From: Gonapodya prolifera JEL478
Taxonomy: Eukaryota; Monoblepharomycota; Monoblepharidomycetes; Monoblepharidales; Gonapodyaceae
Direction of reading: 5' to 3'
Length of the DNA: 64,000 bases
Assembly: GCA_001574975.1 (NCBI GenBank)
Contig: KQ965827.1
Coordinates: forward strand, 122,214 to 186,213
Notes under the pieces: model-generated
Seen by the model: only the letters and a program-made list of their open reading frames with translations
Databases searched by the model: none
Told to the model about the DNA's origin: nothing
Made by a program: the position numbers and the translations under genes
Shown here: in pieces, positions 1-64,000 of the stretch
Numbering within the stretch: the first letter of the stretch is position 1
Layout: each line of letters begins with the position of its first letter

Positions 1-2215
1 GCGAGTTGATCATATTAATTCAATCGTTGGCAGTCACGTGGAGCTTGTCGCAACCGCGTCAGTACCTCTCATCAGAGTCCTCCTTGTTGCACATCGATCT
101 CTTTCCCTTGTTCTCAAAATGCATTCATTGAATGACGCGATTAATCATCTTGAACCGATTGAGCTTGAAATATCCCTGACAGATGCGACACTTGAGCGAT
201 ACTCATGGTCAAAATTGGTAGATTCATTTGTTAGACCAGAGGAAGGTGATGAAGCATATGTTGCACCAGCCAAATGATGCTTACTCTTTTCCCACTACCA
301 TGTTGTTAGTTTGGCGAGTCAAGTATCGCGATAAACTTCGAAGTGACCTGTTATCGCTGTGCTTCGAGCGTGGTGAGGACGAAGGTAAAAACACCAAGGT
401 ATGAGATTCCCCCCAAAAAATTGAATGGTTGTTTTGTATATCTAACTCATGCTTTTTGACAGTCCGACCTGGATGTGTGGGCTTACTACACCGGCATTGC
501 GGACTTCCTTTATGGCTTGTTTCCACGAAGAACGTTTCAATCTGTGGCATTGTCGGAATCGAACTCTTTCCACTTTCTCCCCTGCTTTGTCCATCCCGCA
601 GTCGTTCACAGTATTCGAGATTGCACAAGTGCCGCCAAAGCTGTTGCCGGGATTCCACTCGCCGAGGCAGCATCAACAATGTCCGAAACAGCTCGCAGCA
701 TCGTATCCAGACTTCCAAATTCAGAAGTAACGAAACAGATCTCAGACCAGAACTGGTACAGAAAGGGTACTGGATTTCGAATGTGGTCCAGTGCTCGTTC
801 CAGCCCGTCTGTCGCAACTGAAAGCTTCTACCAGCAGTTCTGCTCACCGAAAGCAATGATTTTCCGGGGTAAAGGAAGCGCTTTTGAGCACTGTACTCTA
901 TTGTGCGATTTGCTACTCGGACTCGGAATGAACGCATTCATCGCCCTTGGAAAAGGCGGGTTGATAAAGTCTGTGACGATACCGCAATTTTACGAAAATC
1001 AGGTCTCCGAACAACAGCCAAGCTTCGAAATTACTGTTGGGTTGTAACTATCGAGCCCAAGACGTCTCATTCGACAAATGAAGAACCCCCAGATGTGACC
1101 GAGGACAGTGTTTACACGAACTTTCGACATCTTGCCGAAGTGTCTTCCTATAATCGTACAGTGACTGTAACGCATTGGGATGCGCTCACTGGTTTGTGAT
1201 AGCATGGAGTTGGAAGTCGCAGTGGGCTCAGCTTCCTTCTTCCATAGGTGCTTCGTACCAAGCCACAGGGGCAAAAGGATTCGCGTTTGAACGTATCGAG
1301 ACTCTTTTCAATCATCGCAACATATACTTCAATATTCAAAAGTCGGGAATATTCCTTAGGTGTGTTTTTGACTGGCAATTGGAGGCGTTGGTGCTTACCG
1401 TGGCTCCAGGCCTGCTTTCTCCTGGAACCTGACGGATCCCGACTGCTGGCTCCAGTTCCTTTCACCAGAAGCTCAAAAACGCTTTGGATCACTTTGTGCA
1501 TTTTGTATGTCCATTGTTCACCTTTAAAGTCTCGATTACGTAACAACGCACATCAGATTCAACCAGGGATCTTTTGCCGACGCCGCTTGCGCTGACAGCC
1601 TTTCCTTACGTTTTGGAGGATAGGTTTGTCACTGTCCGAGTTGATGTCATTGAGAGACGTCTGAGCAAATTTCAACAGGAGTCTGATCCGTGCCCTCGTT
1701 GATGCGATACGAGGATATCGGCGGCATATCCTTTTCATTACGCGCACCGCCTTTCAGCGAAGCCTCTCATCGTATTTGCAAGAGCAAATACCCAAAATGG
1801 AACTGGCAGCAAATCAGGACTTTATAGCAACACACATCACCACAACTCCCCGTCCAGTTACATCAACATCAAATTTGAAGGAAGAGCGTCATCACAATCT
1901 TCAACTGTTTGAGGATGTGAAAATTGGCGCCGCCTCTCATGCACCAGGTGGGAGGCTGGTGCACCTTTACTGTTTCAGGCTTAATCGGTTTGAGGGCTTT
2001 GACGAGCTTGTACAAGATTTGAGTAAGTGGCATGCATGTCTTGCTTGTCTCCAACCTATTGTGACAACGACTCGCAATGCGCAATAGTTGAAACAGGTGT
2101 TCTGGATTGCTCTGCCACGGACACAACCTTTGCCGTCGCCGCGAAATTCTTCCCAACTGTGTGGGGTTCAACGATCTGGATCGTTGTAGCGTACACCGTG
2201 GCGGTCTTGCGATAA
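1..2215 (+). CDS. CC2D2A/CEP76-type transglutaminase-like protein (5' end outside window)
   Basis: Multi-exon gene open to the left edge. Visible exons include 1-217, 270-398 and 463 to about 958, with later exons to the stop at 2215. The transglutaminase-like core reads AFEHCTLLCDLLLGLG, followed by CWVVTIEP, THWDALTG, FNHRNIYFNIQ and WNLTDPDCWLQFL. The C-terminus FPTVWGSTIWIVVAYTVAVL matches the hydrophobic C-terminal strand of the CEP76 and CC2D2A families. CC2D2A acts at the ciliary transition zone and CEP76 at centrioles; the domain is a catalytically dead peptidase-like fold. The FNIQ and WNL..W segments look slightly closer to CC2D2A. The N-terminal C2 domain expected in both families would lie outside the window. 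Presence in a fungus implies a flagellated stage (inference). The family call is fairly firm; which of the two orthologues it is remains open. Confidence 0.7.
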
Positions 2216-2279
2216 CAAAATACCGTGATGGTGTATATCTGCATTATAAAAGTAGTTACACAAACTAATTCACTAAAGC

Positions 2280-4992
2280 ATGTCTTTGACGAACACTCTC
2301 CTTGAGCGATTGGACACGATTCTGAGGGACGATTCGGCGCGCGATCTTTCACTGTACAGTCGAAGTTCCCGAGACGACGTTGATGAAAACGGCGCGGATG
2401 ACTCAACATCGCTAGAACGATTGACAGTAATCTTTGCTGCACTTTCTAACCCGATTTTCAAGCAAGTCTCAAACGAGAACTATGCGCATCAAACTCATCT
2501 CCTGAGTTATGAAGCACATCTTCTGAGTTATGCGGAGATCGTGCGATTGGTTCATGAAGTCGGAACGACTTTGTCAAAGGAGAACCAACAAAATGAAGAT
2601 GCAATGCCTCTTGTGATACTTGATGCTCAATGGGTTTTTGCGGCAAAGGCGTGTGTCGCCTTACACAAGCTCGCCGTATCCAATGCATTGTTGGATGCAG
2701 GTGCGACTAACTTGCAGCTAGATATTGACTATTGGCGTCAAGTGGAGTTTGGATCCTTTAATATATGGGCTTACTTTGCCCAGAGTGAGTAAATGTTGGT
2801 CCATACATCGTCCTATCAACTTGGATGTGACCTCCATTGCCTTCCGCAGCTTTACCAATCCGCGTATTCCGGGATTTCTCCGGGTTTACGTCGTCAGCTG
2901 TGAATGTCTTCCTCACAAAAAACCACTCTGGATCTTATGCCAATCGGGCGTTGGGCATTATTGAAGCCTTGTCGCTGCCCATCTCGCAACTGTCTGGTAG
3001 CGCCACTGCAAGTGTTAAGACCGCTTCTTTGGCTCCACTTACTTTTGTGGGGTTGCTCAAATCGCGCCTCCGGCATGAAGTACGTGCTCGCCGCAAAGCC
3101 CTCGAGGTGTTAAAGGCTTCTCGGCAGGAGTATCTTGGAGTTCTAGCTGCACGAGGGCTCCTGAGTCTGAATTCTGTGGTGAAGGGACAGTCGCCAGCAG
3201 ATGAACTCGTCGGAATTGAGGCCTCTACATTTGGCGGCGCGACGTCTTTTGTCCCCCAACGGCCACCTGAGACGTCCACTCAAGGCATCCGTTCTCGGAT
3301 AAACGTGTTGCAGAGGTAAAACAAAACCTGCCGCGAGATGTGCTTTTTCACCTGACGTTACATTTTCTGAAGCGGTGTCTCTGACGCTCTGCTCTTCCTC
3401 AAAGGTATGATCAAACGAGAAGGAGACTTTGAAAATACGATCGTCGACATAGCCACAGGAGGCGGCGACATCGAGGGAATGTTACACACACCAAAAGATG
3501 ACCTCTCCAAGATCATTCCAGTTCAGCCTTCCAATGCTATCGCTCTTCAGGAAGTGTACGCCGAGATAAAATCTGTCGCAGAGATGTTGTTACTCCACTC
3601 ACCAACTAGTCCAGATAACATCGGACATTTTACTCGACCTTCGATCGCGACCCGATATTGGATTCCTGGATTCGTCGGCTTTTACGCCGCCATCATGACG
3701 GTTCAGGGTGTGAAATTACGATGGAATATGCTTTTGGATGCAATCGATGTGACCATTAGCACTGTGAACGATTTTTGGAGGTAAACTGTTCGGCATCGTG
3801 CCAGCTTGGCACCTCTCCTGAGAAATTCGACACCGATCTCATGCACATAATTTTTCATGCAGGCAATGGGTGTTAGAACCACTCAAGACTATTTATCAGA
3901 CCGTTCGAAATGAACCTGAAACACAGATATCGCTTTTGAAAATGGAGTCTCTAAAGTCAGACCTCTCGAGTTTGGAGCGTATGGTTATTGAGTGAGGTCA
4001 ATTCACAAAGTTGGATCCGCAATTTTCTCCTGAGTTTACCCATTTTGTCAGCTTTGTGAAAGACACTCGAAAACCTGTTTCTATATCAGAAGATGAAATT
4101 CAGCGTATCATTGGCATGACAAAAAATGGAGACTTAACGCCTGTATTGGAAGTTTATGAAGCTGACATGAAAAATCCGATTCGCGGCGCTCTTCAAGGAC
4201 AACTTCTCCGCAGCTTCCTGATACAAAGTGAGATTTGATGGGAGAGCGAGGGACTTTTTCATCACTATGCATCCCTAATCTGCATACGCAATTTTCCAGT
4301 CCAAAAGGTTAAAGTTGACACCGAAACAGCCATGAACGCCATTTCACGAGTGAGCATCACAACAGGGTGGTCTTTTCATATGCGCCACACGATCAGTTGT
4401 GTTCCTGTGCTGTCAACAGCTCCTCAGCCAAAATGAATTGAATTTTGCCGTAATCTCATCAATCCCCGCGATTCTCGCACTTTATGCAGTTTGGACGAGC
4501 GTTCAAGAGGCGCGCAGGCACAGAGGCATGATGAACCGTGATCGAGCTTTCGTGCAGTTTCGTGCCGGCCTCACCAGATTGGAAATAATTTTTAATCGGA
4601 ACAACGACCCTGATCGGATACGCGACATGGAACAGGTGGACGCTCTTAGCTGTCAACTCACAGCAGGCATGGGCTATCGAGATCATGGCGCCATTTTGTG
4701 TGAGCTGTACCTGCTGCGAAAGTGAGTGTTCGAACTCAGCGTTAGTGATACATGTCGTATTACTTTCTTTTGGTAGCTACGTCAAGTACCTCCCCTTGGA
4801 TTCCGCTATATCGGACGTCATTCGCAACGAAGAGTAGGTGATATTGATTGTCATCCGTTTCTGTTAATGCTCAGTGCAGTTGTTTCCCATCTCAGTTTGA
4901 CGGACATCTCTAATCCAAGCATGAAGATCAGCCAAAAACTAAGGACTATAGATCGAATTTGGCGCGCAATTCAGTATCATCGTTCTGGTTGA
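2280..4992 (+). CDS. NCA2: NCA2-family mitochondrial protein
   Basis: Six or so exons. Exon 1 runs 2280-2784 and joins at 2850; later exons start near 3405, 3863, 4000, 4300, 4780 and 4895. The second half carries the NCA2 family signature: WIPGFVGFYAAIM (membrane segment), VNDFWRQWVLEPLKTIYQT, SLERMV, GDLTPVLEVYEADMKNPI, LIQKVKVDTETAM, then ELNFAVISSIPAILALYAVW (second membrane segment) and a terminal CELYLLR...DRIWRAIQYH helix. In yeast NCA2 affects expression of mitochondrially encoded ATP synthase subunits and sits in the mitochondrial membrane. It starts 65 bases after the upstream gene stops, on the same strand. The frame across the intron near 3316-3404 does not close with the obvious sites, so that junction is approximate. 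Confidence 0.85.
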
Positions 4993-5118
4993 ACGGTCTA
5001 ATGTCTCAAATCCACCCCCCCCCTTTTTTTTGAGCAATCATTGAAGCACTGACCAGTAACATCAAGCTAAAGGGTAATAGATGCAATAACGTGTATAAAA
5101 TACTGAGATTCGCAGACT

Positions 5119-6742
5119 CTAAGACTGTTGACCGTGATACCCTGGTGCGTACTGTTGTCCAAAGCCGCCAGGAGCAGGCTGTCCAAAGCTCGCAGAGCTT
5201 CCGGGGCCATATGTAATGTTCCCAGGGGCGAAGGATGACGTATCTGATTCTCCACTCACGAAGCCGCTTGGAGCCGGCCCCTTGACATCCTGGATACCGT
5301 CCGCCACCCACAACCGCTTCGTATTGACAGTCACAGACACGGATCGCGCAGGCACTGCGTGCGATTGTATCGCCATTGATTGATTGGAAAATTCAGCAAG
5401 GTTGATTCCCCCCGATGGGAAATAGTAGGATGCGGGGTTACTACCTAGAGATGTTACGTGCGATGGAGTATTGCCAGCCAATGCAGACACTACAAAATAT
5501 GGGAAGGATCTCAGCACTTTTCAACTACAGTTGAAGATGCATGGTATCACCCACTTGGAACAAAGCCCTGAACATTAGGGGCAGACGTTGGCGATGTGGT
5601 CGAGGCATACGCCCAACCGTCGTTGTAGGCCTCAAGAACCAAAATCTGGTCCCCGAGTTTGAGCGAAAGTTCGTCCGCATTCTGTGCGGGGTAATCGAAA
5701 ATCGCAGTGAACACTGCATTCACAGGTCTCCCTCCAGTTCCTCCGGGTCCCATTGTCGGAAGCACAAAGCTCTGGCCTTGAAGAGTACTCTGGGTTGAGC
5801 TGGAGTAGTGGCTGGGCGGCGGATCAAATCTCTGCGTCAGATTGTCACTTGGATAAGTGGGGTTTTCACCCAGCAGCGGTCGCTTGAGTCCCTGTGAGCC
5901 ATCGTCTACCAGTCCTGGGGTCTCCTTGGTCGACCTTTTTCCTTTGCGGACACAGTAAATGCCCAGCCCGATGAGCACTAGTACAACTACCCCACCGACC
6001 GCGATTCCAACAATGGCGCCGAGAGAAAGCCCACCAGCGGCAGGCGGACTACCACCACAGCCGTTGAGAGAATCGGTCCACGTGACTCCGTCGTCACAGG
6101 TTTGACCACATCGGAGTACTTTCGTTGCCGTATCGTAGCGACAGCCTTGTTAATCGAATATTAGAGGTCGATAGGTTCCGCAATGGACTAGATGGGCGCG
6201 GAACTCGACTCACCTATGCTGGAGTTGTACTTTGGCGGGCCACATTGTGAGCTTCCACATGTCCCTCCATCACACAACGACTAAGAACAATTTTCTAAGT
6301 TCAGGATCATACATTCACGCCGTTATTCAGGAGGAAGCTCACCGCGGTGTATCCGAACCTTCAAGGGATCCCACACAACTGTTAGCTGGTGAAAGACAAC
6401 ACGCCCACACCCGTCAATTCGACGGAACTCACGGATTCACTTTCGCATTGCACGCCCTGGTGACGAAAACGTCCCAATCGGAGACGAAAAGTAAGCCAAA
6501 GCGGTCTTCATGTGTGGGGCTTCACGCACATCCACCGGGTCTCTCCACCCCTCTGGTCGATCGACCCACCAGTAGCAGTATCCGTTGAGACATGACCTGT
6601 AGGCGGCGTTGGGAGCCGAAAACGCATTCCCTTGTGTGCATACATCATTCGATGTGCAGGCGACCAGGTTGGCCAAGGACGGGGGGGCAAGGAGGGCGAT
6701 GGTTGCCGCCGCAACAACGAAGGTGGAAGATTGAAGGCGCAT
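5119..6742 (-). CDS. Single-pass membrane protein with Cys-rich ectodomain and cytosolic SH3 domain
   Basis: The start at 6742 gives a classical signal peptide (MRLQSSTFVVAAATIALLAP then SLA). A Cys-rich ectodomain follows (VACTSNDVCTQGN, SCLNGYCYW, LCDGGTCGSSQC, CGQTCDDGVTW) and then the membrane segment LGAIVGIAVGGVVVLVLIGL with a basic stop (CVRKGKR). The cytosolic part has an SH3 domain (VFTAIFDYPAQNADELSLKLG, ending GFVPSG) and a Gly/Pro/Gln-rich tail ending GYHGQQS. The topology recalls yeast Fus1 (O-glycosylated ectodomain, one membrane helix, C-terminal SH3) more than the four-helix Sho1. The ligand or wall component bound by the ectodomain is unknown. One exon junction in the ectodomain (about 6290-6560) is unresolved. 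It is head to tail with the gene upstream on the minus strand. Confidence 0.75.
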
Positions 6743-6908
6743 GGCGGGTGGCGGGAGAATGGTTGACTCGGGAAAGAAGAGAGGGTGTGGCTGTGGTGAT
6801 GCGTTCTCTTGATGTGTGGACACAAACACCGCCCCCGCCAGGCAGGAGCATACTTGTCCCCCTTTCCTCTTTCAAAAAAGCAGCTAAAAATTGCACAGTG
6901 ACCTAACA

Positions 6909-8228
6909 TTACTTCTTCACTTCTCCACCCGCTTCCATCACAGCATCTCTACCTGCCAGTACACACCTCTCAAGCAGATCAGTGCCGAAGACTGACCCTA
7001 TTTCGCGTTGCAGCTCCTCGGTGGGTCCGAGGAACATGGAGAGGGTCGTGGAGTTTTCGGCTGAAGGTAAGAACGATTCGCATTTTTTTTTTTTTTTTTT
7101 TTTTTGGAAGCGATGAGGAGGAAAGTGGGGCATGGTAAGGTTATTATGGGTTCAAAATGGGCCCTAACACTTCCCCATGTTGATCTCACTCGGGTTTAAG
7201 CCTCCGTCTCGCGACCATTTCTCAGAGAAACGCTTCCGAGGCCATCCTCGGAGGGTCACGCAGAGTTTGGGGGAGCCATAAACGGCAACCTGTGGGCCTC
7301 ATACAGTTTGGTGGGGAAAGAAAGACATTAATTCGATGTTTGAACGCTTTGATTCACAAATGCAGCCGGAGCTTAATGTGCGTTTGTGTGGGTGTGAAGG
7401 TGACATGGCATCATCGGCGGAGCATCGACACATTGCACTGGTACCACTCATCCATTTGTAACCCGTTCATGTTGCTTTCCCTGGTGCATTCCACAGTGCT
7501 CCGGTATGCAGCCGAAACTCACGTGATAATACGTCGAGTCGGGTGCCTTTCCTTGCGCCTGATGTTCGAACTTGACCTGTGATTTGCCTGCGCCTGCAGC
7601 TGCAGTTCGGGTGGCGAGAGTGGGAAGGGATCCAAGGGAGCCGAGGGAGGACCCCAATCCAACAGGTGTTGAGACGGGTACAGAGGTTTTGTTTGACTGC
7701 GGGACAGCTGACGCAGATGGTATTGTTGAGTTGGTGGGAGGGGAAGTCGACGTAAGCTGTGCCGACGATTGTGACTGTGACTTTGGCGGTTGAGTCGCTC
7801 CAGAAGTTGTGTTCGGTGCTCCGCCCGCCGTCGCCTTTCCCGCGGATCCGGAGCTCGGTCTTTGGATCGACTTCTTTGCTCCAGCCGATGTTGGTCGCTT
7901 GGTGCCGGCGGAACTGGGAGGAGAAGGTTTCGCTGCAGATGTTTTCTGGATCGATTGTTTTGAAGGAGAGGGAGACGATGGAGATGGCTTCGACGGGGAT
8001 GCGGTGGAAGTCTTTGCAGTGGTGGAGAGTGGCGGCAGATGCTTTGGTGGAGACGCTGGCCGTCGGGCGTTCATTGCGATGAGAAGCGGCGACTGTGGTC
8101 GCTGTCACCGCTGTGCCACCCACCCCCTCTCTTTGGAGAAACTGGTTGGTTTCCCACATACTGGTGAAGCCTCTGTCAGTATGTATGTATTTCATGGCCC
8201 CGTCTTCGGAGAACTTAGTCCGTAGCAT
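6909..8228 (-). CDS. Unknown Ser/Thr/Pro/Lys-rich protein
   Basis: Not recognised. Probable start MLRTKFSEDGAMKYIHTDRG at 8228; a short intron of about 35 bases near 8080-8115 is needed to enter the long low-complexity frame (ARRPASPPKHLPPLSTTAKT and onward, to 7525). Next comes exon VAVYGSPKLCVTLRGWPRKR, whose donor GTGAG leaves phase 1, and a last exon reading STTLSMFLGPTEELQREIG and ending AVMEAGGEVKK at 6909. The phases of the last two junctions match exactly, which supports joining them. The last intron contains an A/T homopolymer. The N-terminal half looks disordered and positively charged; the C-terminal 90 residues look folded. No function assigned. Confidence 0.5.
7083..7105. repeat. 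Poly-T/poly-A homopolymer in an intron
   Basis: An uninterrupted run of about 22 T on the plus strand. It falls inside the last intron of the minus-strand unknown gene, where it is poly-A upstream of the acceptor. Likely length-polymorphic and prone to sequencing error. Confidence 0.9.
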
Positions 8229-8427
8229 GGGGCATCTCGTGTGTACTGCAAAAATCAATGGTTACAATATTGTGGTGATATTCTGCACCATCTGTAACAA
8301 TTTTTTTAAGCGCGGAAAAGGGGGAAGGACGCAAGGTACTGTGCGTCTGTGGTGGTGCTGAGAGGGTATCGGGCGACAGTTTTTCTGAAGGATCACAGTC
8401 TTCCGGTCAGGAAGGATGATATGATCT
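8229..8427. promoter_or_regulatory. Divergent intergenic region
   Basis: About 200 bases between the divergent starts of the Ser/Pro-rich gene (minus) and the transcription-factor-domain gene (plus). It must hold both promoters. It is AT-rich in the middle; I see no specific operator and no zinc-cluster-coding exon. Confidence 0.5.
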
Positions 8428-10394
8428 ATGCCTTATCAATTGCAGATGGCGGATGATGTCCAAGCTACTCTCCCATCAGCCACTGGTGAAACGGTTGTGG
8501 AGTCTGATCGACAACCCACCAAAAAGCGTCCATTGCGGCACGTGAACTCAAGGCTGGCCTCACTCGAACGCGCTCTTGCATCGCCGGTTCTGACCGTAGA
8601 TAAAAGTCCTACTCGTGCCGACACGGCGACAAACGCATATCCTTTTGCTGACCAACAATTGCATCGCTTCCCCCACTTCCTACCTCCTGAAGTCTGCCAT
8701 AAGCTCTTAAATCGCTACTTCACGGGGCGGCCAAGTCACTCGACCCTTATTCACAGCTCGATGATTCTGGACAATAAAAAACCGAGTGCAATTCTCAATG
8801 TGGGGATACTTGCCCTAACCTCCACATTGAATTCAGAGCATGAGCATCTTAGAACTCTAGGAAAGGGCATGATTGTTCCCAAGATGAAAGAAACTCTCCG
8901 GAACGCAGCTGCCTGGCCCTCGGTGGATCTCGTGGTCGGATTTGTCTTCGGGTACTATACGAACTTTGCTTTGAACACAGTCCGTGTTGCGCATGTTTTT
9001 CAGTGTCGAGCGCCTTTTCTAAACATCTCCCTGCTTGCGCAGTCATCAAAAGACAGTATTCTGTTCGTATCTCAGGCTTGTGCAGCCATAAAACTTCTAG
9101 CAATAACAACGGAAGAGGGACTACGGACCATGTTTCCTGATAAAGATCCACCGTCCGGCAATAGACATGGGATCCCACCACCATGGATACTGAGAGAGCA
9201 GGCTCGACGAGTAGTGTGGTTAGTGTACACGCTCGATGCCGCTCTTAGCGCGAGTACGGCCAGTAGGGCAAACTTGGAGGCGGACGAACTGTATAACCTA
9301 CGGATTCCTTGCGATGACAGGTTAGATGAACGTCTTTTGAGAAATTATGGAAGCGTTGTTCATGCATCGTTCCTTGCGGAAAGGGTGTGGTCCTTCCGGA
9401 AGCCTCCCTGGAACGAACCCCCTTTGGATCAACACACTCTCAAATCACTCTTGCGCCCTGAGCCGACAACTTTCGGCTCCTTACCAGTCCCACCAACGGT
9501 AACCCTAGTGGGTAAAGTGCCCTGCTGCCTGGAACCTATAGTCCTGTACACCTATCGCTTGGCTACACAGTTACATGTTCGCCTGGAGGAGCAGGGCATG
9601 TACGTCTTTATGCTCCCCAAGACGACAGTGGGAGAAGAAGTGCGGTCCAAGATCAACCAAATTGATATTGTCATCAACAACTTGGACAGCTTCTTCTCCT
9701 ACGGAGGGACTGCACAAACAGCATCTGCGCTCCTCAGTATGGCGTTGTTTTCTGCTGTTCGCGCGATCCTCCGAGGACCTGGTATCGCTCTGGAACGACT
9801 TTGGATAAAGTTGGTCATGGAGAGTATATGGATGCGCAATTTCCGGGCCGAAGCTCCTCGGGACCTATCCCTTTGGATCGACCAGAAGAGACCAGGACTT
9901 GGCACGCAGACAGGCGAGCTACTTGCTGCTTGGGTGAGTTCCTCCGCTGTCTTCCACCATTGACAATTCAATGACTGTTTGAACTCTCTCCAGTCCGCCT
10001 CTCCTGCGTTTCTTGATTCCATCAAGGATGCTTCATGTACAGCCGTTCTTATTTCACAAGCGCTCCAGATTGATCCTGACATCACACTCTATATATCAGA
10101 GGGAGTGCGTGGATGGTTCGGCAATGCATTGGAGCGCACGTGAGAAAAGATAAAATGCTTTTTTCATTTGCGTAAATCACAGTCTGATACCCCCTCTCTA
10201 GTCTCCAAATCTGTGGTGTCATTTTGATCCTTGCCGCCGCCCTCTCACTGGAACTTGGCCTGCCAATGGATTCTCAGCTGGTGGCGTCCGCAGAAATCAT
10301 ACTGCGCGCTGGTGGGCCACCAGTAGATGTCTCCGAAATGGTGCTCAGAGTCGTCGGTGAACTTCAACAGAGTCCCAATTTCCATCCTTCCTGA
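8428..10394 (+). CDS. Fungal transcription-factor-domain protein lacking a zinc cluster
   Basis: Large exon 8428-9933, then two short exons (from about 9994 and about 10200) ending QQSPNFHPS at 10394. The middle region matches the fungal-specific transcription factor domain (PF04082-like): ILREQARRVVWLVYTLDAAL followed by SASTASRANLEADEL and IPCDD, where the Arg-Arg/Trp pair, the Asp and the D-x-LP element are typical. The N-terminus has KKRPLRHVNSRLASLERALA, which resembles the linker and coiled coil that normally follow a Zn2Cys6 cluster, but no C-x2-C-x6-C cluster is visible in the exon or in the 400 bases upstream. Either an upstream exon was missed or this is a cofactor-like member that has lost DNA binding. 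Probably nuclear. Confidence 0.7.
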
Positions 10395-11000
10395 ATTTTG
10401 CAAAACTGTGTTGTGCTCCCTGCTTTCCTGCATTTTTTTTCACTCACGGCATCTCTCTTCGTCTCATTCATTTGATGTAACTATTACTCGTAGTAATGCC
10501 ATTAAGATGTTTTGACTACACGCTTTAGAGGCGTACGAGTGATGGAACCGATGTTTACGAGAGTTCTGCGTGCGGCCGCTGCACACTCCTCCCACCATTT
10601 CCTTCCTTTCGCCAAAGAGGAAAGCCTTTGAGTGTGAATTATACCCCTTCGTGTGTATTCTCGGTTGACTTCTGCTGAGAGCACCCTGATCGGTATGCCG
10701 AACAACAAAACCAGAGCTATCCTGGAATGTAGCAAAACAAACACTCGAGTCATTATTTACTCTCAGCCTCGCATTGCACCCAATTACGAAGCTGACTCCA
10801 TCGGTGTTCGCATTACAAACCACGCGCGCACCAGGTTCAACAGAAAGTCATCGAGATTGAGCACAGAAGTTTTCCGAAGCAGCATTCATCTTTGCCCATG
10901 CACTAAATTCCACGTAATCTTCATTCTTGATCCAAAACGCTATGTATCCTCGCCCCATCCGTCACGCACGTCTTCCGTCGCAGCCCTGTCTGATGCCGCG
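10395..11000. other. Gene-free stretch
   Basis: About 600 bases between convergent genes. Only overlapping, low-complexity reading frames on both strands are seen; none has splice sites, family motifs or a plausible protein composition. Confidence 0.6.
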
Positions 11001-11264
11001 CTACGCCGTGGCCCTTCCTTTGACCCTCCTCCTTGTCTGCCAATCCTTGACCCATATTCCCGCCATACCCATGACCAGACCAGTGGTGAAGGGTTTGAAC
11101 ACGAGATCGATCGTCAGCGAGATAAACGTCTGAAGCCAAGGCGGAAGCGGGTTGGGAGGCGGATGGGCTGGACCTGAGTGGGGAGGAGGGACTAGGATGG
11201 GGTTGCGTGAGGGGGTTGTCCGGCTGTGTAGATGGGGAAGGATGAGAAGATGGATGGAAACCAA
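11001..11264 (-). CDS. Small single-pass membrane protein, unknown
   Basis: An 87-residue reading frame. The first half is Pro/Ser/His-rich. The second half has an amphipathic-to-hydrophobic stretch, FISLTIDLVFKPFTTGLVMG, followed by a basic tail (KDWQTRRRVKGR). This size and layout suits a small mitochondrial outer-membrane or import-associated protein, but I cannot name it. An overlapping frame in the same direction begins further upstream (MAAWALISLGFHP) and is less protein-like. It diverges from a second tiny membrane protein about 165 bases away. Confidence 0.4.
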   Translation of the reverse strand: MVSIHLLILPHLHSRTTPSRNPILVPPPHSGPAHPPPNPLPPWLQTFISLTIDLVFKPFTTGLVMGMAGIWVKDWQTRRRVKGRATA

Positions 11265-11429
11265 GCGAAATCAATGCCCACGCGGCCATTTTTAGTTGGC
11301 AGGTACGGCCCGGCCTATGTTATGGAGCGGTCGCACGCGAAGGGGGAGTACTCGTTGAATCGGCCCACACGTGTCGGCAAAACTTCAACTGTCCAACTGC
11401 AAGACACAAAAGTTTCCTTCGAAACAGCC
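11265..11429. promoter_or_regulatory. Shared divergent promoter region of two small membrane proteins
   Basis: 165 bases separate the two start codons. No TATA box stands out. Confidence 0.35.
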
Positions 11430-11659
11430 ATGTCCTCGCACAGCCCCTCCGAGCAACAGGGCCCTCCACCCGCGGTGTTCCAGCTTCCTCCCGCTCCCCC
11501 CAAACAGCCCCTCTCGACCCAGCTCTTCTATTGGGTCTTCGTGCCTTTCGTGCAGGGCGCCATGTATGGATTCGGCGAGTGTACAGCACGAGTCGTCATG
11601 GGAAAGTGAGTGTGCACCGATGAAGAATCATGCCTGTCTGTTGTAGTGTTGTCGTGTAA
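11430..11659 (+). CDS. Small single-pass membrane protein (Mim/TOM-accessory-like size), unknown
   Basis: Starts MSSHSPSEQQGPPPAVFQ, Pro-rich, then LFYWVFVPFVQGAMYGFG, a hydrophobic segment with small-residue (G/A) spacing, ending ECTARVVMGN. The exon ends at 11605 at a GTGAGT donor. A 41-base intron ends in TTGTAG at 11646 and the last codons are VVV and stop at 11659. Without splicing the frame stops at 11609 after MGK, so the intron alters only the last few residues. Length is about 62 residues. Small tail-anchored proteins of this kind are common in the mitochondrial outer membrane; this is inference only. Confidence 0.5.
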
Positions 11660-12596
11660 GTCGAGCGACAATCGTCGGCTAGCATCACCGCGATTGTCAA
11701 GTTAGGAGTGGAGTCGGGGACACGGACGAACACATATGCACATGTTGGTGACCTGACCACTAATGGCTTGCAAAACGTCGAGGAAATGTAGTTCCAGAGG
11801 ATTGGAAACACCTTTCCGGGGACTGAGGAACCGCCCAACGTGGAAATGACCTTACATGTAATGCCACTATCTGAAGTTCCCGGAAAGTGGTCCTCGGGCG
11901 TGCTCACGAAGCGGAAAGGTCACACAGCGACTGCCCAGCACTAGTGGAAGAATCGTTTTTCTCATGCAGTGCGAAGTCAGGAATGCCGGACGTGGCAAGG
12001 GTAACAGCCGAGCTCGGAGAATGGGCACACTCGTGTCTGGATGTTCTCAATCGGAGTAATGGTGTCGTCAGACACGGAACCCTTGTCATTCACACATCTC
12101 CCCTGCTCGTCACCCCATTCCGACCTGCTTTTCCTATTGCAACACATCTTACTATCCCTTCCTGTCTCGTACCTCAATTTTCATCTTCCAATGTCATACT
12201 CCATCTTCCGCAATGCCTCTTTCGAATCCACAAGCTGGGGCTACCTTCCCGCTGTGACACCTAAGACATCAACGACTCAAGTATCCGCTTCCGCTGGCGC
12301 TCCGTGGTCGTCAACCGGTCGTGCCCTTCGCCAATCGTCCACGTCACCTCAATGTGGCGATGAAAAGCCTCCTTGCCGTAATGTATTTTTAGAGAGGCCC
12401 CAGATGACACCCGACATTGGAGTGGGGTATGCAGGGCGGGTATACGGAATGGCTAGAAGCCAGCTGGGGCTATGTTACTGAATGTAAAAGTACAATGGAC
12501 GATGTGTTATCGGCAAATTCTTCCCGCAATGGCAGAAGTTTTCCCGAAGTTCACCTTTCCCTTGCGATTCGTAGGCTCACACAATCCGTTAGACCA
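11660..12596. other. Gene-free stretch upstream of the acyltransferase gene
   Basis: About 940 bases. Reading frames at 11887-12264 and 12041-12481 exist, but they lack start context, splice continuity and recognisable motifs. Probably promoter and 5' untranslated sequence of the acyltransferase gene. Confidence 0.5.
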
Positions 12597-14939
12597 ATGG
12601 CCGCTCCTGCCCCACGTCGCATCCCGCGCTCCTATCTCAGTGGCCTCGATATTGTGTTTGGTGGACTTGCTTCTCCAAATTTTGCATACATTGCAGGTGT
12701 CGCTGTATCCAGTGAGTACTCAATCACCACGTAGACAATGAATTTCCATCAAGGCCAAGCGCTCTTCCAGTTTATGATCCCCCCTTCCCTCATCCGCTCA
12801 CAATTGAACACGTCAGAGCAACGCTGCGTTCGAAAAGAGTTCGCGGTGACGACCCTTCACGAGTTCGGTTTCTTGGTAAGCTTGTTCGGGAAGGTGACCC
12901 TCAGGACTGGTGGAGGAGGCCGTACTTTGAAGGAGAGGCGAAAGACTTCAAGTGGGAGGATCATGTTGTCGAGGTGGAATTGGTGAGTTCTTTTGTTGTT
13001 ACATTTCGAGGGGTGGCTTTGAACGACATAGTTCAAGCAATGATGATGAATTAAGACTCATTGGAATTGCAACCCCTCCTCCCCTGCCGGCCTGGTTAAA
13101 TGACCCACACAGCCATCCCCGGGAACTGACGAACAACTTCGCGTGTTGGCTTCTGACATCCAATCGAGCCCATTGGATGTTAATAAACCATTGTGGAAAT
13201 TCTACCTTGTGAAAGGTTTGGAGGGGGGCAGGTGGGTGACCATCAGCGCAGAAGGCTGTGACGAAGATTCTCTGATCCGAAACGCCCTCAGAATGGCCAC
13301 CATCGATCGATGCCATGTAAGCTCCGTGACTTCTAGCAGCTTAACATTGGCATCGCTCTCAAGAGTTATCCTAGCACGCCATCGCTGACGGTGAAGGCAT
13401 GGTGCGATCCCTCTTTGCGGACGAGCGCTCGTCCTCTCAATACACCCTCCACCGCCATGTGGCCCGTTCCAATCCCATCCTCGAATTTTTTTCAACAGTC
13501 TGGGCATACCTGAGCTCCTTTGTCATTTTCATCCTGTACGCAATCATGGTCCAGTCTCGGCTTATTGGCTCTCGCGCAGGACTGCGGATCACCCAACGAA
13601 ATGAAAAGGCGGGAACAACGGGAGTACTAGGAGTTCTCGGGTCGCATCCAAAGAAGCAAGTTTATTACGGCACAGAGGGCGTGGATTTAAATGAGGTCAA
13701 GGCTATGAAGGTGCGTCTGTGACGAAGACACCGTCACAGTCACATCAGACATGGAATATGGCAATACCTTCAGCTGTCGGCGTGTCGAGGCGATTCACTT
13801 ATACGTCGACCTCTCACCATGCAACAATTCCACAGGATGCACTCGGGGTGTCTCTCAACGATGTAGTTCTAGGTCTCACCGGCCGTGCTTGTGATCGGTA
13901 CCTGCGCGAACGAGGAGCAATTCGGGACGAGAGGATGAATTTTGGAGTGCCTGGTGAGTTTGTCGTTCTTACACCGTTATCATAAATCGATCCCACCCCA
14001 ATCCTTAATGAACTTACTGCTCTCCCCCTTTTCCAAAGTGTCTGCACGAGCGATGACAGACAACTCCCTCACAAACAAGCTTCTTGCGTTCACTTGCCTA
14101 TTTCCACGTTCGGCATCAAAATCGTCACTCCCTTTAGTCGATTTCATCCACGCAACTGCAGAATGGATGGACTGGCAAAAAGCGCTCCGTCCTTCCCTCG
14201 CACTGCAGACGGCCTTCATGGATAAAATCGTGAGAGGAGCGTGGATGATGCCTTCGAGGTGAGAAAGAAATTTGGCATCACAATCGCGTCATGGGCAAAC
14301 AAAAATTTAGCATTGTTGAGATGACGATGGCACCGTCGTATGGTGGAATATCAAACGTGCCGGGTCCCGCGGAGCCCATCAAGGTGATTGGAGCATTCAT
14401 TCGCCTCACATCATCAAATTTTCATGCGTTTCCGCTCTGAAGTGGGGTGGTGCAACAATAAGCCGTATTTTTGTTGCCAATCCGATCAGCCATGCCTCAC
14501 CCGGTTCAATCGGGGTCGCAGTCATGAGTTACGTCGGGAAGCTGTACTTCTGCATTGCAATGGACGAGATCGAAGAAGGGGAACTAAGGTTTGGTGACAA
14601 TGTTGTTTACGAGGCCGGTGCTGGCAATCGAAGTGAGTATTTCCGGTCATTAGGCTGGTGTATCATTCTCAATACCTGCTTTTTGTGTCAGTCACAGCGC
14701 TGTTCCATGAAGAAGTCGCAAGTCTGGGGAAACTCATCGGGGAAGCGAAGAAGGCAGGCAGAGAAAAATCTCTCCACCGGAAATCTAATGCACGTCTTTA
14801 CGCGCATCTGATACATTCGTTGGGTAATTTTTCTGTCCCGATTTGGGTGTTTGGAATCATTGCAGCGGTTTTCATGGCTGTTTTCGGACCATCCTTCGCA
14901 CCCAAGCGAGTCCCTTTCCCTAGAGCACCTGAAGAATAA
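12597..14939 (+). CDS. WS/DGAT-family O-acyltransferase with membrane segments
   Basis: Multi-exon. Start MAAPAPRRIPRSYLSGLD, exon end near 12713, then the exon reading PSALPVYDPPFPHP and WEDHVVEVEL, then LDVNKPLWKFYLVKGL. The exon ending RCH at 13316 joins, across an intron of about 58 bases, to HAIADGEG, which restores the catalytic HHxxxDG motif of wax-ester synthase/diacylglycerol acyltransferases. Two hydrophobic segments follow (VWAYLSSFVIFILYAIMV and a C-terminal IWVFGIIAAVFMAVFG). The C-terminal domain has the family's ISNVPGPAEPI and SIGVAVMSYVGKLYF strands. It should esterify acyl-CoA to a long-chain alcohol or diacylglycerol at the ER or lipid droplet. It is followed on the same strand by an elongase and a fatty aldehyde dehydrogenase. 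Confidence 0.85.
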
Positions 14940-15296
14940 TAAATTTTGATTACTCTTGACGCGATGCGCTGACGCGATAGGTTTTGGGGGGAGGGGGGGG
15001 GAAGTGGCGCAGCACATGGTGCCTCTGGACATCTCGTCTCCCCATCGGGTCTAAATTTTTACTCCAACCCAAGCTTCGATCTTGTCCAGAAGTGCGCTTT
15101 CGATTTTATTAGCACACACGGAACGCAACTGACTGATTGAACTCACGCAATCGTCCAACCGTTCGGTTATAAACGGATCCTTCCCCACCCGTACCGAATC
15201 TCGTCCCGAAATCCACATCCCCCAAATTTGCACTCTCGGACGACTTTTACCGACACTATTCATCCCCGCTCACCCGTTGCAATCAAAGCCATCGAC
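14940..15296. other. Intergenic region with a G-run
   Basis: About 357 bases between the acyltransferase and elongase genes. It contains AATAAA just past the stop at 14937-14943 (polyadenylation-like) and a G-rich run near 14986-15000. No gene seen. Confidence 0.6.
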
Positions 15297-17122
15297 ATGC
15301 CTCTCGCATCTCAAATCGCCGGGTACAACCCGCTGTTCTCGTACAAGCCCATTCTCTGGACCATTGGAGTCACCCGAACCATCGAAAACGCTCTCGCCCC
15401 ACTCTACCAGCCGTTCTCGAAAGCCGTTTTCGCGATCGTGAAGTTTGTCATGTGAGCCCTGTATGGAGTCGTTTGGAACCGAGTGTGGTCGCTTGACATG
15501 CCTGTTTCCCCACAAACCACGTTGATGCTCTTTCTTGTAATACTTGCCCGCTTTAGTGGTGATGGTCTTTGGAACAAGTTCGTGTGGTGGATGGACAACA
15601 ACAAAGTCCCGTCGGTGGACCGTCTGAACCTCCCCATGACTTACTCTCCCGTCAGTTTCGATTACGATCGTTTTTGGCCACTGATGTCACGTGTTTCACA
15701 TACTTTCGCTCGCCAAAACTTCCTTTTCACGTTCCTTCAATCAACATCGGACCATCTTTAACCCGCCCTTCCGAACCTCCTCGCCCTGCTCCTAACAGCT
15801 CCAACCCCTCCTCCTGGGCGGTCTTTACATTGCCGGAATCTACATTGGCAAACGCTACATGGACAAGCCCGAGCGCAAGCCCGTTGACATGACCAACTAC
15901 TCCTACTTCCACAACTCGTTCCTCGTCGCGCTCAACGGGTACATGATGTGGGGATTCATCACTGAGGCTTGGTTCAACGGCGGATTCACCGCCGTGCTTG
16001 GGCCTTGGGGTCAGCTGCCAGACTTGTCGCCCAAGGGAGACGGGGTACGTGGGCTTTGTTCGGACACCGCAAATGGCGACGAAGACTGATGGTTTTCTTT
16101 GCTTTGTGAACACGTTTTGACTCTTGACGAACTTATAGATGGGTGAGCACTTCTCTGTTCTCTCATTTCTAACTGATGGTGTCCTGACATAACCTTTCTT
16201 CACCAACTCGACAGCCCTCATCATGTGGATGTACTACTGGTCCAAAGTACGTTTCTTTTTTCATACGCTGATATTTGAACGTCGCAGACATTGACCATGG
16301 GCAAATCACAGATCCCAGACTTCCTTGACACCGTCATCATGGTGCTGAAGAAGAACTTCCACCAAATCACTTTCCTCCACCTGTACCACCACGCCTCGAT
16401 GGTGTTCATGATGTGGCTCATTCAATACTCGTGCCCGGGAGGCGACAGTGAGTGCCGCCTTTGAATTGCGTTGCCTGAGCGACGTGTAAATGTGTTTGTG
16501 TAATTGTAGTGATCCACACCCCGACAATCAACTCCTTTGTGCACGTTGTGATGGTGAGCATTGAAGCTTTCCCCGTTACCTTTGCGAGGGATGTGGTGTT
16601 CATGAGACCTGATTTTGCGACTCTTAGTACGGCTACTACCTAGGCCGCTCCTTGAAGTTTGAATGGCTCGCCTTCATCAAGAAGTACATCACCCAAATGC
16701 AATTGACGCAGTTCGGTATTGGAATGGCTAACGTGAGTCTCTCTTGATCACTGTTCTAATTAATCGAGAGCTTATCACAACGTGCCAACAACAGGCCCTG
16801 TACTTGATGGGGTCGTACCTTTACGGCCTTCCCTATGGCACGCCCAACGACGTCTGGACTACCTTTACTCACCTTCGCGCCCGCCCCGACTTGTACCCCC
16901 TCCTGATCTCCGGTACCACCGTGTCTTACCTCTCCACAATGGTCTACCTCTTCATGGACTTCTAGTGAGTAGTCACGGAGGGGCTTTGTTGCGATCCCCC
17001 ATTGACCGTGCGCTTGTTTCTCTTTTCAAAGCATCAAGGACCGGAAACGGGAAGCTGCCGCTCGCAAGGCACGGGCTGCGAACGGGTCTGCGCCAGGAGG
17101 GAAGGCGATTGAGGGCAAATAA
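15297..17122 (+). CDS. Fatty-acid elongase (ELO/GNS1-SUR4 family)
   Basis: At least seven exons. Exon 1 (MPLASQIAGYNPLFSYKPIL) ends at 15451. The second runs to MTYSP at 15650 and joins at 15800 to LQPLLLGGLYIAGIYIGKRY. Further exons give the family motifs IPDFLDTVIMVLKKN, the catalytic histidine box HLYHHASMVFMMW, INSFVHVVMYGYYYLG and the T-QxxQF element (THLQLTQFG-type, here QMQLTQFG). Several membrane helices are visible and the protein ends in a Lys-rich tail. The enzyme condenses malonyl-CoA with a fatty acyl-CoA in the ER, the first step of each elongation cycle. The histidine box has Leu in the second position (HLYHH); substrate chain length cannot be read from this alone. Stop TAA overlaps an AATAAA. 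Confidence 0.93.
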
Positions 17123-18269
17123 ATTTGAATGGGAATGTGATGGAGATTAACCGTACAACGATTTGCAAGTATTATGACGTGTGTAGAGAGTGTACAGCTT
17201 GCGATTAATGGATTTACGAAGCCTCGAGAAAAGGGAGACAAGGCGGGAGAGGGGATGGAACGTCCCGTAAAAGTTTGAGGCCGGGCCATGTAGCAAGTGT
17301 CACCCGACAAACAGTTGAAAGTCAATGAAAGCAGGTCACCGGTTGTATTGCAGTGTGAACTTGGCAAAACGTTTACAGGTAATCTGCTCTCTCCCTAGTC
17401 CGGTGAGCCCAGACGATAATACAGCCACAGAATGCCCAGGCGGTGCAAGAACAAGCCGACCCGTGGAAAAACGTCTGGCACACGTAGAGGTTTGTGGCAC
17501 AGTCACGAACATATTTTTCGGTCTTTCTCCTGAAAGAAACGCCTGAGAGTAAATTCGCGTCTTTACTTGAATATAGTGAATATAGATGAGTTTTTTTCTC
17601 CCGTGTAACCTTGTATTTATCGTGTCGCGGCGGGATCACCGTTCAATCTGAGCACCGACACGACTCCGATTGCAGGAAAGCGGCATCGCTTCCAAAATTT
17701 CACATCGGAGCAAGGAAATACATATCTGGTTCAATCTTATGGTCGAAGCATGGGCTTTGAGATCCCATTTTGGCATCCGGGTGCCCATACCCGATAACAA
17801 GTTCACGCTACCCCACCGCCAGGCTCAATGCAAGGATGAAAGCATCGAATCGTCAATGAAAATGTCATTTTCACGACAATTCTTAAACGAATTCGTTCGT
17901 GGGGCTGTAGTCCCTATTCACTTGACCTTTCTTTAGTCTACATCACGTGATTCCGATGGGAAATTTGGAATAATTCCCTCGAACCCTCGTTTGCGTGACT
18001 TTGATTGCGGCAGAACAAGTTCCACCTGACGGCAAAACCCGGTGTGTGCCAGCCTGTCTTCGACCTGATTCTTTGGGTCGGTGCACAGGTTTTGTGTCCC
18101 CGGCCAACATACTCTCTCACAGGCAAAGCTCAGGCTGCGACATCCTTTTTTTTTGTTTCGTGAAGACCCGCCAGGCGGCACATTTTCTGCCGGAATTCAT
18201 CCGGATCGGTTTCAGCGGAGCCGCGCCCTGCCAGCCCACTTTCTGTTCCATTCTCACCTAATCAACTCG
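17123..18269. other. Gene-free stretch
   Basis: About 1.15 kb between the elongase and aldehyde dehydrogenase genes. Only short overlapping frames on both strands; the one at 17995-18261 overlaps the next gene's leader and has no motif. Presumed 3' region, promoter and 5' leader. Confidence 0.6.
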
Positions 18270-20642
18270 ATGTCACTCAGATACAACACTTCGGCGGAGA
18301 TCAAGGAGGTGAACGGCGCCTACCCTTCCATTCATCTTTCCTCATTTCTCATGTCGCACTTGTTCCATCCGCGGTCCTCGGAATCGCATTCGTCAAGGCC
18401 TGGGAAGTCGTCAGCGCTACGTACCGCACTGGCAAGACTCGCCCGTTCCCCTTCAGACGTGAGCAGTTGAGGCAGTTGTACAAGCTGATCAACGAGAACC
18501 AGGATGCCTTCAACGTTGCCATGGACAAGGGTGAGTGCTGTTCCCAAAGATAGTGGAGGCAAGCAATGATTTCTCATTCTGGAACGCAAGACTTGAAACG
18601 TAACAAGCACGACACTTACGTGTATGAAATCCTGACTTCGCTCAACGACATTGCCGACCAAGTTGCCAACATTGAGGTGACTTAACTAGAAGGATTCTAT
18701 TTTTTTTTGGCTCATATCTTGCACCTTAATTAGAAATGGGGAGAGACCGAAGTCATTGCGAGCGGTACCTTTGGTGGAGAGCGCGTTGAGATCCAATACG
18801 AGCCCCTGGGTGTTGCACTTGACATTGTTCCCTGGGTACGTTCGTCAATCATGTCTCTAAATATTCGTCGGTTCACATTGTAACGTGACCATCGACAGAA
18901 CTACCCTGTTTTCCTGGCGATCAGCACCTTTGCTGGTATCATTGGTGCGGGCAACTGCTGTATCTTGAAACCATCCGAGCTCTCGCCGTACACCTCTCAG
19001 CTTGTACGTCGACCTTGTAACGGTTTTCGTCGTCCCATCATAACTTTCCTTCTTTTGCTTCGCAGTTCGCGGACTTGTTCCCGAAATACCTGGACCAATC
19101 GTGCTACCGTGTCATCAACGGTGCCGTGCCCGAAACAACTCAGCTTCTCGAGTACCCCTTCAACCAGATTACATACACCGGATCCACACCTGTCGGCAAG
19201 ATCATTCAAAGCGCGGCAGCGAAGCACCTGACGCCTGTTCTCCTCGGTTCGTGCCCTTACTTTCGTGTGATGATGAATAGAATGTATGCTGACTATGGCG
19301 TGGCACTCAGAACTTGGCGGCAAGTCCCCCGTGTACGTTGCCCCAGACGCAGACATTAAAATTACGGCGCTCCGTATTGCTGTCACCAAGTTCTTCAACA
19401 ACGGTGAGATTTTGCATCGCTGGATCATCGAGAGCCTCTAACTCATGTTGTCATTTCGCCGACAAAAGGTCAAACCTGTGTGACACCCGACTACATTCTC
19501 GTGCACAAGAAAGTCGCTGCCGCGTTCATTGCCGAACTCAAGGCAGTTGTCGAGAAGAACTGTGAGTACCGATTTCAATCGCAATGGCCCGCCTTCAGTA
19601 CCCAACGCCTTGTCGCCTCTTCTCTCCAGACGGTCCCGACCCCAAAAAGTCCGCCGACTACGGCCGCGTCATCTCCAAGAACCACCACCGCCGCATCATG
19701 AAGCTTCTCGAGCGGGACGCCGCGGCGGAGCTCACATTCGTCACGGGCGGGCCCAAGACTGCCGACGAGGAGGACAGGTACATCCCACCCACGGTGGTGA
19801 CTGGCTTCCGCACGGACAAGGACTACGCCCTCATGGAAGGAGAGCTCTTCGCGCCCGTGCTGCCCGTCATCGAGATTGGCAGCCAGGAGGAGGCGCACAA
19901 GTTCATCAACGACCGCCCCCACCCACTCGCGGCGTATGTGTTCAGTACCAGTGCTGCCGTCATCGCCAAGTTCCAGAAGGAAACGCACTCGGGTTCCATG
20001 GCTGCGGTTCGTAGTGCGGGGCACTAAGCGGTCTGATTTCGACTTTGATTAATGGCAACTACTATTCCCAGAACGATTGCCACATCACTGTGACAGCGCC
20101 TGATGCTCCATTCGGAGGAGTCGGACCGTCCGGAATGGGTGCTTAGTACGTAGTCGCTCCTGTTTGACATCACGACCCCCACAACTCACTTTCGATACAG
20201 CCACCACAAGTACGGATTCGACCAGTTCTCGCACAAGAAGACGGTGGTCATCAAGAAGACGTCGCGAGACCCTCTCGATGGTATCCGTACACCCCCGGGC
20301 GACTACGAGGTGAGTTGGAAGGAACGTCATCAGACTTGAAAAGTTAGGTGATCGCATTTCTTTCTCGTAATTAGCGTACCAAGAGGCTCGTGGAGCTTTT
20401 GAGTGAGTTTTGTTTCGTCTCGTTCAAACCTACAGTGCTTCTGAGCTTGCGTTCATACTTTTTTTGCAGTTCTCAAGAAGCCCCCTAGTGAAGGATACCT
20501 CGCCTTCAAGAAGGTCTTCAGCCGCGTGTTCCGCCCTGCGCTCATCACCCTCGCTGCCGCCATCCTCTACAAGAGGTTCGGTAGCGGTGATGTTGTCAAG
20601 GATATCACCGTCCTTGGGGCCACTCTGAAATCTCTCCTGTGA
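18270..20642 (+). CDS. Fatty aldehyde dehydrogenase (ALDH3 type, C-terminal membrane anchor)
   Basis: About eleven exons. Exon 1 is [13 protein letters not shown] (18270-18308), spliced to [20 protein letters not shown] at about 18399. Family residues are all visible: [32 protein letters not shown]-type [11 protein letters not shown], the catalytic Glu element [12 protein letters not shown], and the catalytic Cys in [13 protein letters not shown]. Later elements are FGPVLPV-type [11 protein letters not shown] and [12 protein letters not shown]. The protein ends in a hydrophobic segment ([17 protein letters not shown]), as in ALDH3A2 and yeast Hfd1, which anchors it to ER, lipid droplet or mitochondrial outer membrane. 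It oxidises medium and long-chain aldehydes to fatty acids. Third in a run of plus-strand lipid genes. Confidence 0.93.
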
Positions 20643-20793
20643 TCGTGTGTTGGTCATCAGTTTCTGTTTAAGATAGATAATCTGAGTTTTGGACCTGAAA
20701 ATACATAAACATTTTGTGTGACGTTTTGTATGTGCTGAGGACTTCATTCACCTGTTGTTCTTATTCCCAACGACTCTCGCCCAACCCGAGGAA

Positions 20794-22097
20794 ATGGTCT
20801 TCTACTTCACAAGCAGTGGTACGTCTGGAACCGATAGTAATCAGCACTGTGCCCTCCTGATTCGATGCCAACAATCTCTGTGAAGTGGTGGATCCCCCAG
20901 CTCAGATTTACATGGGCAAGGATAAATTTGAGAGTGAGCAATGGGCAAGCCCACCTCATTCGACCGGTTTACCCTCTCTTACCTAGGCATCGTCGAATCT
21001 TGACATTCTGCGATCGAAAACCAGACGAAGATCTCATCAAGTGGGGTTGGGAAGAAGACGTGTGGTTCCATGGTGGGCAATAGCGATTGGCACCGAGACC
21101 GGAACAATGTTCTTATTCCCAATGTGGATCGACGAACGCTGGACTTCCATTGGCTCTGTGCTGTTCTTTGGCCGAACGATTCAGTCGACAAGCTCTCGTC
21201 CGCCCATGTTTACCTTCGAATACCAAAAGATGCTGGGTACACTTGGGAAACGATCCCGGAAGATTTAATCGTGGACTGTGCTCAACTCACCAAAGCAAAC
21301 AGCATTGAAGGTGGGGTGGAGAATCCTTTGCCTTCCCAGTTCTCCGGTTCTCAACAACTAGCTGTCGCATTTTCACATAAAGGTTCCAAGAAGAACAACA
21401 TTACTATCATTTACACGCCAGTGAGTAGACAGGTACCAATGCCCTCCGCACCCGGGACACCTCCTCGGGCCCACATTTGGTCGTGCTTTCCTCTTTTGTC
21501 GTTTCTGGCTACTCGGCGCAGAGAGAATCGATTTAAACTTGATACGTCACTTGGAACGAAGAGGGATTTGGGATACCATATGTACTTTTGGTCTCATAGT
21601 ATCTCGTTTCCACAACAGTGGTCTAATCTGAAGAAGACTGGAGCAATGGATACTGGCCAAGTTGCTTTTCACAAAGACAACGTGAGACTGCTTTTAACCC
21701 CCCAATATTGATACTGCAATGCTGACAAAGGCTGGTGGAAACAGCTGGTGAAACGGATCCATGTGGAGAAGAAGGACAACTTTATCTTGAATCGTCTCAA
21801 CAAGACGAAGCAAGAGAAACAACCTGATCTTGAGCGGGAGAAGCTTGATAAGCAGAAATCGGAGAGGGCGTCTCAGCGAAAAGATGAGAAAGTTCGAGTG
21901 AGTGGTTCCAAGTTTGCTGTCTTTCACGGACCGGCTCTGATGCCCCACGCTTCCATCAGAAACAAGAAGAGCTTAAGTTGCGAGAAGAGCGGCAAAAGAT
22001 GGATGACGTGAAGCACTATAAAGATGTGTTCAAAGATGATAGTGCGATGTCTTTGTCGAACAGGTCTGGGATAGACATTGATGAAGATTTTATGTAA
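20794..22097 (+). CDS. CCDC25: CCDC25 homologue (NFACT-R/DUF814 domain)
   Basis: The start MVFYFTSS is the nearly invariant N-terminus of this family. Next come [81 protein letters not shown] and VAFHKDN. A charged coiled coil with many Lys/Glu follows and the protein ends GIDIDEDFM, like the acidic end of the human protein. Five or more introns, the first at GTACGT after codon 8. The NFACT-R domain is related to the nascent-chain quality-control factor Rqc2/NEMF. In animals CCDC25 has been described as a DNA sensor; its ancestral role is unclear. The next gene starts within 16-73 bases of this stop. Confidence 0.92.
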
Positions 22098-22169
22098 AGT
22101 ATTCCATAGTATTTGAAGAGCAGACGGAGATCATCTGAGTGCCGAGAGTGGATGACTCCGGGCGGAGAG

Positions 22170-23673
22170 ATGTCTGCAATTGTGCCAATCACCGTCTTTA
22201 CCGGCTTTCTGGGAGCAGGAAAGACATCAATCATCCTCGCTGTCACCAAGAGGGTTCCAAAGGACTATCGAATCGTTGTTTTAAAGGTATTTCCTCGTGA
22301 ATGTCTTTATAACCCCAAGAGACACCTTCCTCATTCCAATTCACGCTTGCGAAGAACGAATTTGGTGATGTCAAAGGTGTGTTTCTCCTCCCACTTTGCC
22401 ATTTGACAGTACTTCATGGGAACGATGCCATCTCCGAACAGTCGACAGTGAACTCATTCGGGAGTCCAGTGTTCAGGTCACAGAGATGCTCAATGGCTGT
22501 ATGTGCTGTGTGCTAGTCGGTCAGATGAGGAACGCTCTACTGGAGATTTACGGTTTGTGGCAGTGTCGTTCTGCAAATTTGAACGAATGCATAATCTACA
22601 TCACAGAGAATTATCATCCCGACCGCATCATCGTGGAGACATCTGGATCCGCCTTTCCCGCACCAATTGCTTGGCAGATCCGTGAACTGCGACGGGAAAA
22701 TCTGCCTTTTTGCTTGGACGCTATCATAACTGTGGTGGATTGCGTGAACTTCAGAGGATATGAAGACACGTCCTATACCGCAAAGATGCAAGCAAAGTAC
22801 ACGGACGTCATTGTCCTAAACAAGTGGGAACTAGTAAGGGACCAAGAAGCTCTTTCAAATGAATCGTGTTAATGCCCGCGAAAATAGGTCTCTGAAAGAG
22901 AACTTGATCTTCTTTTAGACCACGTCAATGAGCTCAACGATGAGACGCCCAAGATTAAGTCTGAACCGAACATGGGAGGTGTCGCTCCTGACCTCATATT
23001 CGGTCTTGACACACGGCTCTTTGAAGTTGTGAACTCTCAACCAGAGACGAAAGAAATGTCTGAAATACTAGCGAATAGTGGTGTGGACAGAGATACGGGA
23101 CATCACTGGGGAGAAGTGGATTTGATTCGTGTTGTCCGGCAGACTGGGGTGCCCGACAGTGAACATTATCCCGTAAAACACGACCATTCACACGCTGCCA
23201 CGGACGAAGGAAATCACAGTCACGACACTGATCGGAATGTTACGGATGTGAACTTCACTGGGGCCGCAGAGCGAAACGCTCTTGACCCAGTGGCGGTGAC
23301 AGAGTTCCTCAAGGGTTTGAACAAGGAGGACGTTTTTCGTGTCAAAGGCTTTGTACGACTCCACGAGCCCATCCCTCACGCAACTCTAGAATCAATTGCT
23401 TCCGAAGGTGTGTTTCTGAACAGGTCCACGGCCCTAGCGGGAGATACGCTTTATATCCTGAACTGGGCGTTTGGACGTTGGACGTGGACAGCTCTAGCTG
23501 CCCAAGCTGCCGAAGAGAACGACGTACGAAAGAGTATTGTTGTGAAGGTCACAGTTATGGGATTGGGATTGCGAATGTGGCGTGACCGGATTGCGCACGG
23601 ATTTAGTGCAGTTTCAGACCGAATAACTGGTGAACGTGTTGAGGTCGTGTTGACAGAAGCGGAACGCCGGTAA
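22170..23673 (+). CDS. CobW/COG0523 metal-chaperone GTPase (ZNG1-like)
   Basis: Start MSAIVPITVFTGFLGAGKTS; the Walker A loop is GFLGAGKTS. An upstream in-frame ATG at 22113 would add 19 residues; I prefer 22170 because family members begin just before the P-loop. Next exons give NEFGDVK, then VTEMLNGCMCCVL with the metal-binding CxCC motif, IIVETSGSAFPAP, ITVVDCVNF and VIVLNKWELV (NKxD-type guanine specificity, with W in the third position). The C-terminal half has a His-rich segment (HDHSHAATDEGNHSHD) and a CobW C-terminal domain (VFRVKGFVRL). The family transfers zinc to client enzymes such as methionine aminopeptidase 1; cytosolic. Tight head-to-tail arrangement with CCDC25. Confidence 0.88.
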
Positions 23674-24115
23674 AAGGTTGGTTCTCATAGATTCTCATGT
23701 GAACTCCATTCAATAATTATACGAATGTCGGCAATTGCGGTTGAATTCTGCTAGCTGTAATCTGCGCTGAGCTTGGATCAAAAACTGGGATTGTAGTTCG
23801 CGAGTTATCTTTATGGGTGTTTCAAACACCAAGGGCAGTAAGTTGCGAATTATAGCTGACCCACACCCGTCAATATGATGATGAACGAAGACAAAAGAAA
23901 ATGATAAACTACTATCTTTTTAAAAATAATGCGTCATATATTTCTTGCTGTCGAGCAGAATTGCAACACCGGGGTGGTGGACGGACATTCACCGCACCAC
24001 AGGCTCGCAATAGACGGAGTCAGAGAAAAGCTTGGGGTAATTTCGAGGTCCATTACAAGTTTGAATATGTATGCCCATTACAAGAATTGAGGAACAACAT
24101 TATTGATGAAAACTC
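23674..24115. other. Intergenic region between convergent genes
   Basis: About 440 bases, AT-rich, holding the 3' regions of the CobW gene (plus) and the LtrA-like gene (minus). No gene seen. Confidence 0.6.
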
Positions 24116-26669
24116 CTATCCGTGCGCAACTACTTTCTTCTCCCTCTTGTGAGCAGATTTGATAGCATTGATGTTCCACAACGACGCTTTGGGCCGCCCA
24201 AGCAAAATCACTTCGCCTTTTCCGAAGTCCTCTGCCAAAAACTCTTGATCGATGTTGCGTCGTGCGAATGCTTCCAGGAGAGCAAGAGTCAAGATAAGTG
24301 CAGAAACTATGACGGGGAGGGCATTGAAAACAAATCATGACATCCTTGCGCGAGTGTGTAACTCACCTGTACCCAACAGGGCATTGGTCGAGAGTTGTTT
24401 TGAGCCCAATCCCACAAAAATTATCGCGACGCTGCAAAGATACTTCGCTCCGACTCGCACCCATACTTTCATGCGGAACTGAGTCGGATCGTGCTCGTGC
24501 ATTAACATCATACTCGCCACACACGCCAGAGCAACGCCAAGGCCGCCGCAGTAGCTCCACACAATACCTGTTATCAAGTGGGGAGCTGAACCGCTGTCTG
24601 TTGCACGGCGATAGAGTGAAGACCCCACGAGGTGGTCCTTGGAATACTCCGTGGTTTTGTCACTAGGGATGTACACGCCTGTGTCAGTCGTCTGGACGAT
24701 AATCGACAAAGATGCGGCTGCGACCACGAGAGAGCACACAAGTGGATAATGTAGGCTGAGATTGCGCATCAGTTAAGTCCGAACAAAAAAAGATCATTTC
24801 CTCCGCTGTCAACTCACAAAGACCAAAACAGTCCGGTTCTGGCACTTCGCCGAGATGCGTGTCCTACAAAAAAGGTACAAGGTTTGTGTGAAACCAAGAA
24901 GTACTCACTTCATACTCACGTTTATGTGCCGCTTGTTCCGCGTCAAAGTAAGTGTATTGGAACGATAGGAACGTCAGTAAACCCAATGCAGCTTTGCCAT
25001 AAATCGGATCGTATACGTTGGTAGATGGGGATGGCGATACAATAGACACAACTGATCTCAACGATAGAATGTGAGTTTGGGGACTTGCGAGACCGGCGGC
25101 AGCCCAACCCACGTCCTTCGCCCAACGCAAGAATGACGAAGAGTCCATAACGTTCCGAAAAGTGCTCAATGTTAATGGCGAAGCGTGGGTAGAAGTTGAT
25201 GCCGAGGGATTTGGGCAGATTTCGCTGTGCATTTCTCCCGAAAAAAATGGCAATCCAAGCGACTGAATACTCCATGCTGAAGAAAACAAAATGTGTGTTG
25301 GAAAAGAGTTACATCGGTTTTCTCTTTTGCAACCCACACTATGGCGATCCACCACAATACGATTCGCGACGAAGGAGAGGAAGGTGCCAGAGCCAGACCG
25401 AGGACCCAGAAGACACAACTCAGCACGATTTGTGCCAAGAGCGATGCGAAGGCATAAGGGAACTATGCAGCCTTATAGTATTTTCTTACACTCGTCAGAA
25501 CTGAAGAGGGGCCTCACATTCGGGAACCATGCAAGAAGACTGAGATATCCAATAGCGAACGTTCCTCGTCCGACCAAGAACGCACCGTAGAATAGAGACA
25601 TAGTGCCTCCATATGACCCATCCAACGGAATTGCCTGGTATACGACACGGCGGTTAGCAGCATCTTCCGGCCACACGAGCAAATCATCGTACCTGACTCG
25701 CAGCGATGGCCATTGTTACAGCGAGTAGCATGATCCAGTACAACAGACACCGCTGGACCGTGTCGTCCGCTCCAAATACATTAACTTCGCACAAAGAAGA
25801 GTCCAAGGAGATGAAAAGGGGGAAAGGGAACAGAGAAGGGAGAAAGAGCTCACTGAAGTAAACCATGTCGTTCCACATCCGCCAAACTGGGGTCATGAGG
25901 AAAATAAAGTCCTGAAGGCGCAGATTCGAAATGTAAACATGTCCCACGGCTGAAGTTGCAACGACGAAAACTGCAAGAGTATTATATTGATGTTGTCACT
26001 CGTACGAGTGTTCGGATAGTGTCGTCGTCACGGACTCACCGAGATCGAAAAAGAGCTCAGACCATGACGTTTTGCGTTCCTCTTCTTCACGGACCAACGT
26101 CTCGGAATCCACGAAGTATTGACGAATGATTGGCTGAAGAATTCTGAACCCCCCTCGATACGAGTGAATGAGCTCCATTTTTTGCTCGCCAAACTGGTGT
26201 ACGGAGTGATGCGGGATATTGGGATCTCCAGCGGAGTGCAGTGTGGCCCCGCTGCCAGTGTCCGTCCTCGCAACGGCAAGAAGTTCCCTTTCGTAGTTTT
26301 CGACCTGCATCGCCAACTCCTCCGCCCTGATCTCTGCCATTCGTTTCTCATTGGACGCATTTTCCTGCTCTTGCTGTATCGCACGGAGCTTTGCTTTCAA
26401 GGCCTCTACCTTCATACGTGTATGGTGGAGTCATGAGCCACAACAAGAAGTCAGGGCCGAAACAACGTCAACGACCGAAAAAGGCGGCTCACATGCTTCG
26501 GCGAGCCCATCAAGCAAACCTCCATGCCATCCTCCGCATTGGCTTCCTTGTCTGCCTCCAGCTGTGTTTTGTCCCTGTGAACTTTTAACTTCGCTCCCTC
26601 CAGCTCGATGACGTACGGGGCGGAGTCATCGCGCGACTGTGCGACAAGGTCGTCCGTCGGAAGCTCCAT
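24116..26669 (-). CDS. LtrA-like polytopic membrane protein with N-terminal coiled coil
   Basis: The first exon starts MELPTDDLVAQSRDDSAPYV at 26669 and splices near 26490 to VEALKAKLRAIQQEQENASN. About 90 Glu/Lys/Gln-rich residues predict a coiled coil. Then KTSWSELFFDL|VFVVATS, spliced across an intron of about 80 bases, gives the ELFFDLVFV hallmark of the bacterial low-temperature-requirement A family. Later exons encode multiple hydrophobic helices (for example LTPVWRMWNDMVYF, YWIMLLAVTMAIA, HYPLVCSLVVAAASLSII, VWSYCGGLGVALACVASMML, YLCSVAIIFVGLG). The last exon, VSALILTLALLEAFARR, ends KREKKVVAHG. Function of LtrA-type proteins in eukaryotes is unknown. The cytosolic coiled-coil extension is not part of the bacterial family. 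Confidence 0.72.
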
Positions 26670-26786
26670 CGCGCAATCCGGCTGTCTGGTGGGCGGAGAC
26701 GGCGATTGGTTTTATACCAAACAGCCCAACCTGCCTGCGGACGGGTGTGCCTCAATTTGGGAGATTTACGCAAGTTTTCATCACCG

Positions 26787-26822
26787 GGGTTGCGTCTAGG
26801 GTTGCGTCTAGGGCTGCGTCCT
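26787..26822. repeat. Three copies of a 12-base tandem repeat
   Basis: GGGTTGCGTCTA at 26787-26798 and 26799-26810, and a third copy with two changes at 26811-26822. It lies in the 225-base gap between the Rab GAP stop and the LtrA-like start. Confidence 0.85.
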
Positions 26823-26893
26823 CAGAGAAAATTCATTTATCGTAGTGCAAAGCTATGTAACTTGTCTATCCCCTCCTGCGAGAGAGGGTACCG

Positions 26894-29800
26894 TCACGTG
26901 GACGAACAAACCCACCCGCCCTCGCCCACCGTCCACTCCTTCCCAAACGCCCAACCTAACCCGCTATCAACTTCCGTTTTCAAATCCAGCAGCCACCGGT
27001 GAGCGTACGGGAGCGCGACTGGTTTCCTCTCCGGTGGGTTTGGTGTGCTGGACGACCCTGAAGCATTCGTAGCAATGGGGGGTTCTGGTGTTGGTATTAG
27101 TGGCTTTGACACGGCGGTGTGATTTTGGTGGTCCGGGATGTGGAGGTTTACAAGGCGGGCCAGTTTCCAATTGAATCTGTACCACAACAATAAGAATGAG
27201 CCCAACGTGTGAAAACAAGTGCACACATCTTAAACCACACCTGTAGAAAACCAGCTCAGTTTCGGCAAGTAAGGCCTCGATGCCGCCTTTGTCTGCAAAA
27301 CGTCGGGCAAGAGTGATCGTTAGATGATCTCAGCCATACGGAACACAAAAGGGACTCACAGTTGTGGATGAACTCTCCGACCTCGTTGCACGTCTTCAGT
27401 ATACCGTCTGAAAAGGGGTCACATTAGATCAAAGTGCACAGATCGGAGCACCGAAACAATAAAGCTCACCAAACCCTTCCGCCTCCATCAGTCTCGTCCG
27501 GAACGGATCCGTAGTCAACAGCGTCAGCGCAAAAAACAGATAGTACTTGATATGCAAGTGCGCCGACAGGAACACCTTTGATCGAAAAACGGTCTTGGTC
27601 ACACTGCACACTTGCATCCTCAACCACCACGCCGGACCCACCTCCCACAACCCCCCCACACCCGCCCACTCGACCTCTCTCTTGTACCACACGAGCAGCC
27701 ACCTGAAGCAGCAGAACATGTTGAGCCCGTCGTTCTCCCTAAGGTGGACGTACAGTTTCGGGTCGTGCACGCGCAGGAGGGACGAGAGCAGTTCGAGGTC
27801 GGACGAGATTGTGGTGGATGTGCGCGAGAAGGTCGAGAGTCGGAGCGAGAGGACAGCGGAGAGGAGCTTGAAGGGCGACGGGACGAATGGTGTGTGAGTT
27901 GACTGTTCAGCTTGCCAACGTGGACGGGACAACTGCACCAACCTCATACGCAGCCACTTCCCCGCCCTCACCCGAAATCCCCACACATACACTCGCCCAC
28001 TCGTTCATCCCCTGGACGTACCCCATACTCTCTCCATTCCACGCGCAGTAGGTCATCAGCACGTCCCTTAATACCCACAGAGAAGGGGACCAGTCGGCCG
28101 CCGCGCCCGATAGGGCAAGCGTGGCGTCGGATGTGGGTTCCGTTGCGGGTGTGGTGGAGGTGGAGGAGGCCATTTCGGAGGGGGGGCCGAAACCAGGGCC
28201 CGAAGGTCTGGTAGGACGCGCGACGGGAGGTGTGAATTGGGCGACCATGTTGGGCGCGTCGCTGGAGAAGAGCGGGATGGTGCGGTCGGTGCGGACCGTG
28301 TCTGGGGCGGTGGGGGGTCGGCAGGGCGGAGGCGCGGTGGGTGTGAGCACAGAACGGTGGAAAACGGGTGGATGGATGGCACACAATCACCGCCACCAAA
28401 AGAAAAAAAGCAAAAACAATTGAACACACCTTTCTCGATCCGCCACTTCCGCTCCCTCAACCGATCCACCACGACATGCACGTCCTCGGGCGCGTACGAC
28501 CCCGTCGCGTGGATTCGCTCGTCCCCGGGCGCCTGATTCTGCTCCTGCTCCCGATGTGCCTCGCCCGTATTATTGTCAGCCCCCGCGGCGAACGACGACG
28601 GAGGTGGGGGCGCGTCCGGGTCGGGGTTTTCGGGCGGGTAGGCGTCAAGCAGGTCGATCCAGCGCTGCTTCAGGTCCAAGTATCGGGTTCTGGCGGCGGT
28701 GGTGGTGGCGGGCGGTTTGGTTAGAGAGACGCCACGTGGAGAATATGCGCTCAGGCCTCCGCGGGGTATTTGCCTCTGGCGGACGCCTAACGGCGGTTAG
28801 GCCTCGGTGCTCGCTGCGCTCGCGGGGCTCGGTCCTCCGTGCTTCGCACTCCAGACCTCGCAGTTCCGTCCCCCCTCCCCCCCGGCCCTCAACGCTCACC
28901 TCTTCTCCTCCATGGCCCTCACAACCTCCCCCTCGGTCCACTCCCACTTGACAACCCCGACCAAATACTCCCAGGCCTTGCACCTCAAATCGTTTTCGAA
29001 CCCCCTCTCAAACGCCACGCGCCTGAACTCGGCCTGCGACAGCGCCATACGCCCGTCGGCGTCGAGGAAGAGGCCCGGTGTGAGAAACTCTTCGGGGGAT
29101 ACGGGGCCCAGGCGGGACCGGGAGAGGTGGCGCGAGGAGTAGTGGGGTGGGGCTGGGGAGGAAAGGACGGAGCGGGAGAAGGTGGGGGGGACCATGGAGA
29201 GCGTGTGGGTGGAGTCGGAGGTGGAGGTGGAGGAAATGAGGAGGGAGTCGGCGGTGGGGTTGACGTAGGGTGGTGCGACTGCGAATGAGGGGGAGTTCGA
29301 GGTCTGCGTCTGCGTCTGCGTCTGTCCCGATGCAGGACCAGGGGGGACAACCACAAAGGCCTCTCTGTCGACCAGGGCGTTGAGGTCCACGTCAGCAAGA
29401 TGCTCGGGCAGCATCATGTCCTCGTTGGAGCCTGCCGGTCGCGGTGCCGTCTGCGGGTTGGGCGATGCCCTGCCAGACCTCCCGCCCTGAAGCACGTCCA
29501 TCTCGAACCCTTCCCGGCCGTATCGACCCGTGAAAATCTCACGCGCGAGAAAGGTGGCGTACTGGCCCGCGGTCTCGTACTCGTTCGATACGACCTCGAC
29601 TGAGCGCGAGATGTCGCGCAGCCTGCGCTCCGAGTCCGGGTTCAGCCCGCGCCCGATCAGGCCGAACGCGCGCGCGGGTTCCCCCCCGGCGCCGACTGGA
29701 GGTGCGGTGTCGTGTCCGCCGATGACGGTGGAGACGACGTTGCGCGGGACGAGGGGCACGAGTGGTTTCACGTACGGGTGGGACAGCACCTGGACTGCGC

Positions 29801-29918
29801 CGTCTCGCACGCCGCGCGTGATGTGCGAGAATGACTCGAGGAGGGCGAACAGCGGGGGCGGCGGGGTGTCTGCGCGCGGTGCGGTGTGCGCGATGTTTGC
29901 GGGGGGGGTGCTGCCCAT
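26894..29918 (-). CDS. TBC-domain Rab GTPase-activating protein (Gyp7/TBC1D15 type)
   Basis: The first exon of 340 residues starts MGSTPPANIAHTAPRADTPP at 29918. The TBC domain starts in its C-terminal part (FLDADGRMALSQAEFR, AWEYLVGVVKWEWTE). The two catalytic fingers are intact: the Arg finger IEKDTVRTDRT (spliced) and the Gln finger MGYVQGMNEW. The Gyp7/TBC1D15 arrangement is shown by a long insert between the first helices and the Arg finger, and by MTYCAWNGESMGYVQ. Further exons give LNMFCCFRWLLVWYKRE and FYRFNWKLARLVNLHI. The protein ends EGGWVCSST. Likely target is a Ypt7/Rab7-type GTPase on endosome or vacuole (family knowledge). The exon after codon 340 is separated by a long GC-rich intron of roughly 220 bases. 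Confidence 0.88.
28785..28870. repeat. GC-rich hairpin and CGCTCG-rich segment inside an intron
   Basis: GCCTAAC (28785-28791), loop GGCG, GTTAGGC (28796-28802) form a 7-base-pair stem. It is followed by a stretch full of GCTCGC/GGCTCGG/TCCTCCG-like steps to about 28870. It lies in the first intron of the Rab GAP gene. Similar CGCTCGC-rich sequence occurs near 60450-60478. Confidence 0.5.
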
Positions 29919-30705
29919 TGCGGGATGCGGCGTGGCGTGGAGAGCAGAGTGTGCGGCGCGTGCGGCGATGCGACGTGCGGTGGAGTGAGCGGAAGAGTGC
30001 GGAGGAGTGCGAAGGCGGTGGAGCGTGTGTTGTGTCTTCTAAGGTCTCGCTTGCGATGTCGCATGTATAGTTCAGCCGCGCTGTGGCCCCAGCCGGCTAA
30101 TTTCCTGGTCCCATGCATCGTCCACTTGCAGTTGGAGGTCATACAGTGTGAACAGACTCATTTACCTACACACCGGATTCGTAAAGAGAAGTGTGGAGGT
30201 CGTTTAGACACAGGAGCGATGTATATTGTGGGCCGGACGCATGAATGGAAGTCTCTTGCCGCGTTCAATCTATTGTGCGTGCATGAACACATACGTTTCA
30301 CTGGAAAGAGGAAAAGAAGAGATACATAATTTCGACACCGACTGTGGAAACCACCTGAGTGGTACACTGCATCACCCAAATCGACAAGTTTGCAAGCACA
30401 ATCCAGAAAACTGCAATCACAGAAGTACGGCATGCTGGTACTTTGCGTGCATTATTACAGATCATTTCATAGCGCTACATGAAATAAACCCGTCTCAATT
30501 ACACTAGCTTGTGGATCCATCTGTCCATTGGCTTAAACCAAATACTTCATATTCCTCTTTTAAAGGCCAGGACGCTCACAGAACGGAGACTACAGAAGGG
30601 CGAGAACTCGTCTGGTCGTCTAGAAACCTTGGTGTCGATGGTGAGTTGCTAGATATTCTGCTTCAATATGGATGAGCTGAGCTGAGTGACCTACAACTTT
30701 CGCAG
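29919..30705. other. Divergent intergenic region
   Basis: About 790 bases between the Rab GAP start (minus) and the next plus-strand gene. A splice-like pair (GTGAGT near 30640, CGCAG at 30705) suggests a 5' untranslated exon of the next gene around 30560-30640. No other gene seen. Confidence 0.4.
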
Positions 30706-32413
30706 TCCTCACCATCAAAATGTGCAACGCCCCCAAATGAGGCGCTTTCGGTACCCGTGTCCAACCTCGCGCGTCCACTTATAATTTACATGGCGACGGC
30801 GCATCTCATTCCCCGGCGATGGGCAGTTCCAAAGTTGGCGGCCAACCAAATCCTAAACGCAGGATGGCAAACTTCATCGTCGAAGTGCCGGTTTGGAAAT
30901 CTAAGATACCCAGCGTTGCTATTCCCGGGCAAGAACCAGCATCTATATCATCGGTTCATGGTGAGAACAGCCGCACAAGCCAAACAACTGACACTGACGT
31001 TTCGCTCTCTGAAAAAGGCAAAACGCGTACCCGCTCATCCCTCAGAGTAAAACTTTAGGATCCCGCCGAAGTGTGTAAGGCGCCAAGTTTGCTTGCCAGT
31101 CCTGACCATCACTCCTCGAAGAAGAAGGCCCACACGAGAAAATCTCCGAGCTCCGCAAAGAACCGCAAAGCAGACGATGTTGAGGTTGGACCTCGGGTTC
31201 ATCGCCATGGTAAGTGTGAACGCCTTTTTCTACGACCATGATGGATGCAAACTGGACGCTCCTCCAACTGCAGCAAAGCTCCCTCAAATAAAGTATACGA
31301 TCAAAAGGACCCCAGAGCCCGGTTATCTTCCCGATGAGTGAGTCGTCAAGGGCTCTTTCACAAGAACATCATTCCAAACGATTTCGGTGGGATGCTGCAG
31401 AGTCTGGCTTTGTATAATTCGGCACGTGTCTGGTGCAAAGACGATGGCAAAGGTTGAATTAGTTTGTAGCCATTTCAGAACCCTTGGGTAAGTTCGACAT
31501 GTTTACGTGCTACGTGATGAGTGATCAATTTCGATGCTTTGATACCAACTGCGATAGTCTCCAATCATGGAGCGGCCCTCGAAAGGAGCTTTTCAGAGAA
31601 TTGAATATCTGCTTAGACTACTGGCCTCCCACGTTCTCGGACCGCTTATTTGTCCAGGCGATGGCTCAAAGATGGTTGAGCTGCCAAGTATGCAAGAGGT
31701 GAGATATTCTGATGACTGCAATTGATTCACAATTGTGCCTAAATAGTTGGAGACTTGTTGAAAAGCCTTGGGTCCGCCACTTTTGACTGGTTCCTCGGCA
31801 TATATGTATGCGAACGATGTTATGACCGACGGTAACCAGCATTTTTTTTCTTTCATGGAAGAAAGCTCGTTAAGGAATTGAGTCAATGAATAGCACAGTA
31901 CCAGTGTGCGATGGCATTGAGATTGTGATTGTGCAGCCACGCCTTGAACTCGACCCGCTTTGAGCTGTTTGACTATGTCCGATCAATCAAAATGGCGCCC
32001 CACAAGAGCCTTTTGGAACCACGTACCGGTACTGACTCTTTTGGCCGCCCCGCCTTGTATGGTACCGACTTTTCCCAAGGAAATTGCAACCGACCAAGCG
32101 AGACACAGAGGGTATTTGCGGATATTTGATGTTTGTTCAGCTGCTGAGAAACGTTGTGTATGGCACCACTTTACTCACTGTCAGCGTTGTGGATTGAGAG
32201 GAAAGTCTAAAGACTTCGACGCCCTTACGAGAATGGGCCTCCACGCAAGAGCCGCACTTCTGGATCTTGTGAAGCGACACGTTAGCTCCCGTGACCAAAG
32301 AATTTTGAACAGTGAGTAGACCTTCGGAGTCGGTTGCATAAATCTTTTTTAATAAGCGATGACTGTTCCATTCAAAAGTGCTGGAGCCTCCTTATTTCGG
32401 ACCTCAGAGGTAG
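30706..32413 (+). CDS. Unknown multi-exon protein with Cys pairs
   Basis: Not recognised, and the 5' end is unresolved. Readable exons in order: SSPSKCATPPNEALSVP; SSKVGGQPNPKRRMANFIVE and onward; DPAEVCKAPSLLASPDHHSS followed by a KKKAHTRKSPSSAKNRK basic stretch (nuclear-signal-like); LPQIKYTIKRTPEPGYLPDE. Then SPIMERPSKGAFQRIEYLLR with LLASHVLGPLICPGDG, spliced in phase to GDLLKSLGSATFDWFLG and YVCERCYDRR; HALNSTRFELFDYVRSIKMA; EIATDQARHRGYLRIFDV with HCQRCGLRGKS; and a last exon ending EPPYFGPQR at 32413. The C-x2-C pairs (CERC, CQRC) and conserved-looking helices suggest a small zinc-binding domain. Several junctions close in phase, which supports a real gene. Confidence 0.45.
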
Positions 32414-33212
32414 AAGGACCTACTCCCCACACACCTACCAGCCTATATGGAACGTGAATCAGACCGGTTGATTGTTAATCAGGGTTTAGACAATGCGCGT
32501 CATTGTGTTGGGTACCGGAGACTCGGTGGGGCGTGGATGATGTGATGGGTTTCACTAAAAATGCTTTCGATTGCCTTTTCTAAATATACTTTCAAATATC
32601 TTTTCTCAATGAAGAAAACTAAGTACTGCAAATCGTCTTGTAAGCGGATCGGTGTTTTGCAAATGTATGCCTGCAAAGGCATCGTCCGGCGACGTGAGTG
32701 AAAGACGTTCACTCAACAATGTGCGACGGGTTTTGAGATATTTTATGTTACCCTCACTGCCTAAGTTGAATGGTTATGACAACATTTCTTGACCACGTTG
32801 AACCCAAGGCTGCTGATAGCCCGTGCAATGCCAGCCAAATGCGGCGGTCCAAAAAGGCTTTTGTGTTTCGAGAGCAGGAAGAGAGACGCAAGCGTTGCAC
32901 CGGCTTCGGGGGATGCGAGCGATAGCTCCAGTGGTGGCCGAATTGAAAGGAGATGCAGGTGTTATGTATGTTGCAATTATGTGAGCCCAGAAACCCCGAC
33001 TTCAATGACCTACTGCCAGCGTATGTGGTTATTTGAAGTCTCTTTAAAGACCCGTAATGCTAGAAAGTCCTTCAATTCCTCAAATTCCGGGGGTGGACAC
33101 TTTAAAGTGGTGGCCAAAGTCCGGAAAGTTTGCGGTTTGGGGGAACGGAAGTTGAACAACCTTCCAAAGCACGCTCAGCATCGCACCCGTCCATTACCAT
33201 CCCACCGCGACG
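32414..33212. other. Gene-free stretch
   Basis: About 800 bases. A plus-strand frame from 32789 runs on into the next gene in another frame and has no family motif. Presumed promoter and leader of the aminopeptidase gene. Confidence 0.5.
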
Positions 33213-35770
33213 ATGCGCGCCCTCGCCCTCCCCTCCTCCCTCGCCTTCTCGCCCCTCGCGTGCCCATCCCGCGGGTGCGCTCTTCGCGTCGCCTGCTCTC
33301 CTCCCCACGCTATTCCCTCCACCAACGTCCACCGTCTGTCCTCCCACGCAACACGCACCGAAAACCCCTCGTCTGCGCCGCCAGATCCGCACGCCTTGTT
33401 CTCGCAAGTCTCACACACCCACCCTGGGCACACTTCTCTGAATTCCCAGGCTCACAGACCGCTAGACATCCCATTGCGGCTGGCAGGCCCATCTCCATTC
33501 CCGGACGCGCCGGCACATCTTGGCGGCAGTGGTAACGGTGACTCCACGCGGTTCTCGTTCGCCCTGTCCCGTGCCCGCACGCCGACACGCGATGAGGAAG
33601 AAGCGGAGCGATCCATCTTCGAGCGCGTCGGACCTATCGGCCAGCCCTCGTGGGGAACGCACCCGCACCTGATCCGACCGGGCGAGAGTGAGTTGGCCTA
33701 GCACTGCACTTGTGTTGGGGCCGATTGACCAAACACTCTCAATTCCCCTGCCTACCCACCCAACCAGTCACGCCCGGCATCACACGTGCCGAGTACCGCC
33801 AGCGTCGTGAAAACCTCATGGCCTCGCTGCCCTCGGGCTCTGTCGCGCTCATAGGCGGGTACGGCGTGCGCTACCAGTCCGGCGCGGGCGTGTTCTACCC
33901 GTTCAAGCAGAACGCAGACATGTTTTACTTCTCAGGAGTAGATGAGCCGGATACCGCCTTGGTGCTTGGTGAGTTATGGTTGCGTCACGGGCGCTTGTTT
34001 TGGGTGACGTGAGTCTGAGGGTGTCTTGTCACGTCTGCCGGGCTGTGTCACGGCAATTCGAATTATCCTTCTCTTCTGCCGAAAATATTCTATTCGTTGG
34101 CGTACGTTGAAAACACCATTCTCACATCTGCCGAACGGTGTTACTGCTGCCGAATCACGACACATGTCTTCCAAAACGATACTCAACTCCCACGCAGTCA
34201 AACCCCCCTCATCCACAGCAATCTCAACGCACTTATTTGTCCGCCCCCCTGCGACGCTGACCCAAATGTGGGACGGCCCGCGGGCGGGACTGGGCTGCGC
34301 GCCGCACTTTGGTGTCGACCGCGCACACTCCATCGGGTCGCTGCAGGACTTTCTCCAGTCCCTCCTCGAGATTCACGCTCGCGAAGGTGCACCACTCCTC
34401 CTCTACACTGACCTCGACGTCCGCGTCGTCCGTGAGGGCGAGCGCGCGCCGTCGCCAGACACTGCTGCGTCTTCCTCCTTTTCCTTCTCTGCCTCAACCT
34501 CCACACCCACATCCCTCCGCCGGCCCATCCCCGAAAGCTACTCCATCACGGCCCCCTCCGCATCCCAACGCCTATCCATTTTCTCCCAGCACGTGCGGGA
34601 TCTCGTCCTCCGCCTGCCCGCCTCGTCCGGGGACGCCCTGCGGCGGTCTTTGACGGCGACATGGTGGGGCGCCGGGGGCATGCGGACGCACGCGCCGGGG
34701 GCCGCTCACGTGGTGCACAGGTCGCTCAGGCCGTATGCGCACGAGGTGCGCCTATTCAAGTCGGAAGCCGAGCTGCGCATCATGAAGCGCGCAGGCGACG
34801 TCACTGCGCATGGGTTTACTGCCGCGCTAAGGTACCTCGAGACTGTTCCCCTCGACGCTCACCATTCCCGCTCTCCCTCTGCTGGAACGTACCACGACGC
34901 TCCGCACCTCCCCCCCACCGAATCCGCGCTCGAATCCACATTTCACCATCACTGCCAGCTCGCTGGATCCCCACGCCCGTCGTACGTCCCCGTGGTCGCG
35001 TCGGGTCGGAACGCCCTGACGATGCACTACGTCGCCAACAATGCGACGCTCAACCCGGGGGACCTGGTACTTATGGATATGGGGTGTGAGTTTGGAGGGT
35101 ACGCCTCAGACGTCACCCGGACCTGGATGGTAGGGGGATGGAACGCCCGTGGGGCTGGTGGAGCCAGGCGGAGGCTCGTGGAGGCGGTGAGGAGGGTGCA
35201 GGAAGGGTGCATTCAAGTGTGTGCTCATGCCGTGTTGTGTTGGGGTACTCGGGTGCTGTATTGTAACTCACCGTCGCCCGCAGCGCTGCACAGAACGCGA
35301 CGATCTCTCGCTTGACGACCTGCACACCCACGCCGTCCAGCTTGTTCAGCGAGAGCTGGAACCCATTCTGGGCCGACCGGTTCCCAAGCGGGTAAGTTCC
35401 TTGGCTTCTTCGAATGGCGTCGTGTTTTCTGCTGACTACTTGGGGTGTGGGTAGGAATGCGACACGCTGTTTCCCCACCATTTGAGTCATTGGCTTGGCA
35501 TCGATGTGAGCATCTCCATTTCCCTCCTTTCCGGCTCCAACTCACCCTTGAACATCGTCCCCCCAGGTCCACGACACCTCCGCCATATCGCGCTCGCGCA
35601 AGCTCCGGGCCGGCATGGTAGTCACCGTCGAGCCGGGCATCTACATCCCCGACGAACCAGGCTACCCCGCCGATCTCCGCGGCGTAGGTGTGCGAGTCGA
35701 AGACGACGTCGCCGTCATGCCCGAGGGTCCCGCCTGGGTACTTTCGGGGCGAGTGCTGGGGAAGGTGTGA
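33213..35770 (+). CDS. Xaa-Pro aminopeptidase, mitochondrial (Icp55/XPNPEP3 type)
   Basis: Starts [20 protein letters not shown], Ser/Arg-rich without acidic residues, a likely mitochondrial presequence. After intron one: [18 protein letters not shown], typical of the N-terminal creatinase-like domain, then [15 protein letters not shown] and MWDGPRAG. The catalytic M24 pita-bread domain has the five metal ligands in order: Asp in [10 protein letters not shown], Asp in SDVTRTW, His in [15 protein letters not shown], Glu in VVTVEPGIY and Glu in [10 protein letters not shown]. The protein ends SGRVLGKV. In yeast Icp55 trims one residue after mitochondrial presequence cleavage, stabilising matrix proteins. 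A Ser/Thr/Pro-rich insertion of about 60 residues near 34430-34560 is longer than usual and probably a surface loop. Confidence 0.9.
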
Positions 35771-36201
35771 TGTCTGGTGGGATAGGGGGGACGAGGTGGA
35801 ACGTGGGAATACCTTTTTTTTTTATATTTCATTCGAGCGATGTGGGCTTGGAGTCTTGGCGTGGCGCATAACTCTTGTGTTCAGCTCTGTACTTTGAGAG
35901 CCAATAGCAGAATGGAATCGAAATACACAAAACATCGAGACAAGCTGGAATTCTTTTCTTTGTTCATGCAAATTACAGCTCAACCTCAGGTTACTTGTTC
36001 CCATGTAGCATATAAAAAATGTGGCCTGATTTGTGGGAAACGCGTCGATACGATAATCCACAAATGAACACCTCTCAGAAGTGGGATTGCATCGGATAGA
36101 AGTGCTACATCGACAGTCAACCACCTCTACTCATCGCTCAACAACCTTTGGTGGTCGAGTTTATTTTGTGCTTTTGAGGGGGTAAAAGTTATAATAAAGC
36201 A
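35771..36201. other. Intergenic region between convergent genes
   Basis: About 430 bases of AT-rich sequence between the aminopeptidase and the dehydratase genes, which converge. No gene seen; should contain both polyadenylation sites. Confidence 0.6.
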
Positions 36202-37599
<1,398 letters not shown>

Positions 37600-37752
37600 G
37601 TGTGATGCGTCTAAAAATCAAGTTCCGGTTCTTCCGGCTCGCCCCCATCTCGCTGAGCCGAAGTAACAAGGTACACCAGCGCTCTCCCTATTCTTTATGT
37701 TTAATTATTTATGTATCAGCGTTTTGGCTCATGACTGGCAAGATCAACGGCA

Positions 37753-39210
37753 TCAACCAACATCTCGTTCTGGAGTTGTTGGCCTTTTCACAGGAAAATG
37801 GTCGCTACATTTCAAACGCGGAAGACACGGAGTCTTACCTTGCACCTTTAACATTAAGTTGAATGACTTTCTTTGGCGGGGACAACCGTCGCTTCGCGAA
37901 CAAGCGATCCCAAGGGTCATCATCGTCCATTGACATATCATCGTCCTTTATTCGAGGCGGGGGAGACTTTGGTTTTGCCACGTCTTGAGCTCCTTCGCCG
38001 CTCTGCGGAGCGTCACCCTCGATCGCTTCTTCGCGCAACTCCTCCTTCCCAGGTATCTCAGGTCTTGGCTCCAACGTGCTTTCCATTTCACCTGGGGACA
38101 CATCAAGAGTTGTCACAGTGCAAAATCCAACGCTCTCGCGTGCACTGACTTAACCGAGTTCGTGTTTTGTTATACCTGATCTCCTCCAACTGTATTTTCC
38201 TCTTTTTGCGCCTTAGAATTCCTGCAAACTCCATACCAGAAGAGTTATACCTTGCACTTTCCGGTGGAGAGGGCAGGTATCGTGTCGCTCACCGCCTTCA
38301 TTTGTGCTTCTGTAATCGCCTCTTGCGCCATGGCCATCCGCTTCAGTTGATCACTGACTTGCTTCTTCGTCTCAACCGCGTCATTCGCTCGAGCGGTCTG
38401 GTACTTTGCTTCGTCCTATGGATCAAATTTACCAGGGATCCGATAAGGACAGATGCAGTGCGTGCGTACCCGTTGGACTTTCAACTCATCCATGAGAAAA
38501 TCAAGAAGCATCTTCTCTTGTTTATGGCGGTCATCCATCTTGGTGACTGGTGTAAGGTCAGCTTTCAACGTTATCATCTATTTGTCCCGTTGAGTAGCGC
38601 ATTGTCATTGAGAATGTATCACAACAAGTCCCTACTTCATTGAGCGTCCATTCGAGCTGAGCGAGAGACGCCTGATATATCGTAGTGGGAAGAGAAAGGA
38701 TGGCTGTTTCACCCCACCTTCATTGTGGCTTTCTCCTCCACCAGTGAGATATTCCATGTATCAAGTCCTTCACTTGTTTGTTTTGAAAGGATTCTGGTGG
38801 GGCTGCCATCTGTGATTGTGCTTCTCGTTCCATTCGGTGCGTCACTGGAGAACGCTGCGAAAGTAAGCCTCCAGAGCTCCGATGCTTTCATAATTCTCGT
38901 GAATTTTGAGGTTATTTCTTCGAACTGTGCAGACGACCCTTTGAAATCACCAACTCAGTTCAAGAGTGCCGAAAATGTTGATTACATCTTCACTTACAAG
39001 ATGTGCTCCAAGTTGCTGCTCTATCTCCCGAGATCAACGACGCTTCGAAGATGCGCCGACCAGGATCCATCGCTTGCAACGAGTACTCGTTTGCTCCAAC
39101 AAAGAACTGGACATGCAGATAGTACACTTCCGAAATCTGGCCACCACTTCCCGATTCACGCTGTATCGATATTCGAAGTGCATTAGAGCCGCTAAGATGC
39201 TCCGAGCCAT
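37753..39210 (-). CDS. Unknown coiled-coil protein with acidic C-terminus
   Basis: Not recognised. Reconstructed exons: MARSILAALMHFEYRYSVNR with VARFRKCTICMSSSLLEQ; KQQLGAHL; FEEITSKFTRIMKASELWRL; ASLAQLEWTLNEVG; MDDRHKQEKMLLDFLMDELK; DEAKYQTARANDAVETKKQV; NSKAQKEENTVGGDQ; GEMESTLEPRPEIPGKEELR; a Pro- and Asp-rich segment KDDDMSMDDDDPWDRLFAKR with a possible CDK site (RRLSPPKK); and a last exon PTTPERDVG. The middle is a predicted coiled coil. Phases close at most junctions, including one 66-base intron that removes an in-frame stop near 39040. It could be a centrosomal or nuclear structural protein, but nothing fixes this. Confidence 0.5.
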
Positions 39211-39538
39211 TGTTCATCCACGACATGGTGCAATCGTGCTCGATGCAGGCGACTGAGGCCAATCAATTACCGTTGACCACTGGGCCCCATGAATGGACCA
39301 ATTCATTGGGACTGCACCAGTTAGTTCATAACCCGCTTGACCACCGTCAGCGTCCGGAGAGGAGAGAATGAAAGTTGGGGCTGCAATAATGGGCTGCAAT
39401 TTGGTCCGTCGGTACGTCAGACAAATCAATGCAATGGTGGTTACAGTGCTATGAAGTATCATGCAAGTGCAATCGTCGTCCGTCCTACTAGCTCCGGGTT
39501 TATATGTAATGTCGTCGCCGATTCGGCCACCACACCCG
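39211..39538. other. Intergenic region
   Basis: About 330 bases between two minus-strand genes. No gene seen. Confidence 0.5.
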
Positions 39539-42500
39539 TCACATTACCCTTGCAACATCCCACCCCACTCCCATCCTTCTCGGCGCCACCTCAACCCACC
39601 GCCACCGTGCCCTGGTCCACTTCGCACCCTTCAGCCCTTCCATTGCGGCCTCGACCTCTGCACCCACCGCAGCGTCCAAATCAACCGTGCGCTTCACTAC
39701 GCTGGCACACCGCTTTGCCAAACTAATGCCCGTCGTGCCCATGACCAAAACCAATCCGACAATGCACCCGCGCGCCGCTGCATGACCGGCAGTAGAGTCC
39801 GAGTCAACCCACGCCGCAACTAAATCCACCGCCGCACCTATTGCACTCCAGCCCGTGGCCTCTGCCTCCGTTCGCAGAACCCGCGCAACAACGCCCGCGG
39901 CACCCACCGTGGCAGTCGCGAACCCGGCGGCGGCCAAGCGCGCTAGGATGGCCAACCCCGCGACAACGGCAGGTGACGCCATTGCGGCACTTCCCTGGCG
40001 GTCCTTTGTGAGCACGCGGACAACGCGCGTGGCCGTATCTGCCGCGACGTTGCCGTGCACCTGCCACACCGCACTCAGTACACTCCACGCGCGCGCCGCT
40101 GTGGGCAGCATACCCCACGTCCGCTCCGCCGCTTCTGCAGCCGCGTCAAGGAGGGCTGTCAGTCCCACGGATGAGTGCCACCCAGGTGCCACTTTGAGTG
40201 CTGCTGGAAGAAGCACAGAGAGGTACAAGTCGGCGTCCCCAACCCCCCCGTCTGGCGCGGCGCGGTCAAGGTGTTGTGGTAGACACACGCAGCGGAGTAC
40301 GTCCGTCCGCCGCGCGGCTTCAATGTGGGGGTCACTTGCAGTGGCGCACAGGGCGTCCACCAACGCTGCTGCTTCTTGCTCGGCATCGCCCGTTCCAGAC
40401 ACCGCGATGGCCACCAACGCTGCAACTCCCCTCGCTGACCCCACCGCTGCCGAAACAAGACAAGTCGCAACGCTCCCTACAACCACTTCGTCATCATCAG
40501 GCGCCACACTCTGCTTCAGCCTCGACAAGGCCGCATGCATAACTTCCGGTGTTGGGCGATCCACACGGCGCCTTTTGCGTGGTTCCTCAGGAGGTTCCCA
40601 CAGCGCCCGTTTGTTTCCCACAGCAAAGGCCTCCGCGCCCCTCCCTCGTCCCCGTCCGCGACCACGCCCGCGGGGCTGGCCCCGATTCGACGCAAGAGGA
40701 CCCGTCTCCATAGACGCAGCGGCACTGTCGGCTTCTTCGGCACCCCGTTCCCAATCCTGCGCGTACGCCTCCACGACCTCCACGATCCACCCGAGTTCCT
40801 GGTCCACACCCGCACTTTGCCCAGACATCACCTCGGCTCCTACAATCTCTGCAATGGCGTCCATCCCACCGCCCCACACCGCGTTGCCGCCCTTATCTGT
40901 CCGCTCCAGGGCCTCTTTCAACAAATTGACCACTTGTGCGGCGCGCACGCCACTCTCCCTCACCATCTGTATCGCTGCCTTTCGCGCCACCGGCGCTACC
41001 GCATCGTGCGTTAGCCCAGTGCGGGCCATGTCTACCGGCCACGCGACCCGATCTGGGAACCGCGTGAGCGCTCTTGCGCGGTCGGAATCGGGGAGGAGCG
41101 CGAGCACATCAGCGAGGGCGCCCAGGCTGTGGGGGAATGGAAGCAGTCTACGCGATCGAGCACCGTCGGACAGGATCCCAGCAAGGGCAACGGCGGCGGT
41201 GTGTGGCGACGGTGGTGTTTCGACGGCGAGAGCTGCGACAAGTGGGCGTACAAAATGCCGCGCGAACCAATGTGTTGCAGTTGGTGCCATTCCGTTGGCG
41301 ATACCGTGCATGGTGTTGTCGGCAGCGCTTTTGACGCGGGAAGACAGCCAGTCCCATATTTGGAGCATCGCGAGCCCAGGGGATTCACCCGACCATGTCA
41401 TCATCAAATCTCCTACGCTCCCCGCTTCCCATTCAACAGTCGCAAAGTATGTTGCCACTGCCTGTGCCAATTTCTCGCTTCGCACGCACGCGGACCACCT
41501 CAACGGGTCGGTCGCCATGAACTCCACGACCATGGTTGTTCCTTGCTTGCTCGTCGCGATTCTGGCCGCGACCGTGCAGGCACGCTCCTCTCCTGTCGCC
41601 GCTCGCTGCAATAGATCTTCGACCCATGTTTTGCCCACCGCTCCAGATCCCGCGATCACGTCAACGATTAGCCTTCCCGCCGCTTGGGCTTGTTGGTCGT
41701 CCCCGGCAGCTACCTCTTCCAATCCAGCGAGCGCCAGTTTAACGCCCACTTGACCCCTTGCACCATCCCCAGCCGCCGCTGCAGCCCTCTTCCATCCACC
41801 TCCTGCATTCCTGGTCCCTTCCCTTCCCCTTAACGTGGCACCTCTCACAGCCACCGTCACCAATCCGCTCACATACTCCGGGTTCTTTACTGCCCAGATG
41901 AGTGACCTTGTCATGAGCAAAGACGGCGCAGCCATGGAACGTTCAAGCATCGCTGCAAAGTGTCCAGGCGGGAGAATCGTAGACAGCATAGGGATTGTCG
42001 ACTGCACGAACACTGTGGGATCTGGGGCTCCCATTTGCGGAGCAGGGTGCGATGGATGGATCGCACGGAGCAGGTGTGGGTGCATCGCAGCATGAGAGAG
42101 CGTGTGTTCGTGGTAAGCTGCGTGGGAGAGCACAGCGGTAGTAGTGCTACCACGGACCTCCGGAGGCCACCACCATATGGGGACATCACCGCTGAGCGAG
42201 CGAAGAAGGTTGAAGCCTTCCCCAACCATGGAAGGATCCGCAATACCCGAGGAGAGACATTCTTGGGCGCATGTAGTTGCCCAGGCTAGGGGAGAACCGT
42301 AAGGTGATCCTCCCTTTGCATCACCAACTTTGGATCGGTTATCAAGATGAACAGCAAGCACGACTGCCCCAGCCACCAGCTCCGGTCTCCCTGCAGCACA
42401 CGCAGCCCACATTACTCCCCCTGCTCGAAGCACGGTACTACTTGCGACGTCACCGTCTGTTTTACCGACGGCCTGCCCTAACGTGACGCTGCCAACGAAA

Positions 42501-43024
42501 CCTCGCCACAAGTCCAACGCTGGGTCCCGACCGCTCCACCATGCCCACCACCCCTCAACTTTGGACCCAACATGACCTCTCTGAGTCTCTTGGGGGGTCC
42601 TACAAGCTTCGCGCACCGCCTCCCACCCTCGCATCGGAACGCCCAGCACGTCCTCCCCACAAATATGTCCAGCAATAGCCCAAATCGCCGCTGCTGTCCG
42701 GACGGGATCAAGCTTTCCCACTGGACGGCCGAGTCGTCCCAAAGCCGTTGACCCAAGAACCGGTATATTGTGTGCGTGCGTCGAAGGGGAGGCAGCGGCA
42801 AGGGCAATTCGCGCAACACACAAAATGTACCGTCCACGCGGGGTTGACGCCTCCGGGGAGGTGAGCAATGACGACATGTGGGTGCTATCGATGGCTGCCA
42901 ACAGAGAGGCCCGAAGGAGGAGAGAGGGGTCGGAGAGGGAAACTGTTGTAGCGGCGAACTGATCAAGAGCAGGCAACGTCGTGGCAGGCTGGCAGATGAT
43001 TTGTGAGAGAACGAAACGGGACAT
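39539..43024 (-). CDS. Large Ala-rich helical-repeat protein with RG box, unknown
   Basis: An uninterrupted 1161-codon frame starting MSRFVLSQIICQPATTLPAL, striking in a window where nearly every other gene has many introns. Composition is rich in Ala, Val, Leu and Trp, with regularly spaced amphipathic helices, suggesting a HEAT/ARM-like solenoid. Near the middle is a Gly-Arg repeat (GQPRGRGRGRGRGRG), then a strong nuclear signal (EEPRKRRRVDRP), and helical repeats resume to the end (VGWDVARVM). Likely nuclear, perhaps RNA-associated (inference). An upstream minus-strand exon (43393-44205) of the same character may be its N-terminus: donor phase 2 at about 43402 fits an acceptor at about 43147 that opens into this frame. 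High GC produces a 632-codon shadow frame on the other strand. Confidence 0.7.
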   Translation of the reverse strand: MSRFVLSQIICQPATTLPALDQFAATTVSLSDPSLLLRASLLAAIDSTHMSSLLTSPEASTPRGRYILCVARIALAAASPSTHAHNIPVLGSTALGRLGRPVGKLDPVRTAAAIWAIAGHICGEDVLGVPMRGWEAVREACRTPQETQRGHVGSKVEGWWAWWSGRDPALDLWRGFVGSVTLGQAVGKTDGDVASSTVLRAGGVMWAACAAGRPELVAGAVVLAVHLDNRSKVGDAKGGSPYGSPLAWATTCAQECLSSGIADPSMVGEGFNLLRSLSGDVPIWWWPPEVRGSTTTAVLSHAAYHEHTLSHAAMHPHLLRAIHPSHPAPQMGAPDPTVFVQSTIPMLSTILPPGHFAAMLERSMAAPSLLMTRSLIWAVKNPEYVSGLVTVAVRGATLRGREGTRNAGGGWKRAAAAAGDGARGQVGVKLALAGLEEVAAGDDQQAQAAGRLIVDVIAGSGAVGKTWVEDLLQRAATGEERACTVAARIATSKQGTTMVVEFMATDPLRWSACVRSEKLAQAVATYFATVEWEAGSVGDLMMTWSGESPGLAMLQIWDWLSSRVKSAADNTMHGIANGMAPTATHWFARHFVRPLVAALAVETPPSPHTAAVALAGILSDGARSRRLLPFPHSLGALADVLALLPDSDRARALTRFPDRVAWPVDMARTGLTHDAVAPVARKAAIQMVRESGVRAAQVVNLLKEALERTDKGGNAVWGGGMDAIAEIVGAEVMSGQSAGVDQELGWIVEVVEAYAQDWERGAEEADSAAASMETGPLASNRGQPRGRGRGRGRGRGAEAFAVGNKRALWEPPEEPRKRRRVDRPTPEVMHAALSRLKQSVAPDDDEVVVGSVATCLVSAAVGSARGVAALVAIAVSGTGDAEQEAAALVDALCATASDPHIEAARRTDVLRCVCLPQHLDRAAPDGGVGDADLYLSVLLPAALKVAPGWHSSVGLTALLDAAAEAAERTWGMLPTAARAWSVLSAVWQVHGNVAADTATRVVRVLTKDRQGSAAMASPAVVAGLAILARLAAAGFATATVGAAGVVARVLRTEAEATGWSAIGAAVDLVAAWVDSDSTAGHAAARGCIVGLVLVMGTTGISLAKRCASVVKRTVDLDAAVGAEVEAAMEGLKGAKWTRARWRWVEVAPRRMGVGWDVARVM

Positions 43025-43392
43025 TTCGGGAAGACCTGGACGGGCGGATGAGCCATTTGGACGACGAATTGGGTGGTACGGAGACCACTGAAGTGGCGCG
43101 GTCGAGGGATGGAGAAGAGGGTGGGGATGGAGAGGGGGCCTGTAGTGGTTGTGCGTCGTCGATATCAGCCAACGTTGCGAGCATTGATCAATCTCTCAAT
43201 GTTCTCTTAATTTGAGACAAAATGGATGTAAACGAATTCCTTCCAGAAGTTTTGCAATGCAGCAGCCCCATTCCAACATATGTCAGTTTGGGTGGGACTT
43301 ATTTCGCGACTGTCAACTGTTCCTCGCGTCCCCCGACTTTCTGGCAACTTGATCCGAGTCTTTCGAGCATCTCCACTAAACTCATCATTTAC

Positions 43393-44205
43393 TCACGGTC
43401 CCCCACACGCTTTGATAATTGAAACCTCTAAAGCGTGGGCGAGTCCTTGAGACTTATCAGTCGGTCCCACCTGGCTCTGGATTGTTGCTTCATTCGGAGC
43501 AGCTGCAAGTCCGAGCGTACTCGCAGCGGCGCGGACCAAGAGGGACAAGGTGCACGCCGTCGAGAGGAACGAGATGAGGTTAATTTGGTATGCGGGATCC
43601 CCTGATGCGGCTGCACCCAGAGCGGGAAGATGTGGGAGAATGGTGGAGTTGGTGAGCGCAAGAAGGGCGAGGTATGAGTCGGGTACGGACGCGGCAGCCG
43701 CATTTTCTGCGTCCATTTTGGGTTCAGTTTTGGAATCCGCAGTCGAAGTTTCAACTTCCTGCACATCATGAACCACGATCCGCGCGAAAGGCATTGAGGT
43801 AAATGCTGGTGCTAGTACTCGCCCCAAGCACCGTGCCGCCTCCTTGCTGAAGGCATCCCATTGTGGGAGACTGACAGGCTCTTGCCTGTAACCCCAAATG
43901 TCGTCCTCGTGCACCTCACCCTCTTCTTCATCTCCAGTCGGGGCGCCTCCTCTAGAAGTTGCAGTAACACTCAGTTCGGCGACCGCTCTTCTTGCAAGCT
44001 CAGCAACGCTCGCAACAACTGCCACTTGAGTTTCTCTGGTGCCTGTTGCGCATAGCCGGGGGAGAGCGCTGGCAAATATCTCGGATGTTTTGTGAAGACG
44101 TACGACGTCCCGATCCGCCCACAGTCGGGCGAAAAAGGAGCGGACGACAGATGGATTTGAAAAGTCGATTCCATCAAGGTCATCCTTGTTCATCAAGGTA
44201 GTCAT
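43393..44205 (-). CDS. Helical protein or N-terminal exon of the Ala-rich solenoid gene
   Basis: Starts MTTLMNKDDLDGIDFSNPSV at 44205. It has an acidic patch (GDEEEGEVHEDDIWGY) and leucine/alanine-rich helices (DSYLALLALTNSTILPHLPA, LISFLSTACTLSLLVRAAAS). The frame ends a few codons past a GTGAGT donor (GGACC|GTGAGT, about 43402), so it very probably splices onward rather than ending in ACGGP. The next gene frame downstream on the same strand has the same composition, so I favour one gene of roughly 1450 residues spanning 39539-44205. If independent, it is a 270-residue protein of unknown function. Confidence 0.5.
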   Translation of the reverse strand: MTTLMNKDDLDGIDFSNPSVVRSFFARLWADRDVVRLHKTSEIFASALPRLCATGTRETQVAVVASVAELARRAVAELSVTATSRGGAPTGDEEEGEVHEDDIWGYRQEPVSLPQWDAFSKEAARCLGRVLAPAFTSMPFARIVVHDVQEVETSTADSKTEPKMDAENAAAASVPDSYLALLALTNSTILPHLPALGAAASGDPAYQINLISFLSTACTLSLLVRAAASTLGLAAAPNEATIQSQVGPTDKSQGLAHALEVSIIKACGGP

Positions 44206-45520
44206 TGAAATTGTCACCCTCGTACGGTTTCCGTTCAATTAAATCAGTATCGTGCCCAGAAGGAGCTCAGACGGAGTCCCATCATGGTCCGTACAGGCAC
44301 CCGGATTCAATTGAAGTTTCAGTGTTTCCTATCGGAACTGGCATGGCACACAAACCGTCGGTTGACATAATCTCTATCTTTCCCTCAAAATTTTTTGTCT
44401 GCCACCATGAATCCATTCATATGGCTCACGAAAGCTCCCAACAGTTGGACTCGTCTATGACGTGGCTTTTCGGCCACTGAATTAATGCAAAAACATGCAA
44501 CCGTTTGGACCAAGGAATTTGAAGTTTTGCGCCCTTTTGGCGAATTGCGAATTTTCTTGAACTTCAGTCTTTTTGGTGAAATAGTACAATTGCGATTTTA
44601 CATGTGTTTAGGTGCAATCCCTGGTAGGAGACTGTCAACATCGGATTGTGCGGCACTCATCAGAAATGACCTCGGTTTCAAGTGCAACTGTGTCTTATCT
44701 GACACGTCGCAGCTCAAAGCTTCTTCTATGCATGCTGTGAGCTCCTCGCCGATCATACTCGCCCTGTCTGTCCGTCAGAATCGACGGCACTTCATGTACT
44801 CTGTGTTCGGACTTCGGTGTTCCCGTTGCGGACAGACAGGAGGAAAACTCCAGGAGAGATTTGACCAACTAGCTAAGACATATTCTTTCCGCAAGGCGCA
44901 ATCTTTGTGACGCGATACTTCCAGTGGGGTTGTCTCCCTTGGCCGAAAAGCAAGCAACTAGAAATATGAAAATCCGAAAGAGAGAAGTTTTCCAATTTCT
45001 CGCAAATCTCTAAAAACATGAAAACGGTGAAAGGCAAGAAAAGATGAAAGCTAGCGAGATATTTCGCGTGGGCTTTTTGTAAAGTTATGCCTGGCCGAAA
45101 AGCAATGGGGCAAATGGGGCACTCGTCTAGATTCATCTTCGAGAACTGGAATTTCAACGAAATTGTGAATCACGGCAATAATTTGAATCGCGTCTCATAG
45201 TCGAACATATCGGTACCTTGAGATCACTGTGCTGGAGTGAGCCAACTTTGGAGGTTCGCCACACAAATTTGGACGAATTTGGTCGTCCGGACGTCATCGC
45301 CGATGTCCAATAGGAGTACTCGGGGCATTTGAAAACTGGAAGAAGGTATGCCAGCGGATCTTTTCCGTGGACTAAATGGCAAAATCGGTTGGCATGTAAT
45401 ATCGGACCCTTTCTCGTGTGTGTCAGGGTAAAGCTACGGAGGCACCGCGTCGTTTTCCTCCGTCTCCAACCCACCACCTGTCAAACGCCATCGTCCCATC
45501 AAAACCCGTCGGATTGGCGG
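44206..45520. other. Gene-free stretch
   Basis: About 1.3 kb between divergent genes. A 141-codon plus frame at 44485-44910 and short minus frames are present, without motifs or splice support. The 13-mer GGCCGAAAAGCAA occurs twice (near 44940 and 45093). Probably two promoters plus spacer. Confidence 0.5.
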
Positions 45521-48448
45521 ATGGACTCCCCCGTCGCCGCTTTCCGGCCGCCGCGAGAGCCCGATTCGCGAGCTCAACCTTCCTTGACATCTCCCGTTGC
45601 GCCCGTCTTTCGGACAAGCAATCTCCGCTATTCCAGCGGAAATGGGAGCCGGGGAGCGACAATCAAGCTTGCTCTCGTTGTTTTCGCTCTTGCCGCAGGT
45701 GCAGGTGCAGCTCCGGCCTACCGACGTGAGTAACGCCCGCCCGGTACTCGGAACATCGCCATTCCCGGTCCCTGACCTGGTCCCTATTCACGGTGGACGA
45801 AAAGCCTGTTTGCTTTGGCATTGGCGATTATTCGGAGCTTTACCTTTAAATTTCCTGTTTTATCCTCATCGTAGATAACTTGTTCTCGAGGAACACGGCG
45901 TGCACCACAAGTGACCAGTGCGTGGCGACTTTGGGACAACACGAAATGTGGCGGTTTTGTGGGACAGATGGATTGTGTCATATACAATGCGAGGTGTGTT
46001 CCCTCCTTTTCGTCTCCTCTGTCTGAACGCTTTCAACCTTGAGCAACCCTAAAACATGACCATGTTCACATAACCATCTCAATGCCTACAGACGGGATTT
46101 GTGGAATGTAATAATGCGTGTGCTTCAATATGCAACCTCCAATCTCTCAGTACTGCCTCAAGTGAGTGTGCACGAACAAAGTTTAGGTCCACTCCAGTTC
46201 TGATAATGATTTTCCTTATGCTCCAATCATCCCGCTAAACGTGTCCACTCCATTGCGCGTACTTTGTTGTTTCAAAGTCGTAACCTCTCCGTCTCCACCT
46301 CCAGAGCTGTCCAACCCCTCACCCCCTCCGTCCGTACAACCCTCTCCCCAACCCCCATCCCCGTCACCACCCCCACCAGCGTCCTCTCCTCCTGCAATAT
46401 CAACCATAAATCAAATAATATCACCAGGGCCAGCTGCTCCAAGCGCCATTCCGCCGTTAGAAGCATCCACAACGACTGCTACGACATCTACAAGCGCTCT
46501 CTCTCAGGTCACGAGTACTCCAGCCATCAAGAACATGGTAAGTTGCACTTTTGCTAAAGGCTGCGCTGTCTAAATCCCTGTTGATCGCGCACTGATTTGG
46601 AACGTGTGAACAGACCATTGGAGTTGCCCTCCGTCTTATTTCGCCGTCGTTCACAAGCGCTTCCCTAAATTCACCTTCTATAGTGGGCTGCAGCGCCACA
46701 TCCTGCCATCTTTATTCTTCAGGAGCTTTGAACGGGACTTATGATGTCTTTGTTTACATTTGTGCGGGGGCAACTTTCCTGAACCTCCAAGGAACCTCAC
46801 TTTCCACCACTTCTTCGTGCACCGGATACCAGCTTCAAGCATTTTCCTCACTACTGTCCAACGCATCAGTTACGCCCAGCACGGCTCTCTGCTTGGGGAA
46901 TCCAGCTGGAGGAAGCGCGTCATTGTTGCCCTGCACTGCGAACTTCCAGGCAACGTCGGCGACTTTGATCACATTAATAGGACCGAACGCCGATGGGACA
47001 GTGGCCGTGCGTACAGCAGGGACGACACAGACTTGCTTACAGAGTGAGACAAGCTCTTCTGGTGGCACTGGGGTGAGATATTCTTTCCTTTTTCGTGCTC
47101 AGTTCGCGCCCTCTGATTCCGGTAATCTCTGGCTCTACAGGTCGGCGATGTCGTCACGTTCAGCACATGTGACGCACGTAATGGAACTTGGAAGGCACAG
47201 CAATTGTAAGAAATTTGCCCGAACAGCAAAACATTGCCTGTCTCTGACGTGATGAAATCAAAATACTCCAGCGTGCTACCTGCGTCACAAACGACTTCCT
47301 CCAAGCCCACCGCCACCTCGTCAGCCGGATCTCTTCCGTCTGACAACGGGGGTGCAGGACTTTCAATCCCCGCGTTGATTGGAATCATCGCTGGTGCTGT
47401 GCTGTTTGTGGTGCTCGTGACTTGCTTTTTCGCCTGCACGTCGAGTCGGAAAAGCGATGTGGACGCTTTTGAGCGACCTGCTCGTTCTCGACCATGGCCT
47501 CAGTTCGTTCGAGACAACACCAGCTCCATCCGCTTTGGATCTCGGAAAGGCTCACAAGAAGAGGGAATCATTGTTGCAGCTGCAGCCGCTGAGAATGACG
47601 TGTCGGCGCCATTGGAGCCAGACTCAATGTCTCTATCACCTCCTGTTCCGAAGAGGAAATCCTCCAAGATTACAGGCAGACGTCCGTTCTGGTCTAATGG
47701 AACGTCTCAAGGAACGGAAATGAGCAACGCCACAGCACAAACATCGACGGTAACCCTCACCCCGTCGGCGCCAATTACAGCGACTGAAGATCACCTAATG
47801 CACGCGACCACCTCCACTCCAGAACGTTCATCGCTACTGCAAGAGGAGGAGGAGCCTGGCCGACCGGAGACACCACCACTTGTGCGCCCATCATCTCGAC
47901 ATCACCTGCAAGATCCTCGAAGAGACAGCCTCACACTGGATCAGATTCTCGCTGCTCGACCGCCAGATCAATCCGCCCGACTCTGGGCTCAAGTTGCCGC
48001 GCAATCCTACGCCATACCCATGCCTCATCTCCCTTCTCCGTACTTCACCCCCGAGCCTTCAGAAGATCAAAGGACCGCCTCAGCTATTGGAATGCGTACG
48101 CCATCACGCACACCGACATCTCTACCACCGACGCCTTCTCCGGGACAAACCCCGGAGGAAAGGCGTCTCATAGAATTAATGGCCTGGAGGTGCTCAGTGT
48201 GCGGTTGTAATGGAACGCAAACTAATGTCCGACGGGTGAAGAAGGATCGCTCGGTAAGTTCTCTTGCACGCGTGATGAATCGGGCAACCGCGCTCATGTG
48301 ACGCCCATAGGAACGCATATGCGAGAACTGCTTTGAGCAGCGTCGACAACGTCAGCGACAGAGGGACTCCACAAGGATCCGGCGTTCAACTGAAGAATCG
48401 CGCACAAGCTCACATGAACATGACATGAGCGAAGGCAACGACTATTAA
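45521..48448 (+). CDS. Single-pass membrane protein: Cys-rich, Pro-rich ectodomain and cytosolic GATA-like zinc finger
   Basis: Start MDSPVAAFRPPREPDSRAQP. An internal hydrophobic segment (TIKLALVVFALAAGAGAAP) acts as signal sequence or anchor. The ectodomain has Cys-rich exons (NTACTTSDQCVATLG, FCGTDGLCHIQCE, GFVECNNACASICNL), a Pro/Ser block (QPSPQPPSPSPPPPASSPP), then a domain with CSATSCHLYSSG, TALCLGNPAGGSASLLPC and TFSTCDARNGTWKAQQF, weakly like a ricin-B fold. A Ser/Thr stalk leads to the membrane helix IPALIGIIAGAVLFVVLVTC. The long cytosolic tail ends in WRCSVCGCNGTQTNVRR then KKDRS|ERICENCFEQRRQR. That is C-x2-C-x20-C-x2-C, spliced in phase across a 55-base intron and followed by a basic stretch, as in GATA fingers of the wider spacing class. 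The combination is unusual; see findings. Confidence 0.75.
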
Positions 48449-48887
48449 ACGCCACCGTCTTCCACGCAAAATCAGCTTTATTTTTCCACGTCAGCCTTCG
48501 ATTTCTACGACTCTCTCGGTCACACCACTCACATTTTTTGTCACGTTTGGTCAAACTCACAATCACAGACACGCTCTTCGTCACTCATCCACTCACACAC
48601 TCACTTCAACATCCACTCACACACTCTTACACACACTCTCTCTCTCTCTGAAAATTCACTCTCGCTTTCAAACACACTCACACACATTCACACATTTACA
48701 TATTCACGCATCCGACTCACACGATGACTTTCAGATGACTTTCACTCGCTAAGTCTCTGCCCAAATCTCAAGAATGCACCATACACGCTTTCACCTCTTT
48801 CTACCAAAACACGAAAAAAACACCACAAATTCAATAGAACTATGTAACGTTATTACTATTATGTATCTTTATTATCTATCTATAGAC
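48449..48887. repeat. CA/CT-rich low-complexity tract between convergent genes
   Basis: From about 48550 to 48725 the plus strand is dominated by ACTCACAC-type and CTCTCTCT steps, with no G-rich interruptions. The rest of the gap (to 48887) is AT-rich. It lies between the convergent ends of the membrane protein gene and guanine deaminase. No gene seen. Confidence 0.8.
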
Positions 48888-50776
48888 TCAGACAATCTTC
48901 CTTCCCTTCACCCAAACGGACTCCGTGTTCCGATCATCACCAAGAAACAAGTACTTCTCAAACAATGCCGCCAGATGGTCGTGCTCAAAGACACGAAGTG
49001 GTCCTTTTACGGTGGGGTTCACCAGCACAGCGTCGAAATCTTTCCCCACGGTCAAGTTTCCAATCGTGTCCTCCAGCCCCATGACCTGCGCACCGCCCAT
49101 CGTTGCAAGATAAAACGCTTCGGGAACGCTCAGCGGCGCAACGGGATGGGATTTGTGCGAGTTTATGGACACCACTTTGGAGCATGTTATGCTCTGGCGG
49201 ATCGCGTCCAGCATCGAGGGCGCGTAGCCGCCGGCAACGTCCGTCCCGAGACTACCATCCAGGTTCCGTAAAAGCATGAGCAAACTTAATGCGTGCATAG
49301 GAGCCTAAAAAGAGCTTTGTCGTACCTTATTTTAATGCCCATTTTGATCATCTTGCGAACGGGCGCCATCCCACTGCCCAACGAGAAGTTGGAATTCGCA
49401 CAGTGCGAGATTCCCACCCCGCGATCGCGCGTGAGCGCCAATTCGGTGTCTGTCAGGTGGACGGCGTGCGCCTGTATTGTGCGGGACGTGTACAGCCCAA
49501 AGTGGTCGTAGGTCGCTGCGCGTGGCGTAAGTTCGGTTCAAATGGTGCTAACGTGCCGCTTCGCACGCGTGAAGGGGGGACTCAACGCTCAACGGTCACT
49601 CACCGGCGTACCCGTCCAGCGATGGGTGCAGCTCTTGCACCCACGCGATCTCGTCCTTGTTCTCGCTGATGTGGCTCTGCACGGGCAAGTCATGTTCTCT
49701 TGCCAGCCGGCCAAGTACGTCCATGAGCTCCGGGGAACATGTGGGTACGAACCGCGGGGTGAGGATCGGGGTGAGGAGGGAGTTGTGGCGTTTGACGGAT
49801 TCGGGGGCGCACAGGTAGTCGATGAAGTCCTTTGTGGATGAGATGGAGGATGCGGTCGTTTCGCACAGGATTGGAGGCGAGTTGCGGTCCCTGTGTGAGG
49901 TGTTACACATAGGTGCGGGTGGTTTTGGGGTGGGCGAGGGCTTACATGTTCACCTTGCCCACGAATGCCCGCTGTCCTTTCCGCTCGATGATGTCGGCCA
50001 AAATCTTGGAGCTCTCGAGGTGAATCGTGCCAAAGTAGCTGGCTGTCGAACACTTCCGTCACCCGCCGGTCAAAAATCGTTTTTGAACGAGCACAATCAC
50101 ACACCTGTCGTCGTCCCTGCACTTATGTGCGTCTCGACGACTTTCTCGTATACATCGCGCGCGAAGTCCTGGTCGGAAAATTTGGCCTCGAACGGGAACG
50201 TGTAGGTCTGCAACCAGTCCAGTAGCGTCAGGTCCATTCCCGTCCCCGTGAACACATACTGCGGCGCGTGCGTGTGGGTGTCGACAAACCCCGGGATGAG
50301 AAAATGGGTCGAGGGGGCCACGATGACCTGTGGACACGGGGTGGACGTTGTACAACCGCAACGCAAAAGTGCAGTGTGTTCCAAGTGTACACCACGACGC
50401 GCTGAGAAAAGCACGACACACGGACCTTATCTGGTGCAAACCCCCACGTATTTGCGAGCTCTGCGATCGCCTCGCCGACGAGGGATGTGTCGTCCAGTAG
50501 GAAGCCCGTTGCCCCGTTTCCCACATCCTCGACAAATGCAATCTTCCCCGCCCGCGTGACTCCGATCAGCCCGTTTTCGACCGCATCCACCTTTGTCGGC
50601 GCCACCGAGTGCACAAATGCGGTGGCGATCACAAACGCGATTCTGTCGGCGTCCTCAGTCGAGCTGGCGTCCGGGGAAGTCGACGCAGCGTCGAGCGAGC
50701 GCGTAGAGAGCATCAATGGTGCGACTGGTGGGCGTGCGACGGTCCCGATCGTGGGTTTGTCCGGGCGCGGTATCAT
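48888..50776 (-). CDS. GUD1: Guanine deaminase
   Basis: Minus-strand, about six exons. I take MIPRPDKPTIGT at 50776 as start; ATGs at 50836 and 50713 are in frame too. The N-terminal strand FVHSVAPTKVDAVENGLIGV precedes the metal-binding motif FLIPGFVDTHTHAPQYVFTG. Further on are LLDWLQTYTFPFEAKFSD, ILCETTASS, LPVQSHISENKDEIAWV, AHAVHLTDTELALTRDRGV, ISHCANSNFSLGSGMAPV and LGTDVAGGYAPSMLDAIRQS, which contains the zinc-binding Asp. The protein ends SVWVKGRKIV. It hydrolyses guanine to xanthine and ammonia in purine salvage or catabolism; cytosolic. All amidohydrolase ligands expected for the family are present. Confidence 0.92.
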
Positions 50777-50905
50777 GCTGCTTCCGGCAGGTGTGGCCAG
50801 ACAGGGACATTCGGGTGAACCTCCAAACCTCCACACAGTGGCAATCCAATTCTATTATCAGCCTTCCAAACGACACATTATCTAGTTACCTTGACAGTTC
50901 ATGTT

Positions 50906-51978
50906 CTACGAAGGAGACAGCGCGGCGAGATCCGTGACCGTCTGCAGAATTTCTTGTCGCTTTGAAGAAGCCGTCCCTGCAGAGAAATCCACTTCCGAGA
51001 GCGCCCAAAACGCTATGCTTTTCGGGTTCTCTTTCTCCTCCAACGTCATGTCAGCTGCATCCGGTTGCGACGACACCTTTGCGTGCCGCATCAATCTCTC
51101 GGTGAGAATCTCCACAACGCCCAGAACGTAGACGCCGCAGTCGTAGCCGTTGGACTGCTGGGGAGCATTGGCGATGACGTGGAATTTGGGAGATGTCCCG
51201 GCGTGAATCACAGAGGCGAGCTTTTTCGCGGTGTTGCTTGCGGGGGCCTTGTTTAGCCCGTGGTACGAATCGAAGCAGAAGAAGGTTCTGAGGGGAAACG
51301 AGGAACGACGGTAGTTTGTTTCAATTCACGAAGTGATGGTCGGTCTGCCTACGAGAGCGGTCTGTAATAGACCAACAGCGACCAGTGAGACCCGCCCGCG
51401 GATTCGGTCGCGATGTTGTCATTAACTGGAATGAAGACGACTGTCTGGTGGCTGATATCCTGCAGTTGGTGATGTGGAGGTGGGTTCCGTAATGTTGCCA
51501 ACGGTACCCTCCACACACGACTCACCGGCAATGCTTGCTCCAAATACACGGGGTCAGTGATATGCGAAATGAGAAAGGATATGGAAGGGCGAAGAAAGTG
51601 GAACGAAAGAGCTCCCTGGCTCAATCGCCCCAACTCCCGAGTGGTCGAATCTTCGAGCAGCCTAGCAGGCGTCAGAGTCACCCCAAATACGAGACCACGC
51701 TCGCGACACTACCCACTCAAACCACAGCTCGATGACCGTGTCTGTCAGAAACGCGGGATTTGCAACGGACGACTGGCGATGGCAGACAAAGTGTGATTTG
51801 AGTGCCACCCATGCGAATGCCCACGGAGACGCACCTGGTCGCCTTTTCGGAACACTACGTCGCCGTACGCAACGACGACACTCTCCTCATCGCTCTTTCT
51901 GAGCACCCGCCCCTTCAGTTGCCCCAAATCGAACATCAGATAGTCCTTTGATTGAAATTCTGCCGGACATCCAGTCAT
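50906..51978 (-). CDS. NEDD8-specific protease (SENP8/Den1-type C48 peptidase)
   Basis: Exon 1 starts MTGCPAEFQSKDYLMFDLGQ and contains VVAYGDVVFRKGDQ. Next LTDTVIELWFEW matches the N-terminal part of the Ulp1 fold. Then RPSISFLISHITDP and TVVFIPVNDNIATESAGGSH (the catalytic His) with WSLLVYYRPLS; FFCFDSYHGLNKAPASNTA (Asp); and the Gln and catalytic Cys in QQSNGYDCGVYVLGVVEIL. The INDN/AGGxHWSLL spacing is that of SENP8 rather than SUMO proteases. It removes NEDD8 from hyper-neddylated proteins or matures the NEDD8 precursor. About 220 residues, matching the family. Three or four short introns. Confidence 0.88.
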
Positions 51979-52171
51979 ATTTGACCACGTAGAAAGGACT
52001 AGTTTGGTGATCTAGTAGTTTATCCTTTTCTTTTGTCTTCGTCCTTGGACAGAATCATATTGACAGGTGTGAACCGGCTACAATTCAAACAGTCCTCTAC
52101 TGTGGTCATCGTCTGTGGTCTCGTCTTTCATTTACTTTCATACCCAACGAATCCTTTAATTTACATTTCCA

Positions 52172-54829
52172 TCACCGCGCCGCACCAATGTTCGACACGA
52201 AGAACGTAAGCATTGCCTCGCACCCAAACTTCTCCGCCTCCACGCTGTCCAACGGATGCCCGGTACCCGGAAACGTGCACAAGTAACTCGGCTTCCCTCG
52301 TGCGCGGAGGTGGTTGTGGAATGCGAGTCCGTCTGGGTTCGGAACTCTGCGGTCGGTTTCTACAAAAGCACGGGAAAGGGACGCACACGTTGGACGAAAT
52401 CCACGAAAACCCACACCCGAGTCTGACCCACTCACCTCCGAGCATAAACAGCGTCGGCGTCTGCACTTTCTTCACACCCGCAATCGGCGACTTGACCCAA
52501 AACGCCGCGTAATGCTGCGGCGTCATGACAGGTGGGGTGGCAAAGTCGTACGGGATGCCCGCGCACTCGAATCCCCTGAAAACGCCCCCGTTATCAGTCA
52601 TGCTCAGTCATGCTCAGTCGAAATGAAACCCCACTCCAACCCCCACAAGTACCAACCAATCCGGAATATCCGAGATCTGCGCCAACAGCCCCACATTGGC
52701 CACAGGGTTCCGGAGGACCGCTCCGCGGTAGAACTCGGGCTGCATCGCGATGAGATGCCCCGTGATGAACCCGCCATGGCTTCCGCCGTACAAGAACACC
52801 AGCGCCGGATCAACCACCACGTTGGGGTGGTGCCCGCTCGTGAGGTGCAGCGCGACAGAGTGAACATCCGCAACGTCCAACGATCCGATGTGAGATACGA
52901 GAGAGCTGTGATGTCGAGTCCGAGGAGAGAGGGGGGAGTGGGTTTGGGGGGGGGGGGGGAGGAGCATGAGGGTGGAGTTGCAAAGGTTGTGCAGAGTTGA
53001 AAGACACCCACTCTATAGATTCCTGCCCAAATCCAATCGACCCAGTATAATTGACCAGCACGACACAGAACCCCAGCGCGGCAAGAAGCGCCGTATTGAG
53101 GGCCCACTCTGTCTGAAAAACGCTGTTGGGACCCCCGTGTGGAACAACCACGAGGGGAGGTTTAGCCCTCTTCCGCAAGCTTGGAAGCGTCGATGGCGAC
53201 GACGCAGGTGGTGGGTGAAGGATGATGGACTCGACTGTGGGCGACGCTTGCGATGTGAAGATGCTGTACGAGAAGCCGCTCAAGAGGGGGTGCGGCGGCG
53301 CTTGGATGAGTGAGCCGAAAGAAAAAAGTGGTGCGTTACCCGGTGTGAGCCCCTGCGCAATGACAAGAAACTGGTGGACGACGTAGACGTCAGAACACAT
53401 GCCTCGGGTGGCCTCGCGGTAACGGCCTCGTGATGATGCACGTCAACACGCTCAAGCTCACCAGCTCTCCCACTGAGTTCGGCTCGCTCTTCAAGAGCAC
53501 CATCGCGTCCTTATCGACGTCCAAAACAGTCCAGCTCTCTTTTCCCGCTCCATTCGGCGGCTCCACCTTGCCCATCTCCCCGCTCTGCACATCGACCCAC
53601 ACGACCCGCTTGGTACTCCGCCACGGCGTCACGAGGATCACAAAGTGCCGCACGCCCTCCCCGGCTGTGACGGTCAGGATCGGGTCGGGGAGGAGCGTGT
53701 CCACGTACAGTCCCGGAAATGCAGCGGTGGAGGCGGGCGATATGACAGGCGGGACTAACACCCGCAGGCGAGAGCCGTCGAGTTTTGTCTGTGAGATTTT
53801 TCATAACCAGTGCTGTCAGTATTTGCGGTGGAACAGCGCACCGAGGGCACACAAGCACCACTTCACCTGCACCAACGTGGCGCACGAGTTGTGCGTGGCG
53901 TTGTCCACGGGGTTAGACAGAAACACAACCGTGTCGCCATCGGGAAGCAGGCGGGGCGACCGCGCTCCCTTGAGTTTCAACTCCTTGTCAACTTGCGAAA
54001 TGCACACAATGCCAGTCCCGTCGAGGTTGCATTTGTAAATCCCCCCCGGTCTGTTGAAGCAGTACAAGGCGCCGTTCAGAGGAACGGTCTCCACTAGGCC
54101 GTGGAACACGATTGTCGATCCCACCAGAATGGGTTGGCCTGGCGACATGCCCGGCGGGTCGATCACTGTAACGCGGGCCGACACCCTGTTCGCAACAACA
54201 ATGACAGGCGTTCGCTTTCCCGTGTACGCTTCACCCCAGTCCGGCGCGTGGGCGTATTTGAATGTGGGTGGGTCTTGTGACGGTTTTCGTTGCGCGACGT
54301 ACACAATCGTGTCGTCGTCGTGGGACCAGGAGAGGCCGGATGGCGCGCCAAAAAAGCTGTCGGTGTAAAAGTCGTCGTGGAAGGTCGTGACGTTGATGGA
54401 CGACGTCACAAGGGTCGTTCGTTGTAGGAAGTCGATCCACAAGCTTTTGGAAGCGCCCGTTTTCGCATCAACAGCAACGATGCGGGCTTGGGTAATGTAT
54501 TTCCCAGAAGGCGAGACTGACGACAGAGGTATCGAGGCAGATAATTCGATTGGGAGTGACGATGGAAGGAGCTCGACGCCGTCTCTCCGTAGCGCCGTGA
54601 ACGTTTGCGAGTATTTCTTTTTGGTAAGAGAGGAGGGCGTCGATGACGAAAGATCCCGCTGCTGGAACGTGACTTGGATCGAGATCGACGAGGATGAAGG
54701 CGTTGGGGTGATTTGCGCAGATGATACAGAAGGTATCGTGGCGAGTGCATTGAATGCATCATTGATAGAGTCGTAGTCTTCCTGTGACAGTGTGTCCGAC
54801 GCCCATGGATATCGCGGAAGGGGTGTCAT
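52172..54829 (-). CDS. Acylaminoacyl peptidase (S9C prolyl-oligopeptidase family)
   Basis: The first exon of about 330 residues starts MTPLPRYPWASDTLSQEDYD and forms beta-propeller blades (GLSWSHDDDTIVYVAQRKP, NLDGTGIVCISQV). The propeller ends and the hydrolase domain begins with PLVVVPHGGPNSVF and VVLVNYTGSIGFGQESIE. The nucleophile Ser sits in FLYGGSHGGFITGHLIA, the Asp in DRRVPNPDG and the His in FPGTGHPLDSVEAEKFG. The protein ends FFVSNIGAAR. The enzyme releases N-acylated amino acids from blocked peptides in the cytosol. One intron near 52950 contains a G/C homopolymer of about 11 bases. About seven exons. Confidence 0.9.
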
Positions 54830-54993
54830 TTGTCAGTGCTAAAATCGGTTGTCCTCGCAAGTTTATGTAAGTTGGGATGGTGTTGCTGAACACCAATCTG
54901 TTCCAAATGTCTGGACCAAACAAGCAGACTGGTGTCATGGAAATGCTTTATGAAAACATCGCAGTGCAAGGAATCCAATATAGTACAAAATGC

Positions 54994-57154
54994 CTAGCTC
55001 CCAAATTGCCCTCCTTCAACCCCAGCACCACCAGCTGCTGTCATCGTTCCCGACCTCGGCGGCGACGGCAAAGGTGTCGCGCCCACTGTGTTCCATTGCG
55101 ACATCATGACGGACATATTCTGCATGTTCTGCATATTCGGTCTCGATCCGGCGATCATTTCGTTCCACATCATCTGTTCCGACTTGTACTGCTGCGGGGG
55201 GCTCGGCGGGGCGGACTCCGACGCTGACATAACCCCATTAAGAGGGGCTGGAGCGTACGTCGGTTGAGAGGGTTGGGCGTACATCGCCTGAGGTATCGCG
55301 TATGTCATCCATTCTTGTTCCGCTGACTGTTGGGTAGGGACCATTCCTTGAAACTGCGGTTGTTGACTCCACGAGGGGTGTGGTGCGCCGGTACGGCCGT
55401 TCAATTGTACGTGAAACTCTGCGGAGTCGGGCGTAGTCGCTTGAACGTTCGCGGGCTCGACTGCGAGTTGCTCCCCTCCTGAACCAGGGCTTGCGCGGTC
55501 CCGTTTCCCTGAATTGTTTGCTCCACGCCCACGTACCCGTGGAGGTGGGAGATCGGGGACTGCTTCACCGGAGTTACGAGAGTGGTTGCGGTAGTGCTGA
55601 TGCGTGCATAAGAAGGAGTTGACGAGGCACGTCAGCGAGCCACTCAGTGAGAGTCATGTCGATTGCACTGAGACTCACCGCCATCATGTTATCCTTCCGC
55701 CCAAATCTCTTCCCGCATCCAGGTAGAGGACATTCGTGAGGCCGTTCCCCCGAATGGCTGGAGGAATGTCGTGCTAAATGTCCCGCCGTAGAGAACGCCT
55801 TCCCACACCCGGGGTGCAAGCATGGATGGCGTTTGGCCTGCTGGGGAGCAGAGAAGGAGGTGTCGCTATCCCCGTCTCCCGTAATGCGAGGAGAATACGA
55901 AGCATTTGGCGAGTGGGATGGCCGGGACTGACGGGGCTTGGAGGCGCGAGACGGCTTGCTGGGGCTTGGATCCGGAACCGGGACTGGCGCCTCGGTTTCT
56001 TGGGACTGCGCCGAAGGAGCTTGTTGCGCGTTCTGACCATTAAAATACTGGTGGTAGACAGCTGCGTTTTGTGGGTAAGTGGCTTGAGCGTGAGTTTGAG
56101 CGACTTGGGACACCGTGGATGGAGCTTGCATCATATACTGTGCCGCATGAGCGACGGTCGATGCTGGAAGTGAGGAAACCAGTGCTTCGGACATCTGGTT
56201 CGAAGAGTCAAAGTGTTGACCGGCCTCGCTTGAACCGAGGTTGGAGAACGAAACGTAGCTCACGCCAGGCTGGTGTTCGAGCTGCTGGTGTCCATTTTGG
56301 AACTGATGAGCGCCTCCCTGCTGTGAGTTCGCGAGGAATTGATTGTGCTGAAGTTGTCCCAAATGGGCCATGTGACTCAAGTGACTAACGTGGTCTATCT
56401 GATTGTCCACACGTTCAAGCTGAGCTACACCTTGCGGGATATGTCCAGTTCGGTCCAGGGAAGTGGGACTCCCGTTCTGTCCCACATGTTGTGCCATCTG
56501 TTGGATCTGAAACTGGCCGAGGTGGCCCATTTGAACCAGGTGATTAAGCGGTCCTCGGCTTGCCTGCTGCTCATATTGAGGCATCTGGGACATCTGGTTT
56601 GCCTGCTGGGCGAAATGATTCCACTGGGCAATCTGGGCGAGCTCATGTCCCCTCAGCTGCGAGACTCCGCTCAAACCGCTCTGCGAGGACGAGTTGAACG
56701 ACTGGGATGACGCTGGTAGCTCGACAACAGTCCCCCCTCCGTAATAAGATGCTGTCGTCGTTGCGAGCGATGGGGTCAAGGACGGGGAGTGATCGGAAGA
56801 CGTCGAGGTTGTGGAAGCGGGGTACCCTGGCTTTGTGAGTGGGGTGTTCGATGCCGGCGAATGAGGGCGTGAGGAAGAGCGCGAAGGCGAAGAGGAATTT
56901 GTGCGTTCATAAACGGTAGACGGAGTGGGTAAGGCGGTGTTGCTCGCGTTGGATGCAAGTGACGAGGTGTTCCCATTTGCGTTCACATTTCGAGACAGCA
57001 CTCCTGCTCGCATAGCGTTGAAGTAGTCCGACTGGAACACATGCTGAGCTATTTTCTGCGTGTCTGGGTCCACATGCTCGGGAAGTGATGTTCCAAGAGG
57101 GGAACCCAGAGGAATGGTATGGCCTGAGTTGGCGATATCATGAGAACCACCCAT
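54994..57154 (-). CDS. C2H2 zinc-finger transcription factor, Nrg1-like
   Basis: Start MGGSHDIANSGHTIPLGSPL at 57154. The frame stays open upstream to 57373, but that part looks like leader sequence and carries a possible intron donor near 57186. A long Gln/Ser/His-rich region (many MGQ/LGQ/SQ steps) precedes two tandem fingers: HPCLHPGCGKAFSTAGHLAR and ERPHECPLPGCGKRFGRKDN, both C-x4-C-x12-H-x3-H, with a TGEKP-like linker. The second finger is split by an intron: DNMMA joins HYRNHSRNSGEAV. The tail has PPRVRGRGANNSGKRDR, more Gln/Met-rich sequence and the end GVEGGQFGS. GHLARH and KDN..HYRNH match Nrg1/Nrg2-type repressors. A nuclear regulator; targets unknown. Confidence 0.82.
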
Positions 57155-58164
57155 TAGACACAAGGGATGGTACAAGTGCGAGCTTACCGACGAGGTGCTC
57201 CATGTTCCTTCCGCTTCGTGCGTTCCAAGCTCAAACAACGATCTAGTTGTTTTGTCAACCACACGTGGCTTCCCCTTTCGGCACTCGAGTGGAGAAAAAC
57301 AAGCTCTCGAATCTCCTCCCTCTCCCGCTCTGATCTGTCCCACGGCTCTTCGTTTATGAAGATTTTGGTGCAAAATGGGTCGCCTGGGGATTCGGCAGGA
57401 GGCGCCAATTCGGTACCTTTGGAGACCTGCGTGCCCTGCAAGCCACCTGTGTCGTGCGCTTCCCTTTGTGGCTCGACGTCCGCAGTTCTTTCTACTGTGC
57501 GGCGCAGAGGGTTTGTTCGTCGATAGCAGGTCTTCTCCTCGCGGTTCAAAAAGTTGGCGGCCTCCGTCTGATCACCGGATGGACCCCGGATAAAATCAAA
57601 ACAACAAAACACATAAAGTGATCTCTTTCTCCTTTCTTTGCTGTGAGTGAGCACGGACTCTTAATGTTTTATTACTATGTCTCATTCGATGTCGGATCAC
57701 ATAACATGTACGAACGGTGCCCTCGAAGAGTATGTAGTTACGAAAGTGTCTTCCGGATTGCTCCGATAGCAGCTTTCTTATGTACGGTTACTACTTTTAG
57801 TAGAGTGAAGTGCCGTGAATGTCTGAACGAACCTTTGTGTGGCGTCGTGGTTGTATGAACCAACTTTTAGGGTGACGGACACTTGAAAACCGAGTGCTAC
57901 ACCACGCTTGCATATTACTTATTGGCTTGCTTTAAGTATGTAAAAGATATAAAAGCGACTTAGCCTTCTTTGGAGACTTTTTGCCACTCGCCACCTTCGT
58001 TGACAGGACAAGGTAAGTAATCTGTTATGTAGAAATTACGTCTGTCTGAACGCGGGGAAGACAGAAAATGTAAGGGATCAGCGCGGTTAAATTTTCGCGA
58101 CCAAAGTTGGTCTCGTGATCCACTGCCATTACGTCTGTGCGCCATCGCTCGCGCAAGGGTCGCA
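57155..58164. promoter_or_regulatory. Divergent region between zinc-finger and carboxypeptidase genes
   Basis: About 1 kb holding both promoters and the leader of the zinc-finger gene. A minus frame (57184-57654) is open but motif-free. The part near 57660-57960 is AT-rich. No gene seen. Confidence 0.45.
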
Positions 58165-60267
58165 ATGCTCGGTCGATTATCGCTCGTAGCGTGTTTTGCG
58201 CTTGTTTCACTCGCGTCGGCGTCCCCGCTTCAGTTGCCGCTTGGAAACGCCCCTTTCAAAGTAGCGACGGAGCTCGAAGTCCTTTCGAATCCAGAAAGCT
58301 TTACAACTCTGAGCAACCCGAGCTTACCCGGGTACAAAGTCCGTGTCAAGCCTGTCAAAGGGCTCTGCGACACCGAGGTGAAACAACACGTTGGATATCT
58401 CGACGTGGATGAGGACCGCCATTTCTTCTTCTGGTTCTTCGAAAGCAAACGCGACCCAAAGACGGACCCCGTCACACTTTGGTGGGTCTTCTTGATGTGG
58501 GTCGACTATGTCTGGAATTCTGGAATTCACCGCCCACAATGTTACAGGCTAAATGGCGGCCCTGGTTGCTCTTCTATGACCGGTCTTTTGATGGAGCTTG
58601 GACCTTGCCGTCCCACGCCTGGTGGAGCGGGTGTCGTTCCCAACAACTACACTGTAAGCGGCAGCGTTCCTTTCCTCCTTCTTCGCGACCCCATCTTATA
58701 TCTATTTCCGATCGCAAAGTGGAATTCCGTGAGCAGCGTTCTCTTTTTGGATCAACCCGTCAACGTAGGATTCTCCTACTCGGATGATGGCAAGGACAAA
58801 GCGTTGGACACGGAAGCGGCCGCGAAAGGTCTGTCTAACTTCGAGCATCATGTCCCGATGTCATTATAATTAACCTTTTCGCCATTTTGGTGGCTAGACG
58901 TGTACGCCTTTCTCCTTATATTTTTCTCAACTTTCAAACGGTACAACCCTCTAGACTTCCACGTTTTCGGGGAGTCTTACGCAGGACACTACATTCCCGC
59001 CATCGGTGGTGTGATCATTGAAGGAAACAAAGACGCGGAAAGTGAAGGCTTCCCTGTTATCAACCTGAAGAGTTTGGGTATCGGAAACGGATTAGTTGAC
59101 CCGCTTGTGCAATAGTGAGTGATGAGCACGGCCGATGCAGCCAGAACAATTCAATACGGTTTTTGGCCTCCAACAGCGAATACTATGCTGATATGGCCTG
59201 CAACCCACCCGGTTATGATCCTGTGGTAACCGATAAGTCGACCTGCGCTTCAATGCGGTCCAAGGTAAAGACGTGCAAAAGTTTGATCAACGCTTGCTAC
59301 AAGTACGGGAGCCCTATGTCATGCGTTCCTGGAAGTGTGAGTCTGTACTTGCGAGCAATTTTTTTTTTTCACTTTCATTCAACATCGCCGTCGCAGTACT
59401 ATTGTAATGCCGCAGAAATATCGCCATACCAATCAACTGGATATAACCCTTACGATGTTCGCAAGAAGTGTGACAGCGGTAACTCGCTTTGTTATCCTAT
59501 TATGAATGACATTGTGAGTTCTGTCCCTCACATAAGTTTCTTTTTTGGTACCTAAGCATCTTTTTTTGTAGGAGTATGTGCGACGCGGGTGTTTGGTGGT
59601 CTTCTGTGTCTTTGACTTCCGCAATTTTGAATAGAGCGTGGCTCAACACCCCTGAAATTCGGTCGACGCTTGGTGTTGGCGACATTGAATTCAAGTCCTG
59701 CAATATGCAAGTGAATCTTGACTTCCAACTCAAGGGTGACTGGGTGAGTCGACTTGTAGGACTGAACATTTTTTGTTCGTCCCCGAGAAACATGCCTTGC
59801 ACAGATGCACCCGTTCGTGAAGCTCATACCATCAATGCTTGACGAAGCTGGTGTGAGAGTACTTATCTACGCCGGGGACGCTGATTTCATCTGCAAGTGA
59901 GCTTTTCATGCAGTGGACGATGGCTTTTTTTTGTTTCTCAAAATGCCCCTCGCCGTCATATAGTTGGCTTGGCAACAAGGCTTGGACTCTTGAGCTCGAA
60001 TGGTCTGGTAAGGAGGAGTATAATTCCGCCAAGGACAAGCCTTGGACCACAGAGTCAGGTCTTGATGCTGGCGAGTTCCGAAGCTATGGTCCATTCACCT
60101 TTGTGAGGGTGAACGGTGCCGGACACATGGTGAGCTGGAATCATTGTCGCTGAATTATTGAATGATTCCAAACGTTTATTTTTCAGGTTCCATATGACCA
60201 GCCTGACGCAGCTTTGGATATGTTTTCATCGTGGCTTGCCAAAACAAAGTTCACAGGCACATATTAA
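58165..60267 (+). CDS. Serine carboxypeptidase (S10, carboxypeptidase Y-like)
   Basis: Signal peptide [20 protein letters not shown]. Then [20 protein letters not shown] and [19 protein letters not shown]. The exon ending DPVTLW joins [20 protein letters not shown] across an intron of about 70 bases. Next [19 protein letters not shown], and the nucleophile Ser in [17 protein letters not shown] with [20 protein letters not shown] Cys-rich lid follows ([20 protein letters not shown] and [20 protein letters not shown], then [20 protein letters not shown]). The Asp is in [20 protein letters not shown] and the His in [20 protein letters not shown]. Ends FTGTY. Vacuolar or secreted exopeptidase. 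About ten exons; the junction near 59515-59640 is uncertain. Confidence 0.92.
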
Positions 60268-61026
60268 TTAGGAATTTAATTATGTAATTTGGCTGGTTGT
60301 CAAATGACATGGTTGATTCAATGGTAACCCAGTAACGGTTCAGAGCAGCCGGAATTCTGGGGGTTCTCCTGTGGCAGGGCGGTACGGAATACCGCCTAAA
60401 GGGGTACAGGTGACGGATCGAATATAGTGTTTAGCTGTTGCGAAGCCCGTAGCGAGCGGTAGCGAGCGAGGGCGAGCTCAAACCTTGTGCACAGGAATTT
60501 TGGACCGGTTCGAGGGAGATCCTTTGTGTATCTGTCCGAAAAAACTTTTTCAATCCGCCTCCTGCCCCCGATTTGACACTTCCGCCATCCTCTATAGTGT
60601 TACAGGTGGTGCCGCTTGCGCTGTCAGAGTTGGATTGCGTCCTTGGAAGGCCCTGTATGGAGTGAGTCGTTTCTCGAGATCGTGGCCAAACCACTCTCAA
60701 AGAAAACCATGTGCGACCGAAAACATCGAATTTCGGATGCCTCCGAGTTGTTCTCGTGTGGTTGGCGTGGATAATGTGGCATCTCGACTCGATGATGGCT
60801 CTCATGTGAGAGGGGTCTTCCATCGCCCAAATTTCTGAAGGAATGGGGATTTCTAAACGTTCAAAGCGAAATGATGATGAGTACTGGGTCCGCTACATGA
60901 CAATGAAACGCGAACCAGGAGTGATTTCTGCTGTTCCGTGTCGACCAACCTCGAAGGAACATGACTCTCGGGTGGCACAAGAGTAGGTCAGCGAAGGAAG
61001 AAAGTCAAAGAATCGCATCGGAAGTC
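60268..61026. other. Gene-free stretch with CGCTCGC-rich patch
   Basis: About 760 bases between convergent genes. Near 60445-60478 the sequence is a near-repeat of GTAGCGAGCG. A minus frame of 130 codons (60431-60823) lacks motifs and splice support. No gene called. Confidence 0.45.
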
Positions 61027-63581
61027 CTAGTCCTGCAGAGACTGTTCCAAGTCGGCAGACACAGTCACGGAAGATGATGCGGTTGCGTCGGAATCCAGCC
61101 TGCAGCTGACCGTCGAGGTGTAGTCAACGGGAATCAGATGCGAGCTACGAGGGAGCGAGCTTGGCACAGTTCCGACTACTACAGCCAATTCTGATCCAGC
61201 CTTCCTGACGCTGATTACCTACAGGAGTTCGATGCCATGAAAAAACGGACCCCTCCACCAGTGCTATACACAGTCGTTTGCGTTTCAGCAAGCAAGGCCG
61301 TGTCACCGATAAAGTCAGAAGGGGGTCTGATTATGCCGCGACAATCCGAAAGAGTGACTTGGTTCACGAATCCCAGAATTTGCAACAATGTTTCGACCCA
61401 CGCTCCGACCACAACTAAGTATCTAGAGTTGTATATCTGCACTGTGGTGACTTGAAACACAAAGTTGCCCATCTCGAAACTTGTATCCTCAATAGGCGCG
61501 GAGAGGTTGTTTCCTGAGTATTTGTACAAGAGCGCAGTCGATGCATTCAATGCTATATACTGGTCCAGTGGAAAATCAAAAATTGTCTTGATTTTGGAGC
61601 CACCAAATAGCGCCTTGAGTGGTGAGCAACGTGTACTCGTGAGCGCATAGAGCACAAAAGCAATTATATTCGCTTACCTGTAACTGCACACTGGAATTGC
61701 CCAAGCCTGAAATGCCCACAACTTGACCTTGTTGTTTTGTTGTCAAGATGTATGCTAGTGTGTTGGGAGTAAGCGACACCTTGATGGTATCGAGCAGGGA
61801 GCAAAACTCTTGCAGCGTGAATGTAATGGAGCTGGTTGCCAGGGAGGAGCCAGAGGGAGAGTACATGCTCAAATACATGATTTGAATAGGGTGGTTGAAC
61901 ACCACCCTGACGTCACTCAGCAGCGCCATGCCTTTTGGAACTGTGACAAAGTTTTCTCTGCCAAAGGGGAATGTTGTATTGATCACGGGAGTCAAGTTCG
62001 CAATTTTGAGTGACGTTTCATCCCACTGATAAACCCTGGGTGTTGCTAATAGGGCACATTTGTTGGCACATGGCATTGTTGAACACGGTGAGGTAGAGAG
62101 ACATAGCTTGCCCAGGGCCCCCAATGATGCTGTCCTTCGCCAGTGCCATAAAGTTGAAAAAAAGACTGGGTACTTAAATTGGGTATATTCCAATAGCTGC
62201 ACTGGTTGTTGTGGCTGTAGGGGTGCAGTTGGCAGTTAATCCCCGCTTCTCACCCTTCAAGCAGAATACGAAGCCCACAGTAGATCTTGTAAGAGACCAT
62301 GGTTTGGTACAGAAAAGGAACAAAACTGCTAAGTGTTATCAAATTAGAGTGTGAAGAAAAAATGCAATGCCTGCAGGGAGAAGAAAGCAATTCTTACTTG
62401 AAATTTGTGTTGTCAAAGACACCTGCTACACAACCTAGGTGAGCTGCAGGAGCCTGTAAACTGCAGGAACATGTATATATGATCAGATGTACATAGCAAG
62501 ACGTAATGCGCATAGAACTCACCTGCAGGAACGTGATGCCAAACTTAGGGCACGTCCTGCAGGTGTGCACATCTAAACCCGCGGCCACAGTAGTGGCACA
62601 GCAGCTAATACCCAACACTCATACTACACTATATACTCCACATTAGTGGATGTCAGTGTGACAACACCACTCTCCATGAACAACACAATACTTGTTTGCA
62701 CAGAGAAGAGCTGGTTCAAGCCTGTCCCTGATGATATGGAGTGTCAATAATGTTTAAGATGCTCTCAGCAGTATTATTAGTACTAAGATTGAGAGGACTC
62801 ATGTAGCGCCACAACAATTGTGCCACTTGCATCTTTCAGGCAGGCTTTGCCCAAGGCTTGAATATTCCGCAAGGCTGCATGGACATGGAGGACAAGGGGT
62901 CATGAGCCACTTTCCCTCCTACCCAAGTGACGTCTCACCTTCATCAGCCAGCTTGGATATGGACGTGCTGTTCATGTCGATTCCAAGCCAGACAGTAACA
63001 ACTCCCACAGAGGCAATGCTTTAGATTAGGGTGGATCATACAGGGAGGGATGATTAATTGTCATGTCAGGTGGGCTTTCAAGCAATCACAGTAGCTCACT
63101 TGATAACCACAAGAAGGATGATGATGCTGCACAGTGAGATTGCCCATGTTGTGCTTGCCCTTGAATCAACATTTGGTGCACTGCTGACCTCTGCATTCAG
63201 GGTATGTGGGGAAGATTCAGTCCCTGGAGTGAGACTACTTGATAGCACAGTGGAGTTGGAGAAGCTGCTCTCTGGCTGGAGTATTGTTGTTATGTTCACT
63301 CAAAGATGGTGTGTTAAATCTGGCCTGAATCCTGATCCAGGCAGCACATCTCCAATGTCAACCACCAGCTGAAGGGCAACGTCTCTGGCTTTGTGGGCTT
63401 CATTGGGTGTGACTTGTCCTCCTCCACTCCCAAAGACGGTTCCTTCCCCACACTGGAGGATGCTGTGGGCTGTGGCGGAACTACTACAGTCCGCCAGGGA
63501 GTGGTCCGAAGGGATTGGCGTTGTGGGCGCCGGTAGGCGTCGTGACCACAGTAGCCCTCGGAACCGGTCAATATATAGCAC
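61027..63581 (-). CDS. Intron-rich membrane protein with Cache-like ectodomain (putative sensor)
   Basis: Start MLYIDRFRGLLWSRRLPAPT. Exon 1 ends VALQL at a GTGGTT donor. The intron removes an in-frame TGA at 63302-63300 and rejoins in phase at PESSFSNSTVLSSSLTPGTE. A membrane segment (TTWAISLCSIIILLVVIN) continues in phase into IASVGVVTVWLGIDMNSTSI and KLADE, then ALRNIQALGKACLKDASG. Further exons include NQLFSVQTSIVLFMESGVVT; LQAPAAHLGCVAGVFDNTNF; SDVRVVFNHPIQIMYLSMYS; DTIKVSLTPNTLAYILTTKQ; then IFDFPLDQYIALNASTALLY and MGNFVFQVTTVQIYNSRYLV with VVGAWVETLLQIL. The last resembles the end of a Cache sensor domain. A final exon KAGSELAVVVGTVPSSLPRS may end at 61027. The middle (62030-62250) is unresolved. 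No downstream kinase or cyclase domain is seen. Confidence 0.45.
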
Positions 63582-63787
63582 ATGTACTAGACGAACAACA
63601 GAGCTATTCCATACTCAAAACTAATCTTACCCTAACGATATCAGTGTGTTTATTATAGAGGGGATCTCCTCTGTCCAAAGCTACTACAGTAGTGCGGTAA
63701 ATCTAGAGCAAGTCAAAGACTAATTCACAAATAGTATGTGTCCAACAACTGAGTTCACGCCAGGTGCCCAAAGTTCATACCCTCAGT

Positions 63788-64000
63788 TCATCTAAAGAAC
63801 CCATTCTCTGTCCGCTCTCTGCCTCTGCAGTCTTCCTCTATCTTGGCGATTGCCTTCACTAAGAGCTCCGAGTCATGTGAAGACATGTCCCCTGCCAATG
63901 CATTGATGACCCAGTCAATTGGGGTCTTTCCAAATCTCTTGTCATGTGGAAGTCCCACAAGAAGAGGCTGAAGTATGCCAGTGATGTCTGCACACTGGAT
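63788..64000 (-). CDS. C-terminal exon of an unknown gene (truncated at window edge)
   Basis: A clean 70-codon frame enters from the right edge: ADITGILQPLLVGLPHDKRF, then GKTPIDWVINALAGDMSSHD, SELLVKAIAKIEEDCRGRER and ENGFFR, with stop at 63790-63788. Composition is that of a folded helical domain with Lys/Glu-rich helices. I do not recognise it. It is followed by about 200 bases before the start of the Cache-like gene on the same strand. Confidence 0.55.
   Translation of the reverse strand: MQCADITGILQPLLVGLPHDKRFGKTPIDWVINALAGDMSSHDSELLVKAIAKIEEDCRGRERTENGFFR

Follow-up and report, generated by a model that had tools for sequence, protein, structure and literature searches.

Fus1 and Sho1 are fungal examples of surface proteins whose cytosolic part contains an SH3 domain. 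Little is known of the surface receptors of early-diverging fungi. Gamma-secretase, an enzyme with many substrates, is retained in early-diverging fungal lineages and has been lost in Dikarya; to our knowledge, no substrate of it is known in early-diverging fungi. Putative membrane-bound GATA factors carrying one predicted helix have been reported from Populus and some other plants, in a study that makes no mention of an ectodomain like the one described below (PMC8367991).

The locus considered here lies in a 64-kb stretch of DNA, the whole of which is referred to as the window. A first-pass annotation had described its product as a membrane-anchored protein with a GATA-like zinc finger in the cytosolic tail, for which it knew of no described fungal example. 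The bare combination of a membrane helix with a GATA domain is already precedented in plants (PMC8367991). For fungi, a literature search of incomplete coverage found no surface protein combining an SH3 domain with a GATA-like finger.

Gene model and predicted layout

Hand splicing and translation gave a predicted model (Table 1) in which a single reading frame of 2271 nt encodes the protein; all seven introns run from GT to AG, measure 57-149 nt and are compatible in phase. Rfam returned no match within 44000-50000. That ectodomain, helix and finger belong to one polypeptide, as first proposed, is borne out by this single frame and by the paralogues described below. It is very improbable that the model wrongly splices two genes together, one for a secreted or wall protein and the other for an intracellular protein with the finger: a crude codon score separates the exons weakly from other frames, and exon 8 fails it, but all splice phases match and the paralogues share both the parts and their order, in exons under constraint. 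Since the paralogues carry the Cys module, the membrane helix and the finger in that order, homology indicates that the predicted architecture is no chance fusion.

Table 1. Features of the predicted gene and its product (window coordinates).
Feature	Position	Strand	Description
Gene	45521-48448	+	8 exons, 756 aa; GT-AG introns, matching phases, single open frame
Exon 1	45521-45725	+	45-aa leader, then hydrophobic signal segment ATIKLALVVFALAAGAGAAPA (hydropathy)
Exon 2	45875-45993	+	Part of Cys module
Exon 3	46092-46161	+	Part of Cys module
Cys module (exons 2-3 with the intron between)	45875-46161	+	CTTSDQC..RFCGTDGLCHIQCETGFVEC..C..C
Exon 4	46305-46537	+	Within exons 4-6 block
Exon 5	46614-47072	+	Within exons 4-6 block
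Exon 6	47141-47205	+	Within exons 4-6 block
Exons 4-6 block	46305-47205	+	Pro/Ser/Thr-rich stalk and Cys-containing ectodomain
Exon 7	47272-48253	+	Remaining stalk, membrane helix ALIGIIAGAVLFVVLVTCFFAC, basic stop-transfer SSRK (hydropathy)
Exon 7, tail part	47272-48253	+	Pro-rich tail with PPVPKR, then first half of finger (motif scan)
Intron inside finger	48254-48310	+	57 nt; every paralogue has an intron here, to within one codon
Exon 8	48311-48448	+	Second half of finger ERICENC, basic FEQRRQRQRQR, stop

The protein is made up, in order, of a signal segment, a Cys module, a Pro/Ser/Thr-rich ectodomain, one membrane helix and a tail of 319 residues. Hydropathy places a likely signal segment at residues of about 46-64, behind an unusually long leader, and a clear membrane helix at about 414-437, with the strongest 19-mer starting at 419 (mean hydropathy 2.88); no further segment of the 756-residue protein rises above 1.3. 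We infer a type I single-pass protein located at the surface. The topology originally put forward, with a Cys- and Pro-rich ectodomain, one helix and a tail, agrees with this profile and with the joint conservation of helix and finger in the paralogues. Within the ectodomain, exons 4-6 matched no Pfam family, no second copy of exons 5-6 was found in the genome, and a fold prediction for exon 5 made without an alignment was uninformative (pLDDT 36). The tail is long and rich in Ser and Pro in the stretch leading up to the finger, and a motif scan identified in it a single class II SH3-ligand motif, PPVPKR, at residue 507. Pfam gave no match to an SH3 domain in the window protein. Alignment of the tail with those of the paralogues is confined to the finger.

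Relatives elsewhere in the genome

Searching the genome (47.6 Mb, 207 contigs) with the finger returned matches at five other loci, on contigs C22 and C23, at 49-64% identity. In four of these (L025, L026, L027 and L029), a Cys module and a membrane helix are followed by an SH3-like region and, directly behind it, the finger, whilst the fifth (L028) survives as a decayed remnant. The gene models of the four were built by hand; for L027 and L029 they leave out the first exon, which is uncertain, and L026 was read segment by segment. In all four, a phase-0 intron interrupts the finger within one codon of its place in the window gene. Their SH3-like region is sub-threshold in Pfam, the SH3_1 match in L025 being weak and under the cut-off (16.3 bits, E 0.0076). 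The window gene departs from this arrangement in having the finger without an SH3-like domain ahead of it. Scored with an HMM built from the fingers of the paralogues, its own finger reached 64.6 bits; the best of 2000 shuffles with fixed Cys reached 19.7.

The N-terminal module has a wider distribution. The window protein conforms to a six-Cys pattern, C-x4/5-C...RxC...C...C..G. An HMM made from 11 other modules gave it 36.3 bits, a score that none of 2000 Cys-fixed shuffles equalled (best, 18.6). About ten further loci in the genome have the module, in several cases followed by a membrane helix; locus C131 combines it with a helix and an SH3-like region, and no finger was found there. Given this locus and the helices at other Cys-module loci, ectodomain, helix and tail would form the common frame, and the finger looks like a tail module confined to a subset of a wider surface-protein family. 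By these sequence comparisons, the window gene is a member of that putatively lineage-specific family. No relatives were present in viral contigs.

Duplicate pairs among the paralogues (L025/L026 and L027/L029; about 78-86% DNA identity, introns included) allowed selection to be estimated, dN/dS being drawn from these pairs as the window gene lacks a close duplicate. The finger exons of both pairs showed dN of 0-0.008 against dS of 0.35-0.53, indicative of strong purifying selection, and the exons for the Cys module and the SH3-like region were under similarly strong constraint. The linker exon, which encodes the helix, was looser (dN 0.062, dS 0.426 for L027/L029). The low dN of finger and Cys-module exons argues that selection has kept both ectodomain and finger in the paralogues.

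Several observations extend beyond the finger genes. Contigs C22 and C23 have several duplicated Cys-module genes in common, at about 78-89% DNA identity and with changed orientation, a pattern suggestive either of an ancient segmental duplication or of homologous segments that have diverged. Within the window itself, about 40 kb from the finger gene, a separate gene at 5550-6871 on the minus strand encodes a protein in which a clear SH3 domain (42 bits) accompanies a signal peptide, Cys motifs and a membrane helix. The genome as a whole is rich in SH3: six-frame translation gave more than 90 SH3_1 matches above the cut-off, and 150 candidates were scored.

The finger and its faint likeness to GATA

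The window finger reads CSVC-x20-CENC, that is C-x2-C-x20-C-x2-C, and is followed by the Arg/Gln-rich FEQRRQRQRQR. As claimed in the first-pass annotation, it is completed by the last splice, at a phase-0 junction between KKDRS and ERICENC; an uninterrupted CX2CX17-20CX2C was absent from all six frames of the 64-kb window. The finger probably binds zinc. Retention of the last intron would bring in an in-frame TGA and end the protein ahead of the second Cys pair, so that the finger could be turned off by splicing. The corresponding intron holds an in-frame stop in L025 and L026 and none in L029.

Membership of the GATA family (PF00320, curated cut-off 26.8 bits) was not supported. The window finger had no Pfam match and the spliced window protein no GATA match in Pfam, and the protein was missing from the genome's 16 GATA matches, which came from an exon-by-exon search that a split finger could escape. 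The paralogue fingers scored 16.4, 16.0 and 14.7 bits against the Pfam model (E 0.007-0.023), 10-12 bits under the cut-off; GATA was nonetheless the top Pfam match for the first two and the second for the other, and 23 Cys-fixed shuffles of the finger drew no GATA match from Pfam. The spacing C-x2-C-x17-20-C-x2-C is kept, with x20 in the window finger and in all paralogues. The GATA core T-P-x-W-R is replaced by TNVRR, TEVRR or TPVRR, with no Trp in the window or paralogue fingers, and C-N-A-C-G by C-x-x-C-F (CENCF in the window, CDSCF or CDECF in the paralogues); one of the genome's own GATA sequences reads TPLWRR..LCNACG for comparison. We therefore reject the finger as a member of the GATA zinc fingers, since it falls below the Pfam cut-off and is without both the Trp and the CNAC. 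A home-made GATA HMM, built from three sequences of the same genome, was also discarded: 5-31% of Cys-fixed shuffles scored as well as the real fingers. Because it failed to separate shuffles, the faint resemblance to GATA derives from the Pfam model alone.

Thus, the "GATA-type DNA-binding module" of the first-pass annotation is not supported by the PF00320 search that the annotation had itself proposed for the tail; what stands is the x20 spacing and the faint resemblance of the paralogues, without membership. The annotation would have yielded to a Cys motif that failed GATA or zinc-finger profiles and lacked conservation in orthologues. The finger does fail such profiles, but it is conserved in the paralogues. 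It may share a distant ancestor with GATA.

Searching the PDB with a profile of the finger produced no significant match, the best over the full length being the plant factor GATA18 (14.7 bits, E 0.25), with the ClpX zinc-binding domain at 13.9 bits (E 0.44). The ClpX domain has a similar C-x2-C-G...VR...IC-[DE]-x-C pattern, and DUF7685 equals the GATA score for one paralogue. These scores bring in a treble-clef module for protein binding or dimerisation, for instance of the ClpX type, unrelated to GATA and serving solely the self-association of tails. We consider this explanation unlikely, as every score concerned is insignificant and, for two of the three paralogue fingers, GATA is the top match. 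DUF7685 was set aside as the finger's true family; its matches in the genome looked like chance and no mention of it was found in the literature.

Proposed role and comparison with known systems

The reading that we favor, at about even odds (roughly 0.5), is that of a lineage-specific surface sensor and adaptor whose finger would hold a cytosolic partner or an acidic lipid. Outside the cell, the conserved Cys module on its Ser/Thr/Pro stalk would probably serve to bind or sense material of the wall or the environment. The cytosolic tail would be an adaptor, and through its finger surface signals may be passed on into the cell. In those relatives that have a finger, an SH3-like domain adjoins a four-cysteine zinc finger of divergent type (treble-clef or GATA-like); in the window member, which has no such domain, the Ser/Pro-rich tail with its SH3-ligand motif runs up to the finger. 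Finger and basic extension would most likely retain the partner, or the lipid, at the membrane. The SH3-like regions of the paralogues, the C131 locus, the gene at 5550-6871 and the PPVPKR of the window tail all lend support to an adaptor. For the window gene the argument is carried over from the paralogues, because the gene is without an SH3-like domain of its own.

The first-pass annotation proposed instead, on condition that the tail is released, a receptor and transcription factor in one chain. Such a protein would be shed on binding its ligand and then cut by gamma-secretase or another intramembrane protease, so that the tail would enter the nucleus and bind DNA via the GATA-like finger and basic extension. 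The genome encodes presenilin (best exon 137.5 bits), nicastrin (matches of 29.0 and 25.1 bits, above the cut-off) and a radial spoke protein, which together point to a flagellated organism with gamma-secretase parts; from the presence of the presenilin and nicastrin genes, release of the tail by gamma-secretase is possible. In keeping with a nuclear role, GATA is the first or second Pfam match of the paralogue fingers, with none from the shuffles, and a plant GATA factor heads the PDB matches, albeit not significantly. The basic stretch behind the finger, like the KRK and KKDR patches, would also be expected of a DNA-binding or nuclear protein. Conversely, the paralogue fingers lie more than 10 bits under the GATA cut-off and the window finger has no match, Trp and C-N-A-C are missing, an SH3-like domain adjoins the finger in the paralogues, and a gamma-secretase with so many substrates is weak evidence for any one of them. 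The SH3-like neighbor fits an adaptor tail as well as it does a transcription factor. We regard such a receptor as unlikely, and as less likely than the sensor and adaptor. The broader proposition, that flagellated fungi evolved surface receptors whose gamma-secretase-released tails regulate genes through a diverged, GATA-derived finger in a Notch-like logic, we regard as improbable.

The family supplies named candidate substrates of gamma-secretase whose tail module is under constraint. Should the tail prove to be freed and to bind DNA, a direct pathway from surface to gene would exist in fungi; if not, an adaptor-type tail of SH3-like region and four-cysteine finger would characterize a surface-protein family of which we found no description.

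Set beside known systems, the window protein resembles GATA factors (PF00320) in its C-x2-C-x20-C-x2-C spacing, which falls within the class IV range CX2CX17-20CX2C, and in the basic stretch behind the finger; it differs in its sub-threshold score, in the missing Trp and CNAC, in its signal segment and Cys-module ectodomain and, through its paralogues, in the SH3-like neighbor of the finger. With the plant membrane-bound GATA factors (PMC8367991) it shares the one membrane helix. Like Notch, SREBP/Sre1 and the plant factors NTL6 and bZIP28, it is a single chain in which a membrane helix accompanies a module that may bind nucleic acid, and gamma-secretase genes are present in its genome; Pfam detects no Notch or SREBP domain in it. 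Compared with Fus1 and Sho1, the finger is an addition and the window member has no SH3 domain, the likeness considered here being one of layout. That layout, an ectodomain followed by a membrane helix and, in the paralogues, by a tail with an SH3 or SH3-like domain, is common to Fus1, Sho1, the neighboring gene at 5550-6871 and the family described here.
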